DNA of 41,827 nucleotides from an uncultured Bacteroidales bacterium (GTDB taxonomy: Bacteria > Bacteroidota > Bacteroidia > Bacteroidales > Marinilabiliaceae). The notes under the pieces are model-generated. The model searched no databases, had not been told where the DNA came from, and saw only the letters and a program-made list of their open reading frames with translations. Position 1 is the first letter of the stretch, and each line of letters starts with the position of its first letter. Below, in pieces: positions 1-41,827 of this stretch. The stretch covers positions 1 to 41,827 of the forward strand of contig CALYZD010000011.1 in the NCBI GenBank assembly GCA_945607565.1, given 5' to 3'. The translations under genes and the position numbers were made by a program.

Positions 1-2793
1 GCCGAAAAGCGGCGAGTGCATCACCCACGGCTTGGCAAGCATCACTGTGCGCGGCACCAGTGTCAGGACGGCCAGTATGTCGATGAACGACAGATGATTA
101 GCTACCACCACAACGGGTTTGGACGTGTCGAGCCGGCCGATGGTCTCGAAACTGATATAACGCTTTGCGACGCCGAAAAACGCCACGACGGAGCGATGCA
201 CCAATCGACCGACAGCCTTGTGCCGAAGCTGTTGCGAGACCGGGAGCAGGCTGATGCAGCGGCAGACGACGCTCACAATCACGGCCCCGACGGCGAAAGT
301 GCCGTAGGTGACTGCGGTGACGGCCATGCGCCAGAACGAATTGGGCGCGCAGCCCTGCTCGGCCCGACCCGAAATGATGAGCCGGAACAGGATGGGCTGT
401 ATGGTGTATGACGTGATGATGACCGAAATCATCCCGAGAATTGAGATAGTACCAATGGAATGGACGGCCGGATGGTCGGCAAATATCTGAACACCAAGGC
501 CTACGATAATAGTGAAAGCCGACAGCGCGATGGCCGTCTTGTGCGACGACAGCGTGCGCCGGCCGGTGCGATATTCGGTCTGGAGCCCGTCCATGATGAA
601 GATGCTGAAGTCGTCGCCGACGCCGAAAATGAAAGTCGAAACGATGATGTTGACCACGTTGAACTCGATGCCGAAGAAGCCCATGAACCCTAAGATTATC
701 AGCCAACTGACGCACATAGGCAGGAACGAGATGACGAACAGTTCGAAGCGGCCGTAGGACAGCAGCAGCGCCAGCCCGACAAGGAACGAACTGATGTAGA
801 GAATCAGATTGAAATCGTCGACCACCGAAACGGCGGCCTTGCGGACGTAGTAGCCACGGTCGGCGATGACCACCGACGGGTCGCCCTCGAAGAGCGACAT
901 CACCGAGTCGCGATTGGCGACGGGGAGAACTATGTAGCTGATAAGCATCATGTTAGGCTGCGCGTCGGTCAGCCACGGGCCGACTATGGGCGAGGCGGCC
1001 AGAGTGTCGAGCAGCGTCGGCTCGAAATGCGGACGGTGGCGGAGCAAAGCCTCGAAGCGCGAAAAACTGCCGGGCGCAAAGCCCGTGAGCTCGGCCTGCC
1101 GGCTGAGAATGGCGAGCGAACTGTCGATGCGCGCGTCGGTCCAGTAGCTGTTCCAACGGTCGATGCGGCGCTGCTGCTCGGCGGGCGGCACAAGCAGGAA
1201 TGGCGACACGGATTTTGAACTGATAATCAGACCATTGTCGCACAGCGAATCGATTTTCAGCTGGAGGCGTGCGCTGTTGTCGGCAAGTTCGGCCAAAGAG
1301 CTGCCGGTGGTCACCAGCATTGCCTTGTGGCCGCCGCTGTTGAAGAGTTCCTGCGACAATTCGCTGGCTTTCCGCGTTTTGGCATCGCCCTGGAAGTTCA
1401 GGTTCGACATGTCGCTATCGAATCGGACATCGTCCATAAAGAAAAGCGAACCAACTGAAAGCAAGATAATTAGAACCACCAGGACTTTGTTTCGCGAAAA
1501 ATCGTAGTTCCCGAAACGGTCGGCCAGGCGCGACAGGAAATTGTCGGCCTCGCGACGCTTTTGCGGCAGAAGGTGAGGCAGAAAGACGAGGCAGAAAATG
1601 GTGGTGCCCACGAGCGCCAGCGACGCGAAAAGCCCCAGATCGCGCAGGAGGCTGTTGTTGGTGAACATCAGGCCGACGAACGCGCCGATGGTGGTGAAGC
1701 TGCCAATTGTCAGTGGCTGAGCCATTTCCTTGATCAGCTGCTCGATGGTTTCGGTGTGCTGGCGATGCGTGATGACGTGTATCGAATAGCTCATGGCCAC
1801 GCCCATGACGGTGGTCCCGGCGCCGACGGCCAGCAACGAGATGCTGGCGCCGCCGGCCGCAATCAGCGCAAGGGCGAAAAGTCCGCCCCAAAGCACGGGC
1901 AGCGTGATGAGGAACATACTCCAAATGTTTCGGAACAAGACAGTTACGACCACGCCGATTATTATCAGCCCGATGGCCAGCACCTGCATCTCGTCGTGCT
2001 TGACCTGGCGGGCGTTGAGAACGGCGATGGTCGGCGCGCCATACTGACTGACCTCGATGTCGGCATTGCGATCCTCTATCGTGCTGATAAGCTGATTGAT
2101 ACGGTCGATGAGCGCGGCGTTGGAACCCGTGTTTTCGAAATGGCTTGCAAGTTCCACGAAAACGACCAGACTGCGCATGTCGGCCGTGAAGACATAACCG
2201 TCTATCAGATTGTAGTTCATGTCGTTGGCAAGCGTGCCGACGCGCTGGAGGATTGGCGAGCCGATGCCGAGCGGGTCGTGCTGCATGTATTGCCTGATGC
2301 CGAGCGAAAGCGGGCTGGCGAGCAGGCCATAGTTCTGCCGCATTTTCCGGGCCACGGCGTCGGGGCGGAAGAGCGAATCCATCCGCACGAAATCGGAGTC
2401 GGAAAGCAGGACGGGCAGGTTGCGGCAAATCATTTCGGGCACCTTTTCGACGGCCGAATCGTCCATGGTGGTCCGGACGCTGATGCCGGCAGTGGCGTCG
2501 GCCAACAGGCTGTCGGCCAGCTCGTCGGCAACGTCCATCAGGCGCAGCGGGTCGACCTCGGCGGTGTCTTTGGCGGTGACGAAAATCATGATTCTGTCCA
2601 TCGCCTTCATGCGGGTGATGACCTCGAAGCGGTCGGTGTTGCCACGGTCGGGAAAGAAACTGGCGAGGCTCTCGTCGAAGCGGATGCCCAGCGATAGGAC
2701 CAGCATCAGAGCGAATGTCAGCACGAGCATCATCACAAACGCCACTCGGCTGACTTTGAGCTTGTTATAGATTAAAACGAAAAATTTACCCAC
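1..2793 (-). CDS. MMPL/RND-family transporter fused to a lysophospholipid acyltransferase domain (3' end beyond the left edge)
   Basis: The minus-strand frame is open from a GTG at 2793 to base 1, giving 931 codons without a stop. It shows the MMPL/RND layout twice: a membrane helix at about residues 12-30, a large soluble loop, then a helix bundle at about 265-395; and again a helix at about 435-455, a loop, and a bundle at about 655-810 (including the stretch FIFGVGDDFSIFIMD). After another hydrophobic stretch (about 820-850) the same frame gives NHLSFID at 899-905, the NHxxxxD catalytic motif of PlsC-type acyltransferases, so the window holds only the start of that domain. From memory, Bacteroidota have trifunctional MMPL transporter/acyltransferase/methyltransferase proteins linked to aryl-polyene or flexirubin-like lipid clusters; a methyltransferase here would lie outside the window. 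The gene starts 32 bases after murF and is probably cotranscribed. The GTG start is inferred. The substrate is unknown; lipid export is an inference. Confidence 0.85.
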   Translation of the reverse strand, partial: MGKFFVLIYNKLKVSRVAFVMMLVLTFALMLVLSLGIRFDESLASFFPDRGNTDRFEVITRMKAMDRIMIFVTAKDTAEVDPLRLMDVADELADSLLADATAGISVRTTMDDSAVEKVPEMICRNLPVLLSDSDFVRMDSLFRPDAVARKMRQNYGLLASPLSLGIRQYMQHDPLGIGSPILQRVGTLANDMNYNLIDGYVFTADMRSLVVFVELASHFENTGSNAALIDRINQLISTIEDRNADIEVSQYGAPTIAVLNARQVKHDEMQVLAIGLIIIGVVVTVLFRNIWSMFLITLPVLWGGLFALALIAAGGASISLLAVGAGTTVMGVAMSYSIHVITHRQHTETIEQLIKEMAQPLTIGSFTTIGAFVGLMFTNNSLLRDLGLFASLALVGTTIFCLVFLPHLLPQKRREADNFLSRLADRFGNYDFSRNKVLVVLIILLSVGSLFFMDDVRFDSDMSNLNFQGDAKTRKASELSQELFNSGGHKAMLVTTGSSLAELADNSARLQLKIDSLCDNGLIISSKSVSPFLLVPPAEQQRRIDRWNSYWTDARIDSSLAILSRQAELTGFAPGSFSRFEALLRHRPHFEPTLLDTLAASPIVGPWLTDAQPNMMLISYIVLPVANRDSVMSLFEGDPSVVIADRGYYVRKAAVSVVDDFNLILYISSFLVGLALLLSYGRFELFVISFLPMCVSWLIILGFMGFFGIEFNVVNIIVSTFIFGVGDDFSIFIMDGLQTEYRTGRRTLSSHKTAIALSAFTIIVGLGVQIFADHPAVHSIGTISILGMISVIITSYTIQPILFRLIISGRAEQGCAPNSFWRMAVTAVTYGTFAVGAVIVSVVCRCISLLPVSQQLRHKAVGRLVHRSVVAFFGVAKRYISFETIGRLDTSKPVVVVANHLSFIDILAVLTLVPRTVMLAKPWVMHSPLFG

Positions 2794-2825
2794 GTTCTGT
2801 TGTGTCTGGTTGTGAATGGTCGGAT

Positions 2826-4127
2826 TCAGAAAAGCGGCACCAACTGTTCGAGCCGGTTGGAGCGCGAACCTTTGATCAGCACAAAGCGATGACGGAAATC
2901 GTTGTCGGACAGCTGCTTGACAAGATCTTCGGTGGTGTCGAAGAAATGAAATTCGGGGAACTGTGCGGCGTGCTCGGCAAATTCGGGGCCGACTAACCAT
3001 GCGTCGCAAATACCTGAATGCCTGAGTTTTTCGAGAATATGACGATGCTCGTCCGAACTGATGGCTCCCAACTCGCGCATGGCGCCGAGGATGGCCATCT
3101 TGCCGCTACGGGCGAGCGAGGCAAAATTGTCGAGCGAGGCGTTCATGCTCGACGGGTTGGCGTTGTATGCGTCGAGCAGCAGCGTGTTGCGCGACGTCTC
3201 GACGATCTGCGAACGACTGTTGGTGGGACGATATTCCGAAAGAGCCTGACAAATGTCATCGGCATCGACCCCAAAAAACGTACCAACGGTGGCGGCGGCC
3301 AATGCGTTTTCGAGATTATAAGAACCTGTTATTTGGGTAGTTACGATGCAATAATCGGCATCAGCCTCGGTCTTCCAGAGCATCTGCATGAAGTCGGACT
3401 GGCAGCCGATGCGGCCCGAAACCAGGCAGTGCCGCGCGTCCGAAGTGCCGTAGCAGACGCGCTGCGGGTAGTCGCCGAGCATGCGCACGAGGTTGTCGTT
3501 GTCGGCGTTCAGGAAGATGGTGCCTGAGGTCCGGCGGACGTAGTCGTAGAGTTCGGCCTTGGTCTGCACCACGCCCTCGAACGAGCCAAAGCCCTGAATA
3601 TGAGCTTTTCCAACATTCGTAATCAGTCCATGCGAAGGCTTGGCGATGGCCACAAGTTCGGCAATGTCGCCGGGGTGGCTTGCGCCCATCTCGATGACGG
3701 CGATGTCATAGCTGCTGTCGACGGACAGCACCGAAAGCGGCACGCCAATCTGGTTGTTGAGATTGCCGGCCGTCGCAAAGGTGCGGAACTTCTTGGACAG
3801 GACGGCCGCCACCAGCTCTTTGGTCGTCGTCTTGCCATTGGTGCCAGTGATGCCGACCACCGGGATGCTGAGGCGGTCGCGATGGTAGGCGGCAAGCTGC
3901 TGCAGGGCCGCGGTGGTGTCGGGCACAAGGGTGCAGCGCGGGTCGGAGGCAAAGTCGGGATTGCTGCACACAACGTGCATCGCGCCGCCGCCAAGTGCCT
4001 CGGCCACAAAGGCGTTGGCATCGAAGCGCTCGCCCTTGAGAGCAAAGAAAAGTGAGCCCGGGCGGATGTTGCGAGTGTCGGTGCAGATGCCGGTCGACCG
4101 CCCGAAAATGCTGTAAAGATGTTCCAT
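2826..4127 (-). CDS. murF: UDP-N-acetylmuramoyl-tripeptide--D-alanyl-D-alanine ligase MurF
   Basis: MurF adds D-Ala-D-Ala to the UDP-MurNAc tripeptide, the last cytoplasmic step of peptidoglycan precursor synthesis, using ATP. The protein begins MEHLYSIFGRSTGICTDTR and continues GSLFFALKGERFDAN, the usual MurF N-terminal substrate-binding region. The ATP-binding loop GTNGKTTT is at about residues 95-102, followed by the Mur-ligase stretch VIEMGASHPGDI and the C-terminal domain motif LLDAYNANPSSM. Length is 433 residues, normal for the family. The frame stays open upstream to a TTG at 4190, but a perfect -7 promoter element (4195-4188) overlaps that codon, so the ATG at 4127 is the better start. 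It leads into the MMPL-acyltransferase gene, 32 bases downstream. Confidence 0.95.
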   Translation of the reverse strand: MEHLYSIFGRSTGICTDTRNIRPGSLFFALKGERFDANAFVAEALGGGAMHVVCSNPDFASDPRCTLVPDTTAALQQLAAYHRDRLSIPVVGITGTNGKTTTKELVAAVLSKKFRTFATAGNLNNQIGVPLSVLSVDSSYDIAVIEMGASHPGDIAELVAIAKPSHGLITNVGKAHIQGFGSFEGVVQTKAELYDYVRRTSGTIFLNADNDNLVRMLGDYPQRVCYGTSDARHCLVSGRIGCQSDFMQMLWKTEADADYCIVTTQITGSYNLENALAAATVGTFFGVDADDICQALSEYRPTNSRSQIVETSRNTLLLDAYNANPSSMNASLDNFASLARSGKMAILGAMRELGAISSDEHRHILEKLRHSGICDAWLVGPEFAEHAAQFPEFHFFDTTEDLVKQLSDNDFRHRFVLIKGSRSNRLEQLVPLF

Positions 4128-4187
4128 TTCTGACTGATTTTGCGTTGGAAATCGACTGCGGAATAATTGTATTTCGCTTCGGATTGT

Positions 4188-4195
4188 CAAAGATA
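4188..4195 (-). promoter_or_regulatory. Candidate -7 promoter element of murF
   Basis: The minus strand reads TATCTTTG, an exact match to the Bacteroidota -7 consensus TAnnTTTG. Transcription would begin near 4180, about 50 bases before the ATG at 4127. I see no good -33 TTTG at the expected distance, so this rests on the -7 element alone. Confidence 0.45.
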
Positions 4196-4292
4196 CCCAA
4201 ATTCGGCGTTATGATATGGAAGCCGCGCGGCTTTTCGGACATTTGTTTCTAATATGTAGTCCGATTGTTGCCACGGGCGCAGAAGTGAATGA

Positions 4293-5930
<1,638 letters not shown>

Positions 5931-5946
5931 ATCAGCACAGAATTTT

Positions 5947-5996
5947 AGCCTCGCTCTGCCGGACATTTCAGGTCATGGCAGAGCCGAGGCTTTTTT
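5947..5996 (+). terminator. Rho-independent terminator of the GH43 gene
   Basis: AGCCTCGCTCTGCC at 5947-5960 pairs with GGCAGAGCCGAGGCT at 5976-5990 (one bulged C), followed by six T. It lies 17 bases past the GH43 stop codon. Confidence 0.85.
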
Positions 5997-6137
5997 GGGG
6001 GCAATATCAGACGCAGTTCGCCCAACGTTTACCAGAAAAACGTCGCCATTTTAGCCCTGACCGGCCAAGAAGCGGCCCAAGTCATCTCAAAATATTGGAG
6101 CCGGCCATCAGCCACCGGGCCGTGGTCCGACCACAAA

Positions 6138-6170
6138 CCAAAAAGGGTCGATGCCCGAAAGCATCGACCC
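6138..6170 (-). terminator. Rho-independent terminator of gldJ
   Basis: GGGTCGATGC (6145-6154) and GCATCGACCC (6161-6170) form a perfect 10-bp stem with a six-base loop. On the minus strand it is followed by TTTTTGG, so it stops transcripts of the minus-strand gene ending at 6196. The 140 bases between this and the GH43 terminator show nothing I recognise. Confidence 0.85.
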
Positions 6171-6195
6171 ATAAAGTATGAAGCAAAAATTTCAA

Positions 6196-7698
6196 TTAAT
6201 TTCTGTTTTTCTTGCCGGCCACCGGCGAACCTACGCGAACCATTGCGCAGCGGAAACCGATATCGTCGCGGCTCTCGCGTTCGTCGAGGAAGCGGCGGGT
6301 GCCGGGGCTGAGCCAATAGGCACGGTCGCGCCACGAACCGCCTTTGTAGACCCTTGTGCGGTCGGAAACCAAACTGCGGAGGCCCGATTGGGTAGGCGTG
6401 CCGGCATACATGGTTTCGGAATTATTCTCGGAAGTCGTCCAGTCGGTCGAGATGTTCGAGCGGTTGTCGCCATCAAGGTAGTTGCGGTTGTCGGCCGTGC
6501 GGTAATTCTTGCGGTCGGCAATGTCCTTGTCGGTTTCCTGACGATACTTGATGCGGCCCAGGCTGTCCTTCTCGACAGGTGCGCCGGTGTCGTCGAGCAC
6601 TTTTGTCTGGAAGTTGTTGCCACGATAGGGGTTGAACTCCTCAACATCGTCGAAACTCAAGGGACGGTAAACGTCGGCCACCCACTCGTTGACGTTGCCG
6701 GCCATGCAGTAGAGGCCGTAGTCGTTGGGATAGTATGATTTGACGTTGACGGTGATGTCGCCTTCGTCGTTCAGCTTGCCGGCAGTACCCATCATATCAC
6801 CGTTGCCACGGACGAAGTTGGCCATCATTCGGCCGCGTTCGGATTCGCCGGCGTTACGAACCACGTGACCGTTCCAAGGGAAGATCTTACGGTCGGACAT
6901 GCGTTCGTCGCGGGTGTTGCCAATCAGACCAAGGGCGGCGTATTCCCATTCGGCCTCGGTTGGAAGGCGGTATTTGGGCAGCAGGATGCCGTCGTCCCAG
7001 CGCACGCGGCGCGTGTCTTTGTTGGGGTCGAGGTCTTCCATCGGGTGCTTGCCCGGAGTACCTTCGTATTGTCCGTAGAGATAAGCTTCTGTGTCAAAGT
7101 TGTTTTCGCCGCTCTGGTCGGCAACGTTCAGTTCCATAATGCCCTGTTCGATCAGGATAAGCTCGTTGACGCGGTCGGTACGCCACTTGCAGAAGTTGGA
7201 GGCCTGAATCCAGCTGACGCCCACGACGGGATAGTCGGAATAGGCCGGGTGGCGGAGGTAGTTCTCGACATAAGGCTCGTTGTAGGCCAAAGCCCTGCGC
7301 CACACGAGCGTGTCGGGCAGCGCTGCCTTGTATTGGTCGGGATATTCGCTGTAGACGCGGTTGACCCAATAGAGCCATTCGCGGTAGTTGGCGTTGCTCA
7401 CTTCGCATTCGTCGATATAGAACGACGGCACTGTGACGCGGCGCGGGGTGTTGTCCATACCATAGATAACGTCCTGCTCCACGCGACCCATAATGAAAGT
7501 ACCGCCTTCGATAAACACCAGACCGGGACCGGTCTGCTGCTCGTAGCCCGACTGGTATTCGAATCCGCCCCAATCAGGGTTGTTATATTGCCAACCTGTG
7601 ACGCTCGAGGCGCCACTGCCGCCGCCGGACGAGCAAGAAGTCAGCATCAGCAAACCACCTGCAACCGAAGCGGCCAAGGACTTTGAAATCATCTTCAT
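6196..7698 (-). CDS. gldJ: GldJ-like lipoprotein of the type IX secretion/gliding system (formylglycine-generating-enzyme fold)
   Basis: The N-terminus is a lipoprotein signal ending LTSC, which would place the lipid on C22. Next comes the GldJ hallmark TGWQYNNPDWGGFE at about residues 34-47, then GPGLVFIEGGTFIMG, the start of an FGE-sulfatase (SUMF1-type) fold that runs through YRLPTEAEWEYAA and GNVNEWVADVY to YKGGSWRDRAYWLSPGTRRF and DIGFRCAM. Length is 500 residues. In Flavobacterium GldJ is an outer-membrane lipoprotein needed for gliding and for T9SS function; the FGE fold is structural there, not known to be enzymatic. It diverges from porU, which supports T9SS membership. GldK/PorK shares the fold, but the N-terminal motif favours GldJ. 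Promoter elements and an inverted repeat lie just upstream. Confidence 0.88.
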   Translation of the reverse strand: MKMISKSLAASVAGGLLMLTSCSSGGGSGASSVTGWQYNNPDWGGFEYQSGYEQQTGPGLVFIEGGTFIMGRVEQDVIYGMDNTPRRVTVPSFYIDECEVSNANYREWLYWVNRVYSEYPDQYKAALPDTLVWRRALAYNEPYVENYLRHPAYSDYPVVGVSWIQASNFCKWRTDRVNELILIEQGIMELNVADQSGENNFDTEAYLYGQYEGTPGKHPMEDLDPNKDTRRVRWDDGILLPKYRLPTEAEWEYAALGLIGNTRDERMSDRKIFPWNGHVVRNAGESERGRMMANFVRGNGDMMGTAGKLNDEGDITVNVKSYYPNDYGLYCMAGNVNEWVADVYRPLSFDDVEEFNPYRGNNFQTKVLDDTGAPVEKDSLGRIKYRQETDKDIADRKNYRTADNRNYLDGDNRSNISTDWTTSENNSETMYAGTPTQSGLRSLVSDRTRVYKGGSWRDRAYWLSPGTRRFLDERESRDDIGFRCAMVRVGSPVAGKKNRN

Positions 7699-7727
7699 AA
7701 CTCTAAGACTATATTATTTCTTTTTTT

Positions 7728-7756
7728 CAAATTTATTGCGCAGGTCGGATTGCAAC
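7728..7756 (-). promoter_or_regulatory. Candidate gldJ promoter
   Basis: The minus strand has GTTG at 7756-7753, a 17-base spacer, and TAAATTTG at 7735-7728, an exact TAnnTTTG -7 element. Spacing is slightly short against the usual 19-21. The implied leader is about 23 bases. Confidence 0.5.
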
Positions 7757-7762
7757 CTGCGC
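7738..7762. repeat. Inverted repeat overlapping the gldJ -33 region
   Basis: GCGCAGGT (7738-7745) and ACCTGCGC (7755-7762) are perfect 8-bp arms separated by nine bases. The repeat covers the spacer and the -33 of the gldJ promoter, so it could be an operator. It has no T-run and is not placed as a terminator. Confidence 0.6.
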
Positions 7763-7881
7763 TGAAAAACGGTTATTTATACTGCAAAAATATAAAAAGG
7801 TTGTTTTGTCGTATCTATTTGGCTCAAAAAAATATGATTATTTCGGAATTGAGAAAATCTGAATATACTAACTCGAAAAGC

Positions 7882-7914
7882 TTGGCGTTATTGCATCAAT
7901 TATTGCTTATTTTG
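7882..7914 (+). promoter_or_regulatory. Candidate porU promoter
   Basis: TTG at 7882-7884 and TTATTTTG at 7907-7914 (one mismatch to TAnnTTTG) are separated by 22 bases. The implied start near 7921 leaves a leader of about 16 bases before the porU ATG. Both elements are imperfect. Confidence 0.35.
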
Positions 7915-7936
7915 TACTGATTTTCATCTATACTAT

Positions 7937-10900
7937 ATGCACAAGACTTTATCGGTGTTGCTGATGCTGGCAAGTGCGGCGACTTGGGCGCAGACCGGCA
8001 CTCACAAATACAATATCGACTGGCAGATAACACCCGCCGCCATCACGTTCGACGGCGAAACGGGAATCAACGATACGCTGGACATACCTTTCGCCTCGCA
8101 TCTGATTGACTGCGGCGAGGCCTTTGTGGAGCTCGACACGTGCAATTCGGTCGAGGCGCCGCAAGCCTTTGCCGACACCGTGCTGCAGCTGCTGCCCGAC
8201 GGATGGAGGTGCTTCGACAGCCGGATTGTATGCATCCGCAAGAAAAACCTGAACCACATCTGCGTCTACCCGTTCTTCAAGGACGGCAGCGGGCGCTGGA
8301 GGCTGGCATCGGGCTACAGCCTGACCACCTGGGGGACGGCCGGAGTGAGCCCCGATGCCGGGCCAAGGCCCAAGGACGCCCTGTCGTCGGTGCTGGCCGG
8401 GGGCACATGGGTCAAGGTGCGGGTGGAGTCGACGGGCGTCAAACGCATTGGCTACTCGACACTTGCATCGTGGGGATTTGCCGACCCGACGCGTGTGGCC
8501 GTCTATGGCAACGGCGGCAAGCAGCTGGCCTATGCCAACTCGTCGATGCGCCCTGTCGACATTGCGAAACTGCCTGTGCATCACGCCAACAATGCCATTT
8601 ATTTCTATGCGCGCGGCACCGAGAGCTGGAGCTATTCGAAGAGCTCGGATTTCTTCAGCTGCACCACGCATCTGTACGACACCTACGCCTACTACTACAT
8701 CACCGAGAGCGACGAGCCGTCGGCCGAGCCGGAGCTGATCGAGGCCTACAAGGCCGGGAAGGTGAGCGAAGTCTACACGGACTACGACTATTACGAGCAT
8801 CACGAAGTCAACACGACCAACATAGCTGGCTCGGGACGCGAGCTGTATGGCGAATCGTTCGGCAGCAGCACGCCCAGACGCACCATCAGCTTCGGGCTGA
8901 CGGGGCTCGAAGGCGAGACGACGGCCAAAATCAAGGCCAAGGTGGCGGCCACCGGCAGCGGAATGTCGAACATCGCGTTTGCGCACAACGGCAGCCAGCT
9001 CACGTCGTCGGACATTGCGGCCAACTCGTCGGACGAGGCGGCGCGCTCGGTGACGACGTCTATCGTGCAGTTCGGCACCACAAGCAGCCGGCTCGACATC
9101 GACATCAGCTACACGCCACCGTCGGCCACGTCGACGGCCTGGCTCGACTATCTGACAATCAACGCACAGGTGCCGCTGAAAATGGGCAGCACCAAGCAGC
9201 TGCAGTTCCGCAAGGGCGACTCCTTCTCGGGCACCGACATGGTGCGGTTCTGCATTTCGGGCGCGACGGCCAGCACGCGCGTCTGGAAGGTGGGCAGCTG
9301 TACGGCGCCGGTCGAGATGGCTGGCGAAATCACCGACGGCGTGTTCCGGTTCAATGCCAAATGCGGCAGCGACAACGAGTTCGTGGCCTTCGACGACAAC
9401 GCGCAGCTCGAAGAACCCACGTTTGTGGGCACGGTGGCCAATCAGGACCTGCACGCGATGCCGGCGGTCAACTATCTGATAATAGCCCACCCCGACTTCC
9501 TGACGCAGGCGCAGGAACTGGCCGAACTGCACCGGTCGGCCGGACGGCTCAGCACGGCCGTGGCGACCACCGAACAGATCTACAACGAATATTCGTCGGG
9601 CACGCGCGACGCGTCCGCCATCCGCGACTTCATCCGCTCCATCTACCTGAAAGCCGACGACGGTGACGCCGACGCCCTGAAATACGTCCTGCTCTTCGGC
9701 GACGGGCACTACAACAACCTGGCCTACGGCAGCACCAACCCGACCAACAAAATCCCGACCTACGAATCGGCACAGTCGCTCTACCTGTCGTCGACCTACT
9801 GCACCGACGACTTCTACGGATTCCTCGACTACTACGAGGGCAGCTCGGACCTGAGCGCGCGCATGGACGTGGCCGTGGGACGAATGCCGGTCAGCACCAC
9901 CGAGCAAGCCGACATCGTGGTGCAGAAGAGCCGCAACTACATGAACGGCAAGGCACCCGGCAAGTGGAAGAAAAAAGCCGTCTTCCTGGCCGACGACGGC
10001 GACACCAACGAGCACGTGAACTATGCCGAACTGAACGCCGCCCGCGTTGCCAAGGAGCATTCCGACATGGACGTCGAGCGCATCTACCTCGACGGATACA
10101 CCGTGACCACCGGCGCCACCGGCAAGACCTATCCGCAGGCCAACACCGACCTGGAAACAGCCATAGCCAACGGCATTGTGCTGCTCAACTATGTGGGTCA
10201 CGGCAGCCCGAGGGCACTGTCGGCCGAGCTGGTGGTGACGCTGCAGAGCGTGCGCCGCTGGACCAATGCCGACAAGCTGTTCTTCTTCATCACGGCCACC
10301 TGCGAGTTCGCGCCGTTCGATGCCGGCAACACGTCGGCGGGCGAATATGCGCTGCTCAATGCCAACGGCGGCTGCATCTCCATCCTGTCGACCACGCGCC
10401 TCGTCTACGGCGACCGCAGCTATCAGTTCAACAGCAACATCTTCAACAAACTCTTCAGCGCCGACACCCTCGGACACGCCTACACCTATGGCGACGCCCT
10501 GCTCGACGCCAAAATAAAGGCCGGCGGGAGCAGCAACACGCTCAAATACGTCTACCTGGGCGACCCGGCACTGGCGCCGCCGCTGAACACCTACACCATC
10601 GTCACCGACAGCATCAACGGCGAGGCCTACGACGAGTCGACCGAACCGATTGCGCCACTGCGAATCAACTCGATTGTGGGAAGCGTGCGCGACGCCGACG
10701 GCAACGTGGCCACCGACTTCGACGGCCAGATAGACCTGTCGCTCTTCGACAAAGAGCGGACGGTCAACACCCTCGGCAACGAAGGCCCGGCGTTCTCCTA
10801 CACGGCCTATGCCGACAAGCTCTACACCGGCACGGTGGACGTGAGCGGAGGCCGCTTCGGCATGGAACTGCTGCTGTCGAAGAACTCGAGCTACGAAACC

Positions 10901-11677
10901 TCGTATGGCAAACTGCTCTACTTCGGCACCGCCTCCGACGGCCGCGAAGCGTCGGGAGCCGACGCGCAGGTGCTGGTGGGCGGCGTGCCGCAGACCATCG
11001 ACAACGACACCGTGGGCCCCGACATCTGCGCGTGGATCAACTTCGAGAACTTCGTGAACGGCCAGACCGTGGGCAACACTCCGCGTCTGCACATCGACCT
11101 CTCGGACCCGAGCGGCATCAACACGGCCGGCGCCGGCGTGGGCCACGACATAGCGCTGATCATCAACGGCAACCGGGCATCGGCCACCGTGCTCAACAGC
11201 CTCTATGCCGGCGACAGCAGCTTCCGCAGCGGCAGCATCGACTACAACTTCGGCACGCTCGACGACGGCAGATACGAGGTCGAGATAAAGGCGTGGGACA
11301 ACATGAACAACTCGTCGTCGAAGACGCTCACGTTCTACGTCAGGGCCGACGCCTCCATCAGCTTCGAGAACGTCCGCATCTATCCGAACCCCTTCGGCGC
11401 ATCGGCAGGCAAGCTGACGCTCAGCTTCGAGCACAGCGCTCCGGGCGAAGTGCTCAACCTCGACATACGCCTCTTTTCACTCGGCGGCGGGTTGATGATA
11501 AGGAATTATATTACTACTATTGCCAGCCAGAATTCGGTGACGCCCATCGACCTCATGAGCGTCGACAGCCGGTTTGCGGCACTGCCGCACGGCGTCTATC
11601 TGCTGCAGGTGCGCGTCGACAACGGCAACGGCCGCAGCGGCGAAATCAACAAAAAAATAGTGGTGGCCGGACAATAA
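7937..11677 (+). CDS. porU: PorU, type IX secretion system sortase (C25 gingipain-like peptidase)
   Basis: PorU is the cell-surface transpeptidase of the T9SS: it removes the C-terminal sorting domain of exported proteins and attaches them to anionic lipopolysaccharide. A signal peptide covers about the first 18 residues. The caspase-like C25 domain carries both expected catalytic residues: His755 in LLNYVGHGSP and Cys789 in FITATCEFAPFD, 34 residues apart. The last 100 residues look like a T9SS C-terminal domain, with YPNPF, then LPHGVYLLQVRVDNG and a final KKIVVAGQ; in known PorU this domain is kept and binds PorV. Length is 1246 residues, somewhat longer than the Porphyromonas protein as I recall it. 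It is followed by porV after 88 bases and then ispF. A 1161-codon antisense frame exists over this gene and is a composition artefact. Confidence 0.95.
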   Translation: MHKTLSVLLMLASAATWAQTGTHKYNIDWQITPAAITFDGETGINDTLDIPFASHLIDCGEAFVELDTCNSVEAPQAFADTVLQLLPDGWRCFDSRIVCIRKKNLNHICVYPFFKDGSGRWRLASGYSLTTWGTAGVSPDAGPRPKDALSSVLAGGTWVKVRVESTGVKRIGYSTLASWGFADPTRVAVYGNGGKQLAYANSSMRPVDIAKLPVHHANNAIYFYARGTESWSYSKSSDFFSCTTHLYDTYAYYYITESDEPSAEPELIEAYKAGKVSEVYTDYDYYEHHEVNTTNIAGSGRELYGESFGSSTPRRTISFGLTGLEGETTAKIKAKVAATGSGMSNIAFAHNGSQLTSSDIAANSSDEAARSVTTSIVQFGTTSSRLDIDISYTPPSATSTAWLDYLTINAQVPLKMGSTKQLQFRKGDSFSGTDMVRFCISGATASTRVWKVGSCTAPVEMAGEITDGVFRFNAKCGSDNEFVAFDDNAQLEEPTFVGTVANQDLHAMPAVNYLIIAHPDFLTQAQELAELHRSAGRLSTAVATTEQIYNEYSSGTRDASAIRDFIRSIYLKADDGDADALKYVLLFGDGHYNNLAYGSTNPTNKIPTYESAQSLYLSSTYCTDDFYGFLDYYEGSSDLSARMDVAVGRMPVSTTEQADIVVQKSRNYMNGKAPGKWKKKAVFLADDGDTNEHVNYAELNAARVAKEHSDMDVERIYLDGYTVTTGATGKTYPQANTDLETAIANGIVLLNYVGHGSPRALSAELVVTLQSVRRWTNADKLFFFITATCEFAPFDAGNTSAGEYALLNANGGCISILSTTRLVYGDRSYQFNSNIFNKLFSADTLGHAYTYGDALLDAKIKAGGSSNTLKYVYLGDPALAPPLNTYTIVTDSINGEAYDESTEPIAPLRINSIVGSVRDADGNVATDFDGQIDLSLFDKERTVNTLGNEGPAFSYTAYADKLYTGTVDVSGGRFGMELLLSKNSSYETSYGKLLYFGTASDGREASGADAQVLVGGVPQTIDNDTVGPDICAWINFENFVNGQTVGNTPRLHIDLSDPSGINTAGAGVGHDIALIINGNRASATVLNSLYAGDSSFRSGSIDYNFGTLDDGRYEVEIKAWDNMNNSSSKTLTFYVRADASISFENVRIYPNPFGASAGKLTLSFEHSAPGEVLNLDIRLFSLGGGLMIRNYITTIASQNSVTPIDLMSVDSRFAALPHGVYLLQVRVDNGNGRSGEINKKIVVAGQ

Positions 11678-11752
11678 AAAGAACATCCTGAAAGTTTTCC
11701 CGTGTGTGGCCGGAAACGGCGCGCATCGGAAACGAACCATAAAAAAACAATA

Positions 11753-11764
11753 TCGATATATCGA
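11753..11764. repeat. Perfect 12-bp palindrome immediately before the porV start codon
   Basis: TCGATATATCGA reads the same on both strands and ends one base before the porV ATG at 11766, where ribosome contact would occur. It may be chance, or it may affect translation. Confidence 0.5.
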
Positions 11765-11765
11765 C

Positions 11766-12908
11766 ATGAAGAGAACAACCAAAGCCATTGCAATCGCGAT
11801 GCTTGCTCTGCCGTGGACGGCAGCGGCACAAGACAGCAACAACCCCATCAATACCGTAGTCCCGTTCCTCAACATCTCGCCCGAATCGCGCGGAAGCGGC
11901 ATGGGCGACGCCGGAGTGGCCACCCTGCCCGACATCAATTCGCAGCACTGGAACCCGGCCAAATACGCCTTCATGACAAGCAAGGCCGGAGCGTCGTTCT
12001 CGGTCACGCCGTGGCTCAGGCAGCTGGTGAGCGACATCAACCTGTTCTACGTGGCCGGATACTACCGCATCAACAAGCGGAGCACGGCAAGCGCATCGCT
12101 CCGCTACTTTTCGCTGGGCGAAATCACCTATATCGACGAGATGGGCAACGAGCTCTACACCGGCGATCCCAACGAATTTGCCATCGACGCGGCCTATTCG
12201 CTGATGCTCTCCAAGAGCTTCTCGGGCGCCATTGCGCTGCGCTACATCCGCTCCGACATGGGCTCGAGCACCACCGAGAGCGGCGAAGACCTGGTGCCGG
12301 GCAACGCCTTTGCGGCCGACGTGGCTTTCTACTTCAAGAAGAACATCGCCATCGATCGCAATCGGGCCGACATCATGGCGGGCATCAACATTTCGAACAT
12401 CGGCTCCAAGATCAGCTACGACGAGGGTACGACCGAGGAATTCCTGCCGGCCAATCTGCGCATCGGCGCCGGAATAATGTATGAGATTGACCGCTACAAC
12501 AAGATTGGCGCCACCATCGAGTTCAACAAACTGCTGGTGCCCACGCCCGACCGCGGCGAGGACGGCTCGATGGACTATGAGGAATGTCATGACTACCGCA
12601 GCACGTCAGTGCCGGCGTCAATCTTCAAGTCGTTTGGCGATGCGCCGGGCGGTGCCAAGGAGGAACTGCGCGAGATCACCATCGGCGGCGGCCTCGAATA
12701 TGTATACAACGACATGTTCTCGCTCCGGGGCGGATACTTCCACGAAAACGAATACAAAGGCAACCGCAAGTACGCCACGGCCGGTGTCGGCATCAAATAT
12801 CAGATGCTCAACGTCGAAGCCAGCTACCTGATAGCCACGCAGAGCAACAGCGCACTGGCCAACACCATCCGCATCACCGTGGGCTTCGACCTCGGGAAAA
12901 TACTCTAA
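11766..12908 (+). CDS. porV: PorV (LptO), outer-membrane beta-barrel of the type IX secretion system
   Basis: PorV is an outer-membrane barrel of the FadL-like fold that receives T9SS substrates from the translocon and presents them to PorU. The chosen start gives MKRTTKAIAIAMLALPWTAAAQ, a clean signal peptide; the frame is open 20 codons upstream but that stretch is not signal-like. The mature start INTVVPFLNISPESRGSGMGDAGVA and SQHWNPAKYAF are typical of the PorV family, and the rest alternates short strands and ends in aromatic-rich barrel strands (VGFDLGKIL). Length is 380 residues. It follows porU by 88 bases and precedes ispF by 13 bases, so the three are probably cotranscribed. Confidence 0.95.
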   Translation: MKRTTKAIAIAMLALPWTAAAQDSNNPINTVVPFLNISPESRGSGMGDAGVATLPDINSQHWNPAKYAFMTSKAGASFSVTPWLRQLVSDINLFYVAGYYRINKRSTASASLRYFSLGEITYIDEMGNELYTGDPNEFAIDAAYSLMLSKSFSGAIALRYIRSDMGSSTTESGEDLVPGNAFAADVAFYFKKNIAIDRNRADIMAGINISNIGSKISYDEGTTEEFLPANLRIGAGIMYEIDRYNKIGATIEFNKLLVPTPDRGEDGSMDYEECHDYRSTSVPASIFKSFGDAPGGAKEELREITIGGGLEYVYNDMFSLRGGYFHENEYKGNRKYATAGVGIKYQMLNVEASYLIATQSNSALANTIRITVGFDLGKIL

Positions 12909-12921
12909 CCGCCCGACTGCC

Positions 12922-13407
12922 ATGAACATCAACGACATCAGAATAGGATACGGATACGACGTCCACCGGCTCGACGACGGGCTGCCGCTGTGGCTGGGCG
13001 GAGTCAGGATAGAGCACACGCGAGGCTGCGTGGCGCACTCCGACGGCGACGTGCTGCTGCACGCCATCTGCGACGCCATTCTCGGCGCGGCCGCCATGCG
13101 CGACATCGGCCACCACTTCCCCGACAGCGACGACCGCTACAAAGGCATCGACAGCAAAATACTGCTGCGCAGGACAATAGAGACAGTAGCCGCCAAGGGA
13201 TACGCCGTCGGCAACATCGACTCGACCATATCCATGCAGCGCCCCAAACTGAAAGACTACATCCCGCTGATGCAGCAGACCATTGCCGACACCATCGGGA
13301 TAGACGCCGACCGCGTGTCGGTCAAGGCCACGACCACCGAACGCCTCGGCTTCGAGGGCGACGAGTCGGGAGTGTCGGCATCGGCCGTGGTGCTGCTGAC
13401 CAGATGA
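12922..13407 (+). CDS. ispF: 2-C-methyl-D-erythritol 2,4-cyclodiphosphate synthase IspF
   Basis: IspF closes the diphosphate ring to form MEcPP in the non-mevalonate isoprenoid pathway, acting as a cytosolic trimer with a divalent metal. The metal ligands are visible as D13 and H15 (GYDVH) and H47, and the conserved HSDGD, HHFPDSD and KATTTERLGF motifs are all present. At 161 residues it is the usual length. It starts 13 bases after porV. As I recall, the same porU-porV-ispF order occurs in Porphyromonas gingivalis; there is no obvious functional link between isoprenoid synthesis and T9SS. Confidence 0.97.
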   Translation: MNINDIRIGYGYDVHRLDDGLPLWLGGVRIEHTRGCVAHSDGDVLLHAICDAILGAAAMRDIGHHFPDSDDRYKGIDSKILLRRTIETVAAKGYAVGNIDSTISMQRPKLKDYIPLMQQTIADTIGIDADRVSVKATTTERLGFEGDESGVSASAVVLLTR

Positions 13408-13533
13408 GACACGGCGCCCGCCATCGGCCTTTTGCCGGAGAGGGAGGATGCACTGGCAGACTGCAAGCGCAGACGTCGATTTTGCATCAATCCGACATCC
13501 GACGTTGAGCAAAAAACACTATTATTGCATTCC

Positions 13534-13578
13534 GATGCACGCCGGCACACACCGCAATGCGCTCCATGCGCGTGCATC
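13534..13578. repeat. Inverted repeat upstream of kdsB
   Basis: GATGCACGC (13534-13542) and GCGTGCATC (13570-13578) are perfect 9-bp arms around a 27-base loop, 22 bases before the kdsB ATG. The core GATGCA/TGCATC also occurs twice more between 13440 and 13495. The 193-base gap between ispF and kdsB shows no clear TAnnTTTG promoter. Confidence 0.45.
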
Positions 13579-13600
13579 GTGACCAAAACACCGGAACACA

Positions 13601-14362
13601 ATGAACGAATTTGACGAGATTGTCGGGATAATTCCGGCACGATACGCTTCGAGCCGATTCCCCGGCAAACCGCTGGCCGACATCGGCGGCAAACCGATGA
13701 TAAGGCGCGTGTGCGAACAGGCAAGCCAGGTGCTGGCCACCACCTATGTGGCCACCGACGACGACCGCATTGCCGACGCCGTCAGAGCCTTTGGCGGCCG
13801 CGTAGTGATGACCTCGGCCGACCACCAGAGCGGCACCGACCGCTGCGCCGAAGCCCTGACCAGAATAGAGGCGGCCGAAGGGCGCAAGTTCAAGGCCGTC
13901 ATCAACATACAGGGCGACGAGCCTTTCATCCGCCCCGAACAGATTGCACTGCTGTGCAGCGCGTTCGACTCGGCGTCGACCGAGATTGCGACGCTGGTCA
14001 AGCCGGTCGACAACAGCGCCGACCTCTTCAACCCCAACAAGCCCAAAGTGGTGGTGTCGGCCGACGGCGCCGCGCTCTACTTCAGCCGCTCGCCCATTCC
14101 CTATCTGCGCGGAGTGGACGAGAGCCAATGGCATCTGCGCCACAGATTCTACAACCACATCGGGCTCTATGGCTACCGCGCCGACATCCTGCCGGCCATC
14201 ACGCGGATGAAGCGCGGGGTGCTTGAGCAGTGCGAATCGCTCGAACAGCTCAGATGGCTCGAAAACGGATGTCGCATCGCGGTGCTCGAAACCAGGCTCG
14301 AAAGCATCAGCATCGACACCCCCGACGACCTGAAGGCGCTGGTCGATAGAGGATTAATCTAA
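13601..14362 (+). CDS. kdsB: 3-deoxy-manno-octulosonate cytidylyltransferase KdsB
   Basis: KdsB makes CMP-Kdo from CTP and Kdo, activating the first sugar of the lipopolysaccharide core. The N-terminal nucleotide-binding motif IIPARYASSRFPGKPLADI (about residues 10-28) is characteristic, with the later VATDDDRI, INIQGDEPFI and FNHIGLYGYR-type stretch (here YNHIGLYGYR) in family order. Length is 253 residues, normal. It is followed after 31 bases by an ACP-phosphodiesterase-like gene. The product fits with lptB and the GT9 enzyme elsewhere in this window as parts of lipopolysaccharide synthesis and export. Confidence 0.96.
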   Translation: MNEFDEIVGIIPARYASSRFPGKPLADIGGKPMIRRVCEQASQVLATTYVATDDDRIADAVRAFGGRVVMTSADHQSGTDRCAEALTRIEAAEGRKFKAVINIQGDEPFIRPEQIALLCSAFDSASTEIATLVKPVDNSADLFNPNKPKVVVSADGAALYFSRSPIPYLRGVDESQWHLRHRFYNHIGLYGYRADILPAITRMKRGVLEQCESLEQLRWLENGCRIAVLETRLESISIDTPDDLKALVDRGLI

Positions 14363-14393
14363 AAAAAAAGATAAAAGAAACGAGGCCCGGAAG

Positions 14394-14990
14394 ATGAACT
14401 ATTTGGCACATTTGGCGCTGTCGCACGACAATTCGGATGTCATGCTGGGCAACTTCATTGGCGATTTCGTCAAGGGAAGCAACTATTCGCGCTACTCGCC
14501 AAGCGTGCGCCAAGGCATTCTGCTCCACCGCAAGATAGACGCCTTCACCGACGCCCACCCGGTAGTCAGGGCCAGCTGCGAACTGCTGAAAGACACCTAC
14601 GGGAGATATGCGGGGATAATCGTGGACATGTTCTACGACCACTTTCTGGCACTCAACTGGGACACCTACCACAAGTCGATGCCGCTCAGCCGCTTTGTGA
14701 GCAAGACGCATCGCGTGCTGATGTTCAACTACTTCCGCCTACCCAACGAAGTCAAGAGCATGCTGCCGTTCCTCATCAAGAGCCGGCGGCTCGAAAACTA
14801 TGCCAACCTTGCGGGCCTGGCCCGCGCGCTCAACATAATGGCGCGGCACACGTCGCTGCCCAACAACACCGGCGAGGCCATCCGCTGCCTCAACGAAAAC
14901 TACATCCTCTTCGGCGACCACTTCGGCGAATTCTTCCCGCAGGTGACGGCCATGGTCGACGAGGAGCTCAAGGGCGTGGGCGAAAAGTAG
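14394..14990 (+). CDS. Acyl-carrier-protein phosphodiesterase family protein (AcpH-like)
   Basis: The N-terminus MNYLAHLALS, then GNFIGDFVKG and GILLHRKIDAFTDAHP, match the AcpH/ACP phosphodiesterase family (HD-like fold). In Escherichia coli AcpH removes the 4'-phosphopantetheine group from acyl carrier protein. Histidine and aspartate residues in HLA, GDF, HRKIDAFTD and DMFYDHFLA are the likely metal ligands by family analogy. Length is 198 residues. It follows kdsB by 31 bases and its last 23 bases overlap the convergent prmC gene. I cannot confirm activity from the sequence; Bacteroidota members are mostly untested as far as I know. Confidence 0.85.
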   Translation: MNYLAHLALSHDNSDVMLGNFIGDFVKGSNYSRYSPSVRQGILLHRKIDAFTDAHPVVRASCELLKDTYGRYAGIIVDMFYDHFLALNWDTYHKSMPLSRFVSKTHRVLMFNYFRLPNEVKSMLPFLIKSRRLENYANLAGLARALNIMARHTSLPNNTGEAIRCLNENYILFGDHFGEFFPQVTAMVDEELKGVGEK

Positions 14991-15852
14991 CCCTCAGCAT
15001 CCTGTCCTTGCCCCAGAAATCCTTGCGAAGCTCCACATTTTCGAAGCCCGTGTCGGCCAGCAGACGCGCCGCCTGCGGGCCGTAAGCCTCATTGATTTCG
15101 AAAAAGAGCGACCCGCCCGGCGCAAGCAGTCCGGCGACGCAGCGGCGCGCTATGACGCGGTAGAAGAGCAGCGGGTCGGAGTCGGGGACGAAAAGCGCCA
15201 GGTGCGGCTCGTGCTCCACGACGTTGGCGCTCATGGCGCCCATCTCGCGGCGGCAGATGTAGGGCGGATTGCTGACCACCACATCGTAGGGCGCGCCGGG
15301 AACATCGCCGCTGAGAATGTCGGCCTCGAACCACGCCACCGGCAGCCCGTGGGCATCGGCATTGGCACGCGCCACAGCCAGAGCGTCGGCCGACACGTCG
15401 CAGCCCGACACCCGCAGTTGCGCGCGCTCGGCCTTGAGGCTGACGGCTATGCAGCCGCTGCCCGTGCCCACGTCGAGCACCGATAGGGCGCGCCCGCCGG
15501 CCTCGGCCGCCACCCACGCCACCAGTTCCTGCGTCTCGGGCCGCGGGATGAGCACCGACGGACTGACGGCGAACCGGCGTCCGGCAAAGACCACGGAGCC
15601 GGTCACGTATTGCAGCGGCTCGCCGGCCGCGATGCGCCGCCCGGCCTGCATCAGCCGCTCGCAGTCGGACGCGGACACAGCGTCGGCAAGGCGCAGAGCT
15701 ACCTCGGTGGGCGTCAGGCCAAGCAGGTCTTCGACAAGAATCTGCGCCATGCAGCGCGCCTCGGCGGCGCCATAGACGGGCTCGAAGCGCTGCGCCAGCT
15801 CGCGGCGCACAGCTGCCAAGTTAGGAAGTGACGGCTTCTGTTCTATTGACAT
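14968..15852 (-). CDS. prmC: Peptide chain release factor N5-glutamine methyltransferase PrmC
   Basis: PrmC methylates the glutamine of the GGQ motif in release factors RF1 and RF2 with S-adenosylmethionine. The SAM-binding VLDVGTGSGCIAVSLK is followed by SNPPYICRREM, with the diagnostic NPPY at residues 195-198, and the C-terminal GGSLFFEINEAYG is typical. An N-terminal helical domain of about 85 residues precedes the Rossmann fold. Length is 294 residues. A strong promoter lies just upstream with its -33 inside the divergent ribD gene. Its 3' end overlaps the ACP-phosphodiesterase-like gene by 23 bases, with no terminator between them. Confidence 0.95.
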   Translation of the reverse strand: MSIEQKPSLPNLAAVRRELAQRFEPVYGAAEARCMAQILVEDLLGLTPTEVALRLADAVSASDCERLMQAGRRIAAGEPLQYVTGSVVFAGRRFAVSPSVLIPRPETQELVAWVAAEAGGRALSVLDVGTGSGCIAVSLKAERAQLRVSGCDVSADALAVARANADAHGLPVAWFEADILSGDVPGAPYDVVVSNPPYICRREMGAMSANVVEHEPHLALFVPDSDPLLFYRVIARRCVAGLLAPGGSLFFEINEAYGPQAARLLADTGFENVELRKDFWGKDRMLRATFRPRP

Positions 15853-15875
15853 TTTTTAATAACTTCGTGGTCATG

Positions 15876-15906
15876 CAAAAATAACAGCTATGACCACAGA
15901 ATCAAA
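15876..15906 (-). promoter_or_regulatory. prmC promoter (consensus match)
   Basis: The minus strand reads TTTG (15906-15903), a 19-base spacer, then TATTTTTG (15883-15876): an exact match to the Bacteroidota consensus at both elements. Transcription would start near 15869, about 17 bases before the prmC ATG. The -33 element lies inside the first codons of the divergent ribD gene. Confidence 0.75.
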
Positions 15907-16936
15907 CATCCACACCCCATTCATGCAGCGATGCCTGCAGCTGGCCGAGTGCGGCCGCGGCCTGACCTACCCCAACCCGATGGTGGGCTGCGTGATAGTC
16001 TGCGACGGCGTCATCATAGGCGAGGGCTACCACGTCAGGGCAGGGATGCCGCATGCCGAGGTGAACGCCATCCGCAGCGTGCGGCGCAGGGAGCTGCTGA
16101 GCCGGAGCACGCTCTACGTCAGCCTTGAGCCGTGCGCCCACTTCGGACGCACGCCGCCATGCGCCGGCCTTATCATCGACAGCCACATCCCGCACGTGGT
16201 CGTCGGCTGCGTCGACTCGTTTGCGCAGGTGTCGGGGCGCGGCATCAGGATGCTGACGGAGGCCGGCGTCAAGGTCGAGGTCGGGATTCTGTCGGACGAG
16301 GCGCGACGGCTCAACGGGCGCTTCTTCACCTTCAACGAGCTGCACCGGCCCTATGTGGTGCTCAAATGGGCGCAGTCGCTCGACGGATTCATCGACGAGA
16401 TGCGCGACATCAGCACGCCGCCCGCATGGCTGACCAACGGCCTGTCGCGCACCATGGTCCACAGGCAGCGCACGCAGGAGCAGGCCATCATGGTGGGCAC
16501 CAACACGGCCCTGTTCGACGACCCGCAGCTGACCGCACGCCTCTGGCACGGCAACCAGCCCCTGCGCGTGGTGCTCGACAACCGTCTGCGCCTGCCGGCC
16601 TCCACACGCCTGCTTGCCGACGGCGGCCGCACGCTGGTAATCAACAGCATCAGGCAATGCACCGAAGGCAACGTCGAATATGCCCGCACCGACTTCGGCA
16701 GCAATCTGGCCCACAACGTAGCCGAGCTGCTCTACGAACGCGGCATCCAGTCGGTAGTGGTGGAAGGCGGGCGCCGGACGCTGCAGACATTCATCGACGC
16801 CGGACTCTGGGACGAGGCCTACGTCTACTACGGCAGCCGCACGCTGACCGAGGGCATCGAAGCGCCCCGTCTGCGCGCCACGCCGGCCGAGATACGCACG
16901 CTGGGCGAGGTCAGACTTGCAGTCTTCAAACGATAA
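15890..16936 (+). CDS. ribD: Bifunctional riboflavin deaminase/reductase RibD
   Basis: RibD carries out the second and third steps of riboflavin synthesis: deamination of the pyrimidine and NADPH-dependent reduction of the ribosyl group. The N-terminal deaminase half has zinc ligands H55 and E57 in PHAEVNAI and C82/C91 in EPCAHFGRTPPC. The C-terminal reductase half begins near residue 155 with YVVLKWAQSLDGFI and includes QEQAIMVGTNTALFDDPQLT and VVEGGRRTLQTFI. Length is 348 residues, typical for the fused enzyme. It is divergent from prmC with a 37-base gap, and it leads into cls after 6 bases, an operon partner with no metabolic link that I can see. Confidence 0.96.
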   Translation: MTTESNIHTPFMQRCLQLAECGRGLTYPNPMVGCVIVCDGVIIGEGYHVRAGMPHAEVNAIRSVRRRELLSRSTLYVSLEPCAHFGRTPPCAGLIIDSHIPHVVVGCVDSFAQVSGRGIRMLTEAGVKVEVGILSDEARRLNGRFFTFNELHRPYVVLKWAQSLDGFIDEMRDISTPPAWLTNGLSRTMVHRQRTQEQAIMVGTNTALFDDPQLTARLWHGNQPLRVVLDNRLRLPASTRLLADGGRTLVINSIRQCTEGNVEYARTDFGSNLAHNVAELLYERGIQSVVVEGGRRTLQTFIDAGLWDEAYVYYGSRTLTEGIEAPRLRATPAEIRTLGEVRLAVFKR

Positions 16937-16942
16937 CGCGCC

Positions 16943-18403
16943 ATGGATGCCACGCCCGACACTCTGACCCTTGTGTGGGAGATTCTGAAGGCAGCCTACG
17001 CCGTCAGCATCGGCGTCATACTGCTGATAATCATCCTCGAAAACCGGAACCCCATCCGGACCATCACTTGGATTGTGGTGCTGCTCACACTGCCCGGCAT
17101 CGGCATCCTGTTCTACATCTTCTTCGGCCAGAAAATCAGACAGCGCAAACGCCACAAGCACAAGAGCCTGAAGAACGACCTCGAACTGAAAGAGCGCTCC
17201 AAGTCGGGCCTGAGCACCGGCGGCGACCCGCACCGCAACGACACCGTCGACGAGCACATCCACACCGTGCTGATGCTCAAGCGCAACTCCGACGCCCTGC
17301 TGACGCGCAACAACACCGTCGACCTCATCACCGAAGGCCGCGAGATGCTCGAAATGATTCTGCAAGCCATCGAGGGCGCGCAGAGCTTCATCCACATCGA
17401 ATACTACATCTTTGCCGACGACGAGGCCGGACGCCGCGTGGCCGACGCCCTCGAACGCAAGGCCGACGCCGGCATCGAAGTCCGCATGCTGGTCGACGAC
17501 GTGGGCAGCTGGGAACTGCCGTCGGCCTTCTTCGACGAGATGAAGCGTCACAACGTGATGATAGACAGCTTTCTGCCCGTCCGCTTTCCCAAATTCACGG
17601 GGCACGTCAACTATCGCAACCATCGCAAGATTGTCATCGTCGACGGGCAGGTGGCCTTCGTCGGCGGCATGAACATGGCGCAGCGCTACGTCGACGGCGG
17701 CAAGACCTTCGGCCACTGGCACGACACCCACCTGCGCATCAAGGGCGACGCCATCAACTTCATCCAGTCGGTCTTTGCCTACGACTGGTACATGATGAAG
17801 CGCGAGGAACTGAGCGAGAATAAATATTTCCCCAGACACCACACATCGGCCAGCGGGACGGCCCTTCAGGTGGCGTCGAGCGGCCCCGACGCCAAGTGGC
17901 CGGCCATCATGATGGGCATGTTCAGCATCATATCGCGCGCACGCCACCACGTCTACATCACCACGCCCTATCTGATGCCCGGCGAGACCATCCTGACCGC
18001 CCTCAAAGCCGCGGCCATGGGCGGCGTCGACGTGCGCATCATCATCCCGCAGAAAAGCGACTCGTGGATAGCCGACCACTGCTCCAAATCCTACGTCAAG
18101 GAACTGCTCGAAGCCAACATCAGGGTCTACCTCTATCAGGACGGATTCCTGCACGGCAAGACGCTCGAAGCCGACCGCACGGCGGCCATCGTGGGCTCGG
18201 CCAACATGGATTTCCGCAGCTTTGAACAGAACTTCGAACTGAGCGCGTTCATCTACGACCGCGACGTCGCGCAGCGGCTCTTCGCACGGTTCGAGAGCGA
18301 CTTCGAGCGCGCACAGCTCATAACGGCCAAGGCATGGAAGCACCGGCCGTTCATGCAGAGAGCCAAGGAATCGTTTGCACGAGTGCTTAGCCCACTTTTA
18401 TAG
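16943..18403 (+). CDS. cls: Cardiolipin synthase (phospholipase D family)
   Basis: This enzyme joins two phosphatidylglycerol molecules into cardiolipin at the inner membrane. Two N-terminal membrane helices (about residues 10-30 and 37-57, ending ILFYIFFGQ) are followed by two HKD motifs: HRKIVIVDGQVAFVGGMN in the first half and HGKTLEADRTAAIVGSANMD in the second. It is 486 residues, normal for bacterial Cls. It starts 6 bases after ribD and ends 7 bases before the metallopeptidase gene, so the three appear cotranscribed. Confidence 0.95.
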   Translation: MDATPDTLTLVWEILKAAYAVSIGVILLIIILENRNPIRTITWIVVLLTLPGIGILFYIFFGQKIRQRKRHKHKSLKNDLELKERSKSGLSTGGDPHRNDTVDEHIHTVLMLKRNSDALLTRNNTVDLITEGREMLEMILQAIEGAQSFIHIEYYIFADDEAGRRVADALERKADAGIEVRMLVDDVGSWELPSAFFDEMKRHNVMIDSFLPVRFPKFTGHVNYRNHRKIVIVDGQVAFVGGMNMAQRYVDGGKTFGHWHDTHLRIKGDAINFIQSVFAYDWYMMKREELSENKYFPRHHTSASGTALQVASSGPDAKWPAIMMGMFSIISRARHHVYITTPYLMPGETILTALKAAAMGGVDVRIIIPQKSDSWIADHCSKSYVKELLEANIRVYLYQDGFLHGKTLEADRTAAIVGSANMDFRSFEQNFELSAFIYDRDVAQRLFARFESDFERAQLITAKAWKHRPFMQRAKESFARVLSPLL

Positions 18404-18410
18404 CAACGTA

Positions 18411-19163
18411 ATGGGAAACAGATTGATAACGACCGTCAGCATCGACGGATTGGGCACCGCCAGGATATGCGGCAACAGCCGCGCACGGCGGATAATAGTG
18501 CGGCGCGGACGCGACGGAGAGATAGAGGCCACCGTCCCCTCGGACGCCTTTGTGCAGCAGGCCATCGACTTCATCACCGCCAACCGCGACCGCCTGAGCC
18601 GCCCCGCCGCCGCAGGTCGCAGGCCGCCCATCGTCTTCGACGACAGCAGCGTCTACCGCACGCGCACCTTCAGCCTGCGCATCGAGCCCGGCTCGCACTA
18701 TTCGCAGCGCGTCAGCGCCACACTGAGCCGCGGCATTCTGCTCGTCAGGTATCCGCCCGCCGCCTCGCCCACCGACGGGCACATCCAGCAGCAGATACGC
18801 AAGATAGTCACCGAAGCCATCCGCATCGAAGCCAAGCAGTTGCTCCCCGCCCGACTCAGCCGGCTGGCCGAGCAGCACCACTTCGTCTACACAGCGTGCA
18901 CCATCCGCAACACCACCTCGCGCTGGGGCAGCTGCTCGTCATCTGGGCACATCAGCCTCAGCCTGCACCTGATGCGCCTGCCCGACGAACTGATAGACTA
19001 CGTGCTGCTCCACGAACTCTGCCACACCGTCGAGATGAACCACGGCCCGCGCTTCCACGCCCTGCTCGACAAGGCCACCGCCGGCCGCTCCGCCGCGCTC
19101 AACCGAATGCTGCGCCGCTTCAGCACCACATCGCTCGAATATGCCGGAAATATGGAGGAATAG
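18411..19163 (+). CDS. YgjP-like zinc metallopeptidase (DUF45 / M48-related)
   Basis: The C-terminal part contains HELCH at residues 201-205 and NHGPRF (H211), the zinc site of the YgjP/DUF45 family, preceded by RWGSCSSSGHISLSLHLMRLP, the family signature. The N-terminal half is a beta-rich region without further motifs. Length is 250 residues from the ATG at 18411; the frame opens 12 codons earlier inside cls, but the start after the cls stop codon is more natural. No signal peptide is visible, so the protein is probably cytoplasmic. Family substrates are poorly known, and I do not assign one. Confidence 0.85.
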   Translation: MGNRLITTVSIDGLGTARICGNSRARRIIVRRGRDGEIEATVPSDAFVQQAIDFITANRDRLSRPAAAGRRPPIVFDDSSVYRTRTFSLRIEPGSHYSQRVSATLSRGILLVRYPPAASPTDGHIQQQIRKIVTEAIRIEAKQLLPARLSRLAEQHHFVYTACTIRNTTSRWGSCSSSGHISLSLHLMRLPDELIDYVLLHELCHTVEMNHGPRFHALLDKATAGRSAALNRMLRRFSTTSLEYAGNMEE

Positions 19164-19193
19164 GCTGCTAAGGGGTGGGAAATCTTCCGCGCG

Positions 19194-19730
19194 TCAGATG
19201 ATGTCGCGGGTGAAGGCCACGCGGGCCACGCCGTGCTGCAAGGCTGCCATCACCACAGCCTGAACAGACTGCGCGTCAACCGTGGTGCCGTTGAATTCGA
19301 GCGCTATCGTGGCGCAGGCATCGGCCGCCACGGTGACGTTGTAGCCCAGGTCGCGGGCGGCGCGCACGGTGGCCGCCACGCAGTTGTGGGTCGTCATGCC
19401 GCACACCACTATGTCGGTTATCCGTTCCGACTTCAGATATGCGTTGAGGTCGGTGCCGCAGAAGCTGTTCTGGGTGTGCTTGGTCACCACCTTTTCGCCG
19501 GGCTGCGGCCTGACGGGCGCGTGGAAGTCGCTGCCCGATGCCGAGCACAGGAATTCGGCGCCGGGCCTTGTTTCCTGATGCCGCACAAAGATCACCGGCA
19601 ACTCCCTGTTGCGGAAACTTTGCATCAGCAGTTCGGCGTTGATGGCCGCCGAGGTCGCATCCACCAGCGGCATGGCGCCACCAGTGAAAAAATCGTTCTG
19701 GATGTCGATTATCAACAGAGCTGTCTTCAT
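19194..19730 (-). CDS. Isochorismatase-family cysteine hydrolase
   Basis: A 178-residue protein of the isochorismatase-like fold. The catalytic triad is readable: D9 in LLIIDIQNDFF, K84 in VTKHTQNSF and C117 in CGMTTHNCV. The nicotinamidase metal motif (DxH with a second His) is absent, which argues against PncA. The substrate is not evident. The frame stays open 75 codons upstream into the neighbouring gene, but that stretch is not protein-like and the ATG at 19730 is preceded by CGGAGGAAAT, an unusually strong Shine-Dalgarno sequence for this genome, which settles the start. It lies 34 bases downstream of the GT9 gene on the same strand. I see no clear terminator after it. Confidence 0.9.
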   Translation of the reverse strand: MKTALLIIDIQNDFFTGGAMPLVDATSAAINAELLMQSFRNRELPVIFVRHQETRPGAEFLCSASGSDFHAPVRPQPGEKVVTKHTQNSFCGTDLNAYLKSERITDIVVCGMTTHNCVAATVRAARDLGYNVTVAADACATIALEFNGTTVDAQSVQAVVMAALQHGVARVAFTRDII

Positions 19731-19740
19731 ATTTCCTCCG
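19731..19740 (-). promoter_or_regulatory. Strong Shine-Dalgarno sequence before the isochorismatase-like gene
   Basis: The minus strand reads CGGAGGAAAT directly before ATG. GGAGG at five bases from the start is a near-perfect anti-16S match, while other genes in this window have A-rich leaders with no such match. Confidence 0.7.
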
Positions 19741-19764
19741 TTTTTTTTGGGGTTTGAGTGTTTT

Positions 19765-20808
19765 CTATTGCTTGGGCCGCTGCCCGAACACGGCTTCGTG
19801 TACGTGTGCGGCGATGCCTTCGGGCGGATATTGCAGGCAGTCATATTTTGTGCCCGATGCGCAAGGCTTGTTGCCGTAGATTGAGCACGGGCGGCAGGGC
19901 AGGTCGAGCTGCATGGCGTCGGCGGGCGACTGCCTGTAGCCCAGGAAGCCGGCATAGGGGTGCGTGGCGCCCCAGACCGAGATGACGCGTGTGCCGAAGA
20001 GCGAGCAGATGTGCATGGCCGACGAGTCCATGCTCACCATGCAGTCGAGGTGCGACATCAGCTGCATTTCTTCGGCAAACGACACCTTGCCCACCATCGA
20101 CACGCAGTTGTCCGACAGCTTTTCGAACGTCTGGGCTATTGCCTTCTCGTGCTTTCCGCCGCCGAAGACGAACACCTTGAGCCGGCGGTCGGAGCAGAGC
20201 ATTTCGATGAGCCGCTCCATCTTGTCGAGCGGGTAGACCTTGCCCATGTGCTGTGCGAACGGCGATATGCCCACCCAGCGCACTCCGTCGTGGTGACCGG
20301 TCAGAGCCAGCAGGCTGTCGGGCAGGCCGGCGCGCTTGAGCGGGTAGGTGTCGACCACGGTGGGCAGGCCGGCGGCGGCGAACACGTCGGCATAGCGCTC
20401 GATGGTCGGCTTGAGCTGCACCTTGACCTTGTTTTCGAGGCGCGTCAGGGCTTTCTTTTCGCTGCGGCCCTTGTTTATCACATACACCTTGCGGCCGCTG
20501 AGGCGGAAGAATGCGCGCAGCACTTTTGTCCGCAACACGTCGTGCAGGTCTATCACGGTGTCGAAGTCGTCGGTTTTCGACAGCGTCCGGAACAGCCGCC
20601 ACAGCCCTGCCAGGCCGCTGCGCTGCCTGCGGATGTCGGTGCCCACAAAGCGGAAGTTGGGATGCCGGGCAAAGAAGGGCTCGAACATCGGGTCGCTCAG
20701 CATCGTGACGTGAACGTCGGCATGGCTGCGGCAGACGGAGTCGACCACGGGCGAGGTCATTGCCGCGTCGCCCATGGCCGATAGTCTGATTACCAATATC
20801 TTGCGCAT
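19765..20808 (-). CDS. Glycosyltransferase family 9 (heptosyltransferase-like)
   Basis: The N-terminus MRKILVIRLSAMGDAAMTSPV is the GT9 signature, and the C-terminal half has VGISPFAQHMGKVYPLDKM and MVSMDSSAMHICSLFGTRVISVWG, the ADP-sugar-binding region of LPS heptosyltransferases. Length is 347 residues from the ATG at 20808; a GTG three bases earlier is also possible. The ATG overlaps the TGA of the preceding DUF4254 gene by one base (TGATG), indicating translational coupling. The likely role is adding a sugar to the lipopolysaccharide core at the cytoplasmic face of the inner membrane; donor and acceptor are not determinable here. A cysteine-rich tail (LPCRPCSIYGNKPC) is present. Confidence 0.9.
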   Translation of the reverse strand: MRKILVIRLSAMGDAAMTSPVVDSVCRSHADVHVTMLSDPMFEPFFARHPNFRFVGTDIRRQRSGLAGLWRLFRTLSKTDDFDTVIDLHDVLRTKVLRAFFRLSGRKVYVINKGRSEKKALTRLENKVKVQLKPTIERYADVFAAAGLPTVVDTYPLKRAGLPDSLLALTGHHDGVRWVGISPFAQHMGKVYPLDKMERLIEMLCSDRRLKVFVFGGGKHEKAIAQTFEKLSDNCVSMVGKVSFAEEMQLMSHLDCMVSMDSSAMHICSLFGTRVISVWGATHPYAGFLGYRQSPADAMQLDLPCRPCSIYGNKPCASGTKYDCLQYPPEGIAAHVHEAVFGQRPKQ

Positions 20809-21416
20809 CACTTTTTATTGTTATACAAGACCGGGTTCAGGTTGGGATCGTTATACATCTTCATCTGCTTGTAAACCTTCATGTATTTGCGCCCGTTCTC
20901 GATGTCGTCTATCAGTTCTTCGATGGCCGTCGCAAGGTCGTCGTGCTGCTCCCGGAGCACGGCCAGCTTCCTGGCGCAGGCCTGGCGGTGTGCCTCGTCG
21001 ACGTCGGTGCGTTCGGTCTCGATTTTCATGTGATAGATTTTCAGCGCGAGTATCGAGAAGCGGTCCACGGCCCACGCCGGCGACTCGGTGTTGATGCGGG
21101 CGTCGGGCCTGACCTCGACATCCTTGTATTTGTCCAGAAAGTAGGAGTCGATATATTCCACCATGTCCGTCCGCACCTGATTGGACGCGTCGATGCGGCG
21201 CTTGAGCATGAGGGCTTCCTTGGGGTCGATGTCGGGGTTGCGGATGATGTCCTCGAAGTGCCACTGGACCGTGTCGACCCAGTTCTTGTGATAGAGCAGA
21301 TGCTCGATCTGCGATTTGTCATACGGGTTTCGGAGCGGTTCGTCCACATTGTCGTGCTTGTGATAGTCGGCTATGGCTTCGTTGAAAACGCGCCAGAACA
21401 GTTCGGTTTGCTTCAT
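20808..21416 (-). CDS. DUF4254 protein coupled to glycosyltransferase 9
   Basis: A 202-residue, mostly helical, charged protein without signal peptide or membrane segment; it starts MKQTELFWRVFNEAIADYH and has NTESPAWAVDRFSILALKIYHM in the middle. I recognise it as the DUF4254 family, whose function is not known to me. The stop codon overlaps the start of the GT9 gene, an arrangement that points to a shared complex or step, probably in lipopolysaccharide core synthesis; that is inference from context. It stands first in its group, after the atpC terminator. I found no clear TAnnTTTG element in its 62-base upstream gap. Confidence 0.85.
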   Translation of the reverse strand: MKQTELFWRVFNEAIADYHKHDNVDEPLRNPYDKSQIEHLLYHKNWVDTVQWHFEDIIRNPDIDPKEALMLKRRIDASNQVRTDMVEYIDSYFLDKYKDVEVRPDARINTESPAWAVDRFSILALKIYHMKIETERTDVDEAHRQACARKLAVLREQHDDLATAIEELIDDIENGRKYMKVYKQMKMYNDPNLNPVLYNNKK

Positions 21417-21474
21417 GTTACGTATCCTTTTTGTGTGTTCGTTCGATTTCGGAGTTAATTTCGGCTATATTAAT

Positions 21475-21511
21475 AAAAAAGTCGCACACGCCATAGCGGC
21501 TTGTGCGACTT
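21475..21511 (-). terminator. Rho-independent terminator of atpD-atpC
   Basis: AAGTCGCACA (21479-21488) and TGTGCGACTT (21502-21511) form a perfect 10-bp stem; on the minus strand it is followed by a run of six T. It lies 27 bases past the atpC stop codon. Confidence 0.9.
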
Positions 21512-21537
21512 AGGCCGGTTAGCAGCTGTCGGACAGC

Positions 21538-21789
21538 TTATTGATTGAGCAGAATAGTCACCTTGTTTCTGTTGCATTCGAGGTAACCGCCGGCGCATTC
21601 GAACTGATGTTCGGTGCCGGTCTTCGCCTGCACCCTTATCGTCCCCTTGTCCAGTATCGAAATGATCGGAGCATGGTTTCGGAGCACAGTGAAGCGTCCC
21701 TTGCGGCCGGGAACCTCGACCAACCCTATGGCTTCGTCGAACAGAGTCCTGACGGGCGTGACTATTTCGAGATGCAGGTCGTTGTTCAT
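21538..21789 (-). CDS. atpC: F1Fo ATP synthase epsilon subunit (short form)
   Basis: Epsilon is part of the rotor stalk of the F1 sector. The 83 residues cover the N-terminal beta-sandwich (LHLEIVTPVRTLFDEA, GRFTVLRNHAPIISIL, ECAGGYLECNRNKVTILL) and stop before the usual C-terminal helical hairpin that inhibits the enzyme in many bacteria. Such short forms are normal in Bacteroidota, so this is not a truncation. It begins 4 bases after atpD and ends before a strong terminator, so no other ATP synthase gene follows. Confidence 0.93.
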   Translation of the reverse strand: MNNDLHLEIVTPVRTLFDEAIGLVEVPGRKGRFTVLRNHAPIISILDKGTIRVQAKTGTEHQFECAGGYLECNRNKVTILLNQ

Positions 21790-21793
21790 CTGA

Positions 21794-23326
<1,533 letters not shown>

Positions 23327-23334
23327 TTATTTTG

Positions 23335-24309
23335 TTATCGACTGCGTTTGACGAGCGTCTTGGCGAAGTTGCCGAAGAATATCTTGCCTTCTATCGAGAT
23401 GTCCATCCGGTTCAGCACCGAGATGGCCTTGTCGAACAGCTCGTCGATGCGGCTCTGCGTCAGCTCCCTGACCGACAGTGCGTCGTAGACCGAGCGAACT
23501 GCCGCTATCTTGGCGTCGCGGGCCGGATTTTGTACGGAAATCCAGTAATTTAGTTCTTTCTTTTGCTGGGCATTGGCGTTCTGCATGGCCGAAATCAGCA
23601 GACAGGTCTTCTTGTTTTCCATTATGTCGCCGCCGATGGCCTTGCCGAATGTGGCTTCGTCGCCATAGGTGTCGAGCAGGTCGTCCTGCAGCTGGAAGGC
23701 CAGGCCGATGTTTTCGGCGAATTCCGAGAGCGATTCGATGTCGGCACTCGGCGCGCCGCCTATGATGGCGCCCATGCGCATGGCGCCCGAAATCAGTGCC
23801 GAGGTCTTGAGTCTGATCATCTCCATGTATTCGTCGAGCGTCACGTCGTCGCGCCGCGAATATTCGATGTCGTACTGCTGGCCTTCGCACACTTCGATGG
23901 CCGTGCGGCTGAAGGTGTCGAGCAGCATGGCGAAGTTGCCCGTGTCGGCCTGCGATAGCAGCTGGTAGGCCTTGATCATCATCGCGTCGCCCGACAGGAT
24001 TGCCGTGTTGGCGTCCCAGCGGACATGCACCGTGGGCTTGTTGCGGCGCACGGGGGCGTTGTCCATTATGTCGTCGTGGAGCAGCGTGAAGTTGTGGAAC
24101 ATCTCGATGGCCAGGGCTGCCGGCATGGCCCGCCTGTAGTCGTCGTTGTAGAGCTGGCAGGCCGACAGGCACAGGAGCGGCCTGATGCGCTTGCCGCCCA
24201 GCGACAGGACGTACTCTATCGGCTCATAGAGCCCGTGCGGCGGCTTGTTGATGCCGAGCTTGGCTATTTCGGCATCCACTTCGGATAGTAGGTCAGTAAA
24301 CGCTTGCAT
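23335..24309 (-). CDS. Polyprenyl synthetase (trans-prenyltransferase)
   Basis: It condenses isopentenyl diphosphate onto an allylic diphosphate to make a longer isoprenoid, for example for quinone tails. The first aspartate-rich motif is in LLHDDIMDNAPVRRNKPTVH (DDxxD) and the second in AFQLQDDLLDTYGD; the GGKRIRPLL motif near residue 34 is also typical. Length is 324 residues. Chain length (geranylgeranyl to octaprenyl) cannot be settled by eye. It shares pathway use with ispF in this window. An imperfect -7 element, TATCTTTA, lies at 24381-24374 without a matching -33. Confidence 0.92.
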   Translation of the reverse strand: MQAFTDLLSEVDAEIAKLGINKPPHGLYEPIEYVLSLGGKRIRPLLCLSACQLYNDDYRRAMPAALAIEMFHNFTLLHDDIMDNAPVRRNKPTVHVRWDANTAILSGDAMMIKAYQLLSQADTGNFAMLLDTFSRTAIEVCEGQQYDIEYSRRDDVTLDEYMEMIRLKTSALISGAMRMGAIIGGAPSADIESLSEFAENIGLAFQLQDDLLDTYGDEATFGKAIGGDIMENKKTCLLISAMQNANAQQKKELNYWISVQNPARDAKIAAVRSVYDALSVRELTQSRIDELFDKAISVLNRMDISIEGKIFFGNFAKTLVKRSR

Positions 24310-24441
24310 GCTTCGATGTTCTTCCGAATCGCTGTCGAGCGCGTGGCTCCGATTCGTTTGAGTTAAACATTGGTAAAGATATAAAAGTTATGTTCGTTCG
24401 ATTTTAAATTACCAAAAAATAACATTTCTGCCTGCCCGCCG

Positions 24442-27042
24442 TCAGATGCCCAGCAGCTTCTTGATGTCGCTCAGCTTGTTGAGCGCCTCGATGGGCGTCA
24501 GGTTGTTGATGTCCAGACTGTTGATCTGATCTCTGATATCCTTGAGCACGGGGTCGTCAAGCTGGAAGATGCTGTATTGGAATCCCTTTTCGACGCGGCT
24601 CTGGCGCTCGTTGGCCGCGGGCATGCCCTGCTGGTGTGCCGACTCGAGTTCGGCCAGAATCTCGTTGGCACGGCTGACGACCGCCTGCGGCATGCCGGCG
24701 AGCTTGGCCACGTGGATGCCGAAGCTGTGCTCGCTGCCGCCCGGCACGAGCTTGCGCAGGAAGATGACCTTGCCGTCGAGCTCGCGCACCGACACGTTGT
24801 AGTTCTTGATGCGCGCGTGCAGCTTTTCCATGTCGTTGAGCTCGTGATAGTGGGTGGCGAAGAGCGTCTTGGCCTGCGCCTTCGGGTTTTCGTGCAGATA
24901 TTCGACTATCGACCACGCGAGCGAGATGCCGTCGTAGGTGCTGGTGCCGCGGCCCAGCTCGTCGAAGAGCACGAGGCTGCGCGGCGTGACGTTGTTCAGG
25001 ATGTTGGCCGCCTCGTTCATCTCGACCATGAATGTCGATTCGCCCTGCGATATGTTGTCGCTGGCCCCCACGCGCGTGAATATCTTGTCGACCACGCCGA
25101 TGGTGGCGGCGCTTGCCGGCACGTAGGAGCCTATCTGCGCCATCAACACTATCAGTGCCACCTGACGCAGCAGCGCGCTCTTGCCGGCCATGTTGGGCCC
25201 GGTTATCACCATTATCTGCTGGTCGGTGCGGTTGAGCAGCACGCTGTTGGGCACATACTGCTGGCCCACTGGCAGCAGCCGCTCGATGACCGGATGGCGG
25301 CCGTCGGCGATGTCTATCACGTCGTCCTGCGTCAGCGTCGGGCGGACGTAGCCGTATTCGGCCGCCGTGTTGCAGAACGACAGCAGCACGTCGAGCTCCG
25401 ACAGCACGTTGGCGTCGCGCTGGATGACCGACAGATAGCCCGTCAGTGCCGACAGCAGTTCGTTGTAGATCTGCGTCTCGATGTACAGGATGCGGTCCTG
25501 CGCCGTCAGAATCCGGCTCTCGTATTCCTTCAGTTCGTCGGTCACGTAGCGCTCGGCGTTCACCAGCGTCTGCTTCCTGACCCACGTCGGCAGCACCTTG
25601 TCCTTGTGAGTGTTGCGCACTTCGATGTAGTAGCCGAACACGTTGTTGAAACTGATTTTCAGGCTCGGGATGCCCGACTCCTGGCTCAGCCGCTCCTGCA
25701 GCGATGCCAGATATTCCTTGCTCGAGTGCGTCATCATCCGCAGCTCGTCGAGCTCGGCCAGCACTCCCGAGGCTATCACGCCGCATTTCGACACCGACGT
25801 CGACGGCTCGGGCGCTATCTCGTGCGCTATTCTGTCGCGCATCTCGGCACACGGGTCCAGCTCGGCCAGCAGGCGGCTCAGGTGCTCTTCGGTGCAGGCG
25901 CACTCCTTGAGCGGCCCGATGGCCATGAACGACGTCTTGAGCTGGTTGAGCTCGCGCGGCGCAATCCGTCCGCTCGAAATCTTGCCGACCAGCCGCTCCA
26001 TGTCGCCGACGTGATGGAGCGTGCGCGTCAGCAGTTCCCTGAAGTCGGGGTGCTCGGTCAGATAGCGGACCACGTTCAGGCGGTCGTCTATCAGCTTCTT
26101 GTCTTTGAGCGGCATGGCTATCCATCGCTTCAGCATGCGCGAGCCCATGGGCGTCAGCGCCTTGTCCAGCACGTCCGAGAGCGACTTGCGGTCGTCGGCG
26201 CCGCTGCCGAAGAGCTCGAGGTTGCGGATGGTGAACTTGTCGAGCCAGACGTATTTGGACTCTTCGATGCGGCTGAGCTTGCCGATGTGCTTGAGGTGGT
26301 CGTGCTGCGTGATGTCGAGGTAGAAGAGGATGGCGCCGGCCGCCGTGGTGCCGCACTGCATGTCGTGCACGCCGAAGCCCTTGAGCGACGTGGTCTCGAA
26401 GTGCTCGGTCAGCCGGTCGATGGCCGATGCGGGCACGAACGCCCAGTCGTCCATGGCGTAGGTCAGCCATTTGGTGCCGAAGAGGTTTTCGAAGTCGCTG
26501 CGGCGGCCTTTCTCGAACAAGACTTCCTTGGGCTTGAAGGCGGCCATCAGCTTGTCCACATAGTCGGCGCCGCCCTCGGCCATCATGAATTCGCCGGTCG
26601 AGATGTCGAGAAAGGCCACGCCGACCGTCTGGCGCGATATGTGGATGCTGGCCAGGAAGTTGTTCTCGCGGTTTTCGAGCACATTGTCGCTGTAGGTCAC
26701 GCCCGGCGTCACCAGTTCGGTTATCCCGCGCTTGACTATTCCCTTGACCGTCTTCGGGTCTTCGAGCTGGTCGCACACGGCCACGCGCTGCCCGGCTCTG
26801 ACAAGTTTGGGCAGATAGGTGTCCAGAGCGTGATAGGGGAAGCCGGCCAGCTCGGTCTCGGCCGCATAGCCGTTGTTCCTCGACGTCAGGGTGATGCCGA
26901 GTATTTCGGATGTCTTGACCGCGTCTTCCGAAAACGTTTCGTAGAAATCGCCGACTCTGAACAGCAGGATGGCATCGGGGTGCTTGGCCTTGATGCTCAT
27001 GTATTGCTTCATCAGTGGCGTGTCCGCTATTTCTTTTGCCAA
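24442..27042 (-). CDS. mutS: DNA mismatch repair protein MutS
   Basis: MutS binds mismatches and recruits MutL. The N-terminal mismatch-contact motif [14 protein letters not shown] (the Phe-x-Glu wedge) is intact, the connector and core domains follow, and the ATPase has GPNMAGKS at residues 615-622 (Lys621), then [15 protein letters not shown] and FATHYHEL. Length is 866 residues, normal for MutS1. It lies 26 bases after holA on the same strand. The 132 bases after the stop codon show no convincing terminator. Confidence 0.98.
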
Positions 27043-27068
27043 AGCCTTACATTTTTTATGGGTTCTTA

Positions 27069-28073
27069 TCAGTGCATTATCTTGAAAATCATCTCGCGCA
27101 GCATGTCCTCCTGCTCCATGGCCGGCGCGCCGAAGCCTTTGGATTTCAGGTCGTATTCGCGCAGGATGGATATAATTTGCATCACCTTGCGGCCAGTGTA
27201 GGAGCGCAGGGCCGGCAGATAGTTCTTGCGCACGATGAACGGGTTGAGCCTGAGCGACGAGGCGATGGCGCCTTCCGACTTGTCGGGCAGATAGTAGATT
27301 GCGAACAGCTTCTGGAAGAATCCGAACATCGCGGATATTGTGGCCTGAATGGGGTTGGCCTTCGGGTTCTGCCCGAACGCCTTGACTATCATGTTGGCCT
27401 TCTGCACGTTGCGGTTCACCACGGCATCCAGCAGCTCAAAGTTGTTGAACTCCTTGCTGATGCCGATGTTGCGCTCCACGTCCTCGGCCGTCACGCGGTG
27501 GCGGTCGGTGCCCATGGCCACCTTGAGCTTTTCGATGGCCGAGGCTATGGCCGACAGGTCGGTGCCGATGAAGTCGGAGAGCAGGATGGCCGCCTTGTCG
27601 TCGATCTCAACGCCCACCGAGGCCGCATGCCGGCGGACCCACTCGGGCACCTGATTGTCATAGAGCTTCTTGGTGTCGAGCACGGCGCCCGCCGCCTCGA
27701 CCATGCGCACGAGCTTGAGGCGCTTGTCGACCGACTTGTATTTGTGGCAGATGACCAGCACGGTGGTTTCGAGCGGGCTGGCCACGTACTTTTCGAGTTC
27801 GCCTAACTTGTCCAGATTCTGGGCTTCCTTCACAATCACCACCTGACGCGCGCTCATCATCGGATACTGCATGGCGGCATGAATCACATCCACCACGCTG
27901 GTGTCTTTGCCATAAACCACCGTCTGATTGAAGGCGCGCTCCGACTCGGGCAGCGCATTGTTCTCTATGTAGTCCGACACCTGGTCTATATAATATGGCT
28001 CCTCGCCCATCAGCAGATAGACCGGACGGAATTTGCCGGCACCGAGCTCTTTGAGTATCTCTTCGTACTTCAT
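27069..28073 (-). CDS. holA: DNA polymerase III delta subunit HolA
   Basis: Delta opens the sliding clamp as part of the clamp loader. The N-terminal [31 protein letters not shown] is the usual HolA start, followed by [13 protein letters not shown] in the ATPase-like domain, [16 protein letters not shown] and the C-terminal collar helices. Length is 334 residues from the ATG at 28073; the frame opens 12 codons earlier, but that stretch is hydrophobic, unlike the family. It follows amn, with a terminator-like hairpin between them, and precedes mutS by 26 bases. Confidence 0.93.
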
Positions 28074-28124
28074 AGCTGCAAATGTGGCAAAAATTAAAAA
28101 CAATGTCAATCAAAACCCGGGCTG

Positions 28125-28146
28125 AAAAACCCGCGCCGCGCGGCGC
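28125..28146 (-). terminator. Terminator of amn
   Basis: GCGCCGCGCGGCGC (28133-28146) is a perfect palindrome that folds to a short GC stem, followed on the minus strand by GGG and five T. It lies 22 bases past the amn stop codon. Confidence 0.6.
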
Positions 28147-28168
28147 TCCGGAGGCCGGCGCGTGCCGG

Positions 28169-28933
28169 TCAGAACTTCAGATGCTTGACCGAGCGGCCGC
28201 GCGACGAAATCTCGTTCAGGGCGCTGATGCCGATGCGCAGATGAGGCTCCACAAAGTTGGCCGTCACCTTGCGGTCGCTGCTGGCGGTCTTGATGCCTTC
28301 GGGAATCATGGGCTGATCGCTGACCAGCAGGAGCGCGCCGCACGGAATCTCGTTGTGAAACCCGACGGTGAAGATGGTGGCCGTCTCCATGTCGATGGCC
28401 ATGGCGCGGACCGATTCGAGATACTGCTTGAAGTTGTCGTCGTGCTCCCAGACGCGGCGGTTGGTGGTGTAGACGGTTCCGGTCCAGTAGTCGTAGCCGT
28501 GGTCGCGTATCGACGACGAGACGGCGCGCTGGAGGCTGAAGGCGGGCAGTGCCGGCACTTCCTGCGGGAAATAGTCGTTCGACGTACCGTCGCCGCGTAT
28601 GGCCGCTATTGGCAGGATGAAGTCGCCGATTTCGTTCTTCTTCTTCAGGCCGCCGCATTTGCCCAGAAACAGCACGGCCTTGGGCGACACTGCCGACAGC
28701 AGGTCCATCACCGTGGCCGCATTGGGGCTGCCCATGCCGAAGTTGATTATTATCAGCTCGTCGGTCGCGGCATTGGGCATGTTGCAGTTGACTATCGGCA
28801 CGTTGTAGATCTGCGAAAAGAGTTCCACATAGTGCATGAAGTTGGTAAGTAACACGTATTTGGGAAAGCCGTCAATCTCTCGACCTGTGTATCGGGGCAG
28901 CCAGTTGGCCACTATTTCTTCTTTCGTCTTCAT
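28169..28933 (-). CDS. amn: AMP nucleosidase (short Bacteroidota form)
   Basis: It hydrolyses AMP to adenine and ribose 5-phosphate. Conserved stretches are MKTKEEIVANWLPRYTGR, INFGMGSPNAATVMDLL, AVLFLGKCGGLKKK, DYWTGTVYTTNRRVWEHD, AIDMETAT (the purine-binding glutamate) and ALLLVSDQPMIPEGIK. Length is 254 residues from the ATG at 28933, matching Bacteroidota members rather than the longer Escherichia coli enzyme. The frame opens 27 codons earlier, but a -7 element at 28971-28964 lies inside that stretch and would exclude it from the transcript. A related nucleoside phosphorylase is a less likely alternative. Confidence 0.9.
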   Translation of the reverse strand: MKTKEEIVANWLPRYTGREIDGFPKYVLLTNFMHYVELFSQIYNVPIVNCNMPNAATDELIIINFGMGSPNAATVMDLLSAVSPKAVLFLGKCGGLKKKNEIGDFILPIAAIRGDGTSNDYFPQEVPALPAFSLQRAVSSSIRDHGYDYWTGTVYTTNRRVWEHDDNFKQYLESVRAMAIDMETATIFTVGFHNEIPCGALLLVSDQPMIPEGIKTASSDRKVTANFVEPHLRIGISALNEISSRGRSVKHLKF

Positions 28934-28963
28934 TTCGTTAATATCTTTTGGAATATTAACGCG

Positions 28964-28971
28964 CAAAAATA
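28964..28971 (-). promoter_or_regulatory. Candidate -7 element of amn
   Basis: The minus strand reads TATTTTTG, an exact TAnnTTTG match, giving a leader of about 24 bases to the ATG at 28933. The -33 region is weak. Confidence 0.5.
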
Positions 28972-29042
28972 GTGTTTTATTTTTAACCGAATCCTTATGG
29001 TTGTTAAAATTCAACTACACTTTGCGCGCCCCGGCCGCCCCG

Positions 29043-29095
29043 AAAAACGAGGCAGGACGCGAGCCCGCCCGTCTGCTGCGGGGCCGCGTCCTGCC
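29043..29095 (-). terminator. Rho-independent terminator of lon
   Basis: GGCAGGACGCG (29051-29061) and CGCGTCCTGCC (29085-29095) form a perfect 11-bp stem around a GC-rich loop, followed on the minus strand by TCG and five T. It begins 21 bases past the lon stop codon. Confidence 0.85.
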
Positions 29096-29115
29096 CGGTG
29101 GTTTCTGCGCTCGCG

Positions 29116-31554
29116 CTATTTCTGCGGCTCAAGGGCCGCGTCGAGCACGTCGCCTATCATCTTCACAAAGTGGAAGTTCAGGCCCTTGACGTATATTTCC
29201 TTTATTTCGTCAATGTCCTTCCGGTTCTCCTCCGACAGGATGATGTCGGTTATGCCGGCGCGCTTGGCGGCAAGTATCTTCTCCTTGATGCCGCCCACCG
29301 GCAGCACCTTGCCGCGCAGCGTTATCTCGCCCGTCATGGCCAGACGCTTGCGGACCTTGCGGTGCGTCAGGGCCGACACGATGGAGGTCGTCATGGTCAC
29401 GCCGGCCGAGGGCCCGTCTTTGGGGATGGCGCCTTCGGGCACGTGTATGTGGAAATTGTTGTTCTCGAAGTCGTCGGGCTTCAGGCCGTATCTGTCGGCA
29501 TGGGCGCGCACGTATTCGAGCGCTATCACGGCCGACTCCTTCATCACGTCGCCCAGGTTGCCGGTCAGCGTCAGCTTGCCGCCCTTGCCCGCGCTGACGC
29601 TCGTCTCCACAAACAGTATCTCGCCGCCCACGGCCGTCCAGGCCAGGCCCGTGACCACGCCGGGTATGTTGTCGTCTTCCCAGATGTCGTGCGAATAGCG
29701 TTCCTTGCCGAGGAGCTCCATGACCATGGCCTGCGTCAGGGCCTTCTTGACATGCTTGCCGCAGGCTTCCTTCAGGGCCACCTTGCGGCAGATGGCGGCC
29801 AGCGTCTTGTCGAGCTCGCGCACGCCCGATTCGCGCGTATATTTTTCAATCAGATACGACATCACCTTCTTGCTCATCGTGACGGTGTCGCGCTTCAGGC
29901 CGTGGTTGACCAGCTGCTTGGGCAGCAGATGCTTGGTGGCGATTTCCACCTTCTCTTCGAGCAGATAGCCCGACACGTCGATGAGCTCCATGCGGTCGAG
30001 CAGCGGGGCCTGTATGTTGCTGATGTTGTTGGCCGTGGCGATGAACAGGACCTTCGACAGGTCGTAGTCGATTTCCAGATAATTGTCGTGGAAGGCCGAG
30101 TTCTGTTCGGGATCGAGCACCTCGAGCAGGGCCGACGACGGGTCGCCGTTGTAGCTGCTGCTCAGCTTGTCGATTTCGTCGAGAATGAACACGGGGTTGG
30201 ACGTGCCGGCCTTTTCGATGCCCTGAATGATGCGTCCAGGCATGGCGCCGACGTAGGTCTTGCGGTGGCCGCGTATCTCCGACTCGCCATGCACTCCGCC
30301 CAGCGACATCCTGACATATTTGCGCCCCAGGGCGTCGGCTATGCTCTTGCCCAGCGACGTCTTGCCCACGCCGGGAGGGCCGTAGAGGCAGAGGATGGGC
30401 GACTTGAGGTCGCCCTTGAGCTTGAGCACGGCCAGATATTCGAGGATGCGCTCCTTTACCTTGTCGAGGCCGAAGTGCGCGTGGTCCAGTATCTGCTTTG
30501 CCTTCTTCAGGTCAAAGACGTCGGTCGTCATCTCGTCCCACGGCAGGTCGAGCAGCGTCTCGAGGTAGGAATACTGCACCGAATATTCGCTCGCGTTCGG
30601 GTTGAGGCGCGTCAGCTTGTCGAGCTCACGGTCGAAATATTCGGCCACTTCGGCCGACCACTTCTTGTTTTCGGAGCGTGCCTTGAGCGAGTCAATCTCC
30701 TGATCCACAGGGTTGTCGCCCAGCTCGTCCTGAATGGCTCTGATCTGCTGCTGGAGCATGTATTCGCGCTGCTGCTGGTCGACGCCCTGCTTCACCTTGG
30801 CCTGGATATCTTTCTTCAGGTCGAGGAACTGCACCTCCTGCGACACCAGCCGCAGCAGCTCTATGCCGCGGTCGTAGACGCTGTCCATCTCCAGAACCCG
30901 CTGTTTGTCTTCGAGTTTGAGGTCGATATTGGATGCGATGAAGTTGAGCAGAAAAGCGCCGCTGTCGATGTTCTTGACGGCAAACGAGGCCTCGGGCGGC
31001 ACCGCTCCCGACTCTTTGATCAGTCGCGAAGCCATGTCCTTGAGCGAGCTGCACAGCGCCCCGAACTCCGTCTCCCTGTTCTGGCCCTCGGGCGGCACCT
31101 CGTTGAGCAGCGTCACCGAGGCGAACAGATAGGGCTCGGTCTGCTTCTGCTCGTCGAGATGGACGCGCGCGCGGCCCTGCAGGATGACCGACGTGGAGCC
31201 GTCGGGCATTTCGAGCACCTTGAGCACCCGCGCCAGCGTGCCGACCTCGTGCAGGTCCGACAGCTCGGGCGACTCCACTTCGGAGTCCTTCTGCATCGAC
31301 GCCGCAAAAAGGCCGTTGCTCTTGTCCATGTCGCGTATCAGCGCCAGCGACGACTCGCGCCCGATGCTGACCGGCAGCACCACGCCCGGAAACAGGATTG
31401 CGTTGCGCAGCGTCAGAATCGGAATCGAATCCGGAATGTCGTTCTGCCGGAGGCTGTCTCCGTCCGAATAGTCGTCGAGCTGGACCACCTCCGAACGGTA
31501 CGACTGCGACGGTATGGCTATTATATTCTTAATTGATAACTTGTAATCACTCAT
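29116..31554 (-). CDS. lon: ATP-dependent protease Lon
   Basis: Lon degrades misfolded and selected regulatory proteins. In order: the N-terminal LON substrate domain (ILTLRNAILFPGVVLPVSIG at about residue 45), a coiled-coil region, the AAA+ module with GPPGVGKTSLG and VFILDEIDKL, and the serine-lysine protease with Ser716 in KDGPSAGVTM and Lys759 in GGIKEK, the usual 43 residues apart. Length is 812 residues. It follows clpX by 155 bases. That gap holds two copies of TTGGCAC but no clear TAnnTTTG promoter. A long open frame on the other strand over this gene is a composition effect. Confidence 0.98.
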   Translation of the reverse strand: MSDYKLSIKNIIAIPSQSYRSEVVQLDDYSDGDSLRQNDIPDSIPILTLRNAILFPGVVLPVSIGRESSLALIRDMDKSNGLFAASMQKDSEVESPELSDLHEVGTLARVLKVLEMPDGSTSVILQGRARVHLDEQKQTEPYLFASVTLLNEVPPEGQNRETEFGALCSSLKDMASRLIKESGAVPPEASFAVKNIDSGAFLLNFIASNIDLKLEDKQRVLEMDSVYDRGIELLRLVSQEVQFLDLKKDIQAKVKQGVDQQQREYMLQQQIRAIQDELGDNPVDQEIDSLKARSENKKWSAEVAEYFDRELDKLTRLNPNASEYSVQYSYLETLLDLPWDEMTTDVFDLKKAKQILDHAHFGLDKVKERILEYLAVLKLKGDLKSPILCLYGPPGVGKTSLGKSIADALGRKYVRMSLGGVHGESEIRGHRKTYVGAMPGRIIQGIEKAGTSNPVFILDEIDKLSSSYNGDPSSALLEVLDPEQNSAFHDNYLEIDYDLSKVLFIATANNISNIQAPLLDRMELIDVSGYLLEEKVEIATKHLLPKQLVNHGLKRDTVTMSKKVMSYLIEKYTRESGVRELDKTLAAICRKVALKEACGKHVKKALTQAMVMELLGKERYSHDIWEDDNIPGVVTGLAWTAVGGEILFVETSVSAGKGGKLTLTGNLGDVMKESAVIALEYVRAHADRYGLKPDDFENNNFHIHVPEGAIPKDGPSAGVTMTTSIVSALTHRKVRKRLAMTGEITLRGKVLPVGGIKEKILAAKRAGITDIILSEENRKDIDEIKEIYVKGLNFHFVKMIGDVLDAALEPQK

Positions 31555-31630
31555 GTTCTATTGGTATAATGAATTAGCGAACTCGGCAATTATGGCAGTC
31601 GGAGCCACCTTGCCATTCTGATGTCGCGCT

Positions 31631-31649
31631 GTGCCAATCATTGTGCCAA
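31631..31649 (-). repeat. Direct repeat upstream of lon
   Basis: TTGGCAC occurs twice on the minus strand (31649-31643 and 31637-31631) with a five-base gap, about 80 bases before the lon start. It could be a regulator site, but it is short enough to be chance. Confidence 0.35.
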
Positions 31650-31709
31650 AATCAACGATCGCTGCGATTCATGCTCAAATACAGATATGCGCGTGCCATG
31701 CGTCATGTT

Positions 31710-32933
31710 TCATGACAGGGCGAGCCGCTTCATGCTGACATGGCTCAGCTGCTCGCGGGCGTAGTCCAGAGTTATCTCAACCTTTCTGGCATCGCTCGAC
31801 GGCGATTCGAACATCTTCTCCATCATTATCGTTTCGCATATCGACCTCAGGCCGCGCGCGCCCACCTTGAACTCGACCGCCTTGTCGACGATGAATTCGA
31901 GCACTTCGGGTTCGAACTCGAGCGTCTTGCCGTCGATTTCGAAGATCTTGGTGTACTGCTTTATCAGTGAGTTCTTGGGCTCGGTCAGAATCTTGCGCAG
32001 AGTGTCGCGGTCGAGCGGGTCGAGGTGGGTGAGCACCGGCAGTCGGCCTATTATTTCCGGAATCAGTCCGAAAGCCTTCAGGTCCTGCGGGGCCACGTAC
32101 TGCAGCAGATTGTCCATGTCGACGGCGTCTTTGGTCTTGGCCGCGCCGTAGCCCACCATGCGGGTGTTGAGGCGCTGGGCTATCTTGGTGGTGATGCCGT
32201 CGAATGCGCCGCCGCAGATGAAGAGGATGTCGGTGGTGTTGACCTGAATCATCTTCTGGTCGGGGTGCTTGCGGCCGCCTTGGGGCGGCACGTTGACCAC
32301 CGAGCCTTCGAGCAGCTTGAGCAGGCCCTGCTGCACGCCCTCGCCCGACACGTCGCGGGTTATCGAGGGATTGTCGCTCTTGCGGGCTATCTTGTCTATC
32401 TCGTCGATGAAGACGATGCCCTTTTCGGCGGCGTCGACGTTGTAGTCGGCCACCTGCAGCAGGCGCGTCAGGATGCTTTCGATGTCTTCGCCCACATATC
32501 CGGCCTCGGTCAGCACCGTGGCATCGACGATGGTGAAGGGCACGTTGAGCAGCCGCGCTATGGTGCGTGCCAGCAGGGTCTTGCCGGTGCCGGTCTCGCC
32601 CACCATCACTATGTTCGATTTCTCTATTTCGACGTCGGCACGCTCGCGCTTCTGCGTCAGGCGCTTGTAGTGGTTATAGACGGCCACCGACAGGAATCGC
32701 TTGGCTTCGTCCTGGCCTATCACGTATTCGTCGAGATAGGCCTTGATTTCCTTGGGAGTCTTCAGGCTCAGGTTTTTGACCTCAAACTTGCCGCTGTTCT
32801 GCATTTCCTCGGCTACCATGCGTCCGGCCTGGGTGGCGCATTCGTCGCAGATGCAGCCCGACATTCCGGAAATCAGCATCGACACCTCGCTGCGCGGGCG
32901 GCCGCAGAATGAGCATCTGTCGTGATCTTTCAT
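31710..32933 (-). CDS. clpX: ClpX, ATPase subunit of the ClpXP protease
   Basis: ClpX unfolds substrates and feeds them to ClpP. The N-terminal zinc-binding domain has C7, C10, C29 and C32 (CSFCGRP and CICDEC). The AAA+ module follows with [24 protein letters not shown] and the sensor region. Length is 407 residues. It follows clpP by 102 bases and precedes lon by 155 bases. The stop codon lies inside a short inverted repeat (31702-31716, GTCATG/CATGAC) without a T-run. Confidence 0.98.
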
Positions 32934-32975
32934 CAGTTATTCTTCGGTTGATGGTGAATCTTTTGTCTTCTTAAC

Positions 32976-33013
32976 ACAAAATGCAGGGCTCGCCGCAAAG
33001 CCAAGTCCTGCAT
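32976..33013 (-). terminator. Weak hairpin/terminator between clpP and clpX
   Basis: ATGCAGG (32981-32987) and CCTGCAT (33007-33013) form a 7-bp outer stem, with AGCC/GGCT able to pair inside. On the minus strand TTTTG follows. The short T-run suggests partial readthrough into clpX. Confidence 0.5.
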
Positions 33014-33035
33014 AGTTTCTCCGAGCAGAGCGATG

Positions 33036-33713
33036 TCACTTCTTTTCGCGAATCAGCACTTCGTCTATCATGCCGTATTCCTTTGCCTCCTCGGCTATCA
33101 TCCAGTAGTCGCGGTCGGAATCCTTTTCGATTCTCTTGTACGGATTGCCCGAATGCTCTGCTATGATGGTGTAGAGTTCCTTCTTGAGTTTCTGTATCTC
33201 GCGTGCCGTGATCTCGATGTCCGATGCCTGACCTTGCGCGCCGCCCATCGGCTGGTGAATCATGACGCGCGAGTGCCTAAGCGCCGAGCGCTTGCCCTTG
33301 GCTCCGGCCACCAGCAGCACGGCCGCCATCGACGCCGCCATGCCCGTGCAGATGGTGGCCACGTCGGAGGTGATGTACTGCATCGTGTCGTAGATGCCCA
33401 GCCCGGCATAGACAGAGCCGCCCGGCGAGTTGATGTAGATCGAGATGTCTTTCGACGAGTCGGCCGACTCGAGATAGAGCAGCTGCGCCTGGACGATGTT
33501 GGCCACATAGTCGTCGACCGGCACGCCGAGGAAGATGATGCGGTCCATCATCAGACGCGAAAACACGTCCATGCTGGCCACGTTCAGCTGGCGCTCCTCG
33601 ATGATTGTCGGAGATATGTAGCTGTCGGTCACCGATGTGTAGTGGTCGAACAGGTTGCCGCTTATCCCCTGGTGCTTGACGGCAAACTTCCTGAAGTCTT
33701 TGGGATCGAACAT
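33036..33713 (-). CDS. clpP: ClpP, proteolytic subunit of ClpXP
   Basis: A serine protease that forms the degradation chamber. The catalytic triad is Ser128 (GMAASMA), His153 (VMIHQP) and Asp202, with the same spacing as in Escherichia coli Clp[20 protein letters not shown] is the oxyanion-side motif. Length is 225 residues; the N-terminal region before about residue 35 is a little longer than the minimal form and may include a propeptide. It lies between tig and clpX, the common tig-clpP-clpX order. Confidence 0.98.
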
Positions 33714-33735
33714 GGTTCTGAAAACGGTATTTTAA

Positions 33736-33791
33736 GACGCCGGAAGGCTGCGGCCGGACGCCGTTGCCCGGCCGCAGTCCCGGTGTGCGTC
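33736..33791 (-). terminator. Strong hairpin between tig and clpP
   Basis: CTGCGGCCGG (33748-33757) and CCGGCCGCAG (33768-33777) pair perfectly, and flanking GACGC/GCGTC and CCGG/CCGG extend the stem with a bulge. The minus strand continues TTAAAAT, a poor T-run, so it may be an attenuator or RNA-processing site rather than a full terminator. Confidence 0.6.
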
Positions 33792-33798
33792 TCGTTGG

Positions 33799-35133
33799 TT
33801 ATTGTTTGTTGGCAAACAGTGCCTCGAACGCTTCGCGGCTGACCGTCTGAGGCTGGAGCGTCACCTTGCCCTTGACGAAGTCGACGGCCGCCTCGGTGGC
33901 ATAGCCGTCAGAGAGCTGGCGCACCTGCTCCTCGTTCTTGAGCATGTCGGCGGCATAGCGCTCCACCATGGGCTCGAACTGCGACACGCCGAAGCGCATG
34001 AAGTGGCTGCGGACGGTCTTCTTGGCATATTCCTCCAGTCCGGCGCGTTCCATCTTGATGTCGTTCTTGCGGATGATGCTGTCGCGGACAATCTTCCAGC
34101 GCAGGTCTTCGAGGAACTTGGGCATCTCGCTCTCGAGCAGCTCGGGAGTGAACTTCTCGTTGGTGCTGTTGATGGCGGTCAGCCAGCGCTTCAGGAAGGC
34201 CTCGGGCAGCGACATGTCGGCCAGCTTGACCAGCTGCTCGCGTGCGTCGACGATGAAGCGGTAGTCCTGCGAGCCGGCGTTCTCGGCCTCGATTGTCTCC
34301 CTGACCTTGGCGCGGAACTCGTCGGCCGACTTGACGGCGTCCTTGCCGAACACCTGGTCGAAGAGCTCCTGATTCAGCTCGGCGTCGCGATATTCGGTGA
34401 TGTCGCCGATAGTGGCCTGCAGCTCGCCCTCGATTTTGGCGGCCTCGCCCTTGCTCAGCTTGAGCAGGCCTGCCAGTTCGTCACCGAAAGTCTTCTGGCC
34501 GTCGAAGGTCACCACTTCGCCCTGCTTCTTGCCGACGAAGGCGGCGCGTGCTGCCTCGTCCTTGATCTGATTGGGGCTGAACGATGCAGACTCGGCCACC
34601 ACACCGTCGGCGTTCGACACCGAGCACTTGACGAACGAGGTCTCGGAGATGGCCTCGACCTTGTCGGCCGTGGCGTGCTGCGAGGTGATGAGGCCTATGC
34701 GGTCGTTCACCTGGTCGTCGGTCACTTCGATGGTGTAGCTTGGGATGGTTATCTTGTCGTTGATGTCAAGATTGATTTCCGGTGTGAGGGCGATGTCGAA
34801 CTTGAACTCGAACTCTTCGTTGTCGGCATCGAAGTCAATCGTCTTCATGTCGGCCGAGGGGAGAGGCTCGCCGATGATGTCGAGCTTGTTGTCGCGGATG
34901 TAGTTCATCAGCGATTCGCCCACCAGCTTGTCGACCTGCTCGACCAGAGCCCGTTTGCCAAACATCTTCCTGACCATGGATGCCGGGACGTGTCCCGGGC
35001 GGAAACCGGGGATGGATGCGGTCTTGCGGTATTGCTTCAAAACCTCTTCGACCTTCGGCTCATAGTCGGCCTTGCTTATTTTCAGTGTCACTACTGCATT
35101 CAGAGCGTCAATGTTTTCTTGCGAAATGTTCAT
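33799..35133 (-). CDS. tig: Trigger factor, ribosome-associated chaperone
   Basis: Trigger factor binds nascent chains at the ribosome exit. The N-terminal ribosome-binding domain holds the GFRPGHVPASMVRKMFGK loop, the Bacteroidota version of the GFRxGxxP signature. A peptidyl-prolyl isomerase-like domain follows near the middle (VGKKQGEVVTFDG), then a long helical C-terminal domain. Length is 444 residues. It starts the tig-clpP-clpX-lon series. Between it and the upstream tRNA gene is a terminator, so it needs its own promoter in 35134-35202, where I do not see a clear consensus. Confidence 0.96.
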   Translation of the reverse strand: MNISQENIDALNAVVTLKISKADYEPKVEEVLKQYRKTASIPGFRPGHVPASMVRKMFGKRALVEQVDKLVGESLMNYIRDNKLDIIGEPLPSADMKTIDFDADNEEFEFKFDIALTPEINLDINDKITIPSYTIEVTDDQVNDRIGLITSQHATADKVEAISETSFVKCSVSNADGVVAESASFSPNQIKDEAARAAFVGKKQGEVVTFDGQKTFGDELAGLLKLSKGEAAKIEGELQATIGDITEYRDAELNQELFDQVFGKDAVKSADEFRAKVRETIEAENAGSQDYRFIVDAREQLVKLADMSLPEAFLKRWLTAINSTNEKFTPELLESEMPKFLEDLRWKIVRDSIIRKNDIKMERAGLEEYAKKTVRSHFMRFGVSQFEPMVERYAADMLKNEEQVRQLSDGYATEAAVDFVKGKVTLQPQTVSREAFEALFANKQ

Positions 35134-35202
35134 TTTTTGACTCGATAGATTAATATGAATGTTTTATTTACCTTTTGTTTCTGACCGTGTGTCGTGCTCT
35201 AC

Positions 35203-35234
35203 AAAAAAAACGCCGTATGCTTATCGCACCGGCG
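35203..35234 (-). terminator. Terminator of tRNA-Leu
   Basis: CGCCG (35211-35215) and CGGCG (35230-35234) form a short stem on the minus strand, followed by eight T. It is 25 bases past the tRNA 3' end. Confidence 0.65.
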
Positions 35235-35258
35235 GCTCTCATAAGCTTAATTGGCTTG

Positions 35259-35340
35259 TGCGGATGAAGGGACTCGAACCCCCACGCCTCTCGGCTCCAG
35301 ATCCTAAGTCTGGCGCGGCTACCAATTACGCCACATCCGC
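35259..35340 (-). tRNA. tRNA-Leu (anticodon UAG)
   Basis: The acceptor arm GCGGATG pairs with CATCCGC; the anticodon stem CCAGA/TCTGG encloses CTTAGGA, giving anticodon TAG, which reads CUN leucine codons. There is a long class II variable arm and a T-loop of the form GTTCGAGTC. The 82-base gene does not encode the CCA tail (the next bases are CAA). Confidence 0.95.
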
Positions 35341-35356
35341 ATCGAAAATTGCGGTG

Positions 35357-35388
35357 CAAAATAAACGCTAATTATCAACATTTGCAAA
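35357..35388 (-). promoter_or_regulatory. tRNA-Leu promoter
   Basis: On the minus strand TTTG (35388-35385), a 20-base spacer and TTATTTTG (35364-35357; one mismatch to TAnnTTTG) place the transcript start about 10 bases before the mature tRNA. Confidence 0.65.
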
Positions 35389-35395
35389 CGTTGAT
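35374..35395. repeat. 22-bp near-perfect palindrome centred on the tRNA-Leu -33 element
   Basis: ATCAACATTTG is followed directly by CAAACGTTGAT; 20 of 22 positions are symmetric. The centre TTTGCAAA contains the promoter's -33 TTTG, an operator-like position. Confidence 0.6.
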
Positions 35396-35428
35396 TCCGT
35401 TTTTTTGAGACTGAGGGTCAACCCTCTG

Positions 35429-36235
35429 TCACAGTTTGGCATACGACACTTGCGAGGCTCTTTCGCGGGGCGCGTCGTCGGGCGAAAAAGTGCGCCGGCG
35501 CAGCACGAAATCGTGGCCCAGATAGCGCCGCTTCACCTCCGGATCTTCGGCCAGTTCTTCGGCCGTGCCCTTGCGTAAGAGCGTGCCGTCGACCTGCACG
35601 TAGGCGCGGTCGCAGATGGCGAGGGTCTCGTGCACGTTGTGGTCGGTTATCATTATGCCTATGTTCTTGTATTTGAGCTTGGCCACAATCTCCTGAATGT
35701 CGTGGACGGCAATCGGGTCGACGCCGGCAAAGGGCTCGTCGAGCAGGATGAACTTGGGGTTGATGGCCAGGGCGCGCGCTATCTCGGTGCGCCGGCGCTC
35801 GCCGCCCGAGAGCTGGATGCCGAGGCTCTTGCGGACGTGCCCGAGGCTGAACTCTTCGATGAGCTCTTCGAGGCGCTGCTTCTGATAGTCCTTGGGGAAC
35901 TTGGTCATCTCGAGCACCGAGAGGATGTTGTTCTCTACCGTCATCTTGCGGAACACCGACGCCTCCTGGGCCAAGTAGCCCACGCCGCACTGCGCGCGCC
36001 GGTAGACGGGATATTTGGTGATGTCGACGTCGTTGAGGAAGATGCGGCCCTCGTTGGGCGTGATGAGCCCCACCACCATGTAGAAGGTCGTGGTCTTGCC
36101 GGCACCGTTGGGCCCCAGCAGGCCCACAATCTCGCCCTGCTCCACACTGACTGACGAGCCACGCACCACGGTGCGGCTGCCGTATCGCTTGACCAGATTC
36201 TCGGTGTGCAGCACCGTGCGTTCAGCGTTTTCCAT
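35429..36235 (-). CDS. lptB: LptB, ATP-binding subunit of the LPS export ABC transporter
   Basis: LptB powers extraction of lipopolysaccharide from the inner membrane with LptFG. Walker A is [10 protein letters not shown] (Lys47), the signature is [15 protein letters not shown], and Walker B is [13 protein letters not shown], with the following switch histidine in [29 protein letters not shown] is the LptB-type Q-loop region. Length is 268 residues from the ATG at 36235; the frame opens 38 codons earlier, but a promoter lies inside that stretch. LptF, LptG and LptC are not in the window. The C-terminal end carries a charged tail. Confidence 0.95.
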
Positions 36236-36268
36236 TTTCGAATCGAAGATATTGATGATTAACGCCCG

Positions 36269-36299
36269 CAAAAGTAACAATAATCCACTAACCGCCAAC
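36269..36299 (-). promoter_or_regulatory. lptB promoter
   Basis: GTTG (36299-36296), a 19-base spacer and TACTTTTG (36276-36269, exact TAnnTTTG) on the minus strand give a leader of roughly 27 bases to the ATG at 36235. Confidence 0.7.
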
Positions 36300-36399
36300 C
36301 GCCCGCCGCCGCCCGTGCACCATGCGCGCACGGCGGGGCGCGGAGCCACAAATTGTACTTTTTAACACGGCAAAAGGCAAATATTTTGCAACTATGAGT

Positions 36400-36407
36400 T
36401 ATATTTG
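36400..36407 (+). promoter_or_regulatory. Candidate -7 element of recQ
   Basis: TATATTTG is an exact TAnnTTTG match. A TTTG at 36385-36388 is too close to serve as its -33. Transcription from here would start near 36414, which excludes an upstream GTG at 36409 and supports the recQ ATG at 36475. Confidence 0.45.
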
Positions 36408-36422
36408 AGTGTCAATAACAAC

Positions 36423-36447
36423 CGAAGCCTCGCGCACCGAGGCTTCG
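36423..36447 (+). ncRNA. Hairpin in the recQ leader
   Basis: CGAAGCCTCG (36423-36432) and CGAGGCTTCG (36438-36447) form a perfect 10-bp stem with the loop CGCAC. No strong T-run follows on either strand, so it looks like a leader structure rather than a terminator. It ends 27 bases before the recQ start codon. Confidence 0.6.
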
Positions 36448-36474
36448 TTCACCTTTAGGAACCTCATCGCAACC

Positions 36475-38655
36475 ATGACCGAACAGCTTGACTTGAGTGC
36501 AGAACTGAAGAAGCACTTCGGCTTCGACTCCTTCAAAGGAAATCAGGAAGCCATAATCCGCAACATACTCGACGGCAACGACACCTTCGTGCTGATGCCC
36601 ACCGGCGGCGGCAAATCGCTGTGCTACCAACTGCCGGCACTCATCCGTCCGGGCACAGCCATCATCATCTCGCCGCTCATAGCCCTGATGAAGAACCAGG
36701 TGGACGCCATGCGGGGCTACAGCGAAGAGAACGGCATAGCGCACTTCCTGAACTCGTCGCTAAACAAAGGCGCCATCAACCAGGTGCGCGAGGACGTGCT
36801 GGCCGGCAGGACCAAACTGCTCTATGTGGCCCCCGAGTCGCTGACCAAGGAGGAGAACGTGGCGTTCCTCAAGCAGGTCAGGATATCGTTCTTCGCCGTC
36901 GACGAGGCGCACTGCATATCGGAATGGGGGCACGACTTCAGGCCCGAATACCGGCGCATCAGGCCTATAATAAACGAGATAGGCAACGCGCCCGTGATAG
37001 CGCTCACGGCCACGGCCACGCCCAAGGTGCAGCACGACATCCAGAAGAACCTCGGCATGCTCGACGCCAAGGTGTTCAAGTCGTCGTTCAACCGCACCAA
37101 CCTCTTCTACGAAGTGCGGCCCAAGGTCAACGCCACGCGCGAGATAATCAAGATACTCAAGGCCAACTCGGGCAAGTCGGCCATCATCTACTGCCTCAGC
37201 CGCAAGAAGGTCGAAGAGCTGGCCGAGATGCTGGTGGTCAACGGCATCAAGGCGCTGCCCTACCACGCCGGGCTCGACGCGGCCACCAGGGCCAAGAACC
37301 AGGACCGCTTCCTGATGGAGGACATCGACGTCATCTGCGCCACGATAGCCTTCGGCATGGGCATCGACAAGCCCGACGTCCGCATCGTGATACACTACGA
37401 CATTCCCAAAAGCCTCGAAGGATACTACCAGGAGACCGGGCGCGCCGGACGCGACGGCGGCGAGGGACGCTGCATCACCTTCTACAGCTACAAGGACATC
37501 CAGAAACTGGAGAAATTCATGCAGGGCAAGCCGCTGGCCGAGCAGGAAATAGGCAAGCAGCTCATCAGCGAGACGGTGGCCTATGCCGAGAGCGCCATCT
37601 GCCGGCGCAAGATACTGCTCAACTATTTCGGCGAGAAATATGAGGAGGACAACTGCGGCGCCTGCGACAACTGCCTCAACCCGCGCGAACAGTTCGAGGC
37701 CAAAGACGCCGTGCTGCTGCTGCTCGAAGCGGTGCGCGAACTGAAGGAGAAGTTCAAGGCCGAGCACCTCGTGGCCTTCCTGACCGGGAAAGTCACGGCA
37801 TCGGTCAAGGCATACAAGCACCACGAGAACGAGCTCTTCGGCAAGGGCGACGAGCACGACGACAAATACTGGATGGCCGTCATCAGGCAGGCGCTGGTGG
37901 CCGGGCTCATCTCGAAGGAGATAGAGAACTACGGCGTCATCAAGATTGGCGAGGCCGCAGCCGACTTCGAAGCGCACCCGCACTCGCTGATGTTCACCAA
38001 AGACCACGAATACGACGAGGCCGACGACGAGGTGACGCCAAGCGGCGGCGGCACCACGGCCCTCGACACCGAGCTGTTCGCCATACTCAAGAACCTGCGC
38101 AAGCAGATATCGGCACGGCTCAAGCTGCCGCCGTTCGTCATCTTCCAGGACCCGTCGCTCGAAGCCATGGCCACCTACTATCCGGTGACGATGGACGAGC
38201 TGCAGAACATCCCGGGCGTGGGAGCCGGCAAGGCCGCCAAATACGGCAAGGAGTTCCTTGCCCAGATTGCGCGCCACGTGGAAGAGAACGAGATTGAACG
38301 GCCGATGGACATGGTGGTCAAGACCGTGGCCAACAAGTCGAAGAACAAGATAGCCATCATCCAGGGCATCGACCGCAAGATTCCGCTCGACGAGCTGGCC
38401 GAAAGCAAGGGCCTGACCATGGAGGAGTTGATCAAGGAACTGGAGTCGATAGTCTACTCGGGCACCAAGGTCAACATCGACTACTTCCTCGAAGACACGA
38501 TGGACGAGGACCACATCGAGGACATATTCGAATATTTCAAGGAGGCCGAGAACGACGAAATCCACATTGCGCTCGACGAACTTGGCGAGGACGAATATTC
38601 CGAAAACGACGTGCGGCTGGTGCGCATCAAGTTCATCTCGGAACTCGGAAACTGA
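36475..38655 (+). CDS. recQ: ATP-dependent DNA helicase RecQ
   Basis: RecQ unwinds DNA 3' to 5' in recombination and repair. Helicase motif I is MPTGGGKS (Lys47), motif II is VDEAHCISEWGH (Asp143), and QETGRAGRDG is motif VI. The zinc-binding RecQ C-terminal region follows (CRRKILLNYFGEK and CGACDNC), then a winged-helix segment and an HRDC domain (NLRKQISARLKLPPFVIFQDPS in two parts). After HRDC there is an extra 110 residues with a helical LTMEELIKELESIV stretch and a very acidic tail. Length is 726 residues. It ends at a strong terminator. Confidence 0.97.
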   Translation: MTEQLDLSAELKKHFGFDSFKGNQEAIIRNILDGNDTFVLMPTGGGKSLCYQLPALIRPGTAIIISPLIALMKNQVDAMRGYSEENGIAHFLNSSLNKGAINQVREDVLAGRTKLLYVAPESLTKEENVAFLKQVRISFFAVDEAHCISEWGHDFRPEYRRIRPIINEIGNAPVIALTATATPKVQHDIQKNLGMLDAKVFKSSFNRTNLFYEVRPKVNATREIIKILKANSGKSAIIYCLSRKKVEELAEMLVVNGIKALPYHAGLDAATRAKNQDRFLMEDIDVICATIAFGMGIDKPDVRIVIHYDIPKSLEGYYQETGRAGRDGGEGRCITFYSYKDIQKLEKFMQGKPLAEQEIGKQLISETVAYAESAICRRKILLNYFGEKYEEDNCGACDNCLNPREQFEAKDAVLLLLEAVRELKEKFKAEHLVAFLTGKVTASVKAYKHHENELFGKGDEHDDKYWMAVIRQALVAGLISKEIENYGVIKIGEAAADFEAHPHSLMFTKDHEYDEADDEVTPSGGGTTALDTELFAILKNLRKQISARLKLPPFVIFQDPSLEAMATYYPVTMDELQNIPGVGAGKAAKYGKEFLAQIARHVEENEIERPMDMVVKTVANKSKNKIAIIQGIDRKIPLDELAESKGLTMEELIKELESIVYSGTKVNIDYFLEDTMDEDHIEDIFEYFKEAENDEIHIALDELGEDEYSENDVRLVRIKFISELGN

Positions 38656-38683
38656 AGCCGTCGCACGGCACGCATCACAAGAC

Positions 38684-38729
38684 AAACGCTGACTCCCGGC
38701 CGCGCAGGTCGGGGGTCAGCGTTTTTTTT
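38684..38729 (+). terminator. Rho-independent terminator of recQ
   Basis: AAACGCTGAC (38684-38693) and GTCAGCGTTT (38715-38724) pair perfectly with CCC/GGG inside, followed by a run of eight T (38722-38729). The minus-strand side has only three T, so it may partly serve the convergent gene as well. Confidence 0.92.
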
Positions 38730-38747
38730 CGTGCCATGGGCCGGCGG

Positions 38748-40055
38748 TCAGCGCAAGTCGAAGAAGAAGACGGGCTTGCGGCTGGTGGCGGGGTGGATGC
38801 GCGCCTGGACCTCGTCGGGCGAGCGGAAGACCACGTTGGGCGCCACACGCACGCGCGAACGGAAGATGTCCTTGATCTCCTTGACGTATTCGGACTTCTC
38901 GTCGTCCACGCCCACAATCACCGTCAGTTCGTCGGTGCCGAGCGAGTTGGTCGACACCTCGACCACATAGTTGCGCACAAAGCGTATGCCGTTCAGGATG
39001 TCGTAGAGCGAGGGCGGATAAAGCGTCGTGCCCTTGTACTTTATCATCTGTCCCTTGCGGCCCAGCACCGAGCTCAGGCGCACCGTCTGCCGGCCGCAGG
39101 CGCAGCGGTCGGTGTAGTGATAGCAGATGTCGCCCGTCTTGAAGCGGATGAGCGGCATGCCCTCGACGCCGAGGTTGGTTATGGTCACCTCGCCGGGCTC
39201 TCCGCAGGGCACGGGGCGGTTGTCGTCGTCCAGAAACTCGACCACGATGAGTTCGGGCTGCAGGTGTCCGCCGCAGAAATGCCCGCAGTCGGTGAACGAC
39301 GTCTGCATCTCGGTCGAGGCGTAGGTGGTGTAGAGCTGCAGCTCGGGCCACTTGGCTGCAATCTGCGCGCCGAGCGACGTGAAGTCGCCGTCGGGCTTGC
39401 GCAGGGCCTCGCCGATGCAGATGCACTTGCGGAAGGTCGACAAGCGGTAGTCGATGCCGTTGCGCTCGGCAAAGTCGATGAGCTTGAGCAGGAACGATGG
39501 GATGACCATGCCGCAGGTGGAGCCGATGCGGCGGATGGTGTCCCACTGCAGCTCGGGGATGCCGTTGCCCACGCGCGACGAGGCCATGCCCAGCCGGCGC
39601 GCGCCCATGAAGTAGGCCAGGCCGGCCATGAAGCGGCGGTCGAGCGTCACCATCAGCTGCATGACGTCGTCGGGGGTGCAGCCGGCGGTCTGGAACGAGA
39701 GGAACTCGTTGTAGGCCAGACGCTGCAGGTCCCATTCGGTCAGCGCCACGGTCACGGGCTCGCCCAGCGTGCCCGACGTGGTCACATAGTCGACCACCTC
39801 GCGCGGGCTGACGCAGATGAAGTCGCGGTTGTGCTGCTGAAGGTCGGCCTTGGTGGTGACGGGCAGGCGCTGCAGGTCGTCGATGGTGCGTATCTGCTTG
39901 GGGTCGATGCCGTTCTGTGCGAAGACGCGCCTGTAGTAGGCCGACCTTTCGGCAGCATAGTCGATAGCTTCGGCCAGACGCGCCTCCTGATAGGCCTTGA
40001 TTTTCTCGGGAGATTCGTATTGAATGTCCGGATTGGGAACAAGTCTCTTGAACAT
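38748..40055 (-). CDS. Phenylacetate-CoA ligase-like adenylate-forming enzyme
   Basis: A 435-residue AMP-binding enzyme of the PaaK group. The phosphate loop is YVTTSGTLGEPV, the adenine-binding motif is YASTEM, and FKTGDI and VLGRKGQMIKYKGTTLYP follow. The Cys/His cluster DCGHFCGGH and the later CACGR resemble the PaaK metal site, and the C-terminal SRKPVFFFDLR carries the likely catalytic lysine. It would activate a carboxylic acid to its CoA thioester. The substrate is not evident: no indolepyruvate oxidoreductase or phenylacetate genes are nearby. As I recall, similar proteins are widespread in Bacteroidales without an assigned function. It lies 12 bases after the thioredoxin-fold gene. 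Confidence 0.88.
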   Translation of the reverse strand: MFKRLVPNPDIQYESPEKIKAYQEARLAEAIDYAAERSAYYRRVFAQNGIDPKQIRTIDDLQRLPVTTKADLQQHNRDFICVSPREVVDYVTTSGTLGEPVTVALTEWDLQRLAYNEFLSFQTAGCTPDDVMQLMVTLDRRFMAGLAYFMGARRLGMASSRVGNGIPELQWDTIRRIGSTCGMVIPSFLLKLIDFAERNGIDYRLSTFRKCICIGEALRKPDGDFTSLGAQIAAKWPELQLYTTYASTEMQTSFTDCGHFCGGHLQPELIVVEFLDDDNRPVPCGEPGEVTITNLGVEGMPLIRFKTGDICYHYTDRCACGRQTVRLSSVLGRKGQMIKYKGTTLYPPSLYDILNGIRFVRNYVVEVSTNSLGTDELTVIVGVDDEKSEYVKEIKDIFRSRVRVAPNVVFRSPDEVQARIHPATSRKPVFFFDLR

Positions 40056-40067
40056 AATCGTTGTTTT

Positions 40068-41558
40068 TTATTTGTCGGCACCGCCACCGCTGGCAATGTC
40101 GTAGATGTTTCGCTCGCGATAGGGCTGTCGTTTCAGCTTGTCGCTCCTGTGCCTGCGCATGCAGTCGTTCAGAATCGGCTCAAAGTCTTCGGTCGGGGCG
40201 GGGGCGGGCGACAGGGCGAGCCGTCCGTCGGGGTCGACGAGGAAATAGGCCGGCAGGGCCACCACGTCGTAGTCGGTCACGACGCGCTGCATGGCGTGGA
40301 ACGACAGCGGGGTCCACGCGTATTTCTGCTTTTTGAAGGCGGCTTCGAAGCGTTCGAAGTCCTCGTCGGTCATCACGCCCACAACCGACATGGTCTTGCG
40401 GTACTTTTTGGCCAGCGTGCTGAGCGCCGTCATGTCTTTGCGGCAGGCGAAGTTGTCGGAGTGCAGAAAGGCCAGATAGACGAAGCGTCCGGCAAAGTCG
40501 GCGAGGCTGACGCGGTCGTCCCTGATGCCGTAGAGCGAGAAGTCGGGCGCGGGTGTGCCGGGCTTCAGGCGGTTGATGCGGGCGCAGACCGAGCGTGCGA
40601 ATCGGCGCACGGTGCTGTCGGCGGCTGTGGCGGCCGCGCCGAGCAGCAGCGAGTCGGCGCGTGCCGAGGCCACGGTGCCGGTGTATTTGGCGTTGTAGAG
40701 CGACTTGATCAGCAGCACGTCGCGCACTTCGCTGCGGGCCCAGAGGCTGTCGGCGCCAAGGACGGCCGAGAGCGTGTCGAAAGTGCAGTCGGCCATGCCG
40801 AGGCATCGGGCCAGGTCGCGGCCGCGGCGGCTGCGCGTGTAGTCGGCCACGAAGTCGGAATAGAGCATGTCGAGGGCGTCCCAGTAGGCCGGGCAGGTCC
40901 ACAGCACGGGGCCGGAGGCGAAATAGCGCTGCCACACCTGAGCCTGTCGGCGCATACGCGGGGCCATGAAGAGGCGCGCCTTGCGGTAGCTGACGTGCTG
41001 CGCGAAGAAGGCCGAGTCGGGGCACGGATTGCGAGCCGCCACCGAGTCGAGAACGGCCATCAGGCTGTCGGCCATGGCCACGTCGCGCCGGCGCACAAGG
41101 CTGATTGCGTGGCGGTTGTATATCTCGTCGAACGATTCGTCGAAATTGCGGATTGACTTGTTGAGGTTGGCGCCGTCGGCGTTGGCGATGCCGAGTTCGA
41201 TGTGCTCGGGCACGAAGAAGGGGTTGAAACGGTCGGCGTCGGCGCGGGGCACGTAGGGCGGCAGCACAATCTCGTAGTCGGCGCCGGGCTCAAGGTAGAC
41301 GTGCGCCACCATCGAGCCCAGGTCGATGAAGGCATATTGTGTGCCGTCGACGTCGAAGGCGATGTCGAAGCTGCCGTCGGGCGCCACCTCGAACGAGGCC
41401 ATCAGCCGCCGGCTGCGGGTCACGAAGTCGGAATAGGTCTCGATGTTCAGGATGAATCCGGAATAGTCGGGAGCCGTGCCGTGCAGCCTGACGCCCTGCG
41501 CCCGGACGGCCTGGTGCAGGATGATTAGCGCTATTATGCCGACGACAATCCGCTTCAT
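40068..41558 (-). CDS. Exported protein with a C-terminal thioredoxin-like (TlpA-type) domain lacking one active-site cysteine
   Basis: A signal peptide covers about 20 residues (MKRIVVGIIALIILHQAVRA). An N-terminal beta-rich region of about 100 residues and a helical middle follow. The thioredoxin-like domain begins near residue 332 with LKPGTPAPDFSLYGI, continues FVYLAFLHSDNFACRKDM, and has the cis-proline in VALPAYFLVDPDGRL. The usual CxxC is NFAC here: Asn369 replaces the first cysteine and Cys372 remains, so ordinary disulfide exchange is unlikely. Length is 496 residues. The ATG overlaps the coaD stop codon (ATGA), so the two are translationally coupled. The role is unknown; an envelope redox or binding protein is the broad guess. 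Confidence 0.85.
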   Translation of the reverse strand: MKRIVVGIIALIILHQAVRAQGVRLHGTAPDYSGFILNIETYSDFVTRSRRLMASFEVAPDGSFDIAFDVDGTQYAFIDLGSMVAHVYLEPGADYEIVLPPYVPRADADRFNPFFVPEHIELGIANADGANLNKSIRNFDESFDEIYNRHAISLVRRRDVAMADSLMAVLDSVAARNPCPDSAFFAQHVSYRKARLFMAPRMRRQAQVWQRYFASGPVLWTCPAYWDALDMLYSDFVADYTRSRRGRDLARCLGMADCTFDTLSAVLGADSLWARSEVRDVLLIKSLYNAKYTGTVASARADSLLLGAAATAADSTVRRFARSVCARINRLKPGTPAPDFSLYGIRDDRVSLADFAGRFVYLAFLHSDNFACRKDMTALSTLAKKYRKTMSVVGVMTDEDFERFEAAFKKQKYAWTPLSFHAMQRVVTDYDVVALPAYFLVDPDGRLALSPAPAPTEDFEPILNDCMRRHRSDKLKRQPYRERNIYDIASGGGADK

Positions 41559-41827
41559 TTCACCTCGTCGCGTATAGCTTTGGGAATGAACATGGAGGCG
41601 TCGCCGCCGTGCAGCAGGATGTCGCGCACGATGGAGCTGGTGACGGGCGTGTGCTCGGGCGTGGTCAGCAGGAAGGCGGTGTCGATGCCGGTCATCTGCT
41701 TGTTGACCTGCGCTATGGCACGCTCGTATTCGAAGTCGGCGGACGTGCGGATGCCGCGCAGGATGTGCGACGCGCCCTGCTCGCGCGCGAAGTCGACGGT
41801 GAGGCCGGTGTAGCTCAGGGTGCGCAC
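41555..41827 (-). CDS. coaD: Phosphopantetheine adenylyltransferase CoaD (N-terminus beyond the right edge)
   Basis: CoaD makes dephospho-CoA from 4'-phosphopantetheine and ATP. The 91 codons in the window (including the GTG at the edge, which is internal rather than a start) contain LTVDFAREQGASHILRGIRTSADFEYE in two parts and the C-terminal TSSIVRDI and GGDASMFIPKAI, all typical. About 60 N-terminal residues, including the nucleotide-binding HxGH, lie outside. The stop codon overlaps the start of the thioredoxin-fold gene by four bases. Confidence 0.93.
   Translation of the reverse strand: MRTLSYTGLTVDFAREQGASHILRGIRTSADFEYERAIAQVNKQMTGIDTAFLLTTPEHTPVTSSIVRDILLHGGDASMFIPKAIRDEVK

Follow-up and report, generated by a model that had tools for sequence, protein, structure and literature searches.

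The E. coli aryl-polyene cluster encodes a predicted acyltransferase, ApeD, an RND transporter, ApeM, a LolA-like protein, ApeL, and a methyltransferase, ApeB, in the portion of PMC8253772 drawn on here, all as separate genes. According to the same portion of that paper, the acyltransferase and RND functions of the ape genes are predictions; deletion of apeD gives late intermediates, and for apeM no aryl-polyene metabolites were detected, so that, on this account, the E. coli transporter mutant does not simply accumulate the finished lipid. For the E. coli aryl polyene it also gives the anchor as not known, and it notes a Xenorhabdus lipid as solved (PMC8253772). In Chitinophaga pinensis, flxP-flxU include putative acyltransferase, LolA, glycosyltransferase and exporter genes, and flexirubin export is said to go by "yet unknown mechanisms," as stated in the passages of PMC3992019 that deal with these genes. 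A single chain combining such activities is already a named NCBI protein type, "trifunctional MMPL family transporter/lysophospholipid acyltransferase/class I SAM-dependent methyltransferase," exemplified by WP_264793640.1 from an Aureispira anguillae plasmid, a protein of 1,292 residues with Pfam MMPL, acyltransferase and methyltransferase matches over the cut-offs. The equivalent protein of Persicobacter is named only as an acyltransferase. In the open-licence literature, we found no paper that uses the name trifunctional MMPL family transporter, none that joins MMPL with a SAM-dependent methyltransferase and lysophospholipid acyltransferase, none that joins flexirubin with MMPL, and none that joins aryl polyene with MMPL, methyltransferase and acyltransferase.

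The DNA analyzed here, which we refer to as the window, is a stretch of 41,827 nucleotides that makes up one complete contig (G000:C11) of an assembly in 190 contigs that is 92.89% complete. At its left end, on the minus strand (positions 1..2793), lies the gene of an MMPL/RND exporter whose C terminus runs into the first part of a PlsC acyltransferase, as assigned from the open frame, MMPL and HpnN/HAE3 profiles, and comparison with relatives. The architecture is thus not new and the window copy is a truncated further member of the named type. As the initial annotation had claimed, a single frame of at least 931 codons is present, running from a GTG at 2793 to base 1 without a stop. Its proposal of two MMPL helix bundles is likewise borne out, by hydropathy peaks (residues 17–35, between residues 269 and 455, and between residues 661 and 807) and by paired profile stretches. 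Both the HpnN model TIGR03480 (E 3e-28) and the HAE3 model TIGR00921 match two stretches of the frame, each far under its curated cut-off, and Pfam MMPL matches one stretch, in the second half of the transporter only (E 3.3e-8). Collectively, the profiles, the hydropathy and the full-length alignment to the family identify the encoded protein, at the level of sequence, as a two-repeat RND/MMPL transporter with both halves present. The second repeat contains an Asp-Asp pair (residues 727–728, minus strand, positions 610..615) within the segment FGVGDDF (residues 723–729, nucleotides 607–627), a putative RND proton-relay site. The matching site of the first repeat, residues 335–336 in the region 331–337 (nucleotides 1783–1803), is Ser-Tyr in the window protein and Asp-Tyr in some relatives; among the aligned rows, an Asp occurs at this position only in L047, L048, L051, L052 and L098. 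If the Asp sites do form a proton relay, one half of it has been changed in the lineage of the window.

The PlsC motif I, NHLSFID (NHx4D), is located at residues 899–905 (minus strand, positions 79..99), exactly where it had been annotated, and is supported by alignment with relatives. The profile check that had been proposed for the two domains gave a mixed outcome: Pfam MMPL did hit the frame, although in its second half only, whereas PF01553 (PlsC) gave no reported match at E <= 1e-3 on the 931-residue fragment, and the two NCBIfam acyltransferase models that match its last 96 and 44 residues (E 6.6e-6 and 5.1e-4) do so below their cut-offs. The PlsC assignment of the window C terminus nevertheless stands, because full-length relatives whose alignment reaches window residue 931 have strong PF01553 matches (e.g., 2.3e-20). 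With transporter and PlsC start in one frame, the suggestion that acylation and lipid export are physically linked is a fair inference.

Our search of 61 genomes returned some match at E <= 0.001 in 55, in 39 of which the best match was remote (E > 1e-20). Twelve relatives show 36–42% identity to the window protein over 913–929 residues, with open frames of 1,084–1,302 residues, and the fusion is therefore not a product of chance. Within the family, 30 of 71 genomes carry a transporter relative at E <= 1e-60 and the open frames, fragments aside, range from about 830 residues (standalone transporters) to about 1,290. A wider contig scan with the window protein found only six distant loci, at 27–30%, in Latescibacterota and Neomarinimicrobiota/Marinimicrobia. 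In a maximum-likelihood tree built on the transporter portion of 30 rows and rooted at the midpoint only, the window groups with nine rows of genus g5, with support of 100/100 for the group of 10 and 100/99 for the nine without the window. PF01553 is found in all nine rows of this sister clade, and, apart from DUF3419 traces in L087 (E 0.039) and L089 (E 0.12), a Pfam methyltransferase at E <= 1 in none. L040 and L088 retain a similarly long tail in which the glycine motif is altered. The five rows next to the window's group (L041, L042, L043, L044 and L046) all contain PF01553 and methyltransferase domains, in agreement with the statement of the initial annotation that similar fusions exist, some with a methyltransferase. 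In another branch, L045, L050 and L054 have PlsC without a significant methyltransferase match, and L049, L053, L096 and L097 have no PlsC match and weak methyltransferase traces at best (L097, E 0.007). Thus, members of this transporter family can do without the PlsC domain, which by alignment is absent from the standalone transporters and from L053, L096 and L097. The transporter genes of L053, L096, L097 and L049 encode 982–994 residues with no PlsC domain, the transporter being followed at once by a shortened tail. In L049 a stretch as long as PlsC is retained but has no NHx4D; among the aligned relatives with the domain, L049 is the only one to lack this motif. These domain counts rest on Pfam searches of the C-terminal parts of 20 relatives and of L040, L041 and the transporter on contig C22 in full, with L047, L048, L051, L052, L055, L057 and L098 judged by length and visible sequence; since most matches weaker than about E 0.1 do not pass the HMMER filters, a finding of none at E <= 1 does not cover every possible match.

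Two branches of relatives have thus lost or eroded their C-terminal enzymes, so a trifunctional C terminus should not be presumed for the window protein. Indeed, the window protein may be bifunctional, combining exporter and PlsC domain without a methyltransferase domain. Because the window is one whole contig, the fusion gene is cut by the assembly end at base 1, and would presumably be complete beyond it; any remaining PlsC motifs (FPEGTRS-type and later) and any methyltransferase domain would lie past this edge. A search of the assembly with the C-terminal parts of two relatives did not find the missing part: the last 352 residues of the G016 relative hit nothing but PlsC genes, on C59 and C39, and, weakly, a methyltransferase-like sequence on C19, and the last 154 residues of the G088 relative matched only the same PlsC genes, neither of which lies at a contig edge.

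The surroundings of the fusion in relatives were surveyed at loci from 16 other genomes, that of G013 being spread over two contig pieces. In nine of the 16, a DUF2062 glycosyltransferase gene lies directly upstream of the transporter relative, and in L091, L096 and L097 two genes intervene. No DUF2062 glycosyltransferase gene was found near L088, L093, L044 or L045, the contigs of L093 and L044 ending close by; the genomes of L088 and L093 carry it on another contig. In G016 (L041), the fusion belongs to one run of genes with AMP-binding, C45/AAT, FAD oxidoreductase, DUF2062 glycosyltransferase, FabA-like (below the Pfam cut-off), LolA, polysaccharide deacetylase and ketosynthase genes. A Persicobacter psychrovividus plasmid shows the same gene order as G016, with the addition of ACPs and a chain length factor, and an aromatic ammonia-lyase heads the stretch viewed. 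Most genes of the Persicobacter run recur on the Aureispira anguillae plasmid, where other genes, about 10 kb in all, separate the glycosyltransferase from the fusion and the stretches viewed contain no ammonia-lyase. In genus g5, the fusion is on another contig than the ketosynthase match in G004, G084, G088, G089 and G094 and about 140 kb from it in G090; in G004 the LolA, FabA-like and DUF2062 glycosyltransferase genes stay with the fusion.

The transporter also co-occurs with these genes across genomes, though not independently of kinship. The pathway ketosynthase (query from contig C3, E <= 1e-30) is present in 30 of the 71 family genomes, the same 30 that carry the transporter relative; a Fisher test on the resulting counts (30/0/0/41) gives 1e-20 with kinship ignored. 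The better argument from co-occurrence is patchiness inside genera, where the same genomes carry both: three of 14 in g12, three of nine in g3 and three of five in g21. In G029 the ketosynthase match (5.4e-39, a frame of 405 residues) is no better than those given by second ketosynthases elsewhere. The DUF2062 glycosyltransferase is found in 29 of the 71 genomes, all within the 30, the exception being G085, in which the transporter is represented solely by a standalone relative of 840 residues. A separate methyltransferase is found in 25 of the 71, again all within the 30, leaving five of the 30 without a match.

Pathway genes are present elsewhere in the genome of the window. Contig C3 carries three ketosynthase genes, an ACP, a 4HBT thioesterase, a lipid A-type acyltransferase, a DUF2062 glycosyltransferase and an ammonia-lyase that passes the NCBI FlxA flexirubin tyrosine ammonia-lyase model NF053541 (817.3 vs. 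a cut-off of 700 bits). It also encodes a methyltransferase 48% identical to the separate methyltransferase of the Persicobacter cluster, which speaks against a loss of methylation from the pathway in this genome. A 449-residue frame on C3 (L095:3047-4396) was rejected as a gene, as it has no Pfam match at E <= 1e-3 and corresponds to a small cluster protein in its final 137 residues only (ApeP-like dehydratase match at no better than E 0.01, below cut-off), the remainder being a wrong frame over the methyltransferase gene. On contig C22 (L039), a standalone 832-residue MMPL transporter lies beside a ketosynthase, LolA, an FAD oxidoreductase and a PlsC protein of 455 residues, which together may amount to another export set of this genome. 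The pathway is thus present, spread over C3, the window contig and perhaps C22.

On its readable side, the fusion is bordered by murF, GH43, gldJ-like, porU and porV genes, and within the 41.8-kb window it is not linked to flexirubin/aryl-polyene pathway genes. The murF gene (2826..4190, minus strand) is indeed directly upstream of the fusion in the direction of transcription, as had been annotated; it passes TIGR01143 (389.8 vs. a cut-off of 288.6 bits), and it probably starts at the ATG at 4127, since residue 20–22 is where the alignment with most relatives begins. The intervening gap is 32 bases (2794–2825), a spacing that allows a single transcript. Farther on lie a GH43 family gene identified by Pfam (4305-5930, plus strand) and a gldJ-like type IX secretion/gliding lipoprotein gene (6196..7698, minus strand) that falls just under the TIGR03524 cut-off (452.6 vs. 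458.2 bits). Positions 6196-12908 form a type IX secretion block composed of the gldJ-like lipoprotein, the PorU sortase and PorV, the latter two over their cut-offs. A murF match at E <= 1e-50 was obtained in 13 of 16 relatives searched, with flanks examined up to 1.5 kb (about 0.6 kb in L113). In these 13 murF loci, none of the 12 relatives with a readable downstream side has a transporter relative beside murF, a count that excludes L107, whose downstream side is off the contig. By tblastn, gldJ adjoins murF in seven of the 13; the gldJ/murF region of the window differs, because the GH43 gene separates the two, and the open-licence literature yielded no paper on gldJ together with murF. The idea that murF takes the place of a lipid synthase as partner of the fusion did not hold: ketosynthase genes of the pathway are on C3, and another ketosynthase is on C22. 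The murF gene is best read as an accidental neighbor, in a position that is not conserved and looks like a local rearrangement. In sum, what the initial annotation observed is confirmed and its interpretation is partly supported.

Because both the neighbors in relatives and the genome-wide co-occurrence point to a flexirubin/aryl-polyene pathway, the pathway of these fusions can be inferred, although the substrate itself, which the initial annotation had called unsettled, is still a matter of prediction. We consider it probable that the fusion is an inner-membrane acyltransferase-exporter of the flexirubin/aryl-polyene lipid pathway, displaced behind murF by rearrangement. It could serve another lipid, because the standalone transporter on C22 could do the pathway's own export. 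The protein would then have left the pigment pathway to acylate and export another envelope lipid, co-expressed with murF. The same-strand 32-base gap to murF, the separation of the fusion from the pathway genes on C3, the second transporter beside a ketosynthase on C22, and the several genus-g5 genomes in which the fusion is also apart from the ketosynthase match are all compatible with such a change. However, in 30 of 30 genomes its presence goes with that of the pathway ketosynthase, in 29 also with that of the DUF2062 glycosyltransferase, and murF adjacency was seen in no relative, making a switch of lipid unlikely, though worth some weight. We regard as quite improbable a more elaborate scenario in which the exporter-acyltransferase lost its methyltransferase, was uncoupled from the pigment cluster and is now under control of the gldJ/murF region, which would tie acylated-lipid export to peptidoglycan precursor supply.

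Two further alternatives were weighed. That the displaced gene is decaying, and perhaps already broken past the contig edge, would accord with the missing or eroded C-terminal domains in two branches of relatives and with the missing sequence past the edge, yet the frame has 931 stop-free codons, its PlsC motif I is intact and its GC content (58.5%) is like that of murF (57.9%), so decay appears very unlikely. The murF junction might, in turn, be an artefact of an assembly in 190 contigs, given that the murF/fusion arrangement was seen in no relative; the window is without N and GC is similar on either side of the junction, and we give this explanation hardly any credence.

If the fusion does act in the flexirubin/aryl-polyene pathway, its PlsC domain would most likely work at the cytoplasmic face, joining the pigment polyketide (or a fatty acyl chain) by an ester bond to an anchor, either a lipid or a glycolipid, in whose synthesis the partner DUF2062 glycosyltransferase may take part. 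The covalently attached MMPL transporter would then release the acylated product from the inner membrane to LolA-like carriers bound for the outer membrane, and the fusion could hand that product directly to its exporter. By analogy with the E. coli aryl-polyene genes and the flexirubin cluster, attachment by PlsC should precede MMPL transfer to LolA-like carriers. An acyltransferase and an exporter in one chain suggest which two steps of the pathway adjoin, and relatives in which the methyltransferase is eroded or the acyltransferase domain is missing offer natural variants from which the role of each domain might be worked out; the truncated window copy, as a single case, adds little.

The window protein belongs to the same RND/MMPL superfamily as the hopanoid transporter HpnN, and HpnN structures (5khn, 5khs and 6wu0) are the only solved structures matched at E <= 0.01 (best 3.9e-8, residues 667–803); however, it scores far below the HpnN cut-offs (98.3 vs. 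751.85 bits and 44.9 vs. 1,100), and to our knowledge HpnN has no PlsC domain. Residues 21–931 align with the Persicobacter equivalent at 29% over 925 positions. As far as it can be read, to residue 931, where it is cut, the window protein has the same domain order as the NCBI trifunctional type, from which it differs in sitting behind murF, apart from the pathway genes. The E. coli apeB, apeD, apeJ, apeL and apeM genes and Chitinophaga flxP-flxU, as far as the portions of the two papers used here describe them, resemble it by predicted function: each set includes an acyltransferase, an exporter, a LolA-like carrier and a glycosyltransferase, and the E. coli aryl-polyene genes include a methyltransferase as well. 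In E. coli, on the same partial basis, these functions are separate genes in one cluster, whereas in the window a single chain combines transporter and acyltransferase, and its gene is located away from the cluster.
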